Source: an uncultured Latescibacterota bacterium (lineage in GTDB: Bacteria; Latescibacterota; UBA2968; UBA8231). From it: a stretch of DNA of 64,000 nt. The DNA is taken from assembly GCA_951813615.1 (NCBI GenBank), contig OX638377.1, positions 6,049,739-6,113,738 of the forward strand, written 5' to 3'. The notes beneath the pieces are model-generated. The model was not told the origin of the DNA and ran no database searches. It saw only the letters and a program-made list of their open reading frames with translations. Position numbers and translations under genes: made by a program. This document shows, piece after piece, positions 1 through 64,000 of this stretch (positions within the stretch are counted from its first letter, which is position 1; each line of letters starts with the position of its first letter).

Positions 1-52
1 ACTGCAGCAACATGCGGATGCGGGCGCTGAGGACGGACAGATAGGGCCGCAT
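1..52 (-). CDS. ABC-2 type permease, N-terminal fragment (runs off the window)
   Basis: Only 17 codons are present, reading MRPYLSVLSARIRMLLQ from an ATG at 52-50. That ATG shares one base with the TGA of the upstream ABC ATPase (TGATG), so the two are translationally coupled. The basic start followed by an amphipathic segment is typical of ABC-2 family permeases of the DUF990 / ABC2_membrane_6 type that pair with such ATPases. The identification rests mainly on the coupling to the ATPase; the rest of the gene is outside the window. Confidence 0.6.
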   Translation of the reverse strand, partial: MRPYLSVLSARIRMLLQ

Positions 53-1032
53 CAAGGACGATCCCGGTAGAGTTGGGCGATGACTTCTTCAATGGGTGGG
101 TTTTCGACAAAGAGGTCGCGCACCTCGTGGCGAGCGGTGATGCGGCTGATGAGGGCCGGGGCTGAAATGCGTTCGGGCGCAAAGCTGAGATGCACGCGGG
201 GGCCGTCGCGCAGCACGACGCGAGCGGCTTCATCTTTAATGGTCGCCGTGGGATCGACTAAATCGACGATGAGGCGGCGCTCGGACGAGACGCGGGCGCG
301 CAGGTCGGCGAGGCTGCCGTCGGAGAGGATGGTGCCGTCGCCGATGACCATGATCCGGTTGCACAGGGCTTCGATATCGTCCATGTCGTGGGTGGTCAGG
401 ATGACGGTGGTGCCCTCTCGGCGGTTGAGTTCTTTGATAAAGTCGCGCATCGCCAATTTGGAAACCGCGTCGAGGCCAATGGTCGGCTCGTCCAAAAAGA
501 GCAAGCCGGGGCCGTGGAGCAGGGCTGCCACCAGATCGCAGCGCATGCGCTGACCCAAACTGAGCTGGCGCACGGGCACGTCGAGGAAGGAATCGAGCTC
601 CAACATGGCGACGAGCGCGTCGCGGCGGCGGCGGTAGGCATCGGTGGGCACCTTGTAGATGTCGCGCAGCAGGTCGAAGGATTCAATGGCCGGCAGATCC
701 CACCACAACTGGGTGCGCTGACCGAAGACCACGCCAATGCGGCTGACGTGGGCAATGCGGTCTAGCCAAGGGACGCGGCCTTGGACCTCGCAGCGGCCCG
801 AGTCGGGGACGACGATGCCGGAGAGGATTTTGACTGTAGTGGATTTGCCCGCCCCGTTTGGCCCGATATAGCCGACCAGTTCGCCGACTTCCAGCGAGAA
901 GGAGATGCCGTCCAACGCCCGGATTGTGCGGTGCGAGCGCTGCACAATGCCCCGGAAGGCACCCCAAAGGCCGGGGCGGCGCTCGGCAATGCGGTAGGTT
1001 TTGACTAGATTTTCAACGACGATTTGGGGCAT
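52..1032 (-). CDS. ABC transporter ATP-binding protein (ABC-2 exporter type)
   Basis: A 326-residue nucleotide-binding subunit. It shows Walker A (GPNGAGKST, about residue 57), a signature segment (LSLGQRMR), Walker B (LLFLDEPTIGLD) and the switch His in TTHD. The C-terminal 80 residues are of the type (DUF4162-like) found in drug, polysaccharide or lipid exporters rather than importers. The N-terminal VKTYRIAERRPG extension before the core is typical of the YbhF/viologen-exporter group. I chose the ATG at 1032 (MPQIVVENLV) because the longer reading adds 66 residues without family character. It is translationally coupled to a permease that starts at 52. The substrate cannot be deduced. Confidence 0.9.
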   Translation of the reverse strand: MPQIVVENLVKTYRIAERRPGLWGAFRGIVQRSHRTIRALDGISFSLEVGELVGYIGPNGAGKSTTVKILSGIVVPDSGRCEVQGRVPWLDRIAHVSRIGVVFGQRTQLWWDLPAIESFDLLRDIYKVPTDAYRRRRDALVAMLELDSFLDVPVRQLSLGQRMRCDLVAALLHGPGLLFLDEPTIGLDAVSKLAMRDFIKELNRREGTTVILTTHDMDDIEALCNRIMVIGDGTILSDGSLADLRARVSSERRLIVDLVDPTATIKDEAARVVLRDGPRVHLSFAPERISAPALISRITARHEVRDLFVENPPIEEVIAQLYRDRP

Positions 1033-1093
1033 GGATACTAAATAACGAGTACTAGCGTAACAGGAGCTATTGTGGGTTGCTCCTTTTACCGGA

Positions 1094-1696
1094 CTAGTCG
1101 GGAGCGGTACCGGATTTTTCCCAGGGTCGGATAAAGGATTCAGGCTCGACGCCCAAGGCCTCTGCCACGCGGTTGATATAGTTGAAAAAGCCGATGATTT
1201 GGACGGCGTCGTGGATGCCGCGGTCGTCAAAGCCGTACTGACGCAATTGGTCGATGTCCTCAGCGGTTGAGGCCTGCGGTCGCTGGGTCAGTTTTTCGGC
1301 AAAGGCGCATAGGGCACGGTCGGCTGGCGACAGATCGGCCTTGCGCCAGTCCGTGGACAATTGATGTACCAGTTGATCGGCCGGGGTTTCTTCTGCAACG
1401 GCAAAATCGCGAGCGACCTCAGCCCGGAGGTCGTGGGCATGGGCGCGTATTCAGTACACGCAGTGGTTCGCGGCTGAAACGACCACGGCCAGCATTTCGC
1501 GCTGACTCCGGCTCAGGGGCGAGGGGCCGTGCATGATGGCCCCGTAAAAATCCAGTGAGGTCTTCATGGCCCGGGGGTTGAGGCTCATAATGGAGACAAT
1601 GCCCCAAATGCGCCCGGCCCGAGCGAGGGCGGCTTCGTACTGCTTTTTGAGCAGGCCGGTGGCCCGCTTGAGGGGAACGATGTCTATATAGGGCAT
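1094..1696 (-). CDS. AhpD-like / peroxidase-related protein, candidate selenoprotein (in-frame TGA at 1453-1451)
   Basis: Read through one TGA, the frame gives a 200-residue alkylhydroperoxidase D-like protein. The redox motif has the form C79-V-Y-TGA82-I-R-A-H86, so the TGA stands exactly where the family has the second Cys of CxxCxxxH; the preceding REMLAVVVSAANH segment matches the family. Downstream residues (for example RALCAFAEKLTQRP) continue the same domain in the same frame, which argues against decay. A perfect hairpin follows the TGA at SECIS distance (separate entry). The start at 1696 has a good ribosome-binding site (GAGGTG, 8 nt). AhpD-type proteins are CxxC peroxidases or thiol oxidoreductases. 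An automatic caller would split this into two short ORFs. No sel genes lie in the window, so Sec-decoding capacity is untested. Confidence 0.82.
1414..1433 (-). promoter_or_regulatory. bacterial SECIS-like stem-loop for the TGA at 1453
   Basis: On the transcribed strand, 17 nt after the UGA, the sequence CGACCTC-CGGGCT-GAGGTCG forms a perfect 7-bp stem with a 6-nt apical loop. The loop begins 24 nt after the UGA and has G at its second position. This fits the published bacterial SECIS description: loop 16-37 nt from UGA, upper stem of 4-16 bp, a G among the first two loop bases. It lies inside the coding region, as bacterial SECIS elements do. Confidence 0.72.
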
Positions 1697-1848
1697 TTGC
1701 TAATCACCTCTGCAATGGTGGCTGCCGACGGTAAAATTTGTGACATTGTTGCGAGTTTTTAGTTTGCAACCGAAGAGTACCACCGCGTCGAAAAAGGGAC
1801 GCAACGCCCCCTAGCGCAACAACGCGCTGTATAGAAGGAGCCGTTTCC

Positions 1849-2742
1849 ATGCCCATCCGTTTCGCCTTCCTCACCGACACTCACCACTACCCCGACGCCC
1901 CCGAAGACTACGGCGCGCCCAAGATGCTCACCCGCAGTCAGGAGGTGCTCGACGCGATACCCCCCGCTCTCAACGCGCAGGCTTTCGACTTTGTCTTCCA
2001 CGGCGGCGACTTTCTCTGCGGTGGGTCGTCCTTCGACCTGCCCACCGAGACCTATTTGCGCTCGATTGACGAGGCGGCTGCGGCCTTCGCGCGGATTGAA
2101 GCCCCTTTCTACTCCATCCCCGGCAACCACGACTGCGACGCCCAGAGCGGTTCCTTCGACGGTTTCGCCGCCCGCTTTCCCTATCCCGACCCACTGATCG
2201 TCGTCGATGCTGCGCCGCGCCTGCGCTTGGCACTGGCCAATGTCTTCCACGACTGCGATGTCTTTGAGAAAGGGTCTGGCGTCTGGACCGACGCGCTCGA
2301 CGAGGCGCTGCGCGCTGCCGCTGCCCAAGCCCTAGCCGATGGCTGTGCGCTGCTGCTCGTCCTTCACACTTGGGTTCTGCCCGAGTTCTCTTGGGACCAC
2401 GGCGTGGTCGAAGGCGCGCCTCGTCTGGTCAAAACGCTCGACGAAAGCCCTGCTATCGTCGCTGCCTTCACCGGCCACCGCCACATCAACCGCATCACCG
2501 CCTACCGCGACTACCTAGTCGTCGATACGGCCTGTCTGATTGGTTTTCCCTTGGGGTATCGCAGCGTTGTGCTCTCTGACGATGGCTTTTTCAAGACGCG
2601 CTTCCACACTCTCGACCTGCCCGATCTGCTGCAAGCTTCCTACGACCGCTCGACGCCTGAGGAGAACCGGGTCTGGGAAGGTCACATCTTCGACCGGGAC
2701 GTGGATATCCTGTCGCCTCGGCTCAGGGCGTTGTGGGGTTGA
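1849..2742 (+). CDS. Calcineurin-like metallophosphoesterase
   Basis: A 297-residue cytosolic enzyme with the metallophosphatase motif order: DTHH near residue 10, HGGDF near 51, GNHD at 92-95, a metal-binding HTW near 178, and GHRH near 207. These residues bind the dinuclear metal centre. The substrate is not evident; this single-domain class includes cyclic-nucleotide and phosphodiester hydrolases. A ribosome-binding site (AGAAGGAG) precedes the ATG. It is divergent from the selenoprotein gene, with about 150 bp between them that must hold both promoters, and is followed by a convergent ankyrin gene. Confidence 0.88.
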   Translation: MPIRFAFLTDTHHYPDAPEDYGAPKMLTRSQEVLDAIPPALNAQAFDFVFHGGDFLCGGSSFDLPTETYLRSIDEAAAAFARIEAPFYSIPGNHDCDAQSGSFDGFAARFPYPDPLIVVDAAPRLRLALANVFHDCDVFEKGSGVWTDALDEALRAAAAQALADGCALLLVLHTWVLPEFSWDHGVVEGAPRLVKTLDESPAIVAAFTGHRHINRITAYRDYLVVDTACLIGFPLGYRSVVLSDDGFFKTRFHTLDLPDLLQASYDRSTPEENRVWEGHIFDRDVDILSPRLRALWG

Positions 2743-2795
2743 ACGGGGCGACTTAGCTACTGCTCCATAAAACCTTATCGCAAGAGTCTGCTCAT

Positions 2796-4889
2796 TTACT
2801 CTCGGCCACCATAGCGGTTTAATAGCTCGGCTGTCTCAGTAGCATTGTGTTCTGTCGCAATGTGTAGTGGTGTCCGGCCATCGTCGCTCTCAGCGTTGAC
2901 GTTAGCTCCCTGCTTAAGCAGCAGCTCGGCCGTCGCAGCAGCATCCGTCTCTGCCGCATCGTGCAGCGGCGTCCGGCCCTTGTCGTTTTTGGCGTTTATC
3001 TCAGCCCCCTGCGTCAGTAAGAGTTGGACTATTTCGGTTGCGTTGTTCCCCGCCGCCCAGTGTAGCGGTGTCGATCCCTTGTCGTTTTTGGCGTTTATCT
3101 CCGCTCCTTGCGCGATCAACAATTGGGCGGTTTCGATTGCATTTTCGCACGCTACATTGTGCAGTGGCGTATTGCCAGATTGGTCCTTTTCGTTGACGTT
3201 GACTCCCTGTGTCAACAAGACTTCGGTCGTTTTAGCCTCATTGCCCATCGCCGCCCAGTGTAGCGGTGTCCGGCCCAATGTGTCCTTGGCGCAAATCTCG
3301 GCTCCTTGAGTTATTAACAGTTGGGCTGTTTCGGTCGCATTTTTCCACGTCGCATAATGCAGCGGTGTTGCGCTCAGGTCGTTTTTGGCGTTTATCTTGG
3401 CTCCTTGCGTCAGTAAGAGTTGGGCTATTTCGGTTGCGTTGTTCCTCGCCGCTCGGTGCAGTGGTGTCTCGCCATATCCGTCTTTTTCGTTGATGTTGGC
3501 TCCCTGTGTCAGCAAGACTTTGGCCGTTTCAGCCGTATTTTTCCACGCCGCCCAGTGTAGCGGTGTCCGGCCCAATGTGTCCTTGGCGCAAATCTCGGCT
3601 TCTTGAGTTAGTAAGAGTTGGGCCGTTTCAGCCGCGTTGTTCCACGCCGCATGGTGCAGCGGTGTCTCCTCCTCGCTGTTCTTGGTGTTGACTTCGGCTC
3701 CTTGGGTTAGTAAGAGTTGGGCCGTTTCAGCCGCGTTGTTCCACGCCGCAGAATGCAGCGGTGTCTCCTCCTCGCTGTTCTTGGTGTTGACTTCGGCTCC
3801 TTGGGTTAGTAAGAGTTGGGCCGTTTCAGCCGCGTTGTTCCACGCCGCATAGTGTAGTGGTGTCGATCCCTTATCGTTTTTGGCGTTTATCTCCGCTCCT
3901 TGCGCGATCAACAATTGGGCGGTTTCGTCGGCATTGTTCCATGCCGCATAGTGCAGCGGCATGTCGCCATCTTGGTCCTTTTCGTTGACGTTGGCTCCCC
4001 GTATTAGCAAAATCTCGGCCGTTTCAACGGCGTTGTTCATCGCCGCATAGTGCAACGGCGTCTCGCCAGATTCGCCCTTTTCGTTGATGTTGGCTCCCTG
4101 TGTCAGCAACAGTTTGGCCATCTCAGCCGTATTGTTCCCCGCCGCCCAGTGTAGCGGCGTCTGGCCCAATGTGTCTTTGGCGCAAATCTCGGCTCCTTGC
4201 GTCAGCAACAGGTTGGCCGTTTTGGTTGCATTTTTTGCTGCTGCCCAGTGCAGTGGTGTCGCTTCCTCGCTGTTTTTGGTGTTGACGTTAGCCCCCCATG
4301 TTATTAACAGTTGGGCCGTTTCAGCCGCGTTGTGTGCTGCCGCATCGTGTAGCGGTGTCGATCCCTTGTCGGCTTTGGCGTAGATGTCGGCTCCTTGCGT
4401 CAGTAAGAGTTGGGCTGTTTCGGTTGCGTTGTTCCTCGCCGCCCGGTGCAACGGTGTCTCGCCATACTTATTCTTTTCGTTGATGTTGGCTCCCTGTGTC
4501 AGCAACAGGTTGGCCATCTCAGCCGTATTGTTCCACGCCGCCCAGTGTAGTGGCGTCAGGCCCAATGTGTCCTTGGCACAAATCTCGGCTCCTTGCGTCA
4601 GCAACAGGTTGGCCGTTTTGGTTGCATTTTTTGCTGCTGCCCAGTGCAGTGGTGTCGCTTCCTCGCTGTTTTTGGCGTTGACTTCGGCTCCTTGGGTTAG
4701 TAACAGTTGGGCTGTTTCAGTCGCATTTTTTGCTGCTGCCCAGTGCAGTGGTGTCGCCTCCTCGCTGTTCTTGGTGCTGACGTCTTGGATATTGGCGAAC
4801 ACAAGGAAGCCAATGACCAAGAGCACCACTGCGCCCAAGACCTTGGCAAATCGCCGGACTTTGGTCTTTTTTGGCGGTCCGTTGCTCAT
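2796..4889 (-). CDS. Membrane-anchored protein with 20 ankyrin repeats
   Basis: 697 residues. A basic N-terminus is followed by one hydrophobic segment (about residues 15-32), consistent with a signal anchor. From about residue 45 to the end there are 20 ankyrin units of exactly 33 residues with the consensus TPLHWAAxNNAxETAQLLLTQG. The last unit is cut short. Because the anchor precedes the array, the repeats should face the periplasm or outside if the N-terminus is cytoplasmic. The repeats are close to identical in DNA as well as protein, with a 99-bp period, so the array is recent or homogenised. Ankyrin arrays bind proteins; in host-associated bacteria they can contact host targets, but nothing here proves that. 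Confidence 0.92.
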   Translation of the reverse strand: MSNGPPKKTKVRRFAKVLGAVVLLVIGFLVFANIQDVSTKNSEEATPLHWAAAKNATETAQLLLTQGAEVNAKNSEEATPLHWAAAKNATKTANLLLTQGAEICAKDTLGLTPLHWAAWNNTAEMANLLLTQGANINEKNKYGETPLHRAARNNATETAQLLLTQGADIYAKADKGSTPLHDAAAHNAAETAQLLITWGANVNTKNSEEATPLHWAAAKNATKTANLLLTQGAEICAKDTLGQTPLHWAAGNNTAEMAKLLLTQGANINEKGESGETPLHYAAMNNAVETAEILLIRGANVNEKDQDGDMPLHYAAWNNADETAQLLIAQGAEINAKNDKGSTPLHYAAWNNAAETAQLLLTQGAEVNTKNSEEETPLHSAAWNNAAETAQLLLTQGAEVNTKNSEEETPLHHAAWNNAAETAQLLLTQEAEICAKDTLGRTPLHWAAWKNTAETAKVLLTQGANINEKDGYGETPLHRAARNNATEIAQLLLTQGAKINAKNDLSATPLHYATWKNATETAQLLITQGAEICAKDTLGRTPLHWAAMGNEAKTTEVLLTQGVNVNEKDQSGNTPLHNVACENAIETAQLLIAQGAEINAKNDKGSTPLHWAAGNNATEIVQLLLTQGAEINAKNDKGRTPLHDAAETDAAATAELLLKQGANVNAESDDGRTPLHIATEHNATETAELLNRYGGRE
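2900..4790. repeat. 99-bp tandem repeat array encoding ankyrin units
   Basis: About 19 in-register copies of a 99-bp unit within the ankyrin gene. Several neighbouring units are nearly identical at DNA level, for example those around 3670-3870. A longer block (NSEE / ATPLHWAAAKNATKTANLLLTQ / ICAKDTLG) occurs twice, at about 4200-4300 and 4600-4700. The region is prone to slippage, recombination and short-read mis-assembly, so the copy number should be treated as provisional. Confidence 0.9.
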
Positions 4890-5091
4890 TTTGTTTCTCT
4901 CAGTTGGGTGTTGGCGGCTGCGTTGGATTTTTGCTATTGCTATCTTGGGTCAACGTTTGCTTTGCGCGATGGTTCCCTGATGTCTAGGATGTCTAGAATA
5001 TATAGATGTCGGTTGAAGTTCACGGCAAGCGTCGGTGCCGCGTTGCGGGAACTGTAACTTAAAATCACATCTTTTTCTGAGGAGTAATTCC

Positions 5092-5898
5092 ATGAGCCGC
5101 GATCTTCCCCGTGCAATTTTAGGCCGCACCAATCTCGAGGTTACTAGATTCGGCATTGGCGGCACGTATTGCGAGTCGGCCGATGGATACAGGGCGGCGC
5201 TCGATTGTGGCGTCAACTATATCGATACGGCACGCAGCTATCTAGGTGGTGAAGACGAGAAGGTGATCGGCCAAGCGATCGAGGGCCGGCGCCACGATCT
5301 CATCGTAGCCAGCAAATCCGCGAAGCGCGACGCCGAAGGGGCGCGCAACGAGTTGCAAACCTCGTTGCACGCGCTCAAAACAGACTACCTCGATATTTTC
5401 CAGCTCCACCATTTGAACACCGAGGAAGAACGCAACCAAGCGCTGGGTCCCGGCGGCGCATTGGAAGCCGCCCAACAAGCCCGCGAAGAAGGCCTCGTGC
5501 GCTTCATCGGCGTCACCGGACACGATTGGGTGCAAGTGGAACAGGCGGTCCGCACCGGTCATTTTGATACGGTGCTTTGCTGGTATAATTGCGCGATGAA
5601 AGAGCCGGAAGAAACGGTTTTTCCCGCCGCGCAGGCTTCCAATACGGGCGTGGTGATCATGAACGCCTCGCGCAACGAGCGGTTGCTAAAGGGTCCCGGT
5701 GCGCCCGCTCCTGAACAATTCTATCGCTACGTGCTCAGTCACGACGCCGTACATACCACGATCATGGGTTTGCGGAGTGTCGATCTCTTCGCACGAGTTG
5801 CCGCTGGTTTGTCGGAACGCGAGACGATCACGCCACAAGAGCGGGCTGAACTCGAAGCTTATGGAGCACAACAGCGGGCGTCTGGGGAGCTGGATTGA
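5092..5898 (+). CDS. Aldo/keto reductase family oxidoreductase
   Basis: 268 residues with the AKR plan: LGRTNLEVTRFGIGG at the N-terminus, then DTARSY (catalytic Asp and Tyr), an ASKS Lys segment and a DIFQLHHLN segment carrying the catalytic His. Members reduce aldehydes and ketones with NAD(P)H in the cytosol. The start at 5092 is set by a strong site (TGAGGAG, 8 nt). It is slightly shorter than classical AKRs and belongs to the short group often found beside sugar and amino acid catabolism genes. It stands alone between the ankyrin gene and a toxin-antitoxin locus. The substrate is unknown. Confidence 0.9.
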   Translation: MSRDLPRAILGRTNLEVTRFGIGGTYCESADGYRAALDCGVNYIDTARSYLGGEDEKVIGQAIEGRRHDLIVASKSAKRDAEGARNELQTSLHALKTDYLDIFQLHHLNTEEERNQALGPGGALEAAQQAREEGLVRFIGVTGHDWVQVEQAVRTGHFDTVLCWYNCAMKEPEETVFPAAQASNTGVVIMNASRNERLLKGPGAPAPEQFYRYVLSHDAVHTTIMGLRSVDLFARVAAGLSERETITPQERAELEAYGAQQRASGELD

Positions 5899-6034
5899 GT
5901 GCTAACAGCGAGAACTGGTCAGGATGCTTGGGCGAAATCTGTTAATAGTAAGAACGACGTACTTGATGTATAAGAAAAATATAGTAAATTTCTGACAATT
6001 CATCGGAAATGAAAACGAGAAAGCTGTAAGCAAA

Positions 6035-6658
6035 ATGACTCGTATGGCCGACAAGATCATGAAGAGAGTGTCTGCACACGGCAGAGGCAGGTGGGTGTGC
6101 ATACCGAAGGACTTCCTAGACCTCGGGAGCCGTGAGGCCGTCGATCAGGCTTTGTCGCGTCTCGTCAAAGCGGGTCAGCTACGCCGAGTCGGCCACGGGC
6201 TGTACGACATGCCTAGAATGAGCGATGTGCTGAAGCGGCCCGCGCCGGTCGATCTCGATGCCGCCATAGCAGCGCTCGCAAGAAGGGACGGTGTCCGCAT
6301 TATGCCCGATGGCTTGGTGGCTGCGAATCAGCTTGGGCTCACCAACGCGCTACCTGCTAAGGCATCTTATGTGACAGATGGCTCCTCAAGGACGGTCAAG
6401 ATCGACGGACGAACGGTCCAGTTCCGCCATGCGGGGCCAAGCGTCATGCAGTGGGCGGGAAAACCGTCGGCACCAGTAGTGCAAGCATTGCGCTGGCTTG
6501 GCCCCAAGGCCGCTACTGACGCGCAGGTCGTTTCGATTTTGAGTCGCCATCTTCCCGACGCGGTGAAGCGCGACCTGTACCAAAATAGCCGGCATCTGCC
6601 CGGTTGGGCTCTGCCACTGGCGCGCAGCATCACGGCGGATCAGGTCGTTGCCGTATGA
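6035..6658 (+). CDS. DUF6088 / AbiEi-like antitoxin
   Basis: 207 residues. The N-terminal half is a winged-helix domain (WVCIPKDFLDLGSREAVDQAL, then RRVGHGLYDMPR), the hallmark of DUF6088 proteins, which are antitoxin-type partners of AbiEii nucleotidyltransferase toxins. The C-terminal half is the AbiEi-like domain. The first or second ATG (6035 or 6047) could be the start. The toxin that should follow is only a short broken remnant beginning inside the stop codon of this gene, so the antitoxin appears orphaned. Confidence 0.8.
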   Translation: MTRMADKIMKRVSAHGRGRWVCIPKDFLDLGSREAVDQALSRLVKAGQLRRVGHGLYDMPRMSDVLKRPAPVDLDAAIAALARRDGVRIMPDGLVAANQLGLTNALPAKASYVTDGSSRTVKIDGRTVQFRHAGPSVMQWAGKPSAPVVQALRWLGPKAATDAQVVSILSRHLPDAVKRDLYQNSRHLPGWALPLARSITADQVVAV

Positions 6659-6716
6659 GTGGAACCTTAGAGACTTTCCTTACCTTTCGGAGCAAGACAA
6701 GTTTTTGGATGGGTAG
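6655..6716 (+). pseudogene. Remnant of AbiEii-type nucleotidyltransferase toxin
   Basis: An ATG overlaps the stop of the DUF6088 gene by 4 bp (ATGA), the usual coupling for this pair. It reads MSGTLETFLT, then, after a one-base frame change near 6684, LSEQDKFLDG and a stop at 6714-6716. This matches the usual opening of AbiEii toxins (a short ETFL.LSEQD-like N-terminus). The rest of the toxin, normally over 200 residues, is missing. The following 90 bp have no recognisable coding content. Identification is from the coupling and a short match, so it is inference. Confidence 0.5.
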
Positions 6717-6805
6717 TGGAACAGCTTCGTCGTGGCGAGGCCGCGATCAATTAATAAAATTCTCGCCTACGGCTGATTCGAGTCGTCAATCAACAGCTAC
6801 CGAAC

Positions 6806-7147
6806 TCAAACTGCATCGCTAATTTCAACAAAACTCTCCCCTTGATTTACCAACTTGAGTGCGCCGTAAAGGGTTTTTGAGAAAATCGTTTTCAAGCGAG
6901 CATTTGAAGTATTGCCGCAGGTAATCCAGATTATTTTTGGCGGAGGACCTAAACGTTCCAGAAGCTCAACAAAGTCCCGATCTTTGGTAATCACAATCGC
7001 ATCGGCTTCTCGCGCTTTATAGAAAATATCGGGATCCTCAGCCTCCCTGAGCCCTAGATCGCGTACATGGAGCACATCCATGCCAAAGGTATCGTGAATC
7101 CAAGGGACGAGTTTGGGAGAGATATGAGCGTCGAGCCAAAGGATCAT
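6806..7147 (-). CDS. DUF5615 PIN-like toxin
   Basis: 113 residues of the DUF5615 (Mut7-C-like PIN fold) family. WLDAHISPKL carries the first acidic residue; ADAIVITKDRDFVELLERLG carries the central Asp cluster typical of the fold; IIWITCGNTSNARL follows. These proteins are presumed RNases. Its ATG overlaps the stop of the upstream DUF433 gene by 4 bp (ATGA), the standard arrangement of this toxin-antitoxin pair. It is followed by the decayed AbiEii locus on the other strand. Confidence 0.87.
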   Translation of the reverse strand: MILWLDAHISPKLVPWIHDTFGMDVLHVRDLGLREAEDPDIFYKAREADAIVITKDRDFVELLERLGPPPKIIWITCGNTSNARLKTIFSKTLYGALKLVNQGESFVEISDAV

Positions 7148-7368
7148 GCAGCGAGAACCGGATGGTTCAGCCGTTCACTGGCAAAGCGCAGACAGGCGCG
7201 GATATCCTCGGATTCAAGATCGGGATGCTCGGCCAAGATTTGTTCAGCAGTCAAGTCGGCGGCGAGCAAATCCAGTACGTCCGTAACTCGAATCCGCATC
7301 CCTCGAATACAGGGACGTCCCCCGCACTGCTTGGGATTTACCGTGATGCGATCGGTTAGAATAGCCAT
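7144..7368 (-). CDS. DUF433 antitoxin
   Basis: 74 residues: RITVNPKQCGGRPCIRGMRIRV is the classical DUF433 opening, followed by a helix-turn-helix (TAEQILAEHPDLESEDIRACLRFA). It is the DNA-binding antitoxin of the DUF5615 toxin that it overlaps by 4 bp. The start at 7368 is supported by AGGGAAGG 6 nt upstream; the longer reading to 7431 lacks family sequence. Confidence 0.88.
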   Translation of the reverse strand: MAILTDRITVNPKQCGGRPCIRGMRIRVTDVLDLLAADLTAEQILAEHPDLESEDIRACLRFASERLNHPVLAA

Positions 7369-7553
7369 AGCGGTCCTTCCCTTGATATGCCTAAAGTGTC
7401 TAAATATCGGTTGAGGCCCAAGGTGAAACAAGCTGCGGTGCTTGCAGCGCAGATACGCCTGTGGGTTTTACTGATAGTAGATATTTTACCCAAAAGATTT
7501 ACCAGACCCGCGATGCAGGTCAACAATCCGCTTCTACAAAAGGGATGCTGAAG

Positions 7554-9266
7554 ATGGCTAAACGGAAATTGCAGGGACAAGCCCCTTCGCCCGACGAGTG
7601 CTTCGCGCAAAGGGTTGCGCATCTGCTTCAGCCCGAAGGCATGAAGACCGAGCACTATCAATACGGGATCGAAGCTGTGGACGGGAACCAAGCTTGGGCG
7701 CTCTTTTGCGCCAGTGGTGCCGGCGATCTGGCGCGGGTTAGCGCGTTGCTCGACCGCGACCCCAAGCTGGTCAATGCCCAGTACTGGTACCAGTTTCCCA
7801 TTCACATGGCGGTGCGCGAGGGCCATGCTGAGGTGGTCCAGCTACTGTTGCAGGCCGGGGCCGACCCGGGGCAGTCGCGCTATACCTATAATTCGTGGGA
7901 CAAGCTACTAGCCATCGCCGAGGAGCGCGGCTACGGGGAGGTGCAGGCGCTGCTGGAGGCGGCGATGCGCGAGCGCTTTGGCTACGATCCGGGCTTTGTC
8001 GCGCTGGCCGAGGCGATCAAAGGTTGCGACCGGGCGCGAGTCGAGGCGGTGTTGGCCGAGCATCCCGACTTTATCCGCGCCGCCGATGCGTTGGGCAATG
8101 GGCCGCTGCACTGGGCGGCGCTGACGCGGCAAAACGACTTGGTGGACTTCTTTGTTGCACAGGGTGCTGACCTCGAAGCTCGCCGTGCCGATGGCCAGAC
8201 GCCGCTGTTGGTTTCGCTCAACGGCGACTACTGGTTTCGGACGCGCGATCTGTCGGCGGACGCGCCGCGAGATCCGTGGGTTGTCACCCGCCACTTGCTC
8301 GCTTGCGGCGCGGAATACGCTCTCAGCATCGTCTGTGCGGCTGGCGATGAAGATCGCGTCGATGAAGTGCTGGCAGCCGATCCGGCCCAAGCCCGCACTC
8401 TCGATGCCGGACGGCGCAGTCCGCTGTCCTATGCCGCTCGCAACGGCCATACCAAGATCGTCGAAAGACTGCTGGACTTGGGTACCGATCCCAATCAGCC
8501 CGAAGAAAATGCGTCGCGCGGCAAGGCACTCTTCGAGGCTTGCGCGGGCAACCATTTGGAGACGGCGAAACTGCTGCTCGAACGCGGTGCTGATCCCAAC
8601 GCCGGGGTGGACTCCTCGGGCTCTTGTCTGACCATCGTCGAGTTCAATCACGGCAAGAAAGGCCAACAAATGCAGGCCCTGTTGCGCGAGTACGGTGCTG
8701 TGACGCCACCTTATGCCATGGATGACGCGGCGCTGGAACGGGCCATGCGCGAGGGAAATGCTGTCGTTGAGCACTCTCAATTCCTGCACGAGCTGATGGG
8801 ACGGGACAATTCCGCGCTCATCGGTGTCCTTTTGGAAACCACGCCGGAGGTAGGCGACCTGTTCCAACTGACCGATATCTGGGGCGGCAACTATCCTTCA
8901 GATCCCGATACGATCCGCACTTTGGCCGACCACGGCCTCGACCTGCACCGTGCCAACTGGATTGGTCGCACCTTTCTGCACGGCTGTGCGGAAAAGGGCG
9001 ATATTGCGGCGGCTCGCGTCTTTTTGGAATTGGGAGCCGATATTGAGGCGGTCGAGTTGGAATACGGGGGCACGCCTTTGGCCGCTGCGGCGCGCAAAGG
9101 GCAGGTGGAGATGGTGAGCTTTCTATTGGAACAAGGTGCCGATCCGACCGCGCCAGCCGAGTCGCCTTGGGCGCAGCCGCTTTATTGGGCGGAGAAGGAG
9201 GGACATGGGGAAGTGGCGGCGCTGCTCAAAGAGTGGTCCGATAGGAAAGGTGCTGGCGACGGTTAG
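7554..9266 (+). CDS. Ankyrin-repeat protein (soluble)
   Basis: About 570 residues from the ATG at 7554 (MAKRKLQGQAP); an ATG at 7545 is also possible. There is no signal peptide or membrane segment. Degenerate ankyrin units occur throughout, for example FPIHMAVREGHAEVVQLLLQAGA, GPLHWAALTRQNDLVDFFVAQGA, SPLSYAARNGHTKIVERLLDLG and GTPLAAAARKGQVEMVSFLLEQGA. Unlike the ankyrin gene at 2796-4889 the repeats are divergent in DNA and protein, so this is an old, stable gene rather than an expanding array. The stop overlaps the stop of the convergent GNAT gene by 3 bp. Function unknown beyond protein binding. Confidence 0.88.
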   Translation: MAKRKLQGQAPSPDECFAQRVAHLLQPEGMKTEHYQYGIEAVDGNQAWALFCASGAGDLARVSALLDRDPKLVNAQYWYQFPIHMAVREGHAEVVQLLLQAGADPGQSRYTYNSWDKLLAIAEERGYGEVQALLEAAMRERFGYDPGFVALAEAIKGCDRARVEAVLAEHPDFIRAADALGNGPLHWAALTRQNDLVDFFVAQGADLEARRADGQTPLLVSLNGDYWFRTRDLSADAPRDPWVVTRHLLACGAEYALSIVCAAGDEDRVDEVLAADPAQARTLDAGRRSPLSYAARNGHTKIVERLLDLGTDPNQPEENASRGKALFEACAGNHLETAKLLLERGADPNAGVDSSGSCLTIVEFNHGKKGQQMQALLREYGAVTPPYAMDDAALERAMREGNAVVEHSQFLHELMGRDNSALIGVLLETTPEVGDLFQLTDIWGGNYPSDPDTIRTLADHGLDLHRANWIGRTFLHGCAEKGDIAAARVFLELGADIEAVELEYGGTPLAAAARKGQVEMVSFLLEQGADPTAPAESPWAQPLYWAEKEGHGEVAALLKEWSDRKGAGDG

Positions 9267-9934
9267 AGCGTTATCGTCCACCAGTAGTATTCTCCCTTTA
9301 ATTCCGCTTGTTCCAGCAAGGCGACATCTAAACGGGATGGGTCGGTGATCAGGGCCCTGCTGGGACCGCGATCCTCCCGGGCGCAGTAGGCGCGGGCCTG
9401 TTGCACGGCACGGTGCTGAATTTCTGCGCTAGCGTCGGCGAGCCCTTCGAGCCATAGGCCGCGATAGGTGATGGTGTCAACCGGCAGCAGGCGGACGGGG
9501 TCGGTCTTGCCATTGGCGGCACCTGATTGCGGTGGCCAGATATAGAGGCTGTGTGGCCGTTGGTCGGTTGCATAGCCGCAGTGGGCAAAGCAGCGCTGGC
9601 TAGGCGCGTTGTCGGCACGGATGAGCGCACGCGATAGGCGAAATCCACGGCGGCGGGCTGCCGTCCAGGTTGATTCGATCAAACGTTGGCCATAGCCTCG
9701 GCCCTGGCTCTGTGGACGGACGGCAAGGCGGGGTTGTCCGCTGCGCCATCTAGGGCGAAGGCGGAGCACGAAGCCAGCGACTTCGTTTCCTTCTACAGCG
9801 ACGTGGAGGTCAATAGTGGGGGCGGCAATCTGGCGGAGGCAAACTTCCGGTTCGATCTGCTCCGCGAAGGCTGCCTCGCAGACTTGGGCGATGCCGGGGA
9901 TATCGCTTGCGATAGCGGGGCGGATAGTACGCAT
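9263..9934 (-). CDS. GNAT family N-acetyltransferase
   Basis: 223 residues. The N-terminal MRTIRPAIASDIPGIAQVCEAAF is a canonical GNAT opening, and LAVRPQSQGRGYGQRLIE is motif A, the acetyl-CoA pyrophosphate-binding loop (Q/RxxGxG/A). DNAPSQRCFAHCGY matches motif B. The C-terminal 80 residues are an extra domain with no recognised family. The ATG at 9934 has no clear ribosome-binding site. Acceptor unknown. Confidence 0.82.
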   Translation of the reverse strand: MRTIRPAIASDIPGIAQVCEAAFAEQIEPEVCLRQIAAPTIDLHVAVEGNEVAGFVLRLRPRWRSGQPRLAVRPQSQGRGYGQRLIESTWTAARRRGFRLSRALIRADNAPSQRCFAHCGYATDQRPHSLYIWPPQSGAANGKTDPVRLLPVDTITYRGLWLEGLADASAEIQHRAVQQARAYCAREDRGPSRALITDPSRLDVALLEQAELKGEYYWWTITL

Positions 9935-10064
9935 TAGAAGACGGCGAGGTTCCCGAAGACGGGAATACACTGGCCTGAGAAGTGGATGATGGAGGTGAGG
10001 TGGATGCCCATGGTGTATTTGTAGTCTTTGACGCTGCTGTGTGCAAGGGGTCGCTTGCATATCA

Positions 10065-10110
10065 TCGCTGATAGCGAATATATTGACATTTTTTATCTGA
10101 TGGATATGTT
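10065..10110 (+). promoter_or_regulatory. Promoter and operator-like dyad for the RelE/Xre locus
   Basis: TTGACA at 10083-10088 and TATGTT at 10105-10110, 16 bp apart, form a good sigma70-type promoter. Just upstream, TCGCT-GAT-AGCGA at 10065-10077 is a perfect inverted repeat, a plausible operator for the Xre-type antitoxin. The -10 ends only 6 bp before the ATG at 10117, so the transcript would be leaderless or nearly so. Confidence 0.5.
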
Positions 10111-10116
10111 TATCGC

Positions 10117-10374
10117 ATGTTCACGGTGATGATTGCTAAGGAAGCAAGGCGGCGGCTCCGCGCGATGCCAAACAACGTGGAGAGAACAATTATCAGCAAG
10201 ATCGAACAACTGGCCGCCGACCCCTTCGCCGCGAACAACAACGTCACCGCGCTGAAGGGAAGCGCGGGATTTCGGCTCCGAGTCGGCGATTGGCGGGTGC
10301 TATACGTCCTAGATTTGGAAGCCGAAACCGTTACCATAGCTGCCATCCTACCACGTGGAGTAGCATACCGATGA
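10117..10374 (+). CDS. RelE/ParE-family toxin
   Basis: 85 residues with the RelE/ParE plan: AKEARRRLRAMP, a two-helix hairpin, then LKGSAGFRLRVGDWRVLYVLDLEAETVTI with the conserved GxxRxRxGDWRVLY core. Toxins of this fold cut mRNA on the ribosome or inhibit gyrase. The toxin precedes the antitoxin (HigBA/RelBE-reversed order) and overlaps it by 4 bp. No ribosome-binding site is seen before the ATG, in keeping with the very close promoter. Confidence 0.9.
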   Translation: MFTVMIAKEARRRLRAMPNNVERTIISKIEQLAADPFAANNNVTALKGSAGFRLRVGDWRVLYVLDLEAETVTIAAILPRGVAYR

Positions 10375-10739
10375 CTAGTGCCCCTCAGATCGTCGTCTTG
10401 GCAGGCGAGGAATATGCTATCGTCCCTCGCGCCGAATACGATGCACTGCGCACCGCCGTTGACGAAGACGCTATGGATGCCGCCATCATCCAGCGCGTTC
10501 TCGATGACCCCGATCAGGAACTCGTGCCCCTCGAACTCGCCAAGCGCATCGCCGACGGAGAACATCCGGTCCGGGTGTGGCGCGAGTATCGCAGCATGAG
10601 GGCCAGCGAACTGGCCACTGCCGCCAATATCGCGGCCTCTTATTTGTCCGATATTGAGCACGGGAAGAAGCCCGGATCGATCAAAGCAATGAAGCGCATC
10701 GCGACGACGCTCAACCTCACAGTGGACGATTTGATTTAG
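10371..10739 (+). CDS. Xre-type antitoxin with N-terminal Phd-like segment
   Basis: 122 residues. The N-terminal part (IVVLAGEEYAIVPRAEYDALR) resembles the toxin-neutralising arm of Phd/prevent-host-death proteins. The C-terminal part (VWREYRSMRASELATAANIAASYLSDIEHGKK) is an Xre/Cro helix-turn-helix. The start is the ATG that overlaps the toxin stop (ATGA). It should bind the toxin and the upstream dyad to repress the operon. Confidence 0.9.
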   Translation: MTSAPQIVVLAGEEYAIVPRAEYDALRTAVDEDAMDAAIIQRVLDDPDQELVPLELAKRIADGEHPVRVWREYRSMRASELATAANIAASYLSDIEHGKKPGSIKAMKRIATTLNLTVDDLI

Positions 10740-10775
10740 TTTCAATCCGCTCCCCTGCCGAAACGAGGAATAAAT

Positions 10776-12158
10776 ATGGAAGAGCAGATAGGTGTAATAA
10801 TCGAGCAGGGGTCGGCGGATTGGCAGATCGTGCAGCAGGACGAGCACGGGAAGGGGAGGATTGAGCTGGGGGGGAAGTGGAAGTTCGAGACGCCCGGACA
10901 AGTGGAGGTGCGCCTGGTGTGGGAGGATACGGGAGTGGCTGTTGCGGCTGGTTTGGACTGGCAGGCGGTACTGACGGAGGAGGATGGAACTTGGAAGGGT
11001 GCTTTGGAACACATACCGGCGGGCGGACTTTATCGGCTGGAGACGCGGTTACGGACGGCGGAGAATCCGGCTGGGGAGTGGTCGCCGAGGGGAGATATGC
11101 GGCACTTTTTGGGCATAGGCGATTTGTGGGTGATTGCCGGGCAGAGCAATTCGGCCGGGTACGGGCGCGGGCCGTACGAGGACCCAGCGGAGTTGGGAGT
11201 GCATCTGTTTAGGAATAGCGAACAGTGGGCGCTGGCGGCGCATCCGATGAATGAATCGACGAATACCCGACACGCGGTGAACCGAGAGGCCGCCAATCCA
11301 GGACATTCGCCCTACCTGCAATTTGGGCGCACGCTCAAGAGGACGCTCGCGCACCCGGTGGGTTTGGTGCAGACGTCGTTGGGAGGCTCTCCGCTCACTC
11401 GCTGGAATCCCGGCGAGCCGGGGGCGGCGGATTTGTTTGACAATATGGTGCAGTGCGTGGACAAGGTAGGGGGAAAGGTTCGGGGGATTGTGTGGTATCA
11501 GGGGGAAAGCGATACGGGGACCGACGCGGACGCGACCAGTTATGCAAAGCGGTTCCAGCAAGCGGTCGCCGCCTGGCGGGAGGCTCTTGCAGACGCGGAG
11601 TTGCCGGTGCTCACCGTGCAGCTAAACCGCGTGTACCAACCCGCAGATCCGGATGTTGATCGGCGCTGGAGTCAGGTGCGCGAGGCGCAGCGGCAGGTGG
11701 TGAAGCAAACGCCAGGCATAGGCGTGGTGCCGGCGCTCGACTTGCCGCTTGCGGATCTGATTCACACCAGTCCCGCCGGCAATATGCTCTTGGGCGAGCG
11801 ATTGGCGCAGGCGGCTTTGGGGTTGGTTTATGGCCAGGCAGTAGCTTGGCAGGCACCGGATTTGGTGGCGGCCCGGCGGCGGGAGGATCGCGTCGAATTG
11901 GAGTTTGCAGCCGTCGAGAGCCGGATGGACAGCATCGACTTAGAGGCCAACAGCTTCCGGGTCGAGGATGCGGCCGGCGAGGTGCCGATTGCGTCGGTGA
12001 GCTATCCGCAGGACCATCGCGTCGAGTTGGTCTTGGAGCGACCCTTACAAGGGACGGCTAAGGTCCACGGCGGCTACGGCAAGAATCCGGCGACTGTGCC
12101 GGCGGATATGGAGCGCTTTTTGCCGATGTTGGGCTTCTGGGGAGTGGAGATCGTTTGA
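10776..12158 (+). CDS. SGNH-type sialate O-acetylesterase-like carbohydrate esterase
   Basis: 460 residues. An N-terminal beta-rich domain (about 1-110) is followed by the SASA/DUF303 catalytic domain: WVIAGQSNSAGYG carries the nucleophile Ser, GIVWYQGESDT is block III, and DLPLADLIHTSPAG carries the catalytic Asp-x-x-His. Family members remove acetyl groups from sialic acids or acetylated plant and algal glycans. The C-terminal 100 residues form another beta domain typical of the family. There is no signal peptide, so it is predicted cytosolic, unlike many homologues. It is the only gene between the RelE locus and the convergent importer operon. Confidence 0.87.
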   Translation: MEEQIGVIIEQGSADWQIVQQDEHGKGRIELGGKWKFETPGQVEVRLVWEDTGVAVAAGLDWQAVLTEEDGTWKGALEHIPAGGLYRLETRLRTAENPAGEWSPRGDMRHFLGIGDLWVIAGQSNSAGYGRGPYEDPAELGVHLFRNSEQWALAAHPMNESTNTRHAVNREAANPGHSPYLQFGRTLKRTLAHPVGLVQTSLGGSPLTRWNPGEPGAADLFDNMVQCVDKVGGKVRGIVWYQGESDTGTDADATSYAKRFQQAVAAWREALADAELPVLTVQLNRVYQPADPDVDRRWSQVREAQRQVVKQTPGIGVVPALDLPLADLIHTSPAGNMLLGERLAQAALGLVYGQAVAWQAPDLVAARRREDRVELEFAAVESRMDSIDLEANSFRVEDAAGEVPIASVSYPQDHRVELVLERPLQGTAKVHGGYGKNPATVPADMERFLPMLGFWGVEIV

Positions 12159-12208
12159 TGAGAAAAGGAGGAGGGAGCAAAACACCCATCTCGACCTGTG
12201 ATCGCCTA

Positions 12209-13162
12209 CTATTGATGCGCTCGGTTAATTAGCACCGCACTCAGAATCAATGCCCCCCGCACTACGAGTTGCCAGTATTCGCTGATGTTCATCAGCGTCA
12301 TGCCGTTGACCAAGATGCCCAAGAACACCACGCCAATCAGGGTGCCGCGTATCTGACCCTCGCCGCCCATCAAGCTGGTGCCGCCGATGATGACCGCGGC
12401 GATCACGTCTAGCTCCCATCCTCTAGCCGTCGTTGCCGCGCCGGACATGATCTCGGCCGACTGCATGATGCCGGCTAGTGCTGCCAAAAAGGCGACAATC
12501 GCCATGACGGCGATCTTGATTTTGCCGACCTCAATGCCGCTCAATCGCGCGGCCTCGGCATTGCCGCCCACTGCGTAGATTGAGCGCCCCAGCGTGGTGT
12601 AGCCCATCAGGAAATGCGTCGTCAGAAAGACCAGCGCGAAGATCAGTGCCGGAAAGGGCACTCCGAGGAGATAACCGCCGCCTAGGAAATTGTACCACTC
12701 GGGAAACGGCGTCAGTGGAAATCCCCCGGTGATGAGCTGCGCCGATCCGGTCAAGACCGTCATCCACGCCAGGGTGATGATAAAGGTCGGCACCCCGAAG
12801 CGCACGCGGATAAATCCGCTCAGGGCACCGACGCTTAGGCCGACTAGCAAGGCCGCTAGCATGGCCGCGGGTACCGCCAATTCTATTGCCAGCCCAGCCC
12901 CGGCCAAGTGCCGCGTCACATAGGCGGTCAGGCAGCCGGCAAAAGCCACCGCCGACCCCACGCTCAGGTCGATCTCGCCGGAGATGATGACCATCGTCAT
13001 GCCAAAGGCGATGATGCCCTGCATGGACACGTTGCGCAGCACGTTGAGCAGATTGTCAACGGAGAAAAACCCTTCGGCCTCAAACGCCAAGATCGCGCAG
13101 AGGACGAATAGAATGATCTCCATAATCGAGCGCTTCACCCACGCCATAAGCCGTTCACGCAT
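12209..13162 (-). CDS. Ribose-type sugar ABC transporter permease
   Basis: 317 residues with 8-10 hydrophobic segments and the BPD_transp_2 signature. Landmarks are GMTMVIISGEIDLSVGS near residue 55 and GGTSLMGGEGQIRGTLIG near the C-terminus, both typical of RbsC/XylH permeases. It is the last gene of a compact operon and overlaps the ATPase gene by 8 bp. The sugar cannot be assigned. Last codons are followed by about 50 bp of intergenic sequence and the convergent esterase gene. Confidence 0.93.
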   Translation of the reverse strand: MRERLMAWVKRSIMEIILFVLCAILAFEAEGFFSVDNLLNVLRNVSMQGIIAFGMTMVIISGEIDLSVGSAVAFAGCLTAYVTRHLAGAGLAIELAVPAAMLAALLVGLSVGALSGFIRVRFGVPTFIITLAWMTVLTGSAQLITGGFPLTPFPEWYNFLGGGYLLGVPFPALIFALVFLTTHFLMGYTTLGRSIYAVGGNAEAARLSGIEVGKIKIAVMAIVAFLAALAGIMQSAEIMSGAATTARGWELDVIAAVIIGGTSLMGGEGQIRGTLIGVVFLGILVNGMTLMNISEYWQLVVRGALILSAVLINRAHQ

Positions 13163-14657
13163 TGCGGGTTTCCCCCATGCAGCGCAGTGCTAGCTCGTCG
13201 GCGCTGATTTCTCCGGGCCGCACTTGGCCTTCGATCCGTCCCTCGCGCATGATTAAGATCCGATGGCAGACTTCGACCAACTCTTCCAACTCGGTCGATA
13301 CAAAAAGCGAGGCAATGCCCTGACGGCTCAAATCCCACATGGCTTCAAAAATCTGCTGTTTGGCCTGCACATCCACGCCGCGCGTCGGCTCGTCAAAGAG
13401 GATGACTCGGGGGCGATTGCCCAGCCAATTGCCCAACACCACTTTTTGCTGATTGCCGCCGCTCAGCGCCGAGACCGGAGCTTCGGTGTCGGCGACTTTG
13501 ATTTCGAGTTGGGTTACTAGTGCGTCTACTACGGCTTGCTCTTCCACGCGGGTGATATATCCCCGGCGGGCGATTCGTCCCATGCTCGCCAAGCACATAT
13601 TGGCGCGGATGCTATGCGCTTGGATGAGGGCCTCTTCCTTGCGGTTTTCAGGGGTAAAGGCCAAGCCCTGCGCCTTCATCTTCGGTGGGGTCGGTGCTGC
13701 TACGCGCTGGCCTTGGACCAAGACTTGTCCGCGGTCGCAGGCGTCTGCGCCGAAGAGGGCGCGCAGCAATTCGGTGCGCCCCGCGCCCAGCATTCCGGCA
13801 ATGCCGAGGATTTCGCCTTCGTAGAGCGAGAAGCTCACATCGGTGAAGGCGTCCCCGCGCGACAGGCCCTGCACCTCCAGCACTGGGGTCGTGCCTGGTT
13901 GCAAATCATCTGGCCGCTCTTGCTGCGCGACTTCGCCGAACATCATTTGCACTATCTCCGCGATGCTCGTGTCCCGCATCGCCACCGTGCCGATGTGATG
14001 CCCGTCGCGTAGCACCGTAACCTGGTCGGCGATGGAGTGCAATTCCTGTAGGCGGTGAGAGATGTAGATGATTGCGACGCCCGCGGCCGCCAGTCCTTTG
14101 ACCACGCGGAAGAGCTGTTCGGTCTCGTGCGTTGCCAGCGCCGAGGTCGGCTCGTCGAGGATGAGTACGGCCGGGTCAAAGGACATGGCCTTGGCGATTT
14201 CGACGATCTGCTGCTGCGCTACCCCTAAATCGCCGGTGCGTGCCCGGACGTCGATGGCGACTCCTAGCCTCGCCAGAACATCCTCGGCCCGTGCGTAGGT
14301 TGCCGTCCAGTCGATGAGTCCGCGCCGCTTCGGGGTTCGGCCGAGCAGGATGTTCTCGGCCACGGTCAGCCCCGGCACCAAGCTCAGCTCTTGATAGACC
14401 ATGGCGATGCCATAGTCAAAGGCGTCCTGCGGCGAGCGCAGCGCGACCGGCACCTCATCGCAGAGGATGCGCCCCCTGCTTGGGACGACCGATCCGGCTA
14501 GGATTTTGACCAGCGTGCTTTTGCCAGCGCCGTTTTTGCCGATCAGCGCGTGGACCTCGCCGGGGGCAAACCCCACCGAAACCTCGTCGAGCGCCACCGT
14601 TCCTGGGTAGTCCTTGCCCAGGTCTTCTACTGCTAGTTTGAAGGAAAACTGGCTCAC
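13155..14657 (-). CDS. Ribose-type sugar ABC transporter ATPase (two fused nucleotide-binding domains)
   Basis: 500 residues with the duplicated NBD of RbsA/MglA/XylG proteins. The first domain has Walker A GKNGAGKST (about 40-48), signature LGVAQQQ, and LILDEPTSAL. The second has a degenerate Walker A (GMLGAGRTELLRALFG) but intact SGGNQQK and LFDEPTRGVD, the family's normal asymmetry. Start is GTG at 14657, overlapping the binding-protein stop by 4 bp (GTGA). Confidence 0.95.
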   Translation of the reverse strand: MSQFSFKLAVEDLGKDYPGTVALDEVSVGFAPGEVHALIGKNGAGKSTLVKILAGSVVPSRGRILCDEVPVALRSPQDAFDYGIAMVYQELSLVPGLTVAENILLGRTPKRRGLIDWTATYARAEDVLARLGVAIDVRARTGDLGVAQQQIVEIAKAMSFDPAVLILDEPTSALATHETEQLFRVVKGLAAAGVAIIYISHRLQELHSIADQVTVLRDGHHIGTVAMRDTSIAEIVQMMFGEVAQQERPDDLQPGTTPVLEVQGLSRGDAFTDVSFSLYEGEILGIAGMLGAGRTELLRALFGADACDRGQVLVQGQRVAAPTPPKMKAQGLAFTPENRKEEALIQAHSIRANMCLASMGRIARRGYITRVEEQAVVDALVTQLEIKVADTEAPVSALSGGNQQKVVLGNWLGNRPRVILFDEPTRGVDVQAKQQIFEAMWDLSRQGIASLFVSTELEELVEVCHRILIMREGRIEGQVRPGEISADELALRCMGETRNA

Positions 14658-15640
14658 TGATTGCCGAGGGCGATCAGGTCCGCGAGCCGCGTGCCGAAAG
14701 CCCGCACGCCGTCCGGATCTTGACGCGCCACGAGCACTCCGTCCATTACTACCTTGGCCGCGACATCTTGCCCTTTGAGCGCCGCGATGGCCAGTTCCAT
14801 GGCCTTTGTCCCTAGTTCGAAAGGAGTCTGGGTGGTGAGGGCCTGCAAGATGCCGTCCTCGGCGAGCATGAACTCGACGAGCTGCTGGCTAGCATCAGTG
14901 CCAAAGACGACTACCTTCCCCTCGCGACCGGCGTTTTTGACTGCCATTACCGACCCGACGGTGCCGCCTTCGTTGGCCGACCAGATGATGTCGATTTCTG
15001 GATGGGCGGTGAGAATGTCCCCGGCCTTCTTGAGCGCCATTTCCGGTAGCCAAGCGTCTTGCTCGGCGACGAATTCCACGCCCGGCAACTGCCCCACCAC
15101 CTCGACGAACCCGTTGCGGCGCGCGTCGCTTTGCTCGGCGAGCTGCGACTTGAAGGCGAGGGTCGCAATTTTAGCTTGCCCGCCTAGCTGCTTTTCGATG
15201 TAGCGCCGCGCCACCAGCCCGGTCTGGCGGCCCAAGTCCCCTTGGTCGCTCTCGATATAGGTGACGGGAATATCTCCTTCCACCGTTGTATTGTACGTCA
15301 CCACTGCGATGCCGGCGTCCTTGGCTCGCTGTAAGGCTGTGGCCGAGGCTTTGGCACTCAGCGGCGAGACCACAATGGCATCGACGCCGCGCGCGATATA
15401 GGTGTTGACGAGCTGAATTTCCTTGTCCGGCTTATTCGCACTATTGGCCAGCAGCAGCTCGACGCCCGCTTTGTCGGCCGCGTCCTGCATCCCAAACTGG
15501 ATCAGCCGGAAGAACTGATCTTCTTGAAAGACGATCCCGGCGATCTTGAGTTTTTTCTCCGCTGGTGCTTCCTGCTGACCGCCGCAGCTTAGGGCGACTA
15601 GTCCCAAAACGGCTGAGATCGTCCATCGGCGCAATTTCAT
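14654..15640 (-). CDS. Periplasmic sugar-binding lipoprotein (ribose/xylose type)
   Basis: 328 residues. An N-terminal signal with lipobox VALSC predicts a lipoprotein anchored after Lgt processing. The body is a Peripla_BP_4 fold: KIAGIVFQEDQFFRLIQFGM, the VNTYIARGVDAIVVSPLSA segment and WSANEGGTVGSVMAV are typical of RbsB-like proteins. Start ATG at 15640 is supported by AGGAG 7 nt upstream; the ORF upstream of it overlaps the previous gene's end without family sequence. It is 17 bp from the family-5 binding-protein gene upstream and probably co-transcribed with it. Confidence 0.92.
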   Translation of the reverse strand: MKLRRWTISAVLGLVALSCGGQQEAPAEKKLKIAGIVFQEDQFFRLIQFGMQDAADKAGVELLLANSANKPDKEIQLVNTYIARGVDAIVVSPLSAKASATALQRAKDAGIAVVTYNTTVEGDIPVTYIESDQGDLGRQTGLVARRYIEKQLGGQAKIATLAFKSQLAEQSDARRNGFVEVVGQLPGVEFVAEQDAWLPEMALKKAGDILTAHPEIDIIWSANEGGTVGSVMAVKNAGREGKVVVFGTDASQQLVEFMLAEDGILQALTTQTPFELGTKAMELAIAALKGQDVAAKVVMDGVLVARQDPDGVRAFGTRLADLIALGNQ

Positions 15641-15657
15641 GCGTATCTCCTCGTGCG

Positions 15658-17439
15658 TTACCCTTGCACCGGCTGCAAATTGAGCAACACCAACAGCCAC
15701 ACCCGATGCCAATAGGCGCTGTTGATATAAGGGTTGTATTCCGAAGGCCAATTGCGCCAGTAGGTCTGGTTGTGCGGAATGCGGTGATACCACTGCAAGA
15801 GCGGGATCGACGGCAGTTCGGCCAGCCAGATTTCCATGGCTTGGCGATATAATTGCACCAGTTGCGGATCGCGCGGCGAGACTTCCGCCATCTGATCGAC
15901 GATCCGGTCGAACTCCTCGTTCTGCCAGCGCCAGACGGACTCGGCGGGCTGGCCGGTTGGCTGCACGAAGCGGCTGTGATAGAGCCGCAGCGTAAAATAC
16001 GGATCGCGCACGCCGCCGGCGTGCCCGGTGATAAAGGAGCGGGCCGTGCCGTGCGATATGCGGGTGAATGTGTCTGGGGTATTGCGGAAGTCGGCGTCAA
16101 AACCTGCTCGCTCTAGCTGGGCGACCAAGACCGGCGTTATGTCTTGGAAGATCGGGAAGATGTCGATGAGCATTTCAAATGGCTCGCCGTCTTTGGTCCA
16201 ATAGCCATCAGCGGACCGCTGCCAGCCCATGCTCCGCATCAGGGCCGCGCTCTTGTCTAGGTCAAAGACGCCTATTTCGTATTCCTCTAATAAATCCTCG
16301 ACCTCGCTGAAGTACGGCCTAAGGGCCGGGTAGTCGGGCAAGGGCAGGAGCGTAGAAATTCCGGCTCCCTGCCAACCCACTTCCACTAATTGCTGCCGGT
16401 TGATGGCATAGTTGATCGCCCGCCGCACATTGACATCCGCAAAGGGGGCTTCAAGGTTGTTGAAGCCGAGGGAAATGGGCCAGAAATCGACGTAGCCGTA
16501 CGGCGGCTGGCGCCCGGTCCAAGTCGTCACCCGGGGATTTTTGTCGAGTACGGTCAGGATGTTGGGCGGACGCAGGTCGAGGCTGGTGTCAATGTGGTTG
16601 GTAATCAGGTTTTGGACGCGTTTGGCCTCCTCCATATAGGGCAGGTAGATGATGCGCTCGACTTTGGGCAGGGATTGGAAGCCGGTGGCCGCGGCCCACC
16701 AGTCTGGCCGCAAATCCCAGATGCGCTGCTGAGGCGTGGATAGCGTCAGCTTATAAGGCCCGGAAAACACGGGCCAGCCTTTTTGCGGATCGAAGTTTGC
16801 AAAGGTGTCTGGCGACTGCCCTTCCCACACGTGCTTGGGCACAATCGGCACCCCATTGCCGAAGTTGTGCGTGAAATACGAAAAGACAAAGCGCGGGTTG
16901 GGTGCCGTCAGGACTATGCGCGCCGTCAGGCTGTCGACAGCCACGGCCTCTTGGACCCAGTTTTTTATATCGGTTGAATAGGCCAACAAAGGCGCGTTTT
17001 GCCGCAGCATGTTGACCGTAAAAACCAAGTCGTGTGCCGTCCACGGCATGCCGTCGCTCCACGTAACCCCCGGACGAATGGTGATTTCCACTTCGGTATA
17101 GGCATCGTTGAAGCGGTGATCCGTGGCGATCCAGGGAATTAGCTTGCCCTCGAAGGCATTGTAAAAGTACAACGGCTCAAAAACGAAATTGTACCCGGTG
17201 CGCGAGGTGGATTCCGGTCGATAGGGGTTGAAGGTATTGTAGTCTTTGATCTGCCCGGCGCAGGTGCCGCTTTCGGCGCAATCCATGATCAAGGTCCGGT
17301 TGCGCGGGACCTGTATAAGCGCCGATTCCTCGACGTCCTCGGGCTGGTCGGCCGCGTCCGATGGCTGTTGGTCGGAAGGGGTGTCGCCGCAGCCGCTGAG
17401 TAGCCACGCGCTGAGCAATATGCAAATGCTGCGTTTCAT
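15658..17439 (-). CDS. Family-5 (peptide/nickel-type) solute-binding lipoprotein, copy 2
   Basis: 593 residues with a lipobox (LLSGC) followed by a low-complexity linker rich in Asp, Gln and Ser. The SBP_bac_5 body shows EPLYFYNAFEGKLIPWIAT, TVEVTIRPGVTWSDGMPWTAHDLVFT-like and FSGPYKL segments. Such proteins deliver peptides, opines or oligosaccharides to Dpp/Opp-type ABC permeases, but no Dpp/Opp permease lies in this operon. It is a clear paralogue of the gene at 17511-19238 (shared blocks such as VPRNRTLI/VPRERTLI and YLPYMEEAK). A good ribosome-binding site (GAGGT) precedes the ATG. Confidence 0.92.
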   Translation of the reverse strand: MKRSICILLSAWLLSGCGDTPSDQQPSDAADQPEDVEESALIQVPRNRTLIMDCAESGTCAGQIKDYNTFNPYRPESTSRTGYNFVFEPLYFYNAFEGKLIPWIATDHRFNDAYTEVEITIRPGVTWSDGMPWTAHDLVFTVNMLRQNAPLLAYSTDIKNWVQEAVAVDSLTARIVLTAPNPRFVFSYFTHNFGNGVPIVPKHVWEGQSPDTFANFDPQKGWPVFSGPYKLTLSTPQQRIWDLRPDWWAAATGFQSLPKVERIIYLPYMEEAKRVQNLITNHIDTSLDLRPPNILTVLDKNPRVTTWTGRQPPYGYVDFWPISLGFNNLEAPFADVNVRRAINYAINRQQLVEVGWQGAGISTLLPLPDYPALRPYFSEVEDLLEEYEIGVFDLDKSAALMRSMGWQRSADGYWTKDGEPFEMLIDIFPIFQDITPVLVAQLERAGFDADFRNTPDTFTRISHGTARSFITGHAGGVRDPYFTLRLYHSRFVQPTGQPAESVWRWQNEEFDRIVDQMAEVSPRDPQLVQLYRQAMEIWLAELPSIPLLQWYHRIPHNQTYWRNWPSEYNPYINSAYWHRVWLLVLLNLQPVQG

Positions 17440-17510
17440 GTTAGACCTCGCATCGGTTTAGAGTGAGAGGATGCCAGCCGCGCCGATTGAGCGCGATCAA
17501 ACAGTCTCAT

Positions 17511-19238
17511 TTAGCCTCGAGTTGGTTGTAGATTCAACAATACTAAAAGCCACGTTCGGTGCCAGTAGGCTGTATTGATATACGGATTGTCCGCCGATGG
17601 CCAGTTGGTCCAGTAGGTTTGGTTGTGTGGCAAGCGGTGGTAAAATTGCAACAAGGGTACGGCTGGCAAATCTCGCAGCCAAATCGCCAGCGCCTCTCTG
17701 AACAGGCCCATCAAGCGCGGATCGTCGGGTGCGGTCTGGCCCATCTGATCGACCAGTGCATCATATTCTGAGTTTTTCCACCGCCAGAAGTTCGGCGTCG
17801 CCGTGCCCGTCGGCTGGACGAAGCGACTGTGGTAGAGCCGCAGCGTAAAGTACGGATCGCGCACCGAGCCTCCATTGCCAAATATATAAGTTTTAGCCGC
17901 GCCCGTGGTCATCCGCGTGTAGTTGTCCGAAGTCATGCGCATGTTGGCTGCAAAGCCGGCCCGCTGCAACTGCTCGACTAAGATCGGCGCGATGTCTTGG
18001 AAGGTTTGACTGATGTCGAGCAGCATCTTGGCTTGCACCCCGTCCCGCGTCCAGATGCCCTCGGCGTCCCGCTGCCATCCAGACTCCTGCATCAGGGCCG
18101 CGCTGCGGGCTGGGTCGAACAGGCCCACTGGATGTTGTTCCAGCAAGTCTTGAACTTGGGCGGTGTAGTGCCTGAGCCGAGGGAAATCGGGGAACGGCAA
18201 CAGGGTTGGTCGCCCCGCCCCCTGCCAGCCCACCTCTACTAGCTGCTCGCGGTTGATGGCGTGGTTTACGGCCCAGCGGAAGGCCGGCTCGTCGTAGGGC
18301 GACTCTTGGGTATTGAAGCCCAGCGAAAGGGGCCACCAGTCGAGATAGCCATAGGGCGGCTCTTGGCCACTCCAAGTCGTCACATTGGGGTTTTGCTCTA
18401 GCACGGTGCGGATGTTGGGCGGCAGCATGTCGGCGCACAGGTCCATAGCATTGGTCGCGAGGTTTTGGACCTGTTTGGCCTCCTCCATATAGGGCAGGTA
18501 GATCAGCCGCTCGACTTGCGGCGGCTCGCGGAAGCCGATCTTGGCGGCCCACCAGCCTTCGCGCCGATCCCATATCCGCTGCTCTGGGACAGAGTGTACT
18601 AGGCGATACGGACCGCTTACTACGGGCCAGCCCTGCGCCAGATCGAAGTTGGCGAAGGTCTTTGGGTCTTGGCCCTCCCAGATGTGCCGGGGCACAATCG
18701 GCACGCCATTGTCGAAGTTGTGGGTGAAATACGTAAAGACGAAGCGCGGGTTGGGAGCCGTCAATGCAATGTGCGCCGTTAGGCTGTCGCTGGCCACGGC
18801 CGTTTTTACCCAGGTCTGCATATCGACCGCAAAGGTCAGTTCCGGCGCGTGGTCGCGGAGCATGTTGATCGTAAAGACCACGTCGTGTGCCGTCCACGGC
18901 TGCCCGTCGCTCCACTCGACTCCGGGCCGAATTTTTATGGTGACCTCGGTATAATCCTCGTTGTACTCGTGTCCGGTGGCGATCCAGGGGATGATTTCGT
19001 CGCGGTAGGCGTTGTAAAAGTAGAGCGGCTCGTAGAGGAAGTTGTACCCCGTGCGCGAGACCTTGCCGGGCAGGTAGGGGTTAAAGGCGTCGTAGTCTTG
19101 GAACTGGCCGCTGCACGTGCCTTGATCGACGCAGTCGGTGATCAAGGTGCGCTCACGCGGCACGTGTTGCAAGCTACCTTCGCCACTACAAGCAGCGCAG
19201 ACCAAAGCGAGGATTAGCGAGAAAGCGGGGCGCGTCAA
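17511..19238 (-). CDS. Family-5 (peptide/nickel-type) solute-binding lipoprotein, copy 1
   Basis: About 575 residues from a TTG start at 19238, chosen because AAGGAGAAG lies 6 nt upstream and the resulting N-terminus (LTRPAFSLILALVCAACSG) is a clean lipoprotein signal. The alternative ATG at 19277 adds 13 charged residues in front and no ribosome-binding site. The body is an SBP_bac_5 domain (GTCSGQFQDYDAFNPYLPG, GVEWSDGQPWTAHDVVFTIN). It is a tandem duplicate of the 15658-17439 gene and probably the first gene of the operon. Confidence 0.88.
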   Translation of the reverse strand: MTRPAFSLILALVCAACSGEGSLQHVPRERTLITDCVDQGTCSGQFQDYDAFNPYLPGKVSRTGYNFLYEPLYFYNAYRDEIIPWIATGHEYNEDYTEVTIKIRPGVEWSDGQPWTAHDVVFTINMLRDHAPELTFAVDMQTWVKTAVASDSLTAHIALTAPNPRFVFTYFTHNFDNGVPIVPRHIWEGQDPKTFANFDLAQGWPVVSGPYRLVHSVPEQRIWDRREGWWAAKIGFREPPQVERLIYLPYMEEAKQVQNLATNAMDLCADMLPPNIRTVLEQNPNVTTWSGQEPPYGYLDWWPLSLGFNTQESPYDEPAFRWAVNHAINREQLVEVGWQGAGRPTLLPFPDFPRLRHYTAQVQDLLEQHPVGLFDPARSAALMQESGWQRDAEGIWTRDGVQAKMLLDISQTFQDIAPILVEQLQRAGFAANMRMTSDNYTRMTTGAAKTYIFGNGGSVRDPYFTLRLYHSRFVQPTGTATPNFWRWKNSEYDALVDQMGQTAPDDPRLMGLFREALAIWLRDLPAVPLLQFYHRLPHNQTYWTNWPSADNPYINTAYWHRTWLLVLLNLQPTRG

Positions 19239-19418
19239 GAGCTTCTCCTTTTGGCGGTGGGCGCCAAAACGTATCAACGCGCGTTGGGAGGGTCAACTAA
19301 CTTGAGCAAGTGCGCCAACCCGCCTATACTACCCTCAGCCAAGCACCGACCTTCGGTCGGCGTATGTTCGTTGCCCAATGCGGCCATGCCGCGCTCTATT
19401 AACTTCCCGGAAAAGACC

Positions 19419-21023
19419 ATGTACGATCTCCTGATCCGCAACGCCCAGCTTCTCGATGGCAGCGGCCAGCCGGCTTTCCGCGGCGACATCGCCATTGAGC
19501 AGGGCCGCATCGTGGCCATCGGCGATCTTGCTGCAGCCGAAGCGAGTCGCACTATCGACGCCGAGGGCCGCATCGCCTGCCCCGGCTTTATCGACATCCA
19601 CACGCATTCGGACCTGACCATCGCCCTCGACGGCCGCGCGCTCAGTTCTCTAACGCAGGGTATCACGACCCAAGTTATGGGCAACTGCGGCGTCTCGGCC
19701 GCCCCTACCCGCGACTACGAGCCGTACTACGGCCCGCTCGACCCGGCGATGACCCGGGGCTTGGCGTGCGATTGGACTCATTTTGGCGACTATTTCCAGC
19801 GGCTCGAAGCCAATGGATTGGGCACGAATACCGCGACCTTGGTCGGCCACGGCAATGTGCGCGTCGCCGCTATGGGTTATGACGACCGCCCGCCGACTGC
19901 GGCTGAAATGGAGCAGATGAAAGAGCTCGTCGCCCACGCGATGGCAGACGGCGCAATGGGGCTGTCGTCGGGCTTGGCGTACGCGCCCGGCCCGTATGCG
20001 GCGCTGGAAGAACTCGTCGAATTGGGGAAGGTCGTCGCTGAGTACGGCGGCATCTACACCTCGCACATCCGCAACCAGACCGAGTCGATTGCCCAAGCCG
20101 TCGGCGAAGTCATTGCCGTTGGCGAGCAAGCCTCGGTGGCGGCCCACGTCTCGCATATGCAGCCCGGCGCGCCGATGATCGGCGCGACCCGCGACCTACT
20201 CGCTACCATCGACCAGAAGCGCCGCGAGGGCTGCGACATTAGCTGCGACGCCATTCCCTATACGATCGGCAGCACCACCCTCAAGTCGCTGTTGCCCCCT
20301 TGGGCCTTAGCCGGCGGCGACGAGGAGTTGCTGAGGAGGCTGCAAGACCCGGAGACCCGCGCCAAGATCGAGCAGGATACCGTGCAGTACGGGGCCGAGA
20401 GCGGCGGCAGTCGCAAGCGCAACTTGGCGCGGGATGGGCAATGGGACAAGATCTGGCTAGGCAGCGCCGAGCAAAACGCCGCCCTAGTCGGCCTAAGCTT
20501 TGCCGAGATTGGTCGGCGACGCGGTCAGAACCCTCACGACGCGGTTTGCGACATCCTCGTCGAAGAGCGCGCACGGCCGTGGATGCTGGCCGAGGACGTG
20601 TCTGAGGAGGACTTCCTCAACATCGCTCGTCACTCCACCGGCGGCGTCATCTCCGATGGCTTCTCGCTGGTGCCCGAAGGCACCTTGGCCGAGGGCAAGC
20701 ATCACCCCCGCTCCTATGGGGCCTTCCCCTACTTCTTGCGCCGCTTCGTCCGCGAGCAAGGCGCGCTGCGCTGGGAAGAGGCCATCCACAAGCTCACTGG
20801 CCACGCCGCCGCCCGCTTCCGCTTGCACGAGCGCGGCCTGTTGCGCGAAGGCTACTGGGCCGACCTCGTGGTCTTCGACCCTGAAGCCATTGGCGAGTGC
20901 GCCGACTTTGCCGACCCCTACCGCTATCCGCAGGGCATTGACTGCGTAATTGTCAATGGACGGATCGCCGTTGAACAAGGAGAAATAGCCGACAGCCGCG
21001 CCGGACAGATCGTCCGGGCATGA
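19419..21023 (+). CDS. N-acyl-D-amino-acid deacylase-like amidohydrolase
   Basis: 534 residues of the D-aminoacylase branch of the amidohydrolase superfamily. Metal ligands are visible: IHTHSD (HxH), the Cys of GNCGVS that distinguishes D-aminoacylases, GIYTSHIRNQ (His) and AAHVSHMQ (His). The C-terminal FRLHERGLLREGYWADLVVFD closes the beta sandwich. It cleaves N-acyl groups from D-amino acids or related amides in the cytosol. Start ATG at 19419 (MYDLLIRNAQ) matches homologues and has GGAAAAG upstream. It overlaps the next gene by 4 bp (ATGA). Confidence 0.9.
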   Translation: MYDLLIRNAQLLDGSGQPAFRGDIAIEQGRIVAIGDLAAAEASRTIDAEGRIACPGFIDIHTHSDLTIALDGRALSSLTQGITTQVMGNCGVSAAPTRDYEPYYGPLDPAMTRGLACDWTHFGDYFQRLEANGLGTNTATLVGHGNVRVAAMGYDDRPPTAAEMEQMKELVAHAMADGAMGLSSGLAYAPGPYAALEELVELGKVVAEYGGIYTSHIRNQTESIAQAVGEVIAVGEQASVAAHVSHMQPGAPMIGATRDLLATIDQKRREGCDISCDAIPYTIGSTTLKSLLPPWALAGGDEELLRRLQDPETRAKIEQDTVQYGAESGGSRKRNLARDGQWDKIWLGSAEQNAALVGLSFAEIGRRRGQNPHDAVCDILVEERARPWMLAEDVSEEDFLNIARHSTGGVISDGFSLVPEGTLAEGKHHPRSYGAFPYFLRRFVREQGALRWEEAIHKLTGHAAARFRLHERGLLREGYWADLVVFDPEAIGECADFADPYRYPQGIDCVIVNGRIAVEQGEIADSRAGQIVRA

Positions 21024-22297
21024 GCTATGCCCAGCTAACGCGCTTCATGTTGCCCTTGGTGGTGACGGCGCTGGTGCAAGAGCTCAGCGGCCAGTTCCTC
21101 AACGGCGGTATGGCGCGGATGCCGCGGGCGGTCGAAACGCTGGCCGCCTTTGGCTTGGCCTTTGGCTTGGCTCTATTTCTCGCCGGCACCCTGTCTCAGG
21201 TGCGGCAGCTTGGCTTGGTTCTAGTCGAGCACACCCAAGGCTACCGCGTCTGCTTCCGCTTTGTGCTCGCCGCTGGGCTGCTATTGGCCGGTATCTTAGC
21301 CAGCTTGGCGCTGACGCCTTTGGGGACTTGGATTATCAACGACCTGCACGGGGTCGATCCCGCGCTCGGAGAGGCGGTGCGTTTGGCCTTGCTGTGGCTC
21401 GTTCCCTTCCCCGTGCTGCACGGGATGACGCGCTTTTACAGCGGCGAACTCATCCGCGTCCGCCGCACCGACATCCCCGCCTACGCTACCACCACCGGGA
21501 TCGCCCTCAGCATCCTTGCAGTTTTTGTGCTGCTGCCGCTCGACTTTGTCCGCGATACTCCCATCTTACTGCCGGTCCTCGCTACGTACACGGGTGCCCT
21601 CGCCGAGCTTGGCGTGGTCGCGTGGGGCCGCTGGCGCTTGGTGCGCTGGTCAGAGCCGGGCAATGCGCCGGTCCTGACCTACTTCTACGTTCTGCGGTTC
21701 TTTTGGCCCTTGGCGCTGATCATGGCCGTGCAGGCTGGCACCCGGCCGCTGATCAACGTGTTCGTCGCTCGCAGCGCCGACGGCACCGAAGCGCTGGCCG
21801 TGCTGACCATCGTCTATGCGCTCGGCCACATCCCCTATGGCTGGCTCAACGAACTGCGCAATCTGCCGACGGCCTTCCGCCAAGAAGGGGATTTGGGCAA
21901 GATTCGCCGCTTCTGCTGGGGCTGTTGTCTGTTTTCCTGTGCGTGGATGGTGCTGCTGTTTTGGACGCCGGCGGTCGACTATATACTCGGCACTTGGATC
22001 GGCATCGGTCCCGAGTTGATCGCCCACTGCACGACGCCGCTGCTCCTCTTTACGGGTTTTCCCTTTGTCGTCAGCCTGCGCAGTTACTTCCACGGCATCG
22101 GCCTGCTCCAGCACCGCACCCAAGCCATGGCGCCGAGTGCTCCGTCGCGGGTAGTGACCGTCTTGCTGATGCTAGCCCTGCTGGCCAATTTCGAACTGCA
22201 CGGCGCGACTCAAGCCGTGGGTGCCTTGATCAGCGGCCACACTGTGGAAGCCTTGGTCGTCTGGTGGAGCATTGGGCGCGGGCGGCGGGCGGGATAA
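21020..22297 (+). CDS. ANKH-like (progressive ankylosis family) membrane transporter
   Basis: 425 residues, about 12 hydrophobic segments, polytopic inner-membrane protein of the MOP/MATE-like fold. Two stretches resemble the vertebrate ANKH protein as I recall it: LASYGLAYSL-like ETLAAFGLAFGLALFLAG near the N-terminus, and FFWPLALIMAVQAGTRPLIN followed by GHIPYGWLNELR mid-protein. ANKH exports pyrophosphate, ATP or citrate in animals. The start overlaps the deacylase stop by 4 bp, so the two are coupled; the substrate in this organism is unknown. Generic MATE exporter is the alternative reading. Confidence 0.72.
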   Translation: MSYAQLTRFMLPLVVTALVQELSGQFLNGGMARMPRAVETLAAFGLAFGLALFLAGTLSQVRQLGLVLVEHTQGYRVCFRFVLAAGLLLAGILASLALTPLGTWIINDLHGVDPALGEAVRLALLWLVPFPVLHGMTRFYSGELIRVRRTDIPAYATTTGIALSILAVFVLLPLDFVRDTPILLPVLATYTGALAELGVVAWGRWRLVRWSEPGNAPVLTYFYVLRFFWPLALIMAVQAGTRPLINVFVARSADGTEALAVLTIVYALGHIPYGWLNELRNLPTAFRQEGDLGKIRRFCWGCCLFSCAWMVLLFWTPAVDYILGTWIGIGPELIAHCTTPLLLFTGFPFVVSLRSYFHGIGLLQHRTQAMAPSAPSRVVTVLLMLALLANFELHGATQAVGALISGHTVEALVVWWSIGRGRRAG

Positions 22298-22371
22298 GAA
22301 TCTGCTTGACGCTGCTGCGTCCCTGTCCAACGTTCTATGCAAATTGCGGGTGGGCAATGCCCCTACAAAAT

Positions 22372-22458
22372 CCCCATAGAAAACCACAGGGGTTGTCCTG
22401 ACAGCATTCCCGTAGGCAATCACAGGGGGTTTGCCCAACAGCATTCCCATAGGAGCCG
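22372..22458 (+). repeat. Imperfect ~37-bp direct repeats upstream of the ThDP enzyme gene
   Basis: Two imperfect copies (about 22372-22408 and 22409-22445) and a partial third share CCC(A/G)TAG at the left, a central CACAGGGG and a right-hand CAACAGCATT or near variant. They fill much of the 210-bp gap between the ANKH-like gene and the ThDP enzyme gene. Each copy can pair CCCC with GGGG. A few bases to the left, GGGCAATGCCC is a short palindrome. Role unknown. Confidence 0.5.
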
Positions 22459-22507
22459 TCCCTTGAGGCGGCCTTGATCCAACAACAAAAACTCGGAAAG
22501 GGACGCC

Positions 22508-24148
22508 ATGCCCATGAACGGCAACCAAGCCATTGCCCACATCCTCAAGGCCGAAGGCGTCGAGTGGCTGTCGGCTTTCCCAGCTCAGCCGCTGATTGAC
22601 GAGGCGGCGCGCGCTGGCATCCGGCCCATTATCTGCCGCCAGGAGCGGACGGGTGTCAACATGGCCGACGGCTTCAGCCGCACGACCAATGGCCGCCCCT
22701 TTGGCGTCTTCACCATGCAGTTGGGGCCGGGGGCCGAAAACGCCTTTGGCGGCGTGGCCCAAGCCTACGCCGATGCCATCCCCCTGCTGCTCTTGCCCGG
22801 CGGCGTGTCCACGGCCCGCACGCAAGTGCCGCCTAACTTCGACGCAGTGGACAACTATCGCGGCATCACTAAATGGGCCGCTAGCGTCAACCAAGTCGAG
22901 CGCGTTCCCGAGCTGATGCGCCGCGCCTTTAGCCAGCTCGTCCACGGTCGCCCCGGGCCGGTACTCGTGGAAATCCCCAGTGACTTAGGTGCCGCTGAAT
23001 TTCCCGGTGATCTCGACTACCAACCCGTCAAAGTCTGTAAATCTGCGGCTGACTCGGATGCGGTGCGCGATTTGGTTGCCGCGCTGGTCAAGGCCGAATG
23101 CCCGATCATCAACGCCGGGCACGGCGTGATGTGGGCCGAAGCCACAGACCAGCTCGTAGCCCTCGCCGAGCTGTGCAATGTGCCCGTTATGACCACCTTG
23201 GCCGGCAAGAGCGCGTTTCCCGAAAACCATCCGCTCGCGCTGGGCACCGGCGGCCACACCGGCACGCTGATGGTCGATCGCTTCCTGCAAAAGACCGATT
23301 TCGTCTTGGGTGTGGGCACCAGTTTTACCCTCTCGGTTTTTAATGCTCCGATGCCCGATCGCGCGGTCTTGGCGCAGGTGACCAACTGCGCGGAGGATAT
23401 CAACAAGGACTACCGGATCGACTTGGGGGCCATCGGCGATGCGCGAATCGTGTTGGAGCAGATCATCGAGGAAGTCCGTCGGCAGCTTGGGGCCGATGGG
23501 CGAGGAGACGGTGGAGTTGCGGCCGAGATCGCAGCCATACGCGCTGAGTTCAACGCCGAATGGGCGCCGAGATTCCGCTCGGACGAGGTGCCGATAAACC
23601 CCTACCGGGTCTTCGCCGAGCTCGCCCGCGCCGTGGATGTGGCCAACACCATTATCACCCACGACTCGGGCTATCCCCGCGATCAGCTCGTGCCGTTCTG
23701 GCGGCCCCAAATTCCCAGAGGATACATGGGCTGGGGCAAATCGACCCAACTCGGCTACGGCTTGGGCTTGGCCTTGGGGGCCAAGCTAGCCGCGCCGGAC
23801 AAGCAAGTCATCAACATCATGGGCGACGCGGCTTTTGGCATGGCGGGCCTCGACATTGAGACCGCAGTGCGCGCAGAGATTCCCATTCTCACGGTGGTGC
23901 TCAACAACGGCGTGATGACCCACTACGACCAGCACATGCCCTACGCCACCGAGCACTATCAGAGCAACCAACTCGGCGGCCACTATGCACAGGTGGCCGA
24001 GGCACTTGGTGCCCACGCCGAGCGCGTTGAAACGATCCCGGATCTGGCACCGGCGATCCAACGCGCCCTCGCGGCCAACGGCGAAGGCCGAGCCGCTCTG
24101 TTGGAGGTGATGACCAAGGCGGAAGAAAACGTGCCCAAATTTTGGTAA
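22508..24148 (+). CDS. ThDP-dependent enzyme of the acetolactate synthase / benzoylformate decarboxylase superfamily
   Basis: 546 residues in the three-domain order of the superfamily. ICRQERTGVNMADGFSR contains the ThDP-activating Glu; the middle domain (about 190-330) is the TPP_enzyme_M fold; MGDAAFGMAGLDIETAVRAE begins the GDG-type ThDP-Mg motif and ends at VVLNN. The enzyme would act on a 2-keto acid or an acyl donor; exact reaction unknown. AAAGGGACG precedes the ATG at 22508; the second ATG two codons later is also possible. Eleven bases separate it from the oxidoreductase gene. Confidence 0.9.
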   Translation: MPMNGNQAIAHILKAEGVEWLSAFPAQPLIDEAARAGIRPIICRQERTGVNMADGFSRTTNGRPFGVFTMQLGPGAENAFGGVAQAYADAIPLLLLPGGVSTARTQVPPNFDAVDNYRGITKWAASVNQVERVPELMRRAFSQLVHGRPGPVLVEIPSDLGAAEFPGDLDYQPVKVCKSAADSDAVRDLVAALVKAECPIINAGHGVMWAEATDQLVALAELCNVPVMTTLAGKSAFPENHPLALGTGGHTGTLMVDRFLQKTDFVLGVGTSFTLSVFNAPMPDRAVLAQVTNCAEDINKDYRIDLGAIGDARIVLEQIIEEVRRQLGADGRGDGGVAAEIAAIRAEFNAEWAPRFRSDEVPINPYRVFAELARAVDVANTIITHDSGYPRDQLVPFWRPQIPRGYMGWGKSTQLGYGLGLALGAKLAAPDKQVINIMGDAAFGMAGLDIETAVRAEIPILTVVLNNGVMTHYDQHMPYATEHYQSNQLGGHYAQVAEALGAHAERVETIPDLAPAIQRALAANGEGRAALLEVMTKAEENVPKFW

Positions 24149-24159
24149 AGGAGGAGCAG

Positions 24160-25242
24160 ATGGACCAATACAAAGCCGTTCTCATCGGTTGCAGCCGCAT
24201 GGGGGCTTTCATCGATAACGAAGTCCCGGCCAATATGCGCCCGTACTCTCACGCCGCTGGATACGAGGCTTGTGAGCGCACGGACCTCATCGCCTGTTCG
24301 GACCTGCGCCCCGAGGTGATGGAACGGGTCGGCGCGCGCTACAGCATCCCCGCGGACAAGCAGTACACTGACTACCGCGAAATGCTCGCCCGCGAGAAGC
24401 CAGACATCGTCAGCGTCGCCACCCAGCCCGAACATCGCGCCGAGATAGTTATCGCGGCGACCGAAGCGGGTGCTCGCGCGATCTATGCGGAAAAGGCGTT
24501 CTCGGCTTCGCTGGAGGAAGCCGACCGCATGGTCGAAGCCTGCCAGCTCCACAATGTCGCGCTCAACATGGGCACCAATCGCCGCTTCTATCCCGGCTAC
24601 GACCAGATGAAAGCCGTCGTCGACTCCGGGGAAATCGGCGCGTTGCAAACCCTCATCATCCACCAGACCAGTACGCTCTTCAACGGCGCCAGCCACAGCT
24701 TTGACCTGCTTCAGCGCCTCAACTCCGACGCCCCGGCCGCTTGGGTGCAGGCGCATTTGCCCAATGGCGACGATATCATCGACGGCGATATCCTGCGCGA
24801 AGACCCAGTCGGGCACGGCATTATCCAGTTTGCCAACGGGGTCACTGCGTACGCGCTCAATTCGGGTCGGGGATTGGAAGTGGAGGCCGTCTGCGAAAAA
24901 GGCGTGGTGACGGCGCTGGGCAATGATAAAGAGTGGCAGTTGCGGGCACCGGTAGCACGCGATCACCGGGGCCGCAATAAATTGGGCTTGGTGGAATTCC
25001 CAGCTTTCGAGCACCGGGCTTCGACGCTCTGCTTGATCGAGGATTTGGTTCGCTCACTCGATACGGGTGAGCCGCCGCGCGGTGGTGCCGAACTGGCGCG
25101 GGCTAATACCGAGCTGATTTTCGCGTTTGTCGAGTCGCACCAGCGCGGCGGTGCTCGCGTAGAGTTGCCGCTTGAGGGGAGTGCCTACCGGCTGGAGCGG
25201 GATCGCGCGCCGAGGCAGCCGAAGTACGAGCCGGATGCTTAG
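24160..25242 (+). CDS. Gfo/Idh/MocA family oxidoreductase
   Basis: 360 residues. The N-terminal Rossmann fold starts AVLIGCSRMGAF and the EKAFS segment near residue 120 corresponds to the catalytic EKP Lys of the family. The rest is the GFO_IDH_MocA C-terminal domain. Enzymes of this family oxidise or reduce sugars and cyclitols with NAD(P). The start is fixed by AAAGGAGGAG 4 nt before ATG 24160. It closes the plus-strand operon and its stop overlaps that of the convergent oxidoreductase by 4 bp. Confidence 0.88.
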   Translation: MDQYKAVLIGCSRMGAFIDNEVPANMRPYSHAAGYEACERTDLIACSDLRPEVMERVGARYSIPADKQYTDYREMLAREKPDIVSVATQPEHRAEIVIAATEAGARAIYAEKAFSASLEEADRMVEACQLHNVALNMGTNRRFYPGYDQMKAVVDSGEIGALQTLIIHQTSTLFNGASHSFDLLQRLNSDAPAAWVQAHLPNGDDIIDGDILREDPVGHGIIQFANGVTAYALNSGRGLEVEAVCEKGVVTALGNDKEWQLRAPVARDHRGRNKLGLVEFPAFEHRASTLCLIEDLVRSLDTGEPPRGGAELARANTELIFAFVESHQRGGARVELPLEGSAYRLERDRAPRQPKYEPDA

Positions 25243-26240
25243 GCCCTCAGAGCACGACCGTCGGTTATGCCACAGCCTTTGAATAAAGTTCGCTGCACGG
25301 CTCGGTCGTGTGCGAGGGCAAAGTCCGGCGTCTTTTCGCCGCGAATGCACGCGGCTAGCTCCCGCAACAAGCTCGGCGGGGCCGGCCCCGGATCGAGCTC
25401 CACGTCCTGCCACTCGCCAGCTTGATAGCCCTCGGTCTCCTGAGCCAAAAAGACGCGCAGCTTGTTGGAGCCAATTGGTTCGTGTAGCAGGGTGCCTTGG
25501 GTTCCGTGGACCTCAATCCGCCGGTCCATGCCGATCTGCATGGCGGTCGTATCTACGATGCCGATTCCATCGCGACACTCGTGGACGACCACTGCGTTAT
25601 CGACTTCGGCCCGCTCCCCGTAGTGCTTGCCCAACACGCCTTGGACGGTCACTGGCTCGCCCATCATCGCCACCATCAAATCCACCAAGTGCCCGGCCAT
25701 CTCGAAGTACACGCCGCCGTGGTAGGCGGTAAATTCCCCGTATAGCTCCTTGTGCCAGCTAATCGGTTTGGGGATGTGGCCGCGATACATAAAGACCTGC
25801 CCTAAGGAGCCTGACCCCACCAAGCGCAGCATCTCGGCCACCGCCGGATTGTAGCGCCACATATAAGCCATCTGTAGCATCAAGCTCTCGTCCTCGGCGA
25901 GTTGGTGCAGCCGTTCCAATTGGGCCAAATTGACGCCGGCCGGCTTTTCCAACAATACGTGCTTGCCGGCGGCGAGCGCCCGCTCGGCATAGTCGAGGTT
26001 CTGATACACATGTCCTTCTACGACTACGGCCTCTGCTTGGCTATTTAACACGTCTTCGGCGGAGTCAAAAACCGGAATGTCCAGCCCGTATTCCGCCCAC
26101 CGTTCCAGATTCTGCTGAATCACTGCGGGGTCGGGATCGTACATTCCCACTAGCTCTAATTCGCCTGGCCTTGCCGCGGCCTCCCGCACGTGCATGGACG
26201 CGTGACTGTGCCAAGCGCCTAGGAATGCAAACCTCAACAT
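25239..26240 (-). CDS. Gfo/Idh/MocA family oxidoreductase
   Basis: 333 residues, starting MLRFAFLGAWHSHASMHV with AAGGAG upstream of the ATG at 26240. VLLEKPAGVN carries the catalytic Lys, and YHGGVYFEMAGHLVDLM the active-site His region. It is the last gene of a minus-strand set DUF2231 protein - sulfatase - PhyH - oxidoreductase, which suggests a role in processing a sulfated or otherwise substituted compound, but the substrate is not visible. Confidence 0.9.
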   Translation of the reverse strand: MLRFAFLGAWHSHASMHVREAAARPGELELVGMYDPDPAVIQQNLERWAEYGLDIPVFDSAEDVLNSQAEAVVVEGHVYQNLDYAERALAAGKHVLLEKPAGVNLAQLERLHQLAEDESLMLQMAYMWRYNPAVAEMLRLVGSGSLGQVFMYRGHIPKPISWHKELYGEFTAYHGGVYFEMAGHLVDLMVAMMGEPVTVQGVLGKHYGERAEVDNAVVVHECRDGIGIVDTTAMQIGMDRRIEVHGTQGTLLHEPIGSNKLRVFLAQETEGYQAGEWQDVELDPGPAPPSLLRELAACIRGEKTPDFALAHDRAVQRTLFKGCGITDGRALRA

Positions 26241-26253
26241 GTTTTGTTTCTCC

Positions 26254-27522
26254 TTACCAAGTACCCACAAATTCGTCCACGCCAAAGCCCTCGGGCATCT
26301 CGTTGTTAAAGGTGCGCAGGGGCCGGGATTCAAAGTTCGGCGGATCGGCGGCGGGCCGGAGGTCAGCGTAGATGTCGCTGTAGTGCTGGTGGACGCGGGC
26401 CTCGTCTTGCTGCAATCGTTCGTTGAGCGCGGCCAAGCGGCTTTGCAGGGCTACGGCCTCGGTGGCGGTGAAGCGCTGCGCCATGTCCTCGGCGTAGGCT
26501 GCGGGCGGCGATCCGTCGATCAGCGGCTTGCGCTCTTGCACGGACATCTGGTCGATCTCTGGTCGATGTAGGAAGACGACCTTGTTGGCGATCCGGCACA
26601 ACAGCACCACGCTCACCATGCGGCCAAACTCGCCCGGGTGCAGCTCGGCCAAGCAAGTGCGAAATTTTGGCTCGTCGCGGGCAATCAACGCGCGGAAGAG
26701 CGTCTCAATCTGGTCCCGCTCCCGATCATAGCACTCGCTCCAGTGGGCAAAGTGTGTCTCGGCCGCGGGCGAGAGGTGTTGCCGGAAGCCGTCGGTATGA
26801 TACCAGTCGAGATGGTGGTGATACGAGAAAATCTGGCCGCCGAAAGAGCGATAGCCGAGGTGGATGGTGCGGCGCATCCGGCTGGTGTACTTGCTACCCC
26901 AGTGCATCATCAGGTTGGGATAGACGATGCCATCGCCGGGCTGTAGCTCGATGGGGATGCCGCCCTCCAGCGGCACTTTGGGATCGAGCATGAGCTGTTG
27001 CCGCTGCGCTTCGTTAGTCGGCTGTTTGTGGCTTTCGGGCAAGATCCAGAATACGTCGTCTTCGTAGAGCGCGATGTTCCACTGCACGTATCCGGGGGCG
27101 TTGGCCATTAGATCCGCTTGCATGCCGCTGAGCGGTGCCTGCTCAGCCGAGCTGGCGTCGCGGTGCCAGTCCGTGTATCCGTAATCGATCAGCCCGCTGC
27201 ACAGTGCGCCAAAAGCGGTGAGGGCCGTCACCGGAGCCTGCATGAGTTGGGCGCTGGTGCCCAAGGTGGTCTCGCCGAGGCAAAAGTCGATGACATCGGC
27301 GGTCTGGGCATCAATTGAATTCATGTTCAGTCGCGGTTGGGCGCTTTCGTACCAAGCACCGCCGAGCGGATCGCCGGGTTGGCGCGCGGCCGCGGAGTGC
27401 GCCTTTTCCCGGTCCACCATCCACTCGATGGCGCGCCGCATCGCGTCCAGCCGCTCGGGCGGTACGACGTTGTGCAAGATCAGAAAGCCTTGGCGGCGGA
27501 ATTGTTGCAGATCGACGTGCAT
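26254..27522 (-). CDS. Phytanoyl-CoA dioxygenase (PhyH) family Fe(II)/2-oxoglutarate enzyme
   Basis: 422 residues. TDWHRD carries the HxD iron ligands; MMHWGSKYTSRMRRTIH carries the distal His and the Arg that binds 2-oxoglutarate. The length exceeds the usual 260-300 because a C-terminal helical extension of about 130 residues follows the jelly roll. Such enzymes hydroxylate small molecules or lipids in the cytosol; most bacterial members are uncharacterised. ATG 27522 (MHVDLQQF) is preferred, with AGGTGAG upstream; a GTG three codons earlier is possible. Twelve bases separate it from the sulfatase gene. Confidence 0.9.
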   Translation of the reverse strand: MHVDLQQFRRQGFLILHNVVPPERLDAMRRAIEWMVDREKAHSAAARQPGDPLGGAWYESAQPRLNMNSIDAQTADVIDFCLGETTLGTSAQLMQAPVTALTAFGALCSGLIDYGYTDWHRDASSAEQAPLSGMQADLMANAPGYVQWNIALYEDDVFWILPESHKQPTNEAQRQQLMLDPKVPLEGGIPIELQPGDGIVYPNLMMHWGSKYTSRMRRTIHLGYRSFGGQIFSYHHHLDWYHTDGFRQHLSPAAETHFAHWSECYDRERDQIETLFRALIARDEPKFRTCLAELHPGEFGRMVSVVLLCRIANKVVFLHRPEIDQMSVQERKPLIDGSPPAAYAEDMAQRFTATEAVALQSRLAALNERLQQDEARVHQHYSDIYADLRPAADPPNFESRPLRTFNNEMPEGFGVDEFVGTW

Positions 27523-27534
27523 GACTCTCACCTA

Positions 27535-28974
27535 TTAGTTGGGAGATCGCTGCATGGCTTGTTCGATCAAGAGTCGGTCCTGCTGTGTGGCTTGTTCGAT
27601 TAAGAGCCGATCCTGCTGGCTTTGCCGCACCTGTGCCTCTATAGCGACTGGGTCCCACTCGGACAGTAGCTGCTCTTGGAGGTCGGCTAGGGTGGCTGCG
27701 TGGGCTGGATGGTTCGCTAGGTCGTCGAACTCGTTGGGATCGGCCTCCACGTCGTATAGCTGGGGTCGATCTCCCAAGCTGTAGTGGAGCTTGTAGCGGC
27801 CGCGCCGCAACATGGCCGTGGGCCGCTGCACGCCGTGGGCTAGGTATTCGGAAAATGCTTCGTCCTTCCAGCCCACGTCTTGCCCTTGTAGCAATCCCAA
27901 TAGACTATCGCCGTCCAGCGATCCTGTGCTGGGCGCGTCGGCCACATCGACTATGGTCGCTACCAAATCCACTAGCGAGACCACTTCGTCGATGTGCTGA
28001 CCGGCGGGAATCTGCCTGGGATAGACCATTTGCAGCGGCACTTTGGCGGACGCCTCGTACATGCTCGACTTCCGCCACATGCCGTGCTCGCCGTTCATTT
28101 CCCCGTGATCGCTGAAATGCACGATGAGCGTGTTGTCGCGCTGTCCGGTTTCTTCTAGGACGGCAAGCAGGTGGCCGATCTTCTCGTCGAGATAAGTGAT
28201 CAGCCCGTAGTAACCGGCGCGGGCGCGGCGCACCTGTTCTTCGGGAAAATCGACCCCTCCGAACATGGCCCGCATCCGCTGGTGGACGGGGTGTTGGCTT
28301 TCGAGGTGGCCGGGAGGAATCTCCGGCATGTCGATTTGGTCGAGGGGGTAGAGGTTGAAAAATCGCTCGGGCACTACGAGCGGAAAATGCGGCGCAATAA
28401 ACGAGACATTCAGCGCCCAAGGCCGCTCCTTGCGGGCCGGATCGCGCAGATAGGCCAGCGCTTGTTCCTCCACCAGATCATCGACTTCGATCTCCAAGGT
28501 CGTCCCCGGCCCGGCCTCGGCGACCCCACCCCAGGGCTTGTCGGCTGGCGGCGTGCCCTTGCTCCAGTCGGGCGTGCCGCGCAGGACGCCGTCTTTGGTC
28601 CACAGTTCGGCGTGCAAATCGCGCGCTAGCTGGGCGCGGAAGCCGTGCAGTTGGTCGGGGCCGCAAAAGTGCTGTTTGCCCGAGAGGACCACATCGTAGC
28701 CAGCGGCGCGCAGCCGATGAGCCCAAGTAACCGCATCCGACGGCAGGGGGCTGGCATTGTCAAAGGCTCCGATCTGGTTTATGTAGCGGCCGGTCATAAA
28801 CGACATTCGCGACGGCAGGCAGAGCGGAGAGTTGCAATAGGCGTTGGCAAAGGTCGCGCCCTCCGCGGCCAATTGATCCATAAAAGGCGTCTGCACGAGC
28901 GGATGCCCGTAGGGACCGCTGTACATGGGCGCGTGTTCGTCCGTCATAATGAGCAGGATGTTGGGGCGATTCAC
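27535..28974 (-). CDS. Sulfatase (type I, formylglycine-dependent)
   Basis: 479 residues. N-terminal NILLIMTDEHAP supplies metal ligands, and SPLCLPSRMSFMTGR contains the CxPxR motif whose Cys is converted to formylglycine. SDHGEMNGEHGMWRKSSMYE is typical of choline-sulfatase and related aryl/carbohydrate sulfatases. There is no signal peptide, so a cytosolic enzyme is predicted and it needs a formylglycine-generating enzyme not seen here. The C-terminus ends in a duplicated QQDRLLIEQA unit that is absent from the catalytic fold. Confidence 0.92.
   Translation of the reverse strand: MNRPNILLIMTDEHAPMYSGPYGHPLVQTPFMDQLAAEGATFANAYCNSPLCLPSRMSFMTGRYINQIGAFDNASPLPSDAVTWAHRLRAAGYDVVLSGKQHFCGPDQLHGFRAQLARDLHAELWTKDGVLRGTPDWSKGTPPADKPWGGVAEAGPGTTLEIEVDDLVEEQALAYLRDPARKERPWALNVSFIAPHFPLVVPERFFNLYPLDQIDMPEIPPGHLESQHPVHQRMRAMFGGVDFPEEQVRRARAGYYGLITYLDEKIGHLLAVLEETGQRDNTLIVHFSDHGEMNGEHGMWRKSSMYEASAKVPLQMVYPRQIPAGQHIDEVVSLVDLVATIVDVADAPSTGSLDGDSLLGLLQGQDVGWKDEAFSEYLAHGVQRPTAMLRRGRYKLHYSLGDRPQLYDVEADPNEFDDLANHPAHAATLADLQEQLLSEWDPVAIEAQVRQSQQDRLLIEQATQQDRLLIEQAMQRSPN
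27556..27621 (-). repeat. 33-bp tandem duplication at the sulfatase C-terminus
   Basis: Two adjacent 33-bp units encode QQDRLLIEQAT and QQDRLLIEQAM. They differ at only a few bases. An 11-residue period suits a coiled-coil (hendecad) tail. Confidence 0.8.
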
Positions 28975-29033
28975 GGGTTGCTCCTAGTTCGCAGGGTGAA
29001 AAGTTGCGGCGAAGATAAGCCAAACAGATTCCG

Positions 29034-29462
29034 CTAGCCATCGGCCCGCACGCCCAAGCCGTGGACATAGACTAATTCGCTACCGCAGTAGCCCGTCCAC
29101 AAAACCAAGCCACCGATCAGGACGCCGAGCCCGATCCACGCGTAGAGCGGCCATCCTTCAAGCCGACCCTTGAGGTGCAACGGCAAGCGCCCGAGTACAG
29201 CTCCCAATCCCAACAGCAAGGTCCAAGTGGCGAGGGAGTCGTGGGTGGCTAACGGCTCGGCGGCTGGCCCTTCCCAAGCCTCGGTCGCGGCTGCGTTGCC
29301 GCTGAGTACGGCGGCTGTCGCTGATAGTACGCCCAACACCAGCAAGCCGTACGCTAGGTGGTGACCGGCGCGGCGACCCAGCCATAGCGCGCCTAGATCG
29401 CACAGTGGACTCAGCGACAAAAGCGCGATGGGGTAGTGGACGATGAAGGGATGCCAATCCAT
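29034..29462 (-). CDS. DUF2231 family membrane protein
   Basis: 142 residues with four hydrophobic segments. WHPFIVHYPIALL at the start and GNAAATEAW mid-protein are characteristic of DUF2231, small inner-membrane proteins of unknown function whose conserved His residues suggest haem or metal binding. It lies 59 bp upstream of the sulfatase gene on the same strand and may lead that operon. Confidence 0.82.
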   Translation of the reverse strand: MDWHPFIVHYPIALLSLSPLCDLGALWLGRRAGHHLAYGLLVLGVLSATAAVLSGNAAATEAWEGPAAEPLATHDSLATWTLLLGLGAVLGRLPLHLKGRLEGWPLYAWIGLGVLIGGLVLWTGYCGSELVYVHGLGVRADG

Positions 29463-29542
29463 ATTGTATTGTTATTGTTAATGGAACTTGGGATTGTTAA
29501 TGAAGCTTGGGAACGCGACACCTCAAATCGGAGCAATGCCCC

Positions 29543-30835
29543 ATGGCCACAGATCTGTCCCAACACATCGCCGATACGCTGCTAATCGACACGCACGAAC
29601 ACCTGCGCAAGGAGCGCGACTGGGTCGAGGACGGCCCGGACATTTTGCAAGACCTTTTTGGCAACTACGTGCCCGCCGATCTGATCGCCGCTGGCGCTAC
29701 TCCCGAGGACTTGCACAAGCTCAACGACGCCTCCGACCCGGACTTTGGCGCACGCTTTGACGGCATCTGCTCGGCCTTTGCGGCCATTCGCTTCACCGGC
29801 TACGGCGAGGCTGTGCGCATTCTCGCGCACGAGATCTACGGCATGGCCGATTTTAGCGAAGACGAGCTGTACAAGGCGCAAGAGAAGCTCAGTGCTTGGC
29901 GTCAACCCGGCGGGCGGCACGAACTGCTCAGCCAAATAGGTCGGCTGGACCACGTGCAGACCGACGACTTCTGTTGGCCCTGCCTGCCCGACGAATCCGG
30001 CGTGGACTTCTTCCTCTACGACTTGTCTTGGGCCGCCTTTTGCAATGGCCAAATCGACGGCGAGGCCATTGAGCAAGAAACCGGCGTGGCCGTCACCGAC
30101 TTGGCTAGCCTCAAGCAGGGCATGGAAGCCATCTTCGACCAGCACGGCCCCCATGCCATCGCGGTCAAAGCCCAGCACGCGTACAATCGCACGCTGCGCT
30201 GGGAAGAGCGCAGCGACGCCGACGCCGAGCGCGTGCTCCAACACCTACTCCAGGGCGAAGAACTCGACGAGCCGAGCCGATTGCTGTTGGGCGACTGGTG
30301 CTGGGCGCGGGGCACCGAGCTGGCGATTGAATACGAGCTGCCGTTCAAGATCCACACTGGCTACTACGCTGGCAACGACCGCATGCCTGTTGACCGCATC
30401 AAAAGCGGCAACCTCTGCCCCTTGCTGGCCCGCTATCTCGATTGCCGCTTTGTGCTGATGCACATTGCCTATCCCTATTCCAACGAATTAGTCGCGCTGA
30501 CCAAGCACTACCGCAACGTGTACGCCGATCTCTGCTGGGCGTGGTCCATTGATCCGTACACCTCGTGCGACTTTGTGCGCCGCTTTATCCACGCTGCTCC
30601 CGCGTCCAAGCTCTTTGCCTTTGGCGGCGATACCGGCTGGCCGACCAGTTCGGTGGCCTACGCGATCCAGGCGCGGCGTTGGCTCACCCGCGCCCTCCAA
30701 GGCGAGATAGACGACGGCCTGCTGACCGAGGCCGAAGCCATAGAGCTGGCGACCCGCTTCATGCGCGGCAACCAAGAGGCCTGTTTTGACTTGGCTGGGA
30801 CGCGGCAGGCGCTGCGAGCTTCAGCGGCTGGCTAG
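29543..30835 (+). CDS. Amidohydrolase family protein (PF04909-like)
   Basis: 430 residues. IDTHEH supplies the HxH metal ligands; KIHTGYY, VLMHIAYPY and FAFGGDTGWP give the later His and Asp ligands of a metal-dependent TIM barrel. The closest groups are uronate-isomerase-like and decarboxylase-like amidohydrolases, so either a decarboxylation, hydrolysis or isomerisation is possible. ATG 29543 was chosen for GGAG 9 nt upstream; the reading from 29507 is also open. Confidence 0.85.
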   Translation: MATDLSQHIADTLLIDTHEHLRKERDWVEDGPDILQDLFGNYVPADLIAAGATPEDLHKLNDASDPDFGARFDGICSAFAAIRFTGYGEAVRILAHEIYGMADFSEDELYKAQEKLSAWRQPGGRHELLSQIGRLDHVQTDDFCWPCLPDESGVDFFLYDLSWAAFCNGQIDGEAIEQETGVAVTDLASLKQGMEAIFDQHGPHAIAVKAQHAYNRTLRWEERSDADAERVLQHLLQGEELDEPSRLLLGDWCWARGTELAIEYELPFKIHTGYYAGNDRMPVDRIKSGNLCPLLARYLDCRFVLMHIAYPYSNELVALTKHYRNVYADLCWAWSIDPYTSCDFVRRFIHAAPASKLFAFGGDTGWPTSSVAYAIQARRWLTRALQGEIDDGLLTEAEAIELATRFMRGNQEACFDLAGTRQALRASAAG

Positions 30836-31155
30836 GTTGCGCCAGGGTAGATCGGTTGGCGAGAAGAACGGAGCCGACAGGACAGGTCGCGTCGCCAGTG
30901 ACCGGAGACAGCAAGTACCGTCATTCTCGTGGAAAAACGTCACCCCGTGCCCCGACACGGGGCGGAAATCCAGAGTGGTCAAGAGCAAACGCGATCCAAG
31001 AATGTGTCGCTTTGTATGACCGCTTACTTGTCTCATTTTTCTCATTCATAAGTAATTGTTTTCAAATAACTAATATAAATTAGTACAATAAAAAAGCATA
31101 AAAAATGTCAGCAATTTTGACAAGAAAAATGACAGCGGTGTCCGACGTGCTTGAC
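30836..31155. other. Gene-free AT-rich stretch at the left edge of an accessory island
   Basis: The first half is still GC-rich and carries a palindromic element at 30943-30962. From about 31000 to 31130 the composition switches to strongly AT-rich, with a perfect ACTAAT-ATAA-ATTAGT dyad at 31069-31084. No ORF with coding character and no RNA gene could be recognised. Confidence 0.6.
30943..30962. repeat. Short palindromic element (CCCCGTG ... CACGGGG)
   Basis: A perfect 7-bp stem CCCCGTG/CACGGGG with a 6-nt loop CCCCGA. It is flanked by CGTCA on the left and CGGAAATCCAG on the right, which is the pattern of dispersed palindromic elements of the GTCAT...GGAATCC type found in many bacterial genomes. 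No U-tract follows, so it is not an obvious terminator. Confidence 0.55.
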
Positions 31156-31490
31156 CTATTGAGACTTGCACGGGGGGCAAACAGATAGGGTGAATAGGGG
31201 TTTAGTTGCATCACTCAGCACGAAAACTAGGTCGCTTGGAATCGTCGGTGGCTCTAGCCACGCAATCGGGATGTAATTCCGCCGTTCGGAACTCACCTTT
31301 GGGACGACCAGAAACGGGGCATCGGGGATGACGTTGACGTGGTAAAGCGTCGGTGTTTCCGCCAATTTGCGAGTCGGTGGGCCCTTGCTTTGCTGACGAA
31401 AGGCGCGTAAGTCCCGCACGCGCTCACGCAAAGCCGGTGCCTGCCGCAGCGGGTCGGGCGGTGCCTCGCCGAGCCACAGAATCCAACAGC
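31156..31490 (-). pseudogene. Relic of an MmeI-like type IIL methyltransferase (target-recognition region)
   Basis: The frame reads WILWLGEAPPDPLRQ, then ERVRDLRAFRQQSKGPPTRK, then YHVNVIPDAPFLVVPKVSSE and YIPIAWLEPPTIPSDLVFVL. This is the characteristic block preceding and within the target-recognition domain of MmeI-family fused methyltransferase-restriction enzymes. Homology ends near 31200 and the catalytic and nuclease parts are missing, so it is a fragment. Its upstream end meets a second relic in another frame. Confidence 0.72.
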
Positions 31491-31790
31491 CGGACGCCCA
31501 TGAAGCACAGAAATGCGCCGAGGTTGAAGCTGTGGGGCGTACATGGCGGACTCTATCACTTCGACGAGCGGCTCGTTCTCGTCGCGTATCTGGTCGAGCT
31601 AGTCGTAGTGGACGTTGTCGCCCCAACGCCACTGGTCGGGAAACTTGCCGCCCTTGCTCTCGCGGTTGCGGCCTGTGTTGAAGGACGGGTCGGTGGCGAT
31701 GAGGTCAACGGTCGATGAGTTCATGCCGCGCAAGGCGGCGAGGTTATCCATGTGGAAGATGGTGCCGGGAGAAAAATTGAGTTGGGTTAT
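31485..31790 (-). pseudogene. Relic of a site-specific DNA (adenine) methyltransferase
   Basis: Reads FHMDNLAALRGMNSSTVDLI then ATDPSFNTGRNRESKGGKFP, then an in-frame TAG at 31601-31599, LDQIRDENEPLVEVIESA, and after a frame change near 31531-31540, SFNLGAFLCFMGVRLLD. This matches the N-terminal motif IV region of N6-adenine methyltransferases of the D-P-P-F type, with the second Pro changed to Ser. A perfect AAGGAGG lies 4 nt before ATA at 31790, so the original ATG start has probably mutated to ATA. At least three independent lesions make it a pseudogene. Confidence 0.75.
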
Positions 31791-31825
31791 AAAACCTCCT
31801 TGGGGTTGGGGGATGGGGTGATTTT

Positions 31826-33256
31826 TTATTTTTTTGGTGAATACATCGGTTTTCTAGGAAGATATTCGGCGTCTAGAAAGGTCTCAGCCCAATCCGACTC
31901 TTGACAACCAAGCAATTTTACAATCAGCCGCTTTAGCAAGATTCGCGTCCTTTCTGTCTCGTAGTATAAGACCTCATCACAAATGGTCTCTGCGCTGTGA
32001 ATGAGCGCATTGCGAAAATCTATAAAAGCTGGCTTGCTTCCAGCCTTATCTGAACGATACAGATTTTCCCACTCAACATCATATTTATTAAAAAGGATTT
32101 CTAACACAGGCCATAGACGATACCCACCATTTTTATATTTATATTTTTCAGTTTCTTTCTCATTGTTCTTCGCATACATGTCCTTTAATTGTTCAAGAGC
32201 TAGGAAATAGAGTATAAATTTTTGTTTAGGGGGCTCTGTCCTCGCCGTTATCCAGTTGCCCAAGGGAATAGATAGGTCAAATTTTTCTTTTCTACGATCT
32301 CGTAGAGCCTGCACAGCCTTTGCAAGAAATCCTTCTAAAAATTTCTTTCTTTCCCCGTAATCAGGTCTGATTTCATCAGCGTAGTCTCTTTCTAATGACC
32401 GGACATGATACACATGCTTATCTGAAGAATAAAACTTCCAAGAAAACCAATCAATCCAGCACCCAGCTACCATGGATGACACTAGGAGTATATCATTCAC
32501 AATCTCAATCGCTAGAGACTGAAACTCGTCGTCTGACCTTTCTTTGGGCGACTCATTGGTTTTGACAGTAATTGAAGGGTAGTAATCTGATATTTCAAAT
32601 CCATGTTCATCGTCAGACACGTATTCTGGACTTACTCGGATATTAAGAAGGTTGCATATATCTATATTTAGAGGCCTATAAAAGTGGCGTGTTTCAATGG
32701 CTTCTGTGCCTTTCTTCTCCATCATCTCAAGCAAGTCTGGGTCGAAACATGCGTTGCCGGGTTCTATTTTTTTCCTAAAGTGCCTTTCTGTCCAAAGCAC
32801 TGGCGAAAAAAAGGCTCTAGGGCCTGAAAGCGCAAAAGAAATCAGTCTTTCATCTCGATTTGCTCCTTCATCTCGATTTGCAATTCTATGATAACTAGTA
32901 AATTCTTTAACATCAAAGGAAGCAATGTCTTCCACCCTCCTGCTCTCGTATCGAGGCGGCGGTGAAGATGCTTGCCTAATAAAAACCCCATTTGCTTCGT
33001 ATTTTGTATCCTCTTCTGTATTCTTGGATCGAATTTTGGCAAACCCGTCCTGATGCATCATTTGAATAAGATTCATAAGTTCGTCGATGCGGCCAATTTC
33101 CCCCTTGATATGCCCTCGAATAATGCTAGGTTTTCGAGTCGAGTGCCTGACCTCGAAAGACCAATCCTTGAGCACCTCCTTTTGTTCATGCTCAATAATT
33201 CCTTGGAATTTATGCACCTTTTCAAATAGGTGCGTATTTATCTGGTTGATATTCAT
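31826..33256 (-). CDS. Hypothetical protein with C-terminal HEPN-type RNx3H motif (candidate defence protein)
   Basis: 476 residues from ATG 33256, which has a perfect AAGGAGG 6-7 nt upstream. The gene is clearly lower in GC than its neighbours, a sign of transfer. The N-terminal 350 residues match no family I recognise and are rich in charged and aromatic residues. Near the C-terminus, FIDFRNALIHSAE contains R415-N-A-L-I-H420, the RNx3H catalytic motif of HEPN RNases, followed by TRILLKRLIVKLLG, a helix pattern like that of ApeA-like HEPN domains. There is no signal or membrane segment. It sits between methyltransferase relics and a transposase remnant, in a defence-island setting. Function is inference. 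Confidence 0.6.
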   Translation of the reverse strand: MNINQINTHLFEKVHKFQGIIEHEQKEVLKDWSFEVRHSTRKPSIIRGHIKGEIGRIDELMNLIQMMHQDGFAKIRSKNTEEDTKYEANGVFIRQASSPPPRYESRRVEDIASFDVKEFTSYHRIANRDEGANRDERLISFALSGPRAFFSPVLWTERHFRKKIEPGNACFDPDLLEMMEKKGTEAIETRHFYRPLNIDICNLLNIRVSPEYVSDDEHGFEISDYYPSITVKTNESPKERSDDEFQSLAIEIVNDILLVSSMVAGCWIDWFSWKFYSSDKHVYHVRSLERDYADEIRPDYGERKKFLEGFLAKAVQALRDRRKEKFDLSIPLGNWITARTEPPKQKFILYFLALEQLKDMYAKNNEKETEKYKYKNGGYRLWPVLEILFNKYDVEWENLYRSDKAGSKPAFIDFRNALIHSAETICDEVLYYETERTRILLKRLIVKLLGCQESDWAETFLDAEYLPRKPMYSPKK

Positions 33257-33294
33257 GCTAATCCTCCTTAGAAGCCGTCTGAAAACTCTATTTT

Positions 33295-33455
33295 TCATTT
33301 GATCCGTTTGAGTAGCAAGTGGATCATGGCAATCTGAATCAAGGCTTCACTATGGTGGGTCAACACCTCATAATCTCTCGCATGTCGGCGAAAATTCATC
33401 AACCACGCAAACGTACGCTCAACGACCCACCGGCGTGGTAACACCTCAAAGCCGT
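33295..33455 (-). mobile_element. IS5-family transposase C-terminal remnant
   Basis: The minus strand reads [20 protein letters not shown], then [20 protein letters not shown] and [11 protein letters not shown] before TGA at 33297-33295. This is the C-terminal catalytic Glu region of IS5/IS427-type transposases ([13 protein letters not shown]). A TAG lies directly before it, so only about 50 codons survive. No terminal inverted repeats could be identified. It marks past insertion in the accessory island. Confidence 0.8.
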
Positions 33456-33494
33456 GCTAGGGATTGCGGATACACTGCGAGTAGATTGTCCACG

Positions 33495-34001
33495 CTACGG
33501 CCCTTCACCATTGGTTTCTTCTTCACCAGCTAGTGCGAGTACGCGACGCCGGATTCCATCCGACATCCACATGCCGGTGCTTTCCAGCAAATCCACGTGG
33601 GGGGCAATGCGTTCGACCAAACCTTGCGATTTCGCTTCGATAAGAACCTTCAGCGTTCCCCACACATTGAGCCCGGCGGCCTCTGCGATACGCCGTGCCT
33701 GTCTGTCGTCCAGCAGAACGGTACATTCAGGATGCTCCAACGCCAAAGCCAGTACGGCCAATTCTCCCACCCCTAAATCCAGATTCAACCACTCGGGCGG
33801 AATGACACGGGGGTCAACGATTTTGAGCCACTCGTAGCTTTGCGGATCGGGAACGTCGTACCCTCTTTGTCATCCTTCCGACAACTCCTGCGCCACGGCT
33901 TGGGGAATCTGGACTTCATTGCACAGAATGGGTAGCCAACTCAAGGCGTCAATGCGATAAAGATACAGCAGCGGGGACGTGTTGCTGATGAACTCAGACA
34001 T
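33495..34001 (-). pseudogene. DUF3368 PIN-type toxin with a nonsense codon (TGA at 33872-33870)
   Basis: In one frame from ATG 34001, 168 codons read MSEFISNTSPLLYLYRIDAL, then VAQELSEG-stop-QRGYDVP, then NLDLGVGELAVLALALEHPE and TVLLDDRQARRIAEAAGLNV. This is a full DUF3368 toxin (ISNxSPL opening, GEGE/GVGELAVLALA core, DDxxAR acidic motif) broken by TGA at codon 44, where homologues usually have Arg; a CGA to TGA transition would explain it. The ATG lies inside the antitoxin stop region (8-bp overlap). The toxin is presumably inactive unless the TGA is read through or re-initiation at 33788 gives a partial product. Confidence 0.8.
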
Positions 34002-34245
34002 GCTCGCGTTCTAGGTCATTCAACTCCGTCTCAAGCGGAAAGACCTTGTAGCGATCAAGCGTCAACAGAAATTCCACGCGCGCCATCCCGGCGAGTTCCG
34101 CCGCTCTCCCGGACGAAAGACGGCCAAGTTCGTAGAGTTTGACCGCGGCCAGCATACGGAGTTCACGTGCAAAGGCACGCTCGTCGGTCTTCTCGGCTAG
34201 CAGGACACTCTCTGGAACATCGATTGCGATTTTCCGCGTTGTCAT
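33994..34245 (-). CDS. UPF0175 family antitoxin
   Basis: 83 residues: IAIDVPESVLLAEKTDERAFARELR at the N-terminus, LYELGRLSSGRAAELAGMARVEFLLTLDRY as the helix-turn-helix, the standard UPF0175 layout. It overlaps the DUF3368 toxin gene by 8 bp. Start ATG 34245 has AGGGGAAATG context with AGGAGC nearby. It is intact although its toxin is broken. Confidence 0.87.
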   Translation of the reverse strand: MTTRKIAIDVPESVLLAEKTDERAFARELRMLAAVKLYELGRLSSGRAAELAGMARVEFLLTLDRYKVFPLETELNDLEREHV

Positions 34246-34337
34246 TTCCCCTTGCTCCTTCGATCAACGGAGTGCGAACTGAGGCCACTTCATATTTGGT
34301 AGCGCCCCATTGAGCATCGGTTAGGTCTATAAGCTCA

Positions 34338-34357
34338 GTAAGAGCGGAGACTCTTAC
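34338..34357. other. Short hairpin between the antitoxin and SDR genes
   Basis: A perfect 7-bp stem GTAAGAG/CTCTTAC with a 6-nt loop, in the 169-bp gap. It lies about 60 nt beyond the SDR stop and about 95 bp upstream of the antitoxin start. No U-tract follows on the minus strand, so either a weak terminator or an operator is possible. The rest of the gap is unremarkable. Confidence 0.35.
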
Positions 34358-34414
34358 AATAATATGACTGGAATATAACTAGCGCTTATTTATGACAACG
34401 CTTCTAGTAACGCC

Positions 34415-35146
34415 CTACTGAAACAACTGCACCGTCGGCTTGATCACCAGGAGAGGCACGCAGGCGCGGGGAGGCAGCGCGGCGACGAAGAGCGCGGCTT
34501 GGGCCATCTCTTCGGGTTGCAGCATGGCGGCCCGGCGTTCGGCGCTGACGGGTTCGGGCCGCTGGGCTAAAATCGGCGTCTCTACCTCGCCGGGACAAAT
34601 CGCGCAGGCGCGGATGCCGAACTCGACCTCTTCCTCGTTGATCGAATTCGTCAGCGCCACCGCCCCGTGCTTGGAGGCCGAATACGCGGCACCGGCCAGC
34701 TTGCTGGCTCGCAGGCCGGCGATAGACGAAATGGTGATGATGAGGCCGTCGTTTTGTTGCCGCATCCCTGGTAACACCGCTCGCGCCATGTTGTACACCC
34801 CGGTGAGATTAATGGCAATGGTCTGGTCCCAGTCCTCGGGTGCCACTTCGCCGACCGCGCGCGGATTGGTGTTGATGCCGGCGTTGTTGACTAGCACATC
34901 GACGGCACCCCACTCGGCCTCGACAGCGGACGCTAGGGCCTCGACAGCTTCGTGGTCGGATACGTCGCAGGAGTGGAGTAGGATCCGGTCGGTATCGAGG
35001 CCGGCGGCTGCGGCTGCGAGCGGCTCAGGGCGTCGCCCGACAAACGCCACCCTCGCTCCGGCGTCGGCAAAACCACGCGCTATGCCCGCGCCGATTCCAG
35101 TACCTGCGCCGGTTACTACCACAACTTTATCGACAAACTGACCCAT
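34415..35146 (-). CDS. Short-chain dehydrogenase/reductase (SDR)
   Basis: 243 residues of the classical SDR type. TGAGTGIGAGIA is the TGxxxGxG cofactor loop, LVNNAG the NAG motif, ISSIAG the catalytic Ser region, and YSASK the YxxxK. C-terminal PGEVETP follows. Cofactor preference is not certain. It is the last gene of the lipid operon and its ATG shares one base with the stop of the OYE-type gene (TAATG), so it is translated by coupling. Confidence 0.92.
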   Translation of the reverse strand: MGQFVDKVVVVTGAGTGIGAGIARGFADAGARVAFVGRRPEPLAAAAAGLDTDRILLHSCDVSDHEAVEALASAVEAEWGAVDVLVNNAGINTNPRAVGEVAPEDWDQTIAINLTGVYNMARAVLPGMRQQNDGLIITISSIAGLRASKLAGAAYSASKHGAVALTNSINEEEVEFGIRACAICPGEVETPILAQRPEPVSAERRAAMLQPEEMAQAALFVAALPPRACVPLLVIKPTVQLFQ

Positions 35147-36603
35147 TATTTCTCTTCCTTTTTGAGTGCCTGCAAGCGCTGAGCTTCCTCGCGCTCCTTG
35201 TAAAACGAGTCGAGGGGAAAGCAACCCGAGATCATGCCGTTGCGCGGTGCGGTCGTGCAATCGGAAAACGTGCGGCAGATGACGCGGCGTTGCAGTTGGC
35301 CGGTTTGCAGCACGTCGCAGGGGAGATCGGGATAGGATAGAACCATTCGCCCCAAGCCGATGAAATCTACCATGCCCGCTCGCACAAGGGCCTGCCCTAC
35401 ATGCGGCAGATACTCCTGCAAGTAGGAATAACCCGACCCGACGAACAGGCTGCGCGGAAAGCACATCTTGAGTTGGGCGACCATTGCTACTTGCCGCGCC
35501 ACTCCGCACAGCGGGTCTTCCGGCGGCAGGTAGCCATCGGAAGGGGGAAAGAGCGCTGGCCGCTGGATGTGCGGATTGTAATAAGGGCTGCCGCAGGACA
35601 AGTTAATCAGGTCCACGCCCAAGCTCTCCAACAAGGCGATGAACTGCTCGGCCTCGCGCAGGTCCATTTGACTCGGGTCGTTTTGATCGACTCCAAAGCC
35701 GTACTCGTAGGGCAGGCAGTTTTGGTACGGCTCGGGGATCCCGTGACCCCTATCCTCGTTTGGCTCGGACCGGAAGGGCACGAAGTCGAAGGCACTTAGC
35801 CGCACGCCAATGCCGAGGCCGGGTGCTCGCTTGCGGATCCCCTCGATGATGGAGCGGACAAAGCGCGTGCGATTGGCAAAGGAGCCGCCAAAGGGACCGG
35901 GCCGCGTAAACGCGCTGAGGAATTCGTGCCCTAGGTAGCCGTGGCAATGTTTGATGTCCACGAAGTGGTAGCCTAGCTCATGGGCTATTTGCGCGCCGAT
36001 AACGTAGCGGTCGATCAACTCTTCGATATAGGCATCCGTCAGGAGCGGATAGTCCGCGTCGAGGCCGAATTTGCGATCCAAGATCGGGTGGTGATAGAGA
36101 ATGGCCGGCGCGGATTGGTCCTTGCGAAAGGGGCGGCAAAAGCGCCCCGAATGCGTCAGTTGCAGACCGAGGAGTAGGTCGTCTGTGGTGCCGAACCGCT
36201 CGCTGTGCGCCGACAGGAGAATGTCGCGGAGCTCGGCCATGCCGGCGCGATTTTCCTCACGCGCCATGAGTTGGTTTGGGTTGGCGCGGCCCTCGGGCAC
36301 CACGGCAAAAGCCTCCCCACCCCAGATGAGCTTGGCCCCGCTGCGACCGAAATTCCGCCAGCGCCGACGCGTCAAATCGCTCGGCTGGCCGTCTTCCGTC
36401 CCATCCCATCCTTCCATAGGCTGAATGGCAAAGCGGTTGCCGATGCGGTTGCCGCCGCTGTGGGCCGCTTGGGCCAGCGGAGAAGTGGGAGCGGTTTCGA
36501 TTTGGTCGTCGCAGGGCATTTCCGCGCCCAAATGGGATAGATGGGCGCGGAAATCTGCGGTCTGCTTAAAGCTGGAGATGCGAGGATAGCGGGTCTTGGC
36601 CAT
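35146..36603 (-). CDS. NADH:flavin oxidoreductase (old yellow enzyme family)
   Basis: 485 residues. [13 protein letters not shown] binds FMN, and [20 protein letters not shown] is the active-site segment of the 2,4-dienoyl-CoA reductase/OYE barrel, with [17 protein letters not shown] near the phosphate-binding end. It lacks the C-terminal FAD/NAD domain of FadH, so it is a single-barrel reductase, though longer than usual at both ends. Conserved Cys residues near the C-terminus ([14 protein letters not shown]) do not form an evident 4Fe-4S motif. ATG 36603 shares a base with the Lgt stop. Possible role: reduction of an enoyl or unsaturated acyl intermediate; this is inference from the operon. 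Confidence 0.87.
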
Positions 36604-37355
36604 CAAGAGGCCTTCCGGCGTTGCAGATACAGCATCAGCCCCAAGCCGAAGGCGATCATGGCGATGCTGAGGAGATGGGCTTGGCTCAGGCCCCACAATA
36701 CGCGCGGATTGATCCGAATGAATTCCACCAAGAATCGCGCCAGCCCGGCGAGAATGAGATAGAAGCTGAACGACAGCCCTGGGGGCTCAAAGCGGGTCCG
36801 CATCTTCCACAGGAAGGCCGCGATCCCCAAGTGGGAGAGGGTTTCGTACACGGGAGCGGGATGGACCTTTTCAAGGGTTGGCACCACCCCGTCGGGATAG
36901 GCCATGCCCCAAGGAAGATCCGTCGGCACCCCGTAGTCGCCATCGCCGGCGAGTTGGCAGCCGATCCGTCCGATCCCGTAGCCCACGGCAAGGGCAATAC
37001 CCATTGAGTCGGCGACATGTCCCAGCGGCGCACTGTGGCGGCGAATTTGCCAAAGCGCGCCGGCAGTGGCGACGATAAATCCCCCGTACCAAGTCAGGCC
37101 GTAGCCAGAAAACAGCAGGTCGAACACCTCGTCCCAAGTCTCAGACGACGTTTCAAAGAGCACGAAATAGAGCTTGGCCCCGACTATTCCGCCGACCATG
37201 CAGGTGGTGACAATCGTCGATCCCAGATCTTTGTGCAGCCCTTGGCGCTTGAACTCGCGGTTGAGCACGTGCAGAGCCGCCAAGAAGCCGAGGGCGACCA
37301 TGAGGCCAAACGTGCCGATGCTAATGGGGCCGATCTCAAATAGGTAGGGGTACAT
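36603..37355 (-). CDS. lgt: Prolipoprotein diacylglyceryl transferase
   Basis: 250 residues, seven hydrophobic segments. The Lgt signature region reads [17 protein letters not shown], the variant in which the usual GRIGNF is GRIGCQ, and HPAPVYE corresponds to the conserved HPxxLYE segment. The enzyme transfers diacylglyceryl from phosphatidylglycerol to the lipobox Cys of prolipoproteins, several of which are encoded in this window. It starts 2 bp after the end of the four-domain lipid fusion gene and overlaps the next gene by one base. The diagnostic Arg and His residues could not be aligned by eye in full. Confidence 0.92.
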
Positions 37356-37357
37356 AA

Positions 37358-40300
37358 TCAGATATTTTTGCGGCCCAGCGCCTCGATCTGTCGCTTGAGC
37401 GCCGCGGCGATCTCGTAGTAGATCTCATAGGGGTTCAACGCCTCGGCAGATTTTTTAAAAGAGATGGTTTCTAGGGGAGGGCCAAAGAGCAGACGCAAGG
37501 GGTGGCGCGACGGTGTGCGCGTCCCCTTGGGCAGGGCTTCGTGGGTGCCGGCAATGTGCAGGGGCACTACAGGTGCATCTAGTTCGTAGGCCAAAAGCCC
37601 TACGCCTGCCTTAAACGGCTGCAACTGGCCGTTGTCTGAGCGCGTGCCTTCGGGAAAGACCAACAGTGGGCGGCGCACTCCCACCGATTGCCGTGCCCGC
37701 ACCAAGCCGTCGGCAAAGTTGCCTTGGCCGTCGAAGGGGACGGCGTTGGCAAAGGTGTACAAAAACCAGCGCAACTCGGAGTCGGTAAGGTAATGCTCAC
37801 TGGTGGCGATATTGAGGTGATCCACGTGGGAACGCACAGCCTCGTACACGCAAGCACCGTCGAGATGACTGGCGTGGTTGGCGGCAATTAGGTAGGGCCG
37901 ATCCTGCGGCAAGTGCTCTAAGCCGCCGGCTCGGAGGTCGAAAAAGCGGCGGAATAACGGGCCGCCGGTCTCCCACAGAATTTCCTGCAGCATCGTTTTG
38001 CCGGCCTCATTCTCTGGCTCGACGCTTGGCTCGGCGTGCAAGATGCTCGACCAGTACGCGGGCGATTGCTCCACCTCCCAGTCCACCCCGTCTTGCAAGT
38101 GAGCCTCTAGCCGCGCCAAGACGCTGTGGAGCGTATCCTGTGGCTGCAAAAGTCCATCGACTTGGATCCCCAGCCGCTGGCCGAGCCACGCGGCGAACTC
38201 CACGGCCATCAGCGAATCCAACAAGGTGTCGAGCGGCGCGTCTATGTGAGCCGCTACCTCCTCAGTGCTCAGCCCCGCAAGCAGGCCGATTTGGCGCTGG
38301 ATCGCCCGCTCCCATTCCGGCAGGGCCGTACCCGGGTAGTCTTCGCGCTCAATGGCAGACGCTAAGGCACGGTGGTCCACGGTGCCGTCGTCTAGCCTCG
38401 GCAGCGGTTGGGTCCAAAAGTGCAGGCGCTGGATCCGGTGATGGCTGGGCAAGATGCGCGAAATTTCGTATGAGCGCACTTGGATGGCCTCGCGCAAGTC
38501 CTCGGCCTCCTCAGCGTCGCGGTTTAGTACGGCTACGCCGTGTATTTCTTCGCCCTCGGTGTGCGCCGAAGGCACGCCGACCACGCTCAGTTCGGCCACG
38601 TGCGGCAAGTCGTGGTAGAGCGATTCGACTTCGCGGGGATAGACGTTGTGGCCGGCCCCGTTGACGATCAGGTCTTTGCTCCGCCCCTCGACGAAGAGAT
38701 AGCCATCGTCGTCGAGACGGCCGAGGTCACCGGTGTGTAGCCACCCGTCGTGCAACACCGCCTGGGTCAGTTCCTCTTGGGAGAAATAGCCTTCCATGAC
38801 GTTGGTGCCTCGCACCAAGACCTCGCCGACGCCGTGCTCGTCCGGCTCGGCGATTTGTACTTGCTGTCCGGATAGCACCTGCCCCACCGATTGGGCTTTG
38901 CACTGGCCGGGTGTGTTGACCGCCACGACGGAAGCCGCTTCGCTCAGGCCATAGCCTTGGCAAATCGCCACGCCGAGACGCTCATAGGCACTGATGAGGT
39001 CGTCGGACAGGGCCGCGCCGACACTGACGACCCGCCTCAGAGCGGCTAGCGCAGCCGTGGCCTCGGCCCCGAGACGCTCGACTCGCTCGGCCAAGACGCG
39101 CAACAGGCGTGGTGCGGTCAACAATACAGTCGCATTCGTATCGCGCAGGGCGCGGAGCATTTCGCGGCTGTTGACGGACTCTAAATACGTGATGGTGGCC
39201 CCGCCGAGCAGCGGCAGCAGCAAGCCTCCAGTGCATTCGAGGACTTGGTGCAGCGGCAGGGTCGAGAGCATGCGATCGGATTCGTAGATGCGCAGCACCT
39301 CGCCTTGGGCGAGGACGTTGGAGATGAGGTTGCGATGGCTCAACACCACTCCGCGCGGCTCGAGGGCCGAGGTAAAGATGATCGACGCTGTGGCGTCTGG
39401 ATTGATTCGCGGTCGCTTCCAACGGCCTTTTTTGGCGGCCGCGTCTGGCTCGGGAGCGTGCCCGAACGGCAGCCCCTCGCGATCTACATTGAAAAAGGCC
39501 ATTTCCTTGTGGGCGGCCACGCCCTCGGGCGAGAGTTGGGAAAAGCGCTTTTCCGTTGCAATCAGCGCCCGCGCTTGGACGAAGTCGCACAGCCTCCAGA
39601 TGTCTTCATCGCGCGTCTGCGGGCTAATGGGCACGACGGCTAGCCCAAGCAGGTTGGCCGCCATGTAGGCAACGACCCACTCCGGCCCGTTGTCTCCGCA
39701 CAGCAGGACCCGCGCCCCTGCCGACAGGCCCTGTGTTTGCCAACGGCGCGCCACGCGCTCGGCGCGGGTGAGCAACTCACCGTAGCTGATCCGCGTCCAG
39801 CCGGATTGGCGCTCGATTTGCAAGGCTGTCTTGGCGGCGTAGCGGCCGCAGGCCCAGCGCAACAGATCCGGGATGGTGCGGATGCTCTCCTCGATGCGCC
39901 AACGCTGCTCCTCACCCCCCACTTCGCTCGGTGCCGCGCTCAACGGCTCTTGCTCGTCGTCGGACCCGCCCAGTTCGTGGCGCCGGAGGCCGGGCAAATG
40001 GGTCTTTTGATAATATTGATACCAGTCGATCCGCCGCACGTCCATGTTGAAGATCCGCTGCTCTTCGGGGGGCAGCGACTCGTAGAGAGCCAACATGCGC
40101 TTGGCTTCATAGCGGCAGTCGAGGGTCGTGTACGGGCTGAACAGGTCGATGAAGTACTGGACGCGCTTGAGGCGCGTCTTGAGCGCGGCCAAGCGGCGCT
40201 TCTTCTGGGCCGGTGCCCAGCGCTCGGGCAGGCACTCGTAGATCTTTTGCTTTAGCTCCAGCGGATAGAGGTACTTCCAGTTGAAGACGCGCTGGAAGCG

Positions 40301-41554
40301 GGCCACCGTCGGGAAGGTCCAATCCACTAGCTCGGGCCGCGAGCCGTCCTTGTTGAGGAGGGGATGTTCCTCAAAGTAGCCCTTGACGTACTTGAACATC
40401 CGAGTGTTGGGCAGCGGGTTTTCTCCGCTGGTTGCCGCGTGGAATACCTCCACGGTGGAGGTCTTAGCCTGCGTGGCCGCGGCCAACACGGTATTGACGA
40501 CGATGTCCACGGGCACCAAGTCCATGGGCGCACCCATGGCGGCTGGGAAGTCCGGGACAACCCCCCGCCCGTAGGCCACGATCAGCGGATCGGTTACTTT
40601 GAGTCCGTGGATCCAGCCTGGATGCGGGTCTTCAAGTGCGCCTTCGGTGACGCTGGGCCGCACAATGGCCAACGGCACTTGGCCACGGTGCTTGACGAGC
40701 AATTGTTCGCCCATGGCCTTGGTAAAAGTGTACACGTCATTCCAGCCATGCTGCCGCGCTCGCCGCATTCCCTCCTCGACTAGCTCGCGCTCAATCCAGC
40801 GGCGACAGCGGTCGTCAATCAGCTTTTGCAAGCGGCTGTCCGAGAGCGTGCGGCGGTGACTCTGCTCGACGATCTCGCGGCGGAACGCACGCTGTTGCTC
40901 GTCGCTTTGCGCTTGGTCGCGGATTGCCCGGCAGCGGGCTTGCGCTTGGGCGATTTCTTCTTCGGGGACGAAAGGTTGTGGCGGTGCGCTGCTGTCGATT
41001 AGGTGCTGGATCGTGCGGTCAACCGGTAGCGTTTGCTCGGGGATGGCACCGGTGAGGCGACCGTTGACGTACGCAGTTGATACGTGTACTAAGACGGGAT
41101 TTTTGCGGCCTTCGCGGGCCAGCCGCAAAAGCTCTTGGGGTGCCAAGGTGTTGAATTGGATCGCCGAGTCGAGCGGTTCGTCGAAGGTGACGCTGGCCGC
41201 GTTGCCGATGATGAGGTCCACTTCCGCGAGCAGCTCGTCGCGCGATGCTTCGTCTAGCCCGAGGCCCGGCTGCCGCATGTCGCAGGCGAGGGCGCGCACC
41301 TTCTGCCGCGCCTCAGCAAAGGCGGCTGGCTCCTCTTGGCGGAAGCGGTCGAAGACGACCAGTTTGAAGAGTTCGTCCAGCCGCTCCTCTACCGGCAGCG
41401 CGGCCCCACCAGGACCCCGCCCGGGCCGCAACACGAGGTACAAGCGCCGCACGCCGGGCAAGTAGCGCAGGATCTTGGCCGTCAGCCCCTGCCCGTAAAA
41501 CCCGGTGCCGCCGGTCAGCAACACGGTGCGGTCCTGGTAGAATTCTCTGATCAT
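37358..41554 (-). CDS. Four-domain lipid enzyme: acyl reductase - adenylation domain - ACP - PlsC acyltransferase
   Basis: 1398 residues from the ATG at 41554 (an ATG at 41578 adds eight). Domain 1 (to about 370) is NAD_binding_4 fatty-acyl reductase: TGGTGFYGQ cofactor loop, STAYVNG and the YTFTK catalytic Tyr-Lys at 285-289; a FAR-type C-terminal region runs to about 520. Domain 2 (about 550-1070) is an acyl-CoA synthetase-like AMP-binding domain with YGLSEAA and LHTGDLGRLDDDGYLFVEGR. Domain 3 (about 1075-1160) is an acyl carrier domain with the phosphopantetheine Ser1114 in LLDSLMAVEF. Domain 4 (about 1190-1398) is a PlsC acyltransferase with NHASHLD (HX4D, 1226-1232) and FPEGTR (1300-1305). 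The arrangement suggests acyl capture, reduction to alcohol or aldehyde and transfer to a glycerol backbone. ElbD of the Myxococcus ether-lipid cluster is a possible relative (from memory). Confidence 0.9.
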   Translation of the reverse strand: MIREFYQDRTVLLTGGTGFYGQGLTAKILRYLPGVRRLYLVLRPGRGPGGAALPVEERLDELFKLVVFDRFRQEEPAAFAEARQKVRALACDMRQPGLGLDEASRDELLAEVDLIIGNAASVTFDEPLDSAIQFNTLAPQELLRLAREGRKNPVLVHVSTAYVNGRLTGAIPEQTLPVDRTIQHLIDSSAPPQPFVPEEEIAQAQARCRAIRDQAQSDEQQRAFRREIVEQSHRRTLSDSRLQKLIDDRCRRWIERELVEEGMRRARQHGWNDVYTFTKAMGEQLLVKHRGQVPLAIVRPSVTEGALEDPHPGWIHGLKVTDPLIVAYGRGVVPDFPAAMGAPMDLVPVDIVVNTVLAAATQAKTSTVEVFHAATSGENPLPNTRMFKYVKGYFEEHPLLNKDGSRPELVDWTFPTVARFQRVFNWKYLYPLELKQKIYECLPERWAPAQKKRRLAALKTRLKRVQYFIDLFSPYTTLDCRYEAKRMLALYESLPPEEQRIFNMDVRRIDWYQYYQKTHLPGLRRHELGGSDDEQEPLSAAPSEVGGEEQRWRIEESIRTIPDLLRWACGRYAAKTALQIERQSGWTRISYGELLTRAERVARRWQTQGLSAGARVLLCGDNGPEWVVAYMAANLLGLAVVPISPQTRDEDIWRLCDFVQARALIATEKRFSQLSPEGVAAHKEMAFFNVDREGLPFGHAPEPDAAAKKGRWKRPRINPDATASIIFTSALEPRGVVLSHRNLISNVLAQGEVLRIYESDRMLSTLPLHQVLECTGGLLLPLLGGATITYLESVNSREMLRALRDTNATVLLTAPRLLRVLAERVERLGAEATAALAALRRVVSVGAALSDDLISAYERLGVAICQGYGLSEAASVVAVNTPGQCKAQSVGQVLSGQQVQIAEPDEHGVGEVLVRGTNVMEGYFSQEELTQAVLHDGWLHTGDLGRLDDDGYLFVEGRSKDLIVNGAGHNVYPREVESLYHDLPHVAELSVVGVPSAHTEGEEIHGVAVLNRDAEEAEDLREAIQVRSYEISRILPSHHRIQRLHFWTQPLPRLDDGTVDHRALASAIEREDYPGTALPEWERAIQRQIGLLAGLSTEEVAAHIDAPLDTLLDSLMAVEFAAWLGQRLGIQVDGLLQPQDTLHSVLARLEAHLQDGVDWEVEQSPAYWSSILHAEPSVEPENEAGKTMLQEILWETGGPLFRRFFDLRAGGLEHLPQDRPYLIAANHASHLDGACVYEAVRSHVDHLNIATSEHYLTDSELRWFLYTFANAVPFDGQGNFADGLVRARQSVGVRRPLLVFPEGTRSDNGQLQPFKAGVGLLAYELDAPVVPLHIAGTHEALPKGTRTPSRHPLRLLFGPPLETISFKKSAEALNPYEIYYEIAAALKRQIEALGRKNI

Positions 41555-41643
41555 AGCGGAAACGGAGGAAAGCCCCATCCCGTGTCAGGACAGGGCGCGA
41601 AACGCTGTAATATAGAAGGCGGGATGCCCTGCCACAAGGAGGC

Positions 41644-41790
41644 TCACTGCTTTGGACGCTTGGGATCGCGGCCCTTGCCGTCGCGCCGATTCCGGTCTAG
41701 CCCTTGCTTGGTGATATAGGGGTGCTCGACCTGTTTTTCCAGTTCGCGGCGCTGGTCGGCCCAATCGATGTTTCGTTTTCGCTTAGCCAT
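41644..41790 (-). CDS. Small basic protein, 48 residues
   Basis: An ATG at 41790 opens MAKRKRNIDWADQRRELEKQ, continues VEHPYITKQGLDRNRRDGKG and ends RDPKRPKQ before TGA. It is very rich in Lys and Arg, with no hydrophobic stretch, so an RNA- or ribosome-binding role is conceivable but unproven. Third-position GC agrees with neighbouring genes. It lies 89 bp upstream of the lipid fusion gene start on the same strand. No good ribosome-binding site is seen. No family recognised. Confidence 0.5.
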   Translation of the reverse strand: MAKRKRNIDWADQRRELEKQVEHPYITKQGLDRNRRDGKGRDPKRPKQ

Positions 41791-41854
41791 GTTTTGATGT
41801 TATCTTTTATAGAATTAATCTACGTTCAAGGCCGCTCATGGGACAACCCAAGCT

Positions 41855-42760
41855 ATGGCCAAACACTGGGTCTTGATAGCCAATCCAACGGCGGGCAACG
41901 CCCGCGCCCGCAGCGTCGCCGAGCAAGCTGCCTTGGCTATACAAGACGCCGGTCTAGCGGTCGAGTTGCGCTATACGCGGGCCCAAGGCCACGGAGCCGA
42001 ACTGGCGCAGCAGGCCGTGGCCGAGGGCGCGGAGCGGCTCGTGGTCTGCGGCGGCGACGGCACCATTGGCGAGACGCTCGCGCCCCTCGCGGGTTCGCAC
42101 ACTGCCTTGGGGCTGCTGCCCTGCGGCACGTGCAACGACTTGGCCCGCGCCCTCGATGTGCCGCTGCGAGCGGAAGCGGCCATCGACAATTTGCTCTGTG
42201 GCGAAGTGCGCACCATAGACTTGGGCCGAGTTGGCGACCGCTTCTTCGCCACGGTCGCCGCCTTTGGTTTTGACGCCGAAGTCAACCGCCGGATGGAAAG
42301 CGCCCAAGGGCCTATATCCGGGCGAATTCGCTATGTTTGGGAAGCCTTGCGGCACGTCGTTAGTTACCAGCCGATCCGGATTCACCTCTGCGGCGATTTC
42401 GGGGAGATTGAACAAGAGGTGCTACAGGTATCTACCGCCAATGCGCGGAACTATGGCGGCGATTTGCGCGTTGCCCCAGATGCCGACCTCGGCGATGGTC
42501 TCTTTGACGTGGTCGTCGTCGATGCGGTGCCGCGGCGGGCGGTCCTGCCGCTGATGCTCCGGCTTTTTTGGCAAGGACACGTCCGCCATCCAGCCGTGCG
42601 CATCGAGCGGACGGCCCGCCTAGCGCTGCACACCGACGCGCCGCACCGAGTATATGCGGACGGCGACTATCTAGACCAGACGCCACTCGTGCTGGAAATT
42701 AGCCCGGCAGCTCTGCGGGTGGTGGTGCCGAGTTCTTGCTCGCAGGGGGTGCGTTGCTGA
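41855..42760 (+). CDS. YegS/DgkB-type lipid kinase (diacylglycerol kinase catalytic domain)
   Basis: 301 residues. IANPTAGNAR and VCGGDGTIGETL (the GGDGT nucleotide-binding motif) and LPCGTCNDLARAL (usually LPxGTxNDxAR) identify the DAGK_cat fold; DGDYL near the C-terminus is the conserved metal region. It phosphorylates a diacylglycerol-like or sphingoid lipid at the membrane. It is divergent from the small-ORF and lipid fusion operon and is the first gene of the plus-strand lipid-transport run. Confidence 0.92.
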   Translation: MAKHWVLIANPTAGNARARSVAEQAALAIQDAGLAVELRYTRAQGHGAELAQQAVAEGAERLVVCGGDGTIGETLAPLAGSHTALGLLPCGTCNDLARALDVPLRAEAAIDNLLCGEVRTIDLGRVGDRFFATVAAFGFDAEVNRRMESAQGPISGRIRYVWEALRHVVSYQPIRIHLCGDFGEIEQEVLQVSTANARNYGGDLRVAPDADLGDGLFDVVVVDAVPRRAVLPLMLRLFWQGHVRHPAVRIERTARLALHTDAPHRVYADGDYLDQTPLVLEISPAALRVVVPSSCSQGVRC

Positions 42761-42811
42761 TATTGCCCTTAAGGGGCGGTATTTCAATTACGACTTATTC
42801 CACAGCGTCTT

Positions 42812-43789
42812 ATGGCTACCCGAGCACAGCAAATACGTCTTGGCATCTTCTTCTTGGTTTCGCTCGCCGTCCTCGCGCTGTTCTTCATCGTCGTCGCCGG
42901 CAGCCATCTCCTGCGCCAGCGCGATACCTATTACATCGAGTCCAACTCGCCCGTCAGCGGCCTCAACAAAGGCGCGGCTGTCAAGTACTTGGGCTTTAAT
43001 ATTGGCCGAGTCGAGGACATCTCCATCGCGGAGGATCATCTCGCCACCGTGGTAGTCGAGATTTCGATTGAGCGGCGGCTGGCGGCAAACGCCATCCGCA
43101 CCGACACCAAAGCGCGCATGGCCTCGCTGGGGCTTACGGGCCTGAAGTCCATTGAGCTTTTCGGGGGCAGCGACGACGCTGCGGTCCTCCCGCCGAGGTC
43201 CACTATCGTCGCGGACGAGACCTTTTTTAGCAGTATGCAGGACCGCGCCGAGGTGCTCAGCGCCAAGGTTGAACAAACCATCGACAACCTAAACGCGCTA
43301 CTCAGCAGCGACAACCAACGCGCCTTTACTGAGATGCTGAACAATGCGGGCAATCTGCTGGCCACCGCCAACGCAATGGTCGGGGACAACCGCTCCGCAT
43401 TCGACGAGACCGCGACCAATATGGTTGCCACCAGTCGCTCGCTCGCCCAAGCCAGTGCGACGTTGGCGGCGACGACCGATTCCCTGCACGTCTTGCTCGT
43501 GGGCGCGAAGTTGCAACAGACGGTTGACGACCTGCAAGTGACGATGCACAAGTTGCGCCAGCAAATGGATGGCCCGGTTCCCCTGCTCATCGCGCGGATG
43601 GACACCGTGATAAGCCATGTCGATCAGACTTTTGTGGGCATCGACCAGACCGTGGGGGCCAGCCGGCAGAATCTCCTGCGCGCCATGCAGGAACTGGAGG
43701 AAACTTTGCAGAATATCCGCGAAACCACCGAACTAATCCGCGAGAATCCCGCGGTGCTCATCCGAGGTCGCAGCGGTGAGGCCCAATAG
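42812..43789 (+). CDS. mlaD: MCE-domain lipid-transport protein (MlaD/PqiB-like)
   Basis: 325 residues. A single N-terminal membrane segment (LGIFFLVSLAVLALFFIVVA) anchors it in the inner membrane; the MCE domain (about 40-130) carries GAAVKYLGFNIGRVEDIS; then a long helical region (about 145-310) of coiled-coil character. MCE proteins form hexameric rings or tubes that bind phospholipid in the periplasm. The length is between MlaD and PqiB/YebT types, with one MCE copy. Its stop overlaps the next gene by 14 bp. Confidence 0.9.
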   Translation: MATRAQQIRLGIFFLVSLAVLALFFIVVAGSHLLRQRDTYYIESNSPVSGLNKGAAVKYLGFNIGRVEDISIAEDHLATVVVEISIERRLAANAIRTDTKARMASLGLTGLKSIELFGGSDDAAVLPPRSTIVADETFFSSMQDRAEVLSAKVEQTIDNLNALLSSDNQRAFTEMLNNAGNLLATANAMVGDNRSAFDETATNMVATSRSLAQASATLAATTDSLHVLLVGAKLQQTVDDLQVTMHKLRQQMDGPVPLLIARMDTVISHVDQTFVGIDQTVGASRQNLLRAMQELEETLQNIRETTELIRENPAVLIRGRSGEAQ

Positions 43790-44540
43790 CCGAGTGCGTC
43801 GCTGTGGCCAAGCTCTTGTCTTGGCCGCCGTTCTATCGGGCTGCGCCCAGTTACTAGGTGGCGACACCAAGCTGCCGCAACGGCGCTATTTTAAGCTGCC
43901 TATCGAATCCTTGCGCGGTAGCGTGGAAGGTTCCGAGCGTCCATACCCTTTCCAAGTGCAGGTCAAGAGCTTTGAGGTGCCCCGGGCGTACGACCGCACC
44001 AACATCATCCGCCGCCGCGACCAGTACGAGCTGCAGCGCGACAACCTCCACCACTGGATGGAGCGCCCCAGCGACATGATCACTGACGCGGTCAAGCAGT
44101 ACTTGCGCCAAGCCGACCTCTTTACCCATGTTGGCGGAGAACACGATTTTTTTGAGCACCGCCCGGATTACGTGCTCAGCGGCTCGGTCAAAGCCATCGA
44201 GCGCTTCGACAGCGGCGACCTGTGGGCAGTTCATCTCGTTATGACGATGGAACTAGTGCGACAAGCCGATGGCAAAGTTATATGGCAGGACGATTTCGAC
44301 GAGGAGAAACAGGTGTTTTCCCCGGCCATGAAACACGCGGTAGCCGCGTTGAGCGGGATCTTGGGCCAGCGAATGCAAAAGGCGATCGAGGAGATTGACT
44401 TCAAGTTTCTCAACAAGCAGCGGCCCACGCCTGTCGCGCCCATTGCGTCCGATGGAGAAACCGCACCAGCGGCCCGAGATACAGTGCTGCAGACCGAAGC
44501 CGAGCACTACGAACTCATACCGGGAAAGCTGGCCCCCTAG
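43776..44540 (+). CDS. PqiC-like ABC transport auxiliary lipoprotein
   Basis: 254 residues from a GTG start inside the MCE gene. Lipobox LSGC at about residue 20-23 predicts an outer-membrane or periplasmic lipoprotein. RYFKLPIESLRGS, IIRRRDQYELQRDN and the W-x-P motif region near residue 95 fit the ABC_trans_aux / DUF330 fold, the partner of PqiB and other MCE proteins. It would anchor the MCE tube to the outer membrane. The stop lies 8 bp before the predicted barrel gene. Confidence 0.87.
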   Translation: MRPNSRVRRCGQALVLAAVLSGCAQLLGGDTKLPQRRYFKLPIESLRGSVEGSERPYPFQVQVKSFEVPRAYDRTNIIRRRDQYELQRDNLHHWMERPSDMITDAVKQYLRQADLFTHVGGEHDFFEHRPDYVLSGSVKAIERFDSGDLWAVHLVMTMELVRQADGKVIWQDDFDEEKQVFSPAMKHAVAALSGILGQRMQKAIEEIDFKFLNKQRPTPVAPIASDGETAPAARDTVLQTEAEHYELIPGKLAP

Positions 44541-44548
44541 GACTTGGT

Positions 44549-46054
44549 ATGGACAAGCTACTCTACATCCTGATCGCTCTGCCGTTGCTCGTTGGCCCAG
44601 CCCGAGGCGACAGCTACACGTGGATCGCTCCACCTGGGCGCGGCCAACTCGAACAGGATCCAACGCTGATTCCCAAGGGCAAGGGCTTTCTCTTTGTGCC
44701 GACGATGACCGGCTCCCTCAACGAGCCGAGCTTTCTCGTCTTACAGGGCAGCAAACCCATCCGCGAAGCCTCCCCCGGCACTGGCGTGTTGCTCTCGCCC
44801 GGCAACTACAAATTGCTGGTCGGTTCGGGCACGGACCTCCAGATGATGCTCCGCACCGTGCCGGTCCAAGAAGGCATGACGACTCTAGTAAAGCCCTTCT
44901 GGGCCGGACTGGTCATCAACGTCATGTCCGAGAACCGCACATCGATCAACGAATCCTATGAACTGTACCGGGAGTCCTCGCAGGAAAGCTACGGCCTCGG
45001 TTTCGGTGTCGAGGAGGAGCGAGGCGAGGCGGTCAAAACTTGGCTCCTGCCCCCAGGCGTTTACTCGGTAGTGCGACTCGGCGACAACGTATCAACTACT
45101 CGCAAGTTCAGCGTCCGCTTGGAGCCGGGTGAGTTGGTTCAGCGCAACCTAGTAGTGGACACCAAGGACGGTACCTTCATCGGTTTCTACCCCCCGGCTC
45201 AATATGGCCTCCTCACTCAAGTAGTTGACTCGCGCTGGAAGACTTCCTTGCAGCTAAGCGGCTCGCCCCGGCTATCCACTTCGCAGAATAAAACCGGCAC
45301 AGATCGCTCAGTCCTCGCGCTCTCCGCTGAGATCATCGGCAGCAGCGTCTATAACACGGATCGCCACTACGCCAATCTGCGGCTGGACTTTGAAGAGGGC
45401 TTCACCCGCGAGGAGGGCGACGACTTCCGCAAGTCCGTCGACGAATTCGAGGTCCGCGCTACGTATATCTACCGGCTTTCCAAGCGAATTGGCCCCTATT
45501 TGCGCGGGGTGTTCAACACCAAGCTATTCGCCGAGGAAAAGCGCTTCGACCAGCCGCGCAGCCTTTTGATGCGCACCGGCGATCAGGTCGAGCACGCGAC
45601 GGGCATTAGCGAATTTACCCTCTCTCCGCCCTTCAGCCCCCTCGAATTGCGCCAGGGCATTGGCATCAACTCCCAAGTTATCAGCAGCTTTCCCCTGAAC
45701 CTCGACATGCGCGTTGGTTTTGGGGCGCGTCAAAGCTATTTTACCGACACCTATGACCTAAACTCCTCTGGCACCATCGCCAACAAGTTGGAGGACCAGA
45801 CCTCCACCGGCTTGGAGGCCGTGCTGCTCCTCCGGTCGCGTTTCTCGCGCTTCCCCAGCTTGGATTCGGAGTTTGACATCCTCATCTCGGAGACGGACAC
45901 CGACACTTGGGAATTCACTTGGGAAAACCGCTTGCGCTTGCCGCTTAGTCGCTTTGCCAACTTGGTCGTCGTCTTCGACTTCGAGCGCAAGCAGCCGGTC
46001 CAGCGGTTGCAATCTGAGCAACAGGTCCTGCTGCGTCTGAACTATTTGCTATGA
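44549..46054 (+). CDS. Predicted outer-membrane beta-barrel protein in the Mla operon
   Basis: 501 residues with a cleavable signal (LLYILIALPLLVGPARG, then D). Residues about 40-210 are beta-rich. From about 215 to the end, alternating short amphipathic strands (SVDEFEVRATYIYRLSKRIG, NLDMRVGFGARQSYF, LLRLNYLL at the C-terminus) have the look of a 12-16 strand barrel of the DUF3078/autotransporter-like kind. No family is certain. Operon position between the PqiC-like lipoprotein and MlaE suggests an outer-membrane partner of the MCE system, analogous to MlaA-OmpC, but this is inference. It overlaps the MlaE gene by 4 bp. Confidence 0.7.
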   Translation: MDKLLYILIALPLLVGPARGDSYTWIAPPGRGQLEQDPTLIPKGKGFLFVPTMTGSLNEPSFLVLQGSKPIREASPGTGVLLSPGNYKLLVGSGTDLQMMLRTVPVQEGMTTLVKPFWAGLVINVMSENRTSINESYELYRESSQESYGLGFGVEEERGEAVKTWLLPPGVYSVVRLGDNVSTTRKFSVRLEPGELVQRNLVVDTKDGTFIGFYPPAQYGLLTQVVDSRWKTSLQLSGSPRLSTSQNKTGTDRSVLALSAEIIGSSVYNTDRHYANLRLDFEEGFTREEGDDFRKSVDEFEVRATYIYRLSKRIGPYLRGVFNTKLFAEEKRFDQPRSLLMRTGDQVEHATGISEFTLSPPFSPLELRQGIGINSQVISSFPLNLDMRVGFGARQSYFTDTYDLNSSGTIANKLEDQTSTGLEAVLLLRSRFSRFPSLDSEFDILISETDTDTWEFTWENRLRLPLSRFANLVVVFDFERKQPVQRLQSEQQVLLRLNYLL

Positions 46055-47145
46055 CTTGGGTGCAGAGCGACGAACAGGGGATCGCGCTCGGGGGTGCGCT
46101 TTCGCTACACACCATCGGTGCGCTCACCCCCCAAGCTCGCGATCTCATCGCCGGGCATCCGGGTTCTACACTCCGCGCTGACTTGCGCCAAATCGAACAC
46201 CTCGACACTGCGGGGGCCGTCTTTCTGCGCGGCTTGCCCGACCTTGCTCTTTCCTTGGACAAGGAACTTCGCCTCGACGGGCTACCTGCCCATTTGCAGC
46301 CCGTTTTTGACTTTGCCACGCCCGCGCCACCGCCCGCGTCGCCTGCCCCGCCCCGCGTCGCGCTTGAACGCCTCGGCGCGTGGGTCCGCGCTGGTGGCGT
46401 CCGCGCTGCCGGTTTTCTCTACCTGATGGCCGACCTGAGCGTTTTCTCGGTCCTCAGTCTGTTTCGCCGCGAGCAGATTCGCCGGGGCAGCTTTGGCGAG
46501 CAAGCGTACGCGATTGGCGCGCAGGCCCTGCAGATCGTCGGGTTAATTCTCTTTCTCGTCGGCGCGGTTTCGGCCCTTCAGTCAGCGGCCCAACTCCGCC
46601 AGTTTGGGGCCGATATTTTCGTCGCCAATCTGCTGGGCATTGGCCTGACCCGCGAGCTGGGGCCGCTGATGACCGCAATCATGGTATCTGGCCGCTCCGG
46701 CTCGGCCATTGCCGCCGAGATCGCCACCATGAAGTTCACCGAGGAATTGGACGCCCTGCAGACTATGGGGATCAACCCGCTGCGCTTTGTGGTCGTGCCC
46801 AAGCTGTGGGCCATGGTCATCTGCATGCCGCTTTTGACGATCATGGCCAATTTCGTTGGCATTCTCGGCGGCACCTTCATCGGCGTGGTGTCGCTGGACA
46901 TCCCGGCTACGGTGTTTCTCAACCAAGTCTTCTCGTCGCTCTTTCTCAAGGATTTGATCACCGGACTGGTCAAAAGCGCGTCCTTTGCGTGGCTTATCAC
47001 GATCATCTCGGTTTACCACGGCCTCAATTTCAGCGGTGGGGCCGAGGGCGTCGGGCGGGCGACGACTTCCGCGGTCGTGTCGTCGCTGTTTGGCATCATC
47101 CTCCTCGACGCCTTCTGGGGCATTGTCTTTTACCTCAAATGGTAA
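46051..47145 (+). CDS. mlaE: MlaE-family permease with N-terminal STAS domain
   Basis: 364 residues. Residues 1-100 are a STAS-like domain (STLRADLRQIEHLDTAGAVF), joined by a Pro/Ala-rich linker to the permease domain with five to six hydrophobic segments and the MlaE signatures GLTRELGPLMTAIMVSGRSG and FTEELDALQTMGINPLRFVV. It is the membrane subunit of the lipid ABC transporter. Fused STAS domains occur in other MlaE proteins. It overlaps the ATPase gene by 7 bp. Confidence 0.94.
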   Translation: MTWVQSDEQGIALGGALSLHTIGALTPQARDLIAGHPGSTLRADLRQIEHLDTAGAVFLRGLPDLALSLDKELRLDGLPAHLQPVFDFATPAPPPASPAPPRVALERLGAWVRAGGVRAAGFLYLMADLSVFSVLSLFRREQIRRGSFGEQAYAIGAQALQIVGLILFLVGAVSALQSAAQLRQFGADIFVANLLGIGLTRELGPLMTAIMVSGRSGSAIAAEIATMKFTEELDALQTMGINPLRFVVVPKLWAMVICMPLLTIMANFVGILGGTFIGVVSLDIPATVFLNQVFSSLFLKDLITGLVKSASFAWLITIISVYHGLNFSGGAEGVGRATTSAVVSSLFGIILLDAFWGIVFYLKW

Positions 47146-47885
47146 CTCACGCCATCGACATCCAAGACCTCTGCGTATCCTACGGCGAGACGGTCGTCCT
47201 GCGCGGGATTGACGCGCACGTGGACGAGGGAGAAATCGCCGTCGTACTCGGTGGTAGTGGCTGCGGCAAGAGCACGTTGCTCAAGGCGGTCATCGGCTTG
47301 GTGCAACCCGCCTCGGGCCGCGTCGAAATCCTCGGCCAAGACGCGACGGACCTCGGCGAGGAGGAGCTGGCGGTCCTGCGCAAGCGGCTAGGCGTGATGT
47401 TCCAATACGGCGCGCTGCTCAACTCGCTGACGATTGAGCAAAACGTGGCCCTGCCCTTGGAAATGCACACGGATCTGGAGCGATCCTTGATTAGTGAGAT
47501 CGCGCGCACCCGCCTCGCCTCGGTGGGCTTAGGGCACGCCTGCGACCGCTTCCCTGGTGAGCTGTCGGGCGGGATGCGCAAACGCGCCGCTCTCGCGCGG
47601 GCCATGGTCATGGACCCGGAGATTCTCTTCTGCGACGAGCCGGGCGCGGGCCTCGACCCGGTCACTGCCGCCGGGATCGACGAGCTTCTCCTCACGCTCA
47701 ACCGCGAGTTGGGCATTACTATCGCCATTATCACGCACGAGCTACTCAGCATTGAGCGGCTCGACGGCCGTCTCATCATGCTGGACCAAGGCCAAGTGGC
47801 ATTTACCGGCACGGTTGCCGAAGCCAAGTGCGCGGAGCGCCCGGTCGTCCGCTCTTTCTTTTACCCGTCCGATTCATCCGCATGA
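47139..47885 (+). CDS. mlaF: MlaF-family lipid ABC transporter ATPase
   Basis: 248 residues. Walker A (GGSGCGKST), Q-loop region FQYGALLNSLT, signature LSGGMRKR, Walker B ILFCDEPGAGLD and the switch His in THE are present. The signature followed by MRKRAALARA and the GALLNSLT segment are typical of MlaF/TtrD. The start at 47139 overlaps the MlaE stop; the long upstream reading of the same frame is the shadow of mlaE. It overlaps DHFR by 4 bp. Confidence 0.95.
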   Translation: MVTHAIDIQDLCVSYGETVVLRGIDAHVDEGEIAVVLGGSGCGKSTLLKAVIGLVQPASGRVEILGQDATDLGEEELAVLRKRLGVMFQYGALLNSLTIEQNVALPLEMHTDLERSLISEIARTRLASVGLGHACDRFPGELSGGMRKRAALARAMVMDPEILFCDEPGAGLDPVTAAGIDELLLTLNRELGITIAIITHELLSIERLDGRLIMLDQGQVAFTGTVAEAKCAERPVVRSFFYPSDSSA

Positions 47886-48358
47886 AAACCATCATCATCG
47901 CCGCCCTGAGCGAGAACAGGGTCATTGGCCGCGACAACGCCATCCCGTGGCACTACCCAGCCGACATGAAGCACTTCCGCCGCGTCACGCGGGACCACGC
48001 GGTCGTGGCCGGCCGCAAAACCTACGAGACTTTTCAGACGCGCCCCTTGCCCCAGCGCCTCAACTTCGTCCTCACCCGCAATCCGGACTACGCAGTCGCC
48101 GAGGGCGTGGTTGTCTGCGCGAGTTTGGCCGAGGTTTTGCAGCGCGCCCGCGCCCACGGCAGCGAAAAACTCTTCGTGCTCGGGGGTGCCCAAGTCTATG
48201 AGCAGGCCCTGTCCTTGGCCGACGAAATGATTCTGACGCATCTGCCCATCGAAGTCGAGGGCGACGCGTACTTTCCGGTGTGGGACGAGAGCGAATGGGA
48301 GGTAGTGGAAAGGCGATGCGAGGGCGAGTTGGTCTTTGCGACGTATCGCCGCCGCTGA
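47882..48358 (+). CDS. folA: Dihydrofolate reductase
   Basis: 158 residues. IIIAALSENRVIGRDNAIPW is the cofactor/substrate N-terminal segment, HYPADMKHFRRVT the active-site Asp helix, and LFVLGGAQVYEQAL the GGxxxY motif. It reduces dihydrofolate with NADPH. ATG 47882 overlaps the MlaF stop (ATGA), an unusual coupling of folate metabolism to lipid transport. Confidence 0.95.
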   Translation: MKTIIIAALSENRVIGRDNAIPWHYPADMKHFRRVTRDHAVVAGRKTYETFQTRPLPQRLNFVLTRNPDYAVAEGVVVCASLAEVLQRARAHGSEKLFVLGGAQVYEQALSLADEMILTHLPIEVEGDAYFPVWDESEWEVVERRCEGELVFATYRRR

Positions 48359-48398
48359 ATTGTTATTTTCACTTAAAACCTTTAAGAGAAGGAAGACT

Positions 48399-49583
48399 AT
48401 GTTTCAGCAGTTAGAAATGGCACCAGCCGACCCCATCATGGGGCTGAGCGCGGCGTTTAAGAGCAACGAGAATCCAAACAAAATCAACCTCAGTGTTGGC
48501 GTCTATCAGGATGCGAGCGGCCAGACACCGGTTTTGGCTGCGGTGCAAACGGCGCAAGAGCGTGTCTTGGCCGCGGAAAAAACCAAGAGCTATTTGAGCA
48601 TTGAGGGCAGCGCGGAATACGGTGCTGCCGTGCGAGAGCTGATTTTGGGCATCGGGCATGAGGCGGCCGAGCGCGCCATCACTGTGCAAAGTCCCGGCGG
48701 CACTGGAGCCTTGCGCCTAGCCGGCGATTTCCTCGCCCAGAACCTAGGCGACCGACCTATATGGATAAGCGACCCGACTTGGGCCAATCACCCCAAGATA
48801 TTTGCCTCGGCCGGCCTACAGGTTGAGACCTATCCCTATTTCGACACCGGTGCCAACAGCCTCGACGCCGGTGCCTTGCTCGCTGCACTTGGGCAGATCC
48901 CCGCCGGCCACGTGGTGCTGTTGCACGGCTGTTGCCACAACCCCACCGGCTGCGACCCCACCCCGGACCTTTGGCGGCAGATCGCTGAGGTCGTCGCTGA
49001 GCGTGGCTTGCTGCCTCTAGTGGATTTTGCCTATCAGGGGTTTGGCGATGGGTTGGACGAGGACGCGACTGGTCTGCGGACACTCTGCGATACGGGCTGC
49101 GAATTATTGATAGCCAGTTCCTTTTCCAAAAACTTCGGCCTGTACAACGAGCGCGTTGGTGCCCTGACTTTGATCGCCGCGGACGCCGATGCCGCGGAAA
49201 GGGCTTTGAGTCACCTCAAAATCGCCGCGCGCACCAGCTACTCCAATCCCCCGGCCCACGGCGCGGCCATGGTCCGCGAAATCCTCGGCGACGCGGTGCT
49301 CCGCCGCCAATGGGAAGGCGAATTGGCCCAGATGCGCGAGCGAATCAACCGCGTGCGCCAACGGCTCGTCGCGCGGCTCAGCGAGCAGGACGTGGAGCGC
49401 GACTTTTCGTTTATCGAGCGGCAGCGAGGGATGTTCTCTTTCTCGGGCTTGAACGCCGAGCAGGTCGAGGTGCTGCGGGAACAGTACGCGATCTACATCG
49501 TCGCGGGAGGGCGCATCAATGTCGCCGGCCTGACCGAGGATAACCTCGATTACTTCTGCGCTTCGGTGGCCGCGGTTTTGTAG
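48399..49583 (+). CDS. Aspartate/aromatic aminotransferase (class I, AspC/TyrB type)
   Basis: 394 residues. The start MFQQLEMAPADPIMGLSAAF is characteristic of the AspC/TyrB family; LLHGCCHNPTGCDPT is the substrate-binding Asn segment, SSFSKNFGLYNERVG contains the PLP Lys. It catalyses transfer of the amino group between aspartate or an aromatic amino acid and 2-oxoglutarate. ATG 48399 has GAGAAGGAAG upstream. It ends in a palindrome shared with the convergent lipoprotein gene. Confidence 0.95.
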   Translation: MFQQLEMAPADPIMGLSAAFKSNENPNKINLSVGVYQDASGQTPVLAAVQTAQERVLAAEKTKSYLSIEGSAEYGAAVRELILGIGHEAAERAITVQSPGGTGALRLAGDFLAQNLGDRPIWISDPTWANHPKIFASAGLQVETYPYFDTGANSLDAGALLAALGQIPAGHVVLLHGCCHNPTGCDPTPDLWRQIAEVVAERGLLPLVDFAYQGFGDGLDEDATGLRTLCDTGCELLIASSFSKNFGLYNERVGALTLIAADADAAERALSHLKIAARTSYSNPPAHGAAMVREILGDAVLRRQWEGELAQMRERINRVRQRLVARLSEQDVERDFSFIERQRGMFSFSGLNAEQVEVLREQYAIYIVAGGRINVAGLTEDNLDYFCASVAAVL

Positions 49584-49606
49584 GGCGACCGGCCGGTCGC
49601 CCCTAC
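49580..49606. terminator. Palindrome spanning the stops of two convergent genes
   Basis: Arms GTAGGGCGACC and GGTCGCCCCTAC flank a central GGCC. The right arm has one extra C. The TAG of the aminotransferase lies in the left arm and the TAG of the convergent lipoprotein gene lies in the right arm. This could serve as a rho-independent-like bidirectional terminator, although no U-tract follows, or it may be a dispersed palindromic element. Confidence 0.6.
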
Positions 49607-50667
49607 TGCACGGAAAAACTCAGGGCGCGTACCAGCACCGGGGTGCCGGTGAGAATTTCCGCTTGACTCGACAGGGTGTTGCCGTCGTCGTACACCATGG
49701 TTTCTGGCTGGCCGAGGGAAATGTCTTCGTCGCCGCGCAAGACCGCGATGGGTGCGGGGAGCTGGAGAAATTCGATCAGGGCTTCATCGAGCAATTCTAA
49801 CCCGGTGAAGCGGTTGATTTGTCCCTCTCGGACAAGCGTGGCAAACTGCTCGTAGAACGGCCCGGCGTTTTCGGCCAATAGCTGCGGGCCGGCGAGGAAG
49901 TACAGAGTATAGACTTGATCGATCTCGTTGAAGGTGATCCAATTGTTCTCGCCGGGGCCGTATTGGACGATGTCCGAATAGACGAATTGTTCGTCAAATA
50001 AGGTCTCTAACGCACCGTCAGACCTGCACAGCAAGGCGTGGACCTCGGCATCTCGGCTCAGTTTGAAACGCAGTTGCATCTGGTCGCCTTGCTGCAACTG
50101 CACGCCCTCCGTTAGCTCGACGACCTGGGCGATGCCTCCTTCTTCGCGCCTGGCAATCAGGTGCAAATCCACCTCAACTGGACCATAGCTCGCGTCGGTG
50201 CCGAGCTCGCGCGAGGCAAGCTCATGGCGCACGTCCCGTTCCAGGATGCGGGTGGTGCGAGTTGCCACTAGCTCGCCGCTTTCTCGCTCGACCAAAAACA
50301 TCCGCACGTACATCCACGGGGCATCTGCTTCGAGCCGTCCGCCCAACGCGAACGCTGCCTGTCCTCCTTGCTTGAGGCCCACCAATTCCTCGTCGCGCCA
50401 CCGCTTTCCGGTTGTGTCCACTAGCCCCACCGCGACTTCGGTCCTCATCAGCGCGGACAGCAGATAGTCGTCGAGGACCTTGGTCTCTTCGGTCTGCACA
50501 CCAGCGGGGTCGCGCAAGCCCAGCCAATCGACTTCGCCCTCTTGGGCCTCGACGATCCCCACTAGGTCTTGGGCTGCCGTCGCCAGTTGACGGCTTTGCT
50601 CGCGCCCGCCGATAAAGGGTACACAGCCGCCAAGCGCGAGTGCCAGTGCAATCACTAGCCCAGCCAT
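49603..50667 (-). CDS. Lipoprotein with DUF4384-like domain
   Basis: 354 residues. Lipobox ALGGC in the N-terminal 15 residues marks it as a lipoprotein. Residues about 195-280 (QQGDQMQLRFKLSRDAEVHA) resemble DUF4384, a beta-rich domain found in proteins of bacterial surface regulatory systems. The remainder is not recognised. Only one base separates its ATG from the glycosyltransferase stop, so it is co-transcribed with it. Confidence 0.72.
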   Translation of the reverse strand: MAGLVIALALALGGCVPFIGGREQSRQLATAAQDLVGIVEAQEGEVDWLGLRDPAGVQTEETKVLDDYLLSALMRTEVAVGLVDTTGKRWRDEELVGLKQGGQAAFALGGRLEADAPWMYVRMFLVERESGELVATRTTRILERDVRHELASRELGTDASYGPVEVDLHLIARREEGGIAQVVELTEGVQLQQGDQMQLRFKLSRDAEVHALLCRSDGALETLFDEQFVYSDIVQYGPGENNWITFNEIDQVYTLYFLAGPQLLAENAGPFYEQFATLVREGQINRFTGLELLDEALIEFLQLPAPIAVLRGDEDISLGQPETMVYDDGNTLSSQAEILTGTPVLVRALSFSVQ

Positions 50668-50668
50668 G

Positions 50669-52390
50669 TCACTTCTCCAGCCGCCGCAAAACGGGCAACA
50701 GCATATCCTCAGCCACGCGCTCCCAACTCATCTGCTGAGCCGCGGCATATCCTTCGGCAAGCAGCCTTTTGCGACCAGGCTCGCCTGCGGATAGCTGGTT
50801 GGCTAAGGCGCTGGCCACCACTTGACTTTGCAATGCTTCGGCCTGGGTGCGTTCGCGCACTCCAATCGGTTGATCGGCGCGGTCGGCCTCGTCGAGCTGG
50901 GTATAGGCCCCCTCGATAAAGCCGCCCAATCTCGCCTCGTCGGCTGCTTGGTGAACAAAGCCTCGGCAACCGCACACATCGCTGACCACGCTGATGGTGC
51001 CAGCGCTCAAGCACTCGACTTGGGAGATGCCGAAAGGCTCGTAAATCGACTGCCCGAACTCCGCGTCGCTACCTCGGCGCAAATCGGCAAATTCCGCGTC
51101 TGCCGACAGGAACGCGCCGCAGCTTTGCTGGTCCCATCCGAATTGGTTGACGAAAAGCGCTTTAACGGCGCGCGTGCGTGCATTAAAGGCGCGGACTAAA
51201 AGGTCGAATTTTAGCTCGCCGCTGCTGAGGTCGCTCTCCCCCTCGCGGTGGACCAGCGGCCAACCGTACGCGGCCATGCGCTGAACGTCCTCGGGGTCGC
51301 GGCGGCCGGTCTCAGTCGCCAACGCGATAAACAGTGCCCGTTGTCCGTGTTCCCACAGGTGGCGATCGAGGTGTTCGAGCACCAGCAAATCGCGCCACAA
51401 GCCCTTGCTCTCGACTAGGCGGGCGACATGGGTGAAGATTAGGTCCGGGGTCCAACCTAAGAGCGCGGCTCCGCTGGCCTGGACCTTTTGTCGCGCCGCT
51501 TCCCGCTCGGCTGCGGACAACTCGGCGGTTGGTACGCCGTTATACACGAGGTCGATGGGACGAGCGGCGAATTCCGGCCCGAGAAAGCGCAGCTCCTCCT
51601 CCACCCAATCGCCGACGGCGAGGACGGCGTCGAGACGCCAAGCCTGGCTGACGAGGGCGTGTTTGAAATAGCTGTCTTGCGGGCCGAATAGATCGTCGAT
51701 GTACTGGCCGTTTGCTCGCGCTTGGCGCAGCGTATTGTAAAAGGCAATATCGCGTCCGGGTCGCTCTTCCACCAAGGGTCGCACGGTAGCCACTTCGTGC
51801 GCGTAGAATAGGGTCTTACACGCCGCATCGCTCATCAGGGCTTTGAAGGCGGTACCTAGTCCCATGAATTCATGCGCCAATAGCAAGAAGGGCGCGTCCC
51901 CAACCAATGCACGCACGGCTGCGAAGCCCGGCTCGGCCAAGCGCAGGTATTGTTCGTATTCCCAGTGCTGTTCGTAGCGGTGCGATTCAAGGCCAAAGTG
52001 GAGGAACAGGTCGCGCTTGAATTGGTTCAGCCGCAGCGGCGGGCGGCTCACATCCACTAGGAGAACCTCGGGTGAGGCTCGGTGAACGTCTTGGGTCAGC
52101 AAGCGTCGGCCATAGATCAAGCGCACGCCAAACTTTCGCTCGACCGCACTGAGTTGGTCGGCGATCTCGGCGGCGCGGATGCTGCGGCTGGCGTCGTAGA
52201 GGATTTCGCCGTCCGGGCCGAGTGGTTGGGCACTGTCTGGATCGGTTAAGGGGCCGAGCAGGATGGTGCGCTGGCAATGGGCTTGGTAGCTGCGGGCGGT
52301 TATCAGGCCGCGCAGGACTGTGCCGATTCCACCGGCTTGCTGCACGGCTTCGTGCGTGACGTGGACGAGCGTGGCCATATTAAAAAACAT
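50669..52390 (-). CDS. GT-B type glycosyltransferase (glycogen synthase-like)
   Basis: 573 residues. The N-terminal VHVTHEAVQQAGGIGTVLRG resembles the nucleotide-sugar loop GGxGxVxxxL, and the C-terminal EPFGISQVECLSAGTISVVS is the EPxG motif of GT4/GT5-type enzymes. THVARLVESKGLWRD matches the conserved R-x3-KG segment. It is predicted to transfer a sugar from UDP- or GDP-sugar in the cytosol. Two ATG starts, 52390 and 52378, are possible. It is divergent from nadC. Confidence 0.85.
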   Translation of the reverse strand: MFFNMATLVHVTHEAVQQAGGIGTVLRGLITARSYQAHCQRTILLGPLTDPDSAQPLGPDGEILYDASRSIRAAEIADQLSAVERKFGVRLIYGRRLLTQDVHRASPEVLLVDVSRPPLRLNQFKRDLFLHFGLESHRYEQHWEYEQYLRLAEPGFAAVRALVGDAPFLLLAHEFMGLGTAFKALMSDAACKTLFYAHEVATVRPLVEERPGRDIAFYNTLRQARANGQYIDDLFGPQDSYFKHALVSQAWRLDAVLAVGDWVEEELRFLGPEFAARPIDLVYNGVPTAELSAAEREAARQKVQASGAALLGWTPDLIFTHVARLVESKGLWRDLLVLEHLDRHLWEHGQRALFIALATETGRRDPEDVQRMAAYGWPLVHREGESDLSSGELKFDLLVRAFNARTRAVKALFVNQFGWDQQSCGAFLSADAEFADLRRGSDAEFGQSIYEPFGISQVECLSAGTISVVSDVCGCRGFVHQAADEARLGGFIEGAYTQLDEADRADQPIGVRERTQAEALQSQVVASALANQLSAGEPGRKRLLAEGYAAAQQMSWERVAEDMLLPVLRRLEK

Positions 52391-52489
52391 AGATTGCAGG
52401 GCCTTTGCTGTCTAATGTCAGCGGCGCGATTAGACTTTGCGTACATTTGCCACACACGGTAAATCAGCAACTCTTTTTGGGGAAACAAA

Positions 52490-53359
52490 ATGGTTCCAAA
52501 CCGCTCCGCTCCGTTGCCCGCCGCCGCGTATGACCAACTCATTGACCTAGCCTTGCGGGAAGACCTCGGCGCTGTAGATGTAGCAGCCGATCTGACCGCT
52601 GCTTGGACCGTGGCGAGCGATGCCGAGGCTCGCGCTCGTATCATCGCTCGACAAGTCGGCGTCGTCGCGGGCATTGAGATTGCCCACGCGGTTTTCGCCC
52701 GTCTCGACCGGGACATTTCTGTGTGCGCCGAAGTCGCCGACGGGGACGAGGTTGCAGAAGGCCAGACTCTCGTCCGCTTGCAGGGTCGCGCGCGTTCTCT
52801 CTTGGCTGGGGAACGCACCGCGCTCAATTTCCTGCAACAGCTTTCGGGCGTGGCGACCCTGACTCAGCGCTATGTGGAGGCCCTAAGCGGCACGGCTACG
52901 CGCATTACCGACACCCGCAAAACCACGCCGGGCTGGCGGCACTTACAGAAGTGGGCCGTGCGCTTGGGCGGGGGCGTCAATCACCGCATGGGACTGTACG
53001 ACGCCGTGCTGATCAAGGAAAACCACGCCGCAGCCGCGGGCGGCGTCCGCGCTGCCATTTGCGAGGCGCGGGGCCAAGCAGCGCCGATTTACGTGGAAGC
53101 CGAAAATATCGCGGAAGTTGAGGAGGCTCTGGCGGGTGGCCCGGACCGCATCATGCTCGACAACATGGACGCGCCGACCTTGCGCCGGGCCGTAGCGCTC
53201 ATCCGCGCCGCCAATCCCGCCATTGAGATTGAGGCCACTGGCGGTTATACCTTGGCGACCGTGCGCGAGGCCGCCGCCGCTGGTGTGGACCTCATTTCGA
53301 TCGGTACTCTGACGCATTCGGCACCGGCGTTGGATTTGAGCATGCTTTTTGAGGGATAG
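52490..53359 (+). CDS. nadC: Nicotinate-nucleotide pyrophosphorylase (carboxylating)
   Basis: 289 residues of full family length. ALNFLQQLSGVATLTQRYV, DTRKTTPGWR and LGGGVNHRMGLYDAVLIKEN are the signature blocks for quinolinate and PRPP binding; MLDNMD and EATGGY complete the phosphate-binding site. It makes NaMN from quinolinate in NAD synthesis. About 100 bp upstream separate it from the divergent glycosyltransferase. Confidence 0.97.
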   Translation: MVPNRSAPLPAAAYDQLIDLALREDLGAVDVAADLTAAWTVASDAEARARIIARQVGVVAGIEIAHAVFARLDRDISVCAEVADGDEVAEGQTLVRLQGRARSLLAGERTALNFLQQLSGVATLTQRYVEALSGTATRITDTRKTTPGWRHLQKWAVRLGGGVNHRMGLYDAVLIKENHAAAAGGVRAAICEARGQAAPIYVEAENIAEVEEALAGGPDRIMLDNMDAPTLRRAVALIRAANPAIEIEATGGYTLATVREAAAAGVDLISIGTLTHSAPALDLSMLFEG

Positions 53360-53374
53360 GTAGTGATCGGATAA

Positions 53375-53848
53375 TTAATCGTCTCGCCACTTGCAATAGG
53401 GATTGCACACGAGGTTGACGTTGTAATAGCGTGGATCGTCCGATACTTCGACGCCGGCCCAAGGCGGCTTCTCCACGACTTCGTCCTGGCTGTTCAACTC
53501 GACTTCGGCGAGTACCAACCCCTCGTTTTCTCCAGAAAATACGTCGATGGTCCAGACCTTATCCGCCCAAGGCAAAGTATAGCGCGTCTTTTCGATATGG
53601 GGCCGCTGACACAGGGTCGCTAGGATGCTCTCGGCGTCTTGGCGCGGGATTTCGTATTCGTACTCGCGGCGCGCGATGCCGCTAGTCGCTCCCTTGAGCG
53701 TGAGTACCGCCCGCTCGCCCTCGATCCGCACGCGCACTACGCCGCCGTCTTGGATGGGAATGTAGCCCTGCCGAAAGGCGACGCCTGCTAGCTGGTCGAG
53801 GCAAGAGCGATCGGTTACGAGGTACTTGCGCTCGATTTCCCAGGACAT
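53375..53848 (-). CDS. CYTH domain protein
   Basis: 157 residues. The ExExK signature (EIERKYLV) opens the protein, and successive basic and acidic strand motifs (VRVRIEGERAVLTLKG, RREYEYEIP, EKTRYTLP, LAEVEL) line the triphosphate tunnel. CYTH proteins hydrolyse or bind triphosphates such as tripolyphosphate or are class IV adenylate cyclases. Length and charge favour a triphosphatase. ATG 53848 chosen; a GTG just upstream is possible. Last gene of a four-gene minus-strand cluster. Confidence 0.9.
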   Translation of the reverse strand: MSWEIERKYLVTDRSCLDQLAGVAFRQGYIPIQDGGVVRVRIEGERAVLTLKGATSGIARREYEYEIPRQDAESILATLCQRPHIEKTRYTLPWADKVWTIDVFSGENEGLVLAEVELNSQDEVVEKPPWAGVEVSDDPRYYNVNLVCNPYCKWRDD

Positions 53849-53851
53849 CAC

Positions 53852-53947
53852 TTAGGCGGAGAGGACGCGGTCGATGAAGCTGTGTCGCTCTAGCTCCACG
53901 GAGATGTAGCGAATGCGGCAGCCGACAAGCCGCTCGATTATGGTCAT
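53852..53947 (-). CDS. 31-residue coupled small ORF
   Basis: Begins at the ATG that overlaps the L7Ae-like stop by 4 bp (ATGA) and reads MTIIERLVGCRIRYISVELE then RHSFIDRVLSA, ending TAA. It is 3 bp from the CYTH ATG. The tight coupling on both sides argues that it is translated, either as a small protein or as a coupling ORF for the CYTH gene. No family recognised. Confidence 0.4.
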   Translation of the reverse strand: MTIIERLVGCRIRYISVELERHSFIDRVLSA

Positions 53948-54273
53948 GGCGTGTGCTCCTCTATGTGCTTGGACAACCCACGGGCCAAATCGCCGCGCAA
54001 GACGCCGATCACTTGGGCGTCCTCGCGGCCAAAGCCCTGAGTCAGCACTTCCATTGCCTGTACTTGAAAGACGCGCGTACCCCCGCGTTCTAAGCGAGCT
54101 AATTCGCGCAACGTCCGCTGCGCTAGATCGCTGCTGGCAAAGACAAAGGCCAGCTCCTTGGCGCGGCGCACAGCCGACAGGCCAACGACCGTGGCCCCAG
54201 AGCGGCAACCGATCCCCAAGAGCGAGGACAGTTGCGCAGTTGGGTTGAGGCGGGGCAGTTCCTGCTCAGACAA
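53944..54273 (-). CDS. L7Ae/YlxQ-like RNA-binding protein (tentative)
   Basis: 109 residues. LSSLLGIGCRSGATVVGLSA, then AVRRAKELAFVFASSDLAQR, and near the C-terminus GREDAQVIGVLRGDLARGL follow the pattern of bacterial L7Ae/L30e-like proteins such as YlxQ (LLGLARRAGKxxxG, LVLLASDxSxxT, VGVxDxxFA). These bind kink-turn RNA. It has an extra N-terminal segment. Start ATG 54273 lies within the end of the oxidoreductase gene (8-bp overlap). Confidence 0.6.
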   Translation of the reverse strand: MSEQELPRLNPTAQLSSLLGIGCRSGATVVGLSAVRRAKELAFVFASSDLAQRTLRELARLERGGTRVFQVQAMEVLTQGFGREDAQVIGVLRGDLARGLSKHIEEHTP

Positions 54274-55285
54274 AGGCTGGCGTGATGGGCACCGACCCGC
54301 GTGCCGCCGAAATGTTGGCTGCTTCGAGCACGCCGATTACCCGGCCCGCGGATTCAGGGGTAATGACGAGGTCGGCACGGCCCCGCAAATGCGCGAAAAT
54401 GTTTTCGTAGTACGCGTCCCAATTGGACTCGGCGAAGGGCACCTCGGTGCTCATTTGGCGGTCGTTGATCATCGTCTTGACGAGGTATTTGCCGCCCGTA
54501 TCCTCGATTGCTCCCTTCGTACCCAGCACCCGCCAGCGCGGCCGCGGACTCATCGACAGGTTGGACATGGTCAGGGTGACGGTGCAGCCGCTGTGGAAGC
54601 GCAGCGTGTATTCGGAGTGGTCCTCATTGTCGTATTTTTTCCACGCGGGATTTTTGACTTGATAGCCGCTGACCGAGGCGATTTTTTCCGGGACGATATT
54701 CAAAATCCAATCCGTAAAATGCGCCCCCCAGTCGTAGATGGCCCCGCCGGATATTTTGCGGTTGGCGCGCCACCAAGTTCCCTGCTCGCCGTAGCCGTAA
54801 AATCCGGCCTCGATGCGGAAGACGGGACCGATGATTTGCTCTTTGAGAATTAGATCGCGCAGCACTACAAAGTCGCCGTCCCAGCGCCGGTTGTGAAACG
54901 TTGAGATCAGGACCTTGTTCTTCTTGGCCGCTGCCTGCATGCGCTTGACTTCGGCGCTGGTGATGGCGAGGGGCTTCTCGCAAACTACGTGGACCCCGGC
55001 ATTGAGGCACTGCACCGCCAGCTTGGCGTGCGTGTTGTGCGGGGTGATGATCGTCACCAAGTCCAAGTTCGCATTCCGCAGCATGGAGCCGACGCGGCCG
55101 TAGGTCTTGATGCCGGGGAAGTGCTCTTCGGCTACTTGACGCCGTTCGGGATCTAGCTCGCAAACAGCGGCCACTTCTACGCCCTCGTTTTTGGCCATAG
55201 AGGTCAAGTGCAACTGACCCATGTTGAACGCACCGCCGTAGCCTATGACACCGACGCGGAAGTGCTCCTGTTTTTTTGCTGCCAC
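54266..55285 (-). CDS. Gfo/Idh/MocA family oxidoreductase
   Basis: 339 residues. VGVIGYGGAFNMGQLH is the dinucleotide loop, HVVCEKPLAI carries the EKP Lys, and GAIYDWGAHFTDWIL the active-site Asp-His region. GTG start at 55285 preceded by AGAGGAG. The protein is a NAD(P)-dependent sugar or polyol dehydrogenase; the substrate is unknown. It heads the cluster with the L7Ae-like, 31-codon and CYTH genes, by overlap. Confidence 0.92.
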   Translation of the reverse strand: MAAKKQEHFRVGVIGYGGAFNMGQLHLTSMAKNEGVEVAAVCELDPERRQVAEEHFPGIKTYGRVGSMLRNANLDLVTIITPHNTHAKLAVQCLNAGVHVVCEKPLAITSAEVKRMQAAAKKNKVLISTFHNRRWDGDFVVLRDLILKEQIIGPVFRIEAGFYGYGEQGTWWRANRKISGGAIYDWGAHFTDWILNIVPEKIASVSGYQVKNPAWKKYDNEDHSEYTLRFHSGCTVTLTMSNLSMSPRPRWRVLGTKGAIEDTGGKYLVKTMINDRQMSTEVPFAESNWDAYYENIFAHLRGRADLVITPESAGRVIGVLEAANISAARGSVPITPAFV

Positions 55286-55434
55286 AATGTGCTCCTCTGT
55301 TTAAGGTTTGAAGCCGCGAATCTGCAAAATGCCGCTGTGCGCGTCAATGCGGTGGGTTTGTCCGCGTCCTAGTCTTTTAATATGTTGAACGGAACGAAAT
55401 TGTCCTCTACGCAGTTAAAACCCTTCATAGACAG

Positions 55435-58400
55435 ATGGAAACAAGACTAACGAGAAAAGACCTCGCCTTCATCGGCGGTTGCGTGCTCGTTGCCGCCGTT
55501 AGTTTGGCCGTTGGGATCCACTACTTCTACCAAGCCTTTCCCGAAGCCTCAATCGACTTCCGCGTCACCCGCGACGAGGCCAAGGAGCAGGCGGCTGATT
55601 TTATCGCTGCTCGCGGATTCGACCTCGCCGACTACCGCCACAGCGCCATTTTCCGCTACGATAATCAGACCAAGACCTTCCTCGAACGCGAGTTGGGTCT
55701 GGAGGGGGCCACGCAGGTCATTGGCGATCCCGTGCAATTGTGGCGCTGGAGCAACCGCTGGGTGCGGGAGCTGGAAAAGGAGGAGTTCCAGGCCACGGTT
55801 ACGACGTCTGGCGAGCTCGTCAGTTTTAGCCATCTGATTGAGGAAGAAGCACCCGGCGCGAGCTTGGAAGAAGCCGAAGCCCGCCGCTTGGCCGAGACCT
55901 TTCTGACCAGCGAGCTTGGCCGCGATCTCGCCGCGCTCGAATTCGTAGAAGTCCAGACTCAGGAACGACCTAACCGCATCGACCACACCTTTAACTGGAA
56001 GCTGCGCGACTTCGCCGTTGGCGATGCTCACTACCGCTTCTACGTGCGCCTGCAAGGCGACCAGATCGGCGGCTTTGGCGAGTATCTCAAAATCCCCGAG
56101 GCTTGGGAGCGCGACTTCGCCGAGTTGCGGTCGAAAAATGAAACCACGGGCTTGGTGGCCGGGACCTTACTCATCCTAACCATACTGGCGATGCTGGTTT
56201 CGTTCTTTAGCGGCGTCCGCGCCCGCGACATCCGCTGGAAGACCGCGGCGATTTTCGGGGCCATCGCCACCGTATTGACGCTGCTGGCCGAACTCAACAA
56301 CCTGCCGCTGACCTCGTTCAACTACGATACGACCGATACCTACGGGTCTTTTCTGACGGGACAGTTGCTCAACAGTCTGTTCGCTGCTGCCGCCCAAGGC
56401 ATCCTCATCTTCTTTCTCACGGCCGCGGCTGAACCTTTGTACCGCCGCTACTGCGCGGACCAAATCCAGATTGGGGGCCAGTTTACGCCAGCGGGCCTGC
56501 GCACGAAGCGCTTTCTCCTCGGCACTATTCTCGGCTTGGCCATGACCCCCGCCTTCTTGGCCTACCAAGTCCTCTTTTATATCACGGCCGAACAGTTGGT
56601 CGGCGCTTGGGGCCCGGCGGACATTCCCTACAGCGAGATGGTCAACACGTATATCCCGTGGATCATGGTACTGTTGATCGGCTTCATGCCCGCGGTCTCC
56701 GAGGAGTTTATATCTCGGGCGTTTTCGATTCCCTTCCTGCACAAATACCTCAAGTTCCGCTGGGTTGCGGTCGTCGTCGCGGGCCTTATATGGGGATTTG
56801 CTCATGCCAACTACCCGCAGCAGCCCTTTTACATTCGCGGCATTGAGGTGGGCATCGCCGGTATTGTCGTCGGCTATATTTTCCTTCGCTTTGGGATTCT
56901 CGCCCCGCTCGTATGGCACTACACGATTGACGCTCTGTACACGTCCCTAATTCTCTTCCGGTCTTCCAATAGTTACTTCGTCGTTTCAGCGGCCTTGTCG
57001 GCGGGTCTGATGCTCCTGCCCTTGGCAGTAGCGCTCGTCCTCTACCTGCGGCAGCGCCGTTTTGCCGACCCAACGCCCTTGCTCAACAAAAGCGCTGCGC
57101 CTGCCGCCTCGGAAGCCACCCCGAACGAGCCTACAGCGCAACAGCCCGCCGCTCCGGCCCCCACGTTTGCCTATATCCCGCTGTCGAAACGACGCCTAGG
57201 TTGGGCCGCCGCGGTGGTCGTGGTCTCGCTCGGTTTTTTCGCCCTCGAATACGAGAAGCCGCTCGACTTTGTCGATGTCCGCCTGACTCAGGGCGAGGCT
57301 GAGGCCAAGGCTATTGAGCATCTAGAGGCGACCGGTGCGGATCCCTCGGCATACGAGGTGGTCACCTATTATCAAAACCAACCGGACGCGATGGCGATTC
57401 GCTATATCTTAGAGCGAGACTCAGTGGCCGTGGTCAATCGCCTATACCAAGAAGATCTGTTGGCCAGCTTGTGGGTGACGCGCTTTTTCCGTTACGGAGA
57501 AAAGGAGGAATACAGAGTCGCCGTCCATCCGGAAGATGGTTCCCTCTACAGCATAAACCACCTGCTGGCCGAAGAGGCCGAGGGTGCGGACCTCGAAGAG
57601 GCACAAGCGCAGGCAATAGCTGTCGAGCACCTGCGTTCTTTCGGCCTCGATCCCGAGCGCTTGGACCTGAAGGAAGCCTCTTCAGAAAAGCTGCCCAACC
57701 GTCGCGATCACCGCTTCGTCTTTGAAGCTGTCGAGGGCGACGTGCGCAACGTCGATGAGTTGCGCTATCGAGTGCGGGTCAACGTCGCCGGCGACGAGCC
57801 GGTTTCTGTCTATCGCTTCCTCAAAGTGCCCGAGGATTGGCAGCGTACTCGCCAAGAGAGCACCACGCTCAAAACCGCGCTTTCCGGTCTGCTCATCGTC
57901 TTAATTGCCGCGGTGGTGATCCACGGCCTGTGGCTGCTCGTGCGCCGCGTGCGGAACGAGGGCCTAGTTTGGGCACCGCTGATCAAAATCGCCGCGGTTG
58001 GCGCGGCCTTTTTCTTATTCGACTTTCTCAATGGCCTGTCGGTTGTCGAACGCGCCTACGATACCCGTCTTACGCTGTCGATCTTTACCATCACCCAGAT
58101 ACTCGGCTTCATCTTGGGCGGGTTGGGGATCGGCTTGGCGATTCTCGCGGCCCTCGGCTTGGCCACTAGTCTCTATCCAGACTGGCCGGCGCGTCTGCGG
58201 GCTGCGCGGCGCGTGCCCGAATTCCGCGATGCTGTCGTCGGGGTCGCGCTGATCCTAGTCGCCAGAGAGGCATGGCAGCACTTGCGCGGCTACGTGGAGA
58301 GCCGATTCATTGCCTCCGACCCGAGTCTCGGCTTTGGGCTACCCTCTGGATTGGACCAGTATTTGCCCTTTTGGAACTCCCTGTCCGACGGTGTAATGGG

Positions 58401-58788
58401 GGCGATCTTCGTCCCGATTGTCGCGGGCTTGGTGCTCTACTATAGCCGCGTCGTAATAAAAAAGCGGCTCTACGCAGTCGTGGCGGGATTGGGGGTGGGC
58501 TTGATTATGTCTGGTAGCAATGCCGCCCACTTCGACGAGTTCCTCTTTGAGTTGTTGACGTTTGTCACTAGCATTGGCTTCGTCGTCGCTGTAATCGTCT
58601 TGCTCTTGCGGAACAACCTCCTTGCGTACGCGCTATTGGGGTTTGCCTCGGTTTTTTCGGCGGTTAAGAGCCTTGGTGCGCTGTCCGCGCCGACCTATCA
58701 GTTGCAAGCCGGCATTCTGTTGCTGCTGACTCTTCTGGTGATTGTCTGCTTGTGGTGGCGTTTGGGCACTGAGCGCGAGGCGTCCTAA
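55435..58788 (+). CDS. CPBP-family intramembrane protease with internal duplication
   Basis: 1117 residues, polytopic. After an N-terminal membrane segment, a periplasmic region (about 40-230) is followed by the Abi/CPBP domain with EExxxR (E423-E424, R428 in SEEFISRAF), the GFAH His at 457 and WHYT with His495, the residues of this metal-independent/glutamate protease family. Residues about 590-820 repeat the 20-230 soluble region (compare EEEAPGASLEEAEARRLAE with EEAEGADLEEAQAQAIAVE, and YLKIPEAWERDF with FLKVPEDWQRTR), and then a second membrane domain follows that lacks the EExxxR and His motifs. CPBP proteins process prenylated or peptide substrates, and some give bacteriocin immunity. 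Confidence 0.87.
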   Translation: METRLTRKDLAFIGGCVLVAAVSLAVGIHYFYQAFPEASIDFRVTRDEAKEQAADFIAARGFDLADYRHSAIFRYDNQTKTFLERELGLEGATQVIGDPVQLWRWSNRWVRELEKEEFQATVTTSGELVSFSHLIEEEAPGASLEEAEARRLAETFLTSELGRDLAALEFVEVQTQERPNRIDHTFNWKLRDFAVGDAHYRFYVRLQGDQIGGFGEYLKIPEAWERDFAELRSKNETTGLVAGTLLILTILAMLVSFFSGVRARDIRWKTAAIFGAIATVLTLLAELNNLPLTSFNYDTTDTYGSFLTGQLLNSLFAAAAQGILIFFLTAAAEPLYRRYCADQIQIGGQFTPAGLRTKRFLLGTILGLAMTPAFLAYQVLFYITAEQLVGAWGPADIPYSEMVNTYIPWIMVLLIGFMPAVSEEFISRAFSIPFLHKYLKFRWVAVVVAGLIWGFAHANYPQQPFYIRGIEVGIAGIVVGYIFLRFGILAPLVWHYTIDALYTSLILFRSSNSYFVVSAALSAGLMLLPLAVALVLYLRQRRFADPTPLLNKSAAPAASEATPNEPTAQQPAAPAPTFAYIPLSKRRLGWAAAVVVVSLGFFALEYEKPLDFVDVRLTQGEAEAKAIEHLEATGADPSAYEVVTYYQNQPDAMAIRYILERDSVAVVNRLYQEDLLASLWVTRFFRYGEKEEYRVAVHPEDGSLYSINHLLAEEAEGADLEEAQAQAIAVEHLRSFGLDPERLDLKEASSEKLPNRRDHRFVFEAVEGDVRNVDELRYRVRVNVAGDEPVSVYRFLKVPEDWQRTRQESTTLKTALSGLLIVLIAAVVIHGLWLLVRRVRNEGLVWAPLIKIAAVGAAFFLFDFLNGLSVVERAYDTRLTLSIFTITQILGFILGGLGIGLAILAALGLATSLYPDWPARLRAARRVPEFRDAVVGVALILVAREAWQHLRGYVESRFIASDPSLGFGLPSGLDQYLPFWNSLSDGVMGAIFVPIVAGLVLYYSRVVIKKRLYAVVAGLGVGLIMSGSNAAHFDEFLFELLTFVTSIGFVVAVIVLLLRNNLLAYALLGFASVFSAVKSLGALSAPTYQLQAGILLLLTLLVIVCLWWRLGTEREAS

Positions 58789-58794
58789 AGCGGG

Positions 58795-60045
58795 ATGATG
58801 GAGCTTATTTCCTACGCCGTCCTGCTGTGGGCATCGTTTGAGCGCCTAGTAGCGGGGATTCCGCGCTTCCTCATCTTTGCCACGGCGACGTACGTCCTCC
58901 TCTATTTTACAACGCTGGCTTTGGTCGCTGGGGTGCATCGGCACTGGTGGCGCGTCACTTGGTTCCGCCGCCTGTTCTACTGGCAGTTTCCCGTGGCCCT
59001 ATTGGGCGCGGTGTTCCGCGTCCTGAGTCGCTACTACGATGTGCCTTGGCTGTGGGCTATCGGCACGAGCCTGTTCTCGGCCCTTACTCTTTACCTCGGG
59101 GCCTTCTTCATCGCCGCCCTGCTCATGACGCCGGTCGTCGTGGGCATCTCGCTCTGCGACCGCTTGCGGCAAGGAGGGACGGAAGGGCCTAGCTCGTTTG
59201 AGCGGCGGCGCTTCCTCAGCCGCGGTCTCGCTGTGGTGCCTGCTCTTGGGGCGGTGGGTGTCAGCCACGGCATCTACACTTCCTACACTCGCACGCGGAT
59301 GCCCACGGTGCCGCTCCGCTATGCCGACCTGCCCGCCGAGCTAGAGGGCTTGAAGATTCTCCATCTGAGCGACATCCACATCGGGCCGTACATTCAGCTT
59401 GCTGACCTCGAAGCCCTGCTTGCGCGCGCGGCTCAAGCCGCACCGGATCTAATTGCGATCACCGGCGATGTATGCGACCACAATCCAGATTACTTGGCGA
59501 CTTTGCGCCTGATCGAAAGCGTGCCGACTCGGTTTGGAGCTTACGCCAGCTTGGGCAACCACGAGTACATGCGCGGCATTCGCCGGATCCGTCGGCACTT
59601 TGACCAGACTGAGATTCCCTTGCTCGTGAACGAAGGGCTGACGGTGCCTGTGGGCGCGGCGACTCTGTACCTCGGCGGGGTTGACGACCCGCGCTTCCTG
59701 CGCAGCCCGGCGTCTTACGCGCAACTCCGCAACTCAGTGGAACAGGCCGTAAGCGTGTCGCCGAGCGATGCCTTCACCGTGCTGCTGAGCCACCGCTCGC
59801 AAGCCCTCGACTACGCCGCACCCCTCGGCGGCACCGACTTGATTCTGGCCGGTCACACGCATGGTTTTCAGCTAGGCATGGCTGGCCGCAGCTTTTTTGA
59901 GCCGTTCTTTCCTGAACGGTACATTTGGGGGCATTACGAAAAGGGCCGCACTCAGCTCTACACCACGGCCGGGGTTGGGCACTGGCTGCCCTTTCGCTTC
60001 GGCTGCCCGCCCGAGGCCCCGATCATCACCCTCCACCGAGCTTAA
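58795..60045 (+). CDS. Membrane-anchored metallophosphoesterase (YkuE/YaeI-like)
   Basis: 416 residues. Four hydrophobic segments occupy about 1-125, then a segment FERRRFLSRGLAVVPALGA resembling a twin-arginine-type region, and the phosphoesterase domain from about 180: LSDIHIG, ITGDVCDHNPD, SLGNHEYM, LLSHRSQ and ILAGHTHGFQLG. This motif set matches the YkuE family of phosphatases acting on lipids or UDP-linked sugars at the membrane. It follows the CPBP gene by 6 bp. Confidence 0.9.
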   Translation: MMELISYAVLLWASFERLVAGIPRFLIFATATYVLLYFTTLALVAGVHRHWWRVTWFRRLFYWQFPVALLGAVFRVLSRYYDVPWLWAIGTSLFSALTLYLGAFFIAALLMTPVVVGISLCDRLRQGGTEGPSSFERRRFLSRGLAVVPALGAVGVSHGIYTSYTRTRMPTVPLRYADLPAELEGLKILHLSDIHIGPYIQLADLEALLARAAQAAPDLIAITGDVCDHNPDYLATLRLIESVPTRFGAYASLGNHEYMRGIRRIRRHFDQTEIPLLVNEGLTVPVGAATLYLGGVDDPRFLRSPASYAQLRNSVEQAVSVSPSDAFTVLLSHRSQALDYAAPLGGTDLILAGHTHGFQLGMAGRSFFEPFFPERYIWGHYEKGRTQLYTTAGVGHWLPFRFGCPPEAPIITLHRA

Positions 60046-60060
60046 AGAAAGGAGCGCACC

Positions 60061-60759
60061 ATGCGCATACTCGTAACCGGCGCGGCCGGCAGCGTCGGCT
60101 CTAACGTGGCCCGCGGCCTCAAGGATCGCCACGAAGTGCGCGGCCACGACCGCGTGCCCATGCCCGATCTCACGGATACGGTCGTCTCTGACCTCACCGA
60201 CTTTGACTCTGTGCTAGAGGCCACGCGCGGCGTGGACGCCGTCGCGCACATTGGAGGCCTGCCCGGCGGCAACGAGTGGGAGCCCATGCTACAGAGCAAC
60301 TTCATCGGCACGTACAACGTGTTTGAAGCCGCCCGCCAAAACGGCGTCAAGCGCATCGCTTATGCCAGCCGCGCCGGGGTCTTAACGCTCTATCCGCGCA
60401 GCATCCGCCGCACGGTCGATATGACTACCACCCCGGTGGGCATCTACACGGTTAGCAAGGTCTTCGCCGAGGCGCTGGCCCACTCTTTTGCCCATCAGCA
60501 CGACATGGAATTTGTCTGCGTGCGCATTGGCAATTTCAACCTCGACCGCGACCAGCCCCAACACCCGCACCATCTCAGCCACGGCGATTGCGTGCGGGTT
60601 TTTGAGCAGGCGCTGATTCATCCGGGCGTCAAGTTTGAAATCGTCTTTGGGGTGTCGAGCAGCAACTGGCCGCTCTACGATGTCGAACACGGCAAGAGGG
60701 CGATTGGGTACGAGCCGCAGGATTATTCGGAGGTGCCGGAAGAGGAGTGGGGGAGGTAG
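60061..60759 (+). CDS. NAD-dependent epimerase/dehydratase
   Basis: 232 residues, extended-SDR type. LVTGAAGSVGSNVARGL (GxxGxxG), DAVAHIGG, an ASRAG segment where the catalytic Ser is expected, and YTVSK (YxxxK) are present. It is shorter than classical UDP-sugar epimerases, in the uronate-dehydrogenase-like size range. GAAAGGAG precedes the ATG. Confidence 0.9.
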   Translation: MRILVTGAAGSVGSNVARGLKDRHEVRGHDRVPMPDLTDTVVSDLTDFDSVLEATRGVDAVAHIGGLPGGNEWEPMLQSNFIGTYNVFEAARQNGVKRIAYASRAGVLTLYPRSIRRTVDMTTTPVGIYTVSKVFAEALAHSFAHQHDMEFVCVRIGNFNLDRDQPQHPHHLSHGDCVRVFEQALIHPGVKFEIVFGVSSSNWPLYDVEHGKRAIGYEPQDYSEVPEEEWGR

Positions 60760-60823
60760 GGCTACTCGGAGCGATGCGATGCCGACGGCAGTAATGCGGT
60801 TGGGAGACGATGGGCACTTTTGC

Positions 60824-60911
60824 TTGACAGCCCGTGAGTCCCTGGTACATTTCACAACATCACTAACAAGCGACGTAGGGCGGGTACCTCTACAACAGAG
60901 ATACCCGCCTA
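60824..60911 (+). promoter_or_regulatory. Promoter and long leader hairpin of the capsid-like/VapC unit
   Basis: TTGACA at 60824-60829 and TACATT at 60846-60851 (16 bp apart) form a reasonable promoter. The leader then forms a strong hairpin at 60876-60911 with arms GGCGGGTACCTCT and AGAGATACCCGCC, loop ACAAC, one C-A mismatch and about 14 pairs in all. It is followed by AAAAATA rather than a U-tract. It ends about 40 nt before the ATG at 60953. Confidence 0.45.
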
Positions 60912-60952
60912 AAAATATGCAATTGGACGTTACAGTAGTTAGAAGAAACAAT

Positions 60953-61948
60953 ATGACAGATTCGGAACTTCAGAAAAGTCGAGAGATTCTCGAAAGTTTG
61001 ACGGTCGAGAGCTTGCAGACCTCAAAAGGCCAGGAAGAATTTAATCAGGCGGCGGGCGAGTACATTCGCGACAAGATCAGAAAGACTTCGCTCTTTTACA
61101 GGGTGATACCTCCCCGGTCCGTAACCGAAAACGAATTAAAGCAACTTGGCAACACGACGGGTGATCAGCCAGATCTAAGATGTCTCATGCCCAGTGTACA
61201 GTTGCTCATGCCGGTACCAGTTATAGCGATGTTGATGGACATGCGTGGCGAGCCAGCCCCCAAGTATATAGACGGTGATCAGCAGCTTCCCATCCCGATA
61301 CGTTCCGTCGAGACCAAGTGGTTTGAAAAAACCACCGAGGAGCTTTTAGCCTCTGGTATCCTGAAGGTTGTCGAGGAAATGGCCTCTTGGGAGGCTAAGG
61401 AGCGTGACAGGAAATTTCTGGAGTACTGCGGACGGGCGGTCGCGCAATCGAAACAGATACTCCCGGCCAATGGCCCTCGCCCTCTGAAGCGCAGCGATCT
61501 CGTCGATATTAAGCGTCTAGCTGTGAAGAATCAGATTGGATCTAGGGTGGTACTTTTGTTGTCCGAAATGGCCTTCGGGACTTTGGAAGACTTTGCTGGG
61601 AGTAGTGACATGACATATATCCCTTCAACCAAGAAGGAGCTTTTTGATACTTGGGACAACGGTAAGCCTGCTTCAACAATATGGTCGTTTCCAGCGCCGG
61701 AGTTCTTGGGATACAATCTGTATTGCGGGAATTACAAGGTCCAGAGCCGGAGGAAAGCGAACGGGTGGAGGTTCATAGGATGGGAGGTGGTTGGTGCAGG
61801 CATTGGCAATATCAATGGCATTACTAAGCTCACTATAACGTCAACGTCGTCTCACCGGTTGGGCTTCATGGCCGGAGAGATCAAAGTCCCCGATGACTTC
61901 GACAGCATGGGTGGTCCTGAAATAGAGAAAATGTTTGGGGGAGGATGA
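60953..61948 (+). CDS. HK97-fold capsid-like protein (tentative)
   Basis: 331 residues from ATG 60953 (GTTAGAAGAAAC upstream, weak site). N-terminal LQTSKGQEEFNQAAGEYIRD and RKTSLFYRVIPPRSVTENEL, mid-region LPIPIRSVETKWFEKTTEEL and the C-terminal WEVVGAGIGNINGITKL pattern recall tailed-phage major capsid and encapsulin-type proteins, but no single signature proves the family. Base composition is lower in GC than the surrounding core genes, in line with transfer. No other phage structural gene adjoins it. It ends with a GGGGGAGGATGA that serves as ribosome-binding site for the next gene. Confidence 0.5.
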   Translation: MTDSELQKSREILESLTVESLQTSKGQEEFNQAAGEYIRDKIRKTSLFYRVIPPRSVTENELKQLGNTTGDQPDLRCLMPSVQLLMPVPVIAMLMDMRGEPAPKYIDGDQQLPIPIRSVETKWFEKTTEELLASGILKVVEEMASWEAKERDRKFLEYCGRAVAQSKQILPANGPRPLKRSDLVDIKRLAVKNQIGSRVVLLLSEMAFGTLEDFAGSSDMTYIPSTKKELFDTWDNGKPASTIWSFPAPEFLGYNLYCGNYKVQSRRKANGWRFIGWEVVGAGIGNINGITKLTITSTSSHRLGFMAGEIKVPDDFDSMGGPEIEKMFGGG

Positions 61949-62335
61949 GTGACTTTATTATTAGATACCCATCTGTTGCTATGGGCGGCGGGCGACCCAG
62001 GACAGTTGTCATCAAAAGCTCAGGACCTTCTCAGTGACCCCGCTACGGAACTGATATTCAGCACTGCAAGCATTTGGGAGGTCGTCATCAAGAGCGCACT
62101 CGGTAGAGACGACTTTCGTGTTAACCCACGGCAGTTGCGGGATGGCCTGATCCAAAACGACTACAGCGAACTTGAGATTCGATCTAAACACGCGCTCGCT
62201 GTCGGATCTCTGCCGCCGATTCACAAGGACCCCTTCGACCGCATACTCATAGCGCAAGCACAGGTCGAAAATATCACGCTGCTTACCACGGACGACAAGA
62301 TGGCCCGCTATTCCGGTCCTATTCAAACAGTCTGA
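61949..62335 (+). CDS. VapC-like PIN-domain toxin
   Basis: 128 residues from a GTG at 61949, immediately after the capsid-like stop. LLLDTHLLLWAAGD (first Asp), ASIWEVVIKSALGR (Glu) and KDPFDRILIAQAQ followed by LLTTDDKMARY (further acidic residues) fit the COG3744 PIN type. These RNases are normally partnered by a Phd/YefM-type antitoxin encoded just upstream; here the upstream coding sequence is the 331-residue capsid-like protein. Confidence 0.87.
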   Translation: MTLLLDTHLLLWAAGDPGQLSSKAQDLLSDPATELIFSTASIWEVVIKSALGRDDFRVNPRQLRDGLIQNDYSELEIRSKHALAVGSLPPIHKDPFDRILIAQAQVENITLLTTDDKMARYSGPIQTV

Positions 62336-62388
62336 TGGATTCCAAACCAAAAGCAACGACTGCTGGCTCGTAAAAAAAGAGGTCTGAT

Positions 62389-62691
62389 ATGCCAGTGTCA
62401 GCGACAGCAATGCCCAATGAGTACCGCGCTGATGTAGCTCGGGCGGTGGAGATTTGCAAAGCGGAGGGATGTCGAGACGTATTTATATTTGGCTCGGTCG
62501 CAGCCGGACGGCATCGGCCGCAGTCCGATCTGGATATAGGTGTCCGTGGCTGTCCACCCGAGCACTTCTATCGCCTGCTAGGTCGATTGATGGATGAACT
62601 CACCCATCCCGTGGACTTGGTTGATCTAGATACTGAAATCCGAGTTGCTGAATTCCTTGAGCAAGAAGATCAACTAGTGCAAGTTGGCTGA
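62389..62691 (+). CDS. MNT-type minimal nucleotidyltransferase
   Basis: 100 residues. DVFIFGSVAAGRHRPQSDLD carries the GSxxxGxxxxxSDxD polymerase-beta motif of MntA antitoxins. The usual HEPN (HepT) partner does not follow; the next gene is a dioxygenase. It is 53 bp beyond the PIN toxin. AGAGGT precedes the ATG. Confidence 0.85.
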   Translation: MPVSATAMPNEYRADVARAVEICKAEGCRDVFIFGSVAAGRHRPQSDLDIGVRGCPPEHFYRLLGRLMDELTHPVDLVDLDTEIRVAEFLEQEDQLVQVG

Positions 62692-62738
62692 GGTCCTCAG
62701 CCGATCTATTGTCTGTAAAATTCATAGAGGTAATAATC

Positions 62739-63611
62739 ATGGACCCAAGCTGCTTGCAGTACTGCATGACCGATGCACAGCGCGACCACTTCGAACAGCA
62801 GGGATACTTGATCGTCGAGAATGCGCTCGACGATGACATGCTGGGCAGGCTGCTGGAGGCTGGCGATCGCGTCGATGCCGAGGAAAGGGCAGCGCGTGAC
62901 TTGGCACCCAATGCCTTGCTGTCGAAATTCAGGACTATTGTTGAGGACGATATTTTTCTCGAACTGCTCGATTGGCCCAAGACGTTTCCGCTGATCTGGG
63001 ATATTCTCGGCTGGAACGTCCAGCACTACATCTCGCATTTGATCTACTACCCACCCGAATCCAAGAGCAGCATCAATTTGAAGCCCGGAGGCTGGCACCA
63101 AGACGGCGGCCGGCCGGTCCCCGAAATGGAGCGTCCCCAACCGAGATTGTCGCTCAAGGTCGGATTCTGGCTGACTGACATCAGCGAGTCGGAGAGAGGG
63201 GGTATCCGGATTGTCCCCGAAAGCCACAAGGGGGACCATCCGCCCGATTTTGCCGATGCGATGCAGGTTCAGGTAAAGGCGGGTACGGCCGTGTTGTTCG
63301 ACCGGCGGATGTGGCACGCGCGCGGGATGAATACCTCGGAGACGACCCGGAAAGTGCTGTTTTTGGGATACAGCTATCGCTGGCTGCGTGGCCTCGACTA
63401 CAACCTGATGCCCGCTGAAATGCTCGCCAAGTGCAGTCCCATACGTCGGCAATTGCTCGGCGATGGGGTGGATGTCAAAGGCTGGTGGCAGCCGACAGAC
63501 GAGGACGTTCCCCTCAAGGGCTGGCTGACTGAGCACAAGGGGAAGGAATACGTCGAGCGGATTGGGGAAAAGCAGTGGGAACGGGAAAAGTGGGAAGTGC
63601 CGGTCAGCTAA
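62739..63611 (+). CDS. Phytanoyl-CoA dioxygenase (PhyH) family protein
   Basis: 290 residues. FEQQGYLIVENAL opens the fold, GGWHQDGG supplies the HxD ligands, and FDRRMWHARGMNTSETTRKV the distal His and the 2-oxoglutarate Arg. It is a separate, shorter branch from the PhyH protein at 26254-27522. ATG 62739 follows AGAGGTAATAATC. Substrate unknown. Confidence 0.92.
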   Translation: MDPSCLQYCMTDAQRDHFEQQGYLIVENALDDDMLGRLLEAGDRVDAEERAARDLAPNALLSKFRTIVEDDIFLELLDWPKTFPLIWDILGWNVQHYISHLIYYPPESKSSINLKPGGWHQDGGRPVPEMERPQPRLSLKVGFWLTDISESERGGIRIVPESHKGDHPPDFADAMQVQVKAGTAVLFDRRMWHARGMNTSETTRKVLFLGYSYRWLRGLDYNLMPAEMLAKCSPIRRQLLGDGVDVKGWWQPTDEDVPLKGWLTEHKGKEYVERIGEKQWEREKWEVPVS

Positions 63612-63955
63612 CTTGCCCGACGAGGTCAAACCCTTGTTCAGGCACTGGGTCGACTAGGACCGAAGCCTGCTAGCGTCTTGATGTCCCGGCGCTAGGGAAA
63701 TCCATCCGTGCGAGAACTCAGCCTCCAAAATTATATTGCACGCGGTTGCATGCGGAGATTATGTGTCAATCTCTCAACATTTCTCTGCAAATGCGCTTAA
63801 TAAACCATTGAAAAACCCGGATATAGCCTTTAGTATATTCGGTTGCATTGGAACTTCTTCCCGCTCTCCCCGCAAAACTGCGGTGACGACACCTAAATGG
63901 TGTATCGGGGTGCTTGCCGGAAGGCGATCCGCCCTCACAAAAGAAGGCAGACAAG
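63612..63955 (+). other. Gene-free stretch with a candidate promoter for the response regulator
   Basis: No ORF of coding quality. From about 63720 the sequence becomes AT-rich. TTGAAA at 63808-63813 and TAGTAT at 63831-63836, 17 bp apart, form a plausible sigma70-type promoter about 115 bp upstream of the response regulator start. AAAGAAGG precedes that ATG. Confidence 0.4.
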
Positions 63956-64000
63956 ATGACCAACGCGAAAATACTAATCGTCGAAGACGATGAAGCCAGC
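63956..64000 (+). CDS. Response regulator receiver domain, N-terminal fragment (runs off the window)
   Basis: 15 codons reading MTNAKILIVEDDEAS. ILIVEDD is the characteristic first strand and acidic pair of the CheY-like receiver domain. The phosphorylation site and any output domain lie beyond the window. Confidence 0.88.
   Translation, partial: MTNAKILIVEDDEAS

What the first reader, a model, noticed from the sequence alone, without database searches (positions are those of the whole stretch)
1094..1696. AhpD-like selenoprotein hidden as two short ORFs
The TGA at 1453-1451 lies exactly at the second Cys of the CxxCxxxH motif (C-V-Y-TGA-I-R-A-H), the frame stays open on both sides with family-like sequence, and a perfect 7-bp hairpin with a G in the first two loop positions starts 17 nt downstream. 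These are the standard features of a bacterial selenoprotein gene. AhpD-like selenoproteins have been reported in marine metagenomes (from memory), so the class is known, but this gene would be called a pair of truncated ORFs by normal pipelines.
Basis: partly seen in the sequence, partly recalled or inferred. Interest (0 to 1): 0.85.

Follow-up and report, generated by a model that had tools for sequence, protein, structure and literature searches.

The report
Selenocysteine-containing AhpD-like redox enzyme
A bacterial gene that looks broken by a stop codon almost certainly reads that stop as selenocysteine in the active site of a peroxidase-like enzyme; this is a new example of a selenoprotein family already known from sea water, found here in a little-studied phylum.

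Summary
On the minus strand, 1696-1094 is one 200-codon frame interrupted only by TGA at 1453-1451, at the second Cys of C79-V-Y-U82-I-R-A-H86. The protein passes the TIGR01926 cut-off. The same chromosome has selA, selB, selD (itself with a Sec codon) and tRNA-Sec (UCA). TGA stands at this column in 46 of 50 non-redundant genes (the window's own included); the other 4 have Cys. Both halves are under purifying selection. The hairpin 17 nt downstream is conserved at synonymous sites: stem codons nearly frozen, loop codons free. TGA is an ordinary stop elsewhere in the window. The class is not new: a 2026 review lists 'AhpD-like protein, TIGR01926, CxxU', first reported from the Sargasso Sea in 2005. 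Two side results go further: the hairpin sits in two registers in different clades, and one Cys-encoding relative keeps the hairpin of its Sec sister, as expected after a Sec-to-Cys change. Function (selenol/thiol peroxidase or disulfide reductase with a Glu-Cys-Tyr-Sec-His site) is inferred from homology; nothing biochemical was tested.

The parts
1094..1696 (-). AhpD-like (TIGR01926) selenoprotein gene, 200 codons plus TAG, Sec at codon 82
   Evidence: TGA at the column in 46 of 50 non-redundant genes, own included
1451..1453 (-). in-frame TGA read as selenocysteine (U82)
   Evidence: aligned with TGA in 45 and Cys in 4 non-redundant relatives
1414..1433 (-). SECIS-like hairpin, 7 bp, loop CGGGCT, loop begins at nt 25 after the TGA
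   Evidence: -10.2 kcal/mol alone
1439..1498 (-). codons 67-86, the active-site stretch E67 ... C79-V-Y81-U82-I-R-A-H86
   Evidence: E67, C79, Y81, position 82 and H86 invariant in 26 of 26 aligned proteins (position 82 is TGA read as a residue); same spacing as the proton-relay residues of PA0269
1705..1710 (-). possible ribosome-binding site GAGGTG, 8 nt before the ATG
   Evidence: sequence printed; judged by eye

Best explanation
A genuine bacterial selenoprotein of the AhpD-like, peroxidase-related family (TIGR01926). SelB with Sec-tRNA(Sec) reads the UGA at codon 82, guided by the hairpin just downstream, giving a 200-residue, mostly helical protein. Its active site has the CxxC of AhpD-like proteins changed to C79-x-Y81-U82, with E67 and H86. 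Most likely Sec82, activated by a Glu-water-His relay, reduces hydroperoxides (or disulfides) and then forms a selenenylsulfide with Cys79, which a thiol reductant resets. Shown here: the gene, the decoding genes, the conservation of TGA, of both halves and of the hairpin, and family membership. Inferred: that Sec is incorporated, that the product is a peroxidase, which of the two residues attacks first, and what the reductant is.
For: TIGR01926 146.3 bits, cut-off 81.8. selA, selB, selD, tRNA-Sec in the same chromosome; SelD itself reads CGG-U-ASK. TGA in 46 of 50 non-redundant genes, Cys in 4. dN/dS below 0.5 on both sides of the TGA in the 12 of 13 pairs in which both halves could be computed; in the thirteenth dS of the second half was saturated. 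Codons among 32 genes of at least 57% identity (own included): D89 GAC 31, L90 CTC 32, E93 GAG 32, V94 GTC 29, while loop codons R91 and A92 vary. Six stem pairs (+19..24 with +31..36) formed in 33 of 33 genes of this register. Of 60 genomes (own included), the 13 with the TGA gene all have selA over cut-off; 45 of the 60 do. Model pLDDT 92.6, with peroxidase-related structures 2prr, 6k40, 2oyo, 2pfx, 3c1l at Z 24.6-25.2. In 6k40, 2oyo and 3c1l the column is Cys. Relay residues match those of PA0269 (Glu36, Cys48, Tyr50, Cys51, His55; passages of PMC3141380).
Against: No protein or selenium evidence. The isolated 43-nt RNA folds otherwise; the hairpin is the best fold of the window gene when the first 8 nt after the UGA are left out, but not of every relative treated the same way (L053, L060 and L071 fold otherwise). 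The hairpin starts later than in more distant TGA relatives, and L074 fits neither register. Three of the four Cys genes are remote (L039, L041) or only a 32-residue match (L086). PA0269 showed only weak peroxidase activity (PMC3141380), and I saw no assay of a TIGR01926 protein in the passages I read.
Confidence: 0.95

Rival explanations
1. A pseudogene or sequencing error: TGA is a nonsense mutation or an artefact of TGC/TGT.
For: A single base separates TGA from TGC/TGT; one same-genus one-contig chromosome (G006) keeps only a 32-residue scrap of the gene, beside the phosphoesterase gene, so loss does happen.
Against: Same TGA in 45 other non-redundant genes, whose records name several phyla; both halves under purifying selection; conserved hairpin; Sec genes present.
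Confidence: 0.01
2. TGA is read as Trp or Cys by a changed genetic code.
For: The frame is open on both sides.
Against: 15 of 38 long non-overlapping ORFs in the window end in TGA; the genome has a full Sec system with tRNA-Sec, anticodon tca; the column is Cys, not Trp, in the genes without TGA.
Confidence: 0.01
3. The protein is a selenoprotein but not mainly a peroxidase: for example a disulfide reductase, or a reductive dehalogenase like Bmp8, which would suit hosts rich in brominated compounds.
For: Debrominase Bmp8 (6ohi) shares the fold (Z 19.1, 17% identity). Iodothyronine deiodinase, a Sec enzyme, shows that Sec suits dehalogenation (recalled). Several of the closest MAGs look sponge-derived from their isolate prefixes (my inference; a sponge MAG set with 44 Latescibacterota is described in PMC8163846, passages).
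Against: Peroxidase-related structures match better (Z 24.6-25.2, 26-33% identity). Relatives also occur in records filed under Acidobacteriota, Zixiibacteriota and others, and no record title names a host. No paper with both 'Bmp8' and 'debrominase' is in the library, so its active site was not compared.
Confidence: 0.2
4. Selenium-dependent switch: the short 81-residue product is also made and has its own role when selenium is scarce.
For: Termination at a Sec UGA is partly possible (established knowledge of Sec decoding).
Against: The short product lacks Sec, H86 and more than half of the chain; nothing here shows selection on it by itself.
Confidence: 0.02

Closest known systems
AhpD-like selenoprotein family (COG2128 / TIGR01926, CxxU; Sargasso Sea 2005; GOS 'AhpD-like 1')
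   Same: Same family model, same CxxU motif, bacterial SECIS downstream
   Different: Host is a Latescibacterota-like chromosome; the hairpin loop starts at +25, whereas distant TGA relatives found here have it at about +17/+18. The Sargasso and GOS sequences themselves were not compared
NF041238 AhpD_rel_CFYUT selenoprotein (Sargasso 'hypothetical protein 1')
   Same: AhpD-like core, CxxU; 63.4 bits (naming)
   Different: Below its cut-off of 175 bits; matches only 215-337 of 357 positions
Cys-type peroxidase-related proteins with structures 6k40, 2oyo, 3c1l, 2pfx, 2prr
   Same: Fold over 177-183 residues, Z 24.6-25.2; same E-C-x-Y-C-H site in the printed alignments of 6k40, 2oyo and 3c1l
   Different: Cys where this protein has Sec
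AhpD of Mycobacterium tuberculosis and PA0269
   Same: Same order and spacing of relay residues
   Different: Distant: TIGR00777 20.2 bits, cut-off 191.95; 1knc Z 11.4, 2o4d Z 17.5
Sestrin N-terminal domain
   Same: PF04636 30.1 bits, cut-off 29.4; Z up to 14.5
   Different: Animal stress regulator; only the AhpD-like part is shared

Membership tests
bacterial selenoprotein gene | in-frame TGA with family-like sequence on both sides | tested here: met
   TIGR01926 match spans residues 2-186 across U82
bacterial selenoprotein gene | Cys (or TGA) at the column in homologues | tested here: met
   46 TGA (own included) and 4 Cys of 50 non-redundant genes; Cys in 6k40, 2oyo, 3c1l
bacterial selenoprotein gene | selA, selB, selC, selD in the genome | tested here: met
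bacterial selenoprotein gene | bSECIS model: 3-9 nt loop, 4-16 bp stem, G in first two loop positions, loop 16-37 nt after UGA, MFE <= -7.5 (PMC13188914, passages) | tested here: met
   loop 6 nt, stem 7 bp, G at loop position 2, 24 nt between UGA and loop, -10.2 kcal/mol; bSECISearch itself was not run, and the 43 nt from the UGA alone prefer another fold
bacterial selenoprotein gene | selenium in the product | not testable with these tools
   needs 75Se or mass spectrometry
TIGR01926 peroxidase-related | curated cut-off 81.8 bits | tested here: met
   146.3 bits
NF041238 AhpD_rel_CFYUT | curated cut-off 175 bits | tested here: not met
   63.4 bits
AhpD in the strict sense (TIGR00777) | curated cut-off 191.95 bits | tested here: not met
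   20.2 bits
AhpD-like active site | Glu, Cys, Tyr/His, Cys, His relay residues at the PA0269 spacing | tested here: met
   E67, C79, Y81, U82, H86, with Sec for the second Cys
AhpD-like active site | peroxidase or adaptor activity | not testable with these tools
   no assay

The most novel reading that the evidence does not exclude
In the lineages sampled here Sec is the usual state of this enzyme, the SECIS hairpin has moved between two registers (loop at about +17 and at +25), and at least one lineage (L034, genome G025, which still has selA) has changed Sec to Cys while keeping the SECIS hairpin intact. That would be a rare documented bacterial Sec-to-Cys reversal outside FdhA and SelD.
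Probability: 0.5. Interest if true: 0.5.

Novelty: new member of a known kind. Interest (0 to 1): 0.35.

Why it matters
It corrects an apparent pair of truncated ORFs to a whole selenoenzyme and adds an uncultured, probably host-associated lineage to the users of this family. The two hairpin registers and the Cys gene with a kept hairpin give a small natural experiment on how bacterial SECIS elements move and how Sec is lost; a 2026 review calls Sec-to-Cys changes in bacteria rare (PMC13188914, passages).

Tried and rejected
Pseudogene, sequencing error and changed code were considered and rejected. Gene neighbourhood (21 loci plus the window, ORFs of 100 aa or more, blastp at 1e-15): the phosphoesterase upstream recurs in 4 of 4 same-genus loci and the ABC transporter downstream in 2 of 4, neither in the other 17, so context gave no functional hint. 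Phages: no tblastn match. Rfam at gathering scores found nothing in the window. The tree is poorly resolved at depth, with long branches (L036, L037, L039, L041, L086 longest); I use only the L034/L035 pairing (96/82), and the tool warns that long branches meet next to it (L041). Rows dropped before the 46-of-50 count: eight contigs fetched twice (L025-L032, judged by equal contig length with L042-L049) and five loci not reaching the column (L038, L040, L083-L085). The 13 rows of the early hairpin register and the 33 of the late one were sorted after seeing the hairpins; L074 fits neither and was in neither table. L037 has a further upstream in-frame TGA that I did not explain. The scan of genome contigs starts from a Sec query and reaches mainly close relatives, so its Sec:Cys ratio is not that of the whole family: GOS had 299 Sec and 902 Cys forms of 'AhpD-like 1'. 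Sec gene presence was checked in relatives for selA only. Papers: PMC1088965, PMC2398784, PMC13188914, PMC9312934, PMC3141380 and PMC8163846 were read as found passages only; the others were seen in search listings. Searches for this family or its host in print; the three papers listed and the four were not opened, so I do not claim that selenoproteins of Latescibacterota are unreported. The search for fossil SECIS in Cys homologues listed three papers; only PMC13188914 was looked into.

Full report
What is there. On the minus strand the frame from ATG 1696 to TAG 1094 holds 200 codons with a single TGA at codon 82. The conceptual protein matches TIGR01926, peroxidase-related enzyme, with 146.3 bits (cut-off 81.8), and Pfam CMD with 47.9 bits (cut-off 23); it stays below the cut-offs of NF041238 and TIGR00777. 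The window lies in a 6.27 Mb one-contig chromosome; the loci nearest to its gene in the named genome collection (88-91% identity) are MAGs titled Candidatus Latescibacterota, Gemmatimonadota or Gemmatimonadetes.

Decoding machinery. The chromosome has selB (346.6 bits), selA (569.3), selD (375.5) and tRNA-Sec (70 bits), all over cut-off; ARAGORN names the tRNA tRNA-SeC with anticodon tca. SelD itself has an in-frame TGA, CGG-U-ASK. selA over cut-off is in 45 of 60 genomes (own included); the 13 with the TGA form of our gene are all among them. G013 (86% complete), whose distant homologue has Cys, has no selA over cut-off; but G025 has a Cys form and selA, and G046 has a TGA and a remote Cys form.

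Conservation of the TGA. One scan of genome contigs gave 45 loci, and 60 genomes gave 18 matches in 16 genomes. Of these 63 loci, 58 cover the column: 54 TGA, 4 Cys. Without the eight contigs fetched twice it is 46 TGA (own included) and 4 Cys; of the four, L039 and L041 are remote (31% and 28% identity) and L086 is a 32-residue match. With the family model TIGR01926 over the same 60 genomes, 14 are over cut-off: 13 with a TGA inside and one (G025) without. Pairwise dN/dS lies between 0.05 and 0.47 on both sides of the TGA where it could be computed; in one of 13 pairs dS of the second half was saturated. TGA ends 15 of 38 long non-overlapping ORFs of the window, so it is an ordinary stop here.

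Hairpin. In 32 genes of at least 57% identity (own included) the stem codons D89, L90, E93 and V94 are almost frozen (GAC 31, CTC 32, GAG 32, GTC 29 of 32) while loop codons vary; the mean synonymous entropy ratio of codons 89-94 is 0.29 against 0.81 for 79 other codons, and none of 100,000 random sets is as low. Six pairs are formed in 33 of 33 genes of this register. Twelve more distant TGA genes, and the Cys gene L034, carry the hairpin earlier, at +11 to +27: five of the six pairs hold in 13 of 13 and the outermost in 12 of 13, with changes on both sides at +14/+24 (C-G, G-C) and +16/+22 (G-C, C-G). These rows were sorted into registers after the hairpins had been seen; L074 fits neither. 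A loose hairpin score of 6 or more is reached in 40 of 46 genes but at only 8.1% of 5,474 control positions, and 2.8% of control positions reach the window gene's score; the score was designed after the hairpin had been seen, and neighbouring control positions overlap. Against this, the 43 nt from the UGA fold alone into another structure (-15.1 kcal/mol, z -1.72, 13 of 200 shuffles as good). The hairpin alone is -10.2 kcal/mol and is the window gene's best fold once the first 8 nt are left out, though not in every relative (L053, L060, L071 differ); that the nucleotides next to the UGA are held by the ribosome is established knowledge, not tested here. The limits of the published bSECIS model are met by the hairpin.

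A Cys gene with a kept hairpin. L034 (genome G025, which has selA) has TGC at the column and pairs in the tree with the TGA gene L035 (96/82; 74% identical over 145 residues). In the hairpin all 6 codons are identical; elsewhere 20 of 48 same-residue codons are (15 of 29 and 5 of 19). The same 20-mer lies at the same place in a second TGA gene on an Acidobacteria contig (L072, minus strand), so it looks like the element of that subfamily and not a local accident. The simplest reading is a Sec-to-Cys change with the hairpin not yet decayed. A Cys-to-Sec gain in the sister is less likely, since the hairpin would have preceded its use, though the review seen holds Cys-to-Sec to be the commoner direction in bacteria and names FdhA and SelD as the main documented reversals. 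It is one gene in one MAG, and a base error there was not excluded.

Function. The model (pLDDT 92.6) matches peroxidase-related structures at Z 24.6-25.2. Position 82 lies in an invariant set E67, C79, Y81, 82, H86 (26 of 26 aligned proteins, all TGA forms), which is the relay of PA0269 with the same spacing. That makes a peroxidase or disulfide reductase most likely; the fold is also shared with the debrominase Bmp8 (Z 19.1) and sestrin (Z up to 14.5). The order of events at C79 and U82 and the reductant are inferred or unknown.

Standing. The family is already catalogued as a selenoprotein family: 27 CxxU AhpD-like sequences in 2005, 299 'AhpD-like 1' selenoproteins beside 902 Cys forms in GOS, and TIGR01926 CxxU in a 2026 review. 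This gene is a new member. Loss happens too: the one-contig same-genus chromosome G006 keeps a 32-residue scrap, by eye next to the phosphoesterase gene.

Noticed in passing
L034, about 1754-1785 (-); L035: A Cys (TGC) homologue keeps a perfect SECIS-type hairpin identical to that of its TGA sister L035: probable Sec-to-Cys change with fossil SECIS.
   Followed up: partly
L072, minus strand around 4044-4075: A second TGA-containing AhpD-like gene lies within about 1 kb of the first on the same Acidobacteria contig, on the opposite strand, with the same 20-nt hairpin as L034/L035.
   Followed up: partly
L038 about 1500-1600 (G006) / L085: A 32-residue scrap of the gene remains, by eye beside the phosphoesterase gene, in a one-contig same-genus chromosome that still has selA: gene loss.
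   Followed up: partly
G000:C1:6238533-6239456 (L021): selD of the same chromosome is itself a selenoprotein gene (CGG-TGA-ASK).
   Followed up: yes
window 2796-4889 (-): 697-residue protein made largely of ankyrin repeats. Eukaryote-like repeats are reported as frequent in sponge-associated Latescibacterota (PMC8163846, passages); that ankyrins count among them is recalled.
   Followed up: no
L037, before 35 open codons upstream of the Sec-like TGA: A further in-frame TGA upstream in a distant relative (G046); start site or second recoding not resolved.
   Followed up: no
G022:C124:1367-1501 (L132): A second, partial relative of the L034/L035 type with a TGA inside (51% identity over 45 residues).
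   Followed up: no
G000:C1:1343552-1343803 (L087): A second CMD-family protein of the genome, over cut-off and without an internal stop.
   Followed up: no

Follow-up and report, generated by a model that had tools for sequence, protein, structure and literature searches.

P0001, a 476-residue open reading frame in a 64-kb window (the whole stretch of DNA analysed), on balance probably encodes a solo abortive-infection protein with an ApeA-like architecture, in which a C-terminal HEPN RNase would be joined to a different, beta-rich sensor. Its preliminary description as a candidate undescribed defence effector draws support from a hotspot location, a conserved RNxxxH motif, a helical C-terminal model and sub-threshold matches of relatives to HEPN_Apea, while no significant match to a HEPN fold was obtained. 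The gene was found intact where it had first been placed, reading from an ATG at 33256 with no internal stops (Table 1). It was likewise confirmed to be GC-poor (40.5% vs 59.6% for the whole window), to follow a perfect Shine-Dalgarno sequence, to lie in an island context, here a variable chromosomal hotspot between shared flanks, and to belong to no placeable family, with zero matches in Pfam, PADLOC and NCBIfam at E<=10. Searches with P0001 of the PDB sequences and of PHROGs returned nothing meaningful and nothing usable, respectively. An in-frame ATG at 33298 was rejected as the start, being inside IS DNA and missing from the ortholog.

Table 1. Features of the P0001 locus (positions in the window) and cargo found between the same flanking genes in sibling genomes
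Feature	Position	Strand	Basis or remark
P0001, HEPN-motif protein, 476 aa	31826..33256	-	Intact ORF, relatives, dN/dS 0.44
N-terminal region, residues 1-299, presumed sensor	32360..33256	-	Low-confidence model; no ApeA_NTD1
C-terminal HEPN-like domain, residues 300-476	31829..32359	-	RNxxxH, helical model, sub-threshold HEPN_Apea in relatives
Shine-Dalgarno sequence AAGGAGG	33263-33269	-	Also present in ortholog
IS5-type element, 3' remnant	33271..33456	-	93% to full genome copies; DDE_Tnp_1 C-terminus
DUF3368 (PIN-type toxin family) gene	33495..34010	-	One in-frame TGA at 33870-33872
UPF0175 protein, presumed antitoxin	33994..34245	-	Intact, adjoins DUF3368 gene
Methyltransferase N-terminus remnant (truncated, site-specific DNA methyltransferase)	31599..31822	-	DPSFNTG motif read from sequence; no Pfam match
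MmeI-type IIG restriction-methylation enzyme remnant	31132..31485	-	58% over 118 aa to intact MmeI of L002
Cargo in G043			MmeI-type IIG and HEPN gene
Cargo in G048			Dsr1 (SIR2), MmeI, UPF0175
Cargo in G050			MmeI, Dsr1, SoFic-type Fic protein
Cargo in G049			AIPR/AbiU protein with UPF0175

The RNALIH motif noted in the preliminary description is present at residues 415-420. A motif of the form RNx3H arises by composition alone in 4.2% of P0001 shuffles and is thus weak evidence on its own. However, its Arg, Asn and His are kept in all four relatives of P0001 that were found, the aligned motifs of the five family sequences being RNALIH, RNALIH, RNKLVH, RNALVH and RNDLFH. Such conservation, with one relative only about 20–25% identical, would not be expected by chance. 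Homologues lacking the Arg and His had been named beforehand as evidence against the proposal, and every relative retains both. An ortholog with 92% identity occupies the same chromosomal site in a sibling genome (G043; locus L002, Gemmatimonadetes bacterium SB0661_bin_36), a paralog (L005, 44% identical) lies elsewhere in that same genome, and a further homolog (L004/L006, 29–40%) was found in G029, a genome from another family of the class. The G029 gene is interrupted by a contig break; its truncation was dismissed, as the overlapping ends of L004 and L006 indicate one gene split over the break. A frameshift or stop within the paralog was also dismissed, the TAG in question being its terminal stop. 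The family is patchily distributed, occurring in 3 of 64 genomes of the phylum.

A tblastn search with the C-terminal fragment L006 led to a plasmid protein of Xanthomonas campestris (E=7e-6). This hypothetical protein of 477 aa, WP_274361204.1, carries RNDLFH at the aligned position and was matched by the family HMM with E=7.9e-9, against a best value of E=1.2 among 2,000 shuffles. It resembles P0001 in its near-equal length (477 vs 476 aa) and in a HEPN-like C-terminus with an RNxxxH-type motif, but its N-terminal region is not alignable and the identity of about 20–25% is confined to the C-terminus. The Xanthomonas plasmids were reached by L006 only; phages, viral contigs and plasmids searched with P0001 or the full-length family gave nothing. 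The same fragment is matched by phrog_22870, a PHROG of unknown function (E=4.4e-5). The Xanthomonas gene (L066:4119-5549) stands alone between mobile elements, namely transposons.

The structure prediction proposed earlier for the C-terminus was run on residues 300-476 and produced an all-helical model (pLDDT 77, pTM 0.75); the absence of a HEPN fold there, which had been named as counter-evidence, is not what this helical model indicates. The best TM-scores in Foldseek were those of HEPN structures (4nqf, 3o10, 7ae6 and 2hsb; TM 0.41–0.47), but no match was significant, the best E being 0.54 and the HEPN entries having E of at least 2 and TM below 0.5. A search of a viral structure library also gave nothing significant. 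At the sequence level no HEPN model, HEPN_Apea (PF18739) included, matched P0001 itself, whereas two relatives matched HEPN_Apea below its curated cut-off of 24.4 bits: L006 with 21.4 bits (E=3.7e-4, covering 17-133 of the 136 profile positions) and the paralog with 16.5 bits (E=0.012). The PADLOC Cas13-ApeA model gave E=0.0038 in one relative. The family HMM scored the HEPN domains of true ApeAs from the phylum no higher than shuffles. Profile-profile comparison of the family with ApeA groups was weak, although two true ApeA groups likewise failed to match each other in it, so that the test has little power. The conserved RNxxxH, the sub-threshold HEPN_Apea matches in two relatives and the all-helical model make a HEPN fold at the C-terminus of P0001 likely, though not proven; the earlier reading of an ApeA-like HEPN C-terminus thus stands on motif, relatives and helicity but obtained no significant fold match.

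ApeA is a solo anti-phage protein with a mostly-beta N-terminal domain of about 300 aa fused to HEPN (PMC3710099), and the family shares with it the single-gene character, a length of approximately 480–530 aa and a layout in which a predicted beta-rich N-terminal portion of some 300 aa precedes a HEPN-type C-terminus bearing RNxxxH. In the model of P0001 strands predominate in residues 12-286, with a low-confidence mean pLDDT of 60.9; owing to this low confidence Foldseek of the full-length protein was uninformative. Unlike ApeA, none of the five family sequences matched ApeA_NTD1 (PF18862) at E<=10, although seven genomes of the phylum contain genuine ApeAs that this model detects. In genomes that hold the family, the true ApeA is encoded by a gene of its own; that of the P0001 genome itself (L021, G000:C1:426360-427730) has ApeA_NTD1 at E=4.4e-24 together with HEPN_Apea and sits at a distant locus. 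As both domains that define ApeA failed to be detected, P0001 is not filed as an ApeA and may be ApeA-like in action at most. No sequence relation to any sensor was found for the N-terminal region, and the sensing half, as presumed here, is one that matches no family in the databases searched. The MAE_28990/MAE_18760-like HEPN group (PF18737), members of which may also have beta-rich N-terminal domains (PMC3710099), matched L006 weakly (E=0.043, 14.4 bits against a cut-off of 26.8) and less well than did HEPN_Apea.

The interval containing P0001 is bounded on one side by an amidohydrolase-like gene, which ends at 30835, and on the other by an SDR gene with its 3' end at 34415. These flanks are common to sibling genomes (L055-L060) and the cargo between them is very different, with defence genes in several genomes (Table 1). 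No defence gene was found between the same flanks in G041 or G046, the latter having a large gene of unclear role. The 30835-34415 interval and its counterparts in siblings are a genus-level defence hotspot in an uncultured lineage, and it is this setting that speaks most strongly for P0001 having a role in defence.

Alternatively, P0001 could be a HEPN RNase accessory of a restriction-modification (R-M) system, as PrrC and RloC are beside R-M genes, restrained by the methyltransferase or MmeI and released once restriction is blocked. The ortholog is directly preceded by an intact MmeI-type IIG gene, and the methyltransferase remnant, retained in both orthologous loci, starts about 30 bp past the HEPN stop, with its own Shine-Dalgarno sequence and ATA where a start is expected. 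There is also precedent in the ApeA of epsilonproteobacterial R-M operons, for which R-M-controlled HEPN suicide was proposed (PMC3710099). However, no R-M gene adjoins the paralog or the G029 homolog, MmeI occurs at the hotspot without the HEPN gene in G048 and G050, and the HEPN ORF of the window is intact whereas both R-M pieces there are broken. The R-M-linked HEPN proteins of PrrC/RloC type have a constant R-M partner or a fused ABC ATPase; no constant R-M partner was found across the loci of the P0001 family, and no ATPase domain in P0001. An R-M accessory role is thus considered unlikely.

P0001 as the HEPN toxin of a toxin-antitoxin pair, with a UPF0175 or HicB/DUF433-type protein as antitoxin, is highly doubtful. 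UPF0175 and DUF3368 genes do lie upstream on the same strand, and downstream of the G029 homolog come DUF433, HicB and HicA, but the occurrences share no partner gene, and UPF0175 is already paired with its usual partner DUF3368 and is absent beside the ortholog. Moreover HEPN-MNT toxins are typically much smaller than the 476 aa of P0001. Neighbours of the HEPN gene differ by locus, being MmeI in G043, a 517-aa HEPN-like protein beside the paralog, and DUF433 with HicBA in G029, and across these three loci in the phylum no constant partner gene was found. The lack of a constant partner points more to a solo, single-gene system than to an accessory of R-M or one half of a toxin-antitoxin pair. 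The 517-aa protein (L008:12178-13731, minus strand) itself has a HEPN-like C-terminus with FRSRIAH and no family match.

Immediately upstream of P0001 the ancestral DNA has been replaced. Homology with the ortholog ends at 33270, and the terminal repeat of an IS5-type element, several full copies of which are present elsewhere in the genome, ends at 33271, abutting the target TAA (33268-33270) exactly where the ortholog has CCCATAAGGAGG. The IS thus ends 14 bp ahead of the start codon, and most of the IS has been lost together with the ancestral upstream DNA. It follows that the Shine-Dalgarno sequence is ancestral and the promoter is not. A sigma-70-like site was sought on the P0001 strand and none was found; expression would rely either on read-through from same-strand upstream genes or on the IS end. 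The earlier suggestion that the gene is still expressed is accordingly not supported.

By single pairwise estimates, P0001 and its ortholog have a dN/dS of 0.44 and a dS of 0.09; the corresponding values in four flanking genes are 0.09–0.16 and 0.19–0.35. The higher dN/dS and lower dS are consistent with a mobile, fast-evolving gene exchanged later than its chromosomal background. The relaxed dN/dS, the IS end in place of ancestral DNA and neighbours that are remnants or interrupted genes might instead mean that P0001 is an island gene in decay that no longer functions in this strain, its upstream region lost to the IS and its ORF persisting by recency. This is quite improbable, as P0001 is full-length and comparison with the ortholog shows purifying selection (dN/dS <1), the Shine-Dalgarno sequence is intact and read-through from upstream genes is possible; decay in this strain would, moreover, leave the function of the family in the sibling unaffected.

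If P0001 is a one-gene abortive-infection protein, the C-terminal HEPN domain of some 170 residues would dimerise, and Arg415 and His420 from both chains would form the active site. The beta-rich N-terminal region of approximately 300 residues, presumed to be the sensor of a phage signal, would keep the HEPN domain of the dimer inactive until it senses a phage-made signal and releases the active site. The freed HEPN domain would then cut RNA, most likely tRNA, halting translation and growth ahead of phage multiplication. Cleavage of tRNA by a HEPN effector has been described for a type IX retron (PMC13405049) and for Cas13a (PMC11042736). The trigger of ApeA is deoxydinucleotides, going by the title of a reference in PMC13405049.

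P0001 is a credible candidate HEPN solo-effector with a presumed sensor half unlike those catalogued. More tentatively, it may belong to a distinct HEPN effector family that extends from sponge-associated bacteria to Xanthomonas plasmids and combines one conserved HEPN module with interchangeable beta-rich sensors, which would be unrelated to ApeA_NTD1 and so probably respond to a different phage signal. If confirmed, P0001 would represent one more single-gene suicide-type RNase defence, and a cousin of ApeA with a different N-terminus would offer a direct test of whether the N-terminal half reads the signal. The interval in which it lies also provides an example, from an uncultured lineage, of a defence hotspot that can be reused.

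What the first reader, a model, noticed from the sequence alone, without database searches (positions are those of the whole stretch)
60824..62335. Capsid-like protein in the antitoxin position of a VapC toxin, behind a strong leader hairpin
A PIN-domain toxin starts at the base after the stop of a 331-residue protein with capsid-like patterns, and the normal small antitoxin is absent. Its GTG uses a ribosome-binding site inside the first gene, so the two are coupled. A promoter and a hairpin of about 14 pairs precede the unit. Possible readings: a phage-derived shell or sensor that restrains the toxin, an RNA antitoxin in the leader, or a phage-remnant junction. Each would be new to my knowledge.
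Basis: inference. Interest (0 to 1): 0.6.

Follow-up and report, generated by a model that had tools for sequence, protein, structure and literature searches.

The report
Antitoxin tail grafted onto unrelated domains
The toxin gene does have an antitoxin: the upstream protein ends in a standard antitoxin tail joined to an unknown 295-residue domain, and the same tail-plus-toxin DNA cassette sits behind several unrelated proteins in related bacteria, suggesting a plug-in toxin module that captures new partner domains.

Summary
The gene pair, promoter and leader hairpin are real, but the key inference (no antitoxin, capsid instead) is wrong. The last ~34 residues of the 331-aa protein are the toxin-binding tail of Phd/YefM antitoxins: a model built only from proteobacterial Phd antitoxins matches residues 298-330 at E 5e-14, 48.8 bits against 7.9 for the best of 2000 shuffles. 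The usual Phd DNA-binding domain is replaced by an orphan domain 'X' of ~295 aa. No phage, capsid, PDB or Pfam match to X was found, and its structure prediction failed (pLDDT 34). The wider finding: a ~495-bp 'tail + VapC' cassette, 82-84% identical in DNA with abrupt ends, sits behind unrelated N-terminal parts in the same class of bacteria (X, an unknown 'Y', Nmad2). Tails alone or with broken toxins follow RHH and DUF433 domains. In one genus the Nmad2 gene of a restriction/TIR defence island exists both with and without the cassette. Best reading: a VapBC-type toxin-antitoxin whose antitoxin tail and toxin travel together and were captured by new N-terminal domains, which probably set its stability, regulation or trigger. 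Neutralisation and sensing are inferred. It is a new variant of a known modular kind.

The parts
60824..60851 (+). sigma-70-like promoter TTGACA-16-TACATT with TG before the -10
   Evidence: conserved in five X loci
60878..60910 (+). leader hairpin / imperfect 30-bp dyad between promoter and start codon
   Evidence: in 11 genomes of the genus found only upstream of X genes
60953..61840 (+). X domain, ~295 aa, no known family, under purifying selection (dN/dS 0.26-0.43)
61841..61948 (+). Phd-type toxin-binding antitoxin tail (residues ~297-331) and stop codon; same reading frame as X
61949..62335 (+). vapC, PIN-domain toxin, GTG start directly after the TGA stop
   Evidence: PF01850; VapC fold
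61845..62338 (+). the ~495-bp tail+VapC DNA cassette shared (82-84% identity) with Nmad2 and Y loci, in parts with RHH loci, with abrupt ends

Best explanation
The unit is a type II (VapBC-like) toxin-antitoxin pair with a chimeric antitoxin. Its last ~34 residues are the Phd-family tail that binds the PIN toxin. The rest is a 295-aa domain X in place of the Phd DNA-binding domain. Tail and toxin form one ~495-bp DNA cassette that has become joined, in frame, to the 3' ends of unrelated genes (X, Y, Nmad2; also RHH and DUF433, with broken toxins). Coupled translation keeps antitoxin ahead of toxin. Shown: tail homology, cassette boundaries, recurrence, a with/without comparison at the Nmad2 locus, and purifying selection. 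Inferred: the tail neutralises VapC, VapC cuts RNA, and the N-terminal domain sets antitoxin stability, operon control or a trigger (for example an infection signal) that frees the toxin. I give about 0.8 to the chimeric antitoxin, 0.7 to cassette capture as its history, and 0.35-0.4 to a true sensor role for X.
For: A Phd HMM from four proteobacterial antitoxins hits window residues 298-330 at model 47-79, E 5e-14, and hits the Y, Nmad2 and RHH proteins over the same tail. Canonical 81-aa Phd + tail + VapC pairs exist on plasmids with the same tail. More distant VapC genes in the phylum have upstream frames ending in related tails. DNA identity starts at the tail and ends just past the VapC stop between X, Y and Nmad2 loci. 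Nmad2 is 198 aa and tail-less in G027 but Nmad2-tail-VapC in G029, in both between a ThsB-TIR gene and HsdS. X cassettes nest inside Y cassettes on a tree, support 92-96. VapC dN/dS is 0.13-0.30 among X loci. Literature: fusing Phd-C to SUMO suffices to neutralise a Doc toxin (PMC10440598), and a Phd 52-73 peptide alone inhibits Doc (PMC9207808).
Against: No wet-lab data. The AlphaFold single-chain model of tail+VapC did not place the tail with confidence (pLDDT mostly below 70). The literature on tail sufficiency concerns Doc, not VapC. Several cassette copies have broken toxins, so some fusions are decaying. No recombinase or target-site duplication was identified.
Confidence: 0.75

Rival explanations
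1. Ordinary autoregulated type II pair: X is an unrecognised DNA-binding domain that binds the 30-bp dyad in its leader, so only the DNA-binding half of the antitoxin has been exchanged, as antitoxins with RHH, AbrB and Phd domains suggest.
For: The dyad is conserved in 5/5 X loci, lies between promoter and start codon, and occurs nowhere else in 11 genomes. PIN toxins are known with RHH, AbrB and PHD partners (PMC2701414), and antitoxins are modular (PMC10440598).
Against: X is far larger than the usual antitoxin DNA-binding domains and has no HTH, RHH, AbrB or Phd match. Nmad2, another partner, is not a known repressor family.
Confidence: 0.3
2. Selfish capture: the tail+toxin cassette fuses to whatever gene it lands behind, making loss of that gene harmful; the N-terminal domain needs no sensing role.
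For: Unrelated N-terminal parts, abrupt cassette ends, and the with/without Nmad2 comparison. Frequent toxin loss with the tail left behind.
Against: The partners that can be named (Nmad2 in a TIR/restriction island, RHH, DUF433) are defence or toxin-antitoxin genes rather than random genes, although few events were seen.
Confidence: 0.25
3. A phage-derived capsid-like protein restrains the toxin.
Against: No match in PHROGs, phages (tblastn, E up to 10), PDB sequences or Pfam. The tail alone can explain neutralisation. No phage genes were seen beside the locus.
Confidence: 0.06
4. Non-functional remnant: a chance fusion in a decaying toxin-antitoxin hot spot.
For: Broken or missing VapC in RHH, DUF433 and second-X copies. 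The locus is a hot spot with AbiEi, HepT, HigB and HSDR_N genes in relatives.
Against: Four intact X-tail-VapC copies; dN/dS 0.26-0.43 for X and 0.13-0.30 for VapC; conserved promoter and leader.
Confidence: 0.08

Closest known systems
Phd/YefM-VapC (VapBC) type II toxin-antitoxin pairs, e.g. Mesorhizobium WP_258580728 / WP_183465714
   Same: PIN toxin directly downstream and coupled; same C-terminal tail (58-67% identical to the window's in the canonical copies aligned)
   Different: The ~50-aa Phd DNA-binding domain is replaced by a 295-aa unknown domain (here), or by Nmad2 or Y (relatives)
Panacea (PanA) antitoxins carrying a Phd-C region, with Doc toxin (PMC10440598)
   Same: A Phd-type neutralising region attached to a larger non-Phd domain that the authors think is sensory
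   Different: No Panacea domain found; the toxin is VapC, not Doc; here tail and toxin are shared as one DNA cassette among several N-terminal domains
CapRel-type fused toxin-antitoxin (as discussed in PMC10440598; that it senses phage proteins is from my own knowledge)
   Same: Possible logic: a sensor part keeps a toxin in check
   Different: Toxin and antitoxin are separate proteins; a PIN nuclease instead of a toxSAS; no trigger known

Membership tests
Phd-VapC type II toxin-antitoxin | PIN-domain toxin with its conserved acidic residues | tested here: met
   PF01850 E 1.4e-13; LLDTH, SIWE, DPFDR and TTDD acidic positions present; VapC fold, Z 13.8 to 5ecw at rmsd 2.9 over 122 residues
Phd-VapC type II toxin-antitoxin | Phd-type C-terminal toxin-binding tail on the upstream protein | tested here: met
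   E 5e-14; about 57-70% identity in the listed hits, most of the annotated ones named Phd antitoxins
Phd-VapC type II toxin-antitoxin | Phd/YefM N-terminal DNA-binding domain (PF02604) | tested here: not met
   No Pfam match in X; the canonical relative L083 does match PF02604
Phd-VapC type II toxin-antitoxin | Toxicity, neutralisation by the partner, and autoregulation | not testable with these tools
   needs expression and binding assays
HK97-fold capsid proteins | Similarity to capsid families or the HK97 fold | tested here: inconclusive
   No sequence match; the fold could not be predicted (pLDDT 34)
Type III RNA antitoxin | Tandem RNA repeats upstream of the toxin | tested here: not met
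   No tandem repeats in 60700-62400; no Rfam match in 60500-62800

The most novel reading that the evidence does not exclude
Tail+VapC is a plug-in killer cassette that turns existing sensor or defence proteins (Nmad2, annotated as nucleotide-modification associated; X; Y) into infection-triggered antitoxins: when the N-terminal domain meets its ligand or is attacked, the tail lets go and VapC stops translation.
Probability: 0.3. Interest if true: 0.75.

Novelty: new variant of a known kind. Interest (0 to 1): 0.55.

Why it matters
Antitoxins are known to be modular, and fusion or exchange has been proposed as how they evolve (PMC10440598). Here the process can be seen in natural genomes: the same tail-plus-toxin DNA unit behind several unrelated domains, and one gene with and without it at the same site. 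If the N-terminal domains are sensors, this gives a direct way to find what triggers a VapC toxin, and to discover new sensing domains by searching for known antitoxin tails on large proteins.

Tried and rejected
Capsid identity: PHROGs, Pfam, NCBIfam, PDB sequence searches and phage/viral scans gave nothing. A weak Microvirga plasmid hit (E 7) was a small hypothetical gene, taken as chance. AlphaFold of X with 5 homologues failed. Alternative ATG at 60917 (343 aa): in the alignment that frame stops early in two of the five X loci, so 60953 is preferred. Leader hairpin as terminator: no U-run after the stem. Leader as RNA antitoxin: no repeats, no Rfam match. AlphaFold of tail and VapC as one chain (TGA read as W) modelled VapC well but not the tail contact. 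Viral contigs held no relative of X or of the tail.

Full report
What is there. The 331-aa ORF at 60953-61948 is followed directly by a GTG-started PIN-domain gene at 61949-62335 (PF01850, E 1.4e-13). A good promoter starts at 60824 and a stable hairpin lies at 60878-60910. Both are conserved at the same locus in G002, G007 and G010 of the same genus, and in 11 genomes of the genus the hairpin sequence occurs only upstream of X genes.

The antitoxin is not missing. tblastn of the 331-aa protein against plasmids hit only its last ~35 residues, mostly in genes annotated as Phd/YefM antitoxins, next to VapC toxins in the three annotated records opened. A model of four canonical Phd antitoxins from Mesorhizobium, Methylomonas, Piscirickettsia and Sphingopyxis matches window residues 298-330 at model positions 47-79, E 5e-14, 48.8 bits; the best of 2000 shuffles of the protein reached 7.9 bits. 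Other, 36-46% identical VapC genes in the phylum have upstream frames, most ending in related tails, so the ordinary arrangement also seems to exist in these bacteria, including elsewhere in the window's own genome (L049).

The rest of the protein, X. No family matches residues 1-295 (sub-threshold rows came from single members). Full-length X was found in four genomes of one genus among 64 genomes of the phylum, plus two diverged fragments in G010, one of which stops right where the tail would begin (GITKLTLTYD*). X is under purifying selection (dN/dS 0.26-0.43) and VapC more strongly so (0.13-0.30 among X loci). The capsid idea has no positive evidence, but the fold could not be predicted, so it is unsupported rather than disproved.

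A shared cassette. Searching the tail found 14 copies in the class. Reading the frames showed unrelated N-terminal parts: X; an unknown ~270-aa 'Y' (L009, L010); Nmad2 (PF18753, E 1.2e-72; L012); RHH (weak Pfam matches below cut-off; L017, L018); DUF433 (E 1.1e-19; L013-L015). DNA comparison shows a block of ~495 bp, 82-84% identical, starting at the tail and ending just past the VapC stop, with nothing alike outside it between the X locus and the Y and Nmad2 loci. On a tree of the block, the X copies nest inside the Y copies with Nmad2 outside, rooted on Phd pairs (supports 92-100 for these nodes). The RHH and DUF433 copies examined have VapC deleted or truncated.

With and without. In genus g9, G027 has a 198-aa Nmad2 with no tail between a ThsB-TIR gene and a gene read as HsdS. 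G029 has Nmad2-tail-VapC at the same place. G026 carries a DUF433-tail in a similar island (HsdM and HsdS named by eye, not by a family search). At another site, between genes read as MFS transporter and lactonase, G006 has Y-tail-VapC while G010 and G001 carry the tail with broken VapC.

How it probably works. In Phd antitoxins the C-terminal region can be enough to neutralise: the Phd 52-73 peptide binds and inhibits Doc with picomolar affinity and rescues growth slowly (PMC9207808), and Phd-C fused to SUMO rescues cells whereas bare Phd-C does not (PMC10440598). A stable carrier domain is therefore expected to make a working antitoxin. That fits X-tail restraining VapC, with coupled translation keeping the antitoxin first. 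What X adds is open: repression through the leader dyad, stability, or sensing. The settings of two other partners (Nmad2 beside TIR genes in a restriction island; DUF433 in a similar island) make a defence role plausible, but that is inference.

Limits. No experiment; few independent fusion events; genomes mostly fragmented and unnamed; the tail-VapC contact was not confidently modelled; other phyla could not be surveyed for tails on large proteins.

Noticed in passing
window 62389-62691: Lone MNT-type nucleotidyltransferase downstream of VapC, with no HEPN partner seen beside it; G007 has a HepT-like gene near the matching place (L062:10074-10553).
   Followed up: partly
L055:11277-12539 (G010): Second X copy where VapC is gone and X plus a truncated tail is fused in frame to the MNT nucleotidyltransferase.
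   Followed up: partly
L058:4896-6787 and L090:7360-8445: ThsB-type TIR genes followed directly by Nmad2 inside a restriction-modification island: a possible defence pair worth its own look.
   Followed up: no
L014, L015 and L056:5510-5721: VapC internal deletions in separate loci resume at nearly the same 3' point (IAQAQ codons), leaving most or all of the antitoxin tail.
   Followed up: no
interval between the NAD-epimerase gene and the PhyH gene (window 60760-62747 and L055, L062, L063, L109, L111): Variable hot spot: relatives carry AbiEi, HepT, HigB, HSDR_N, another PIN-like gene and a weak Peptidase_M78/HTH match here.
   Followed up: partly
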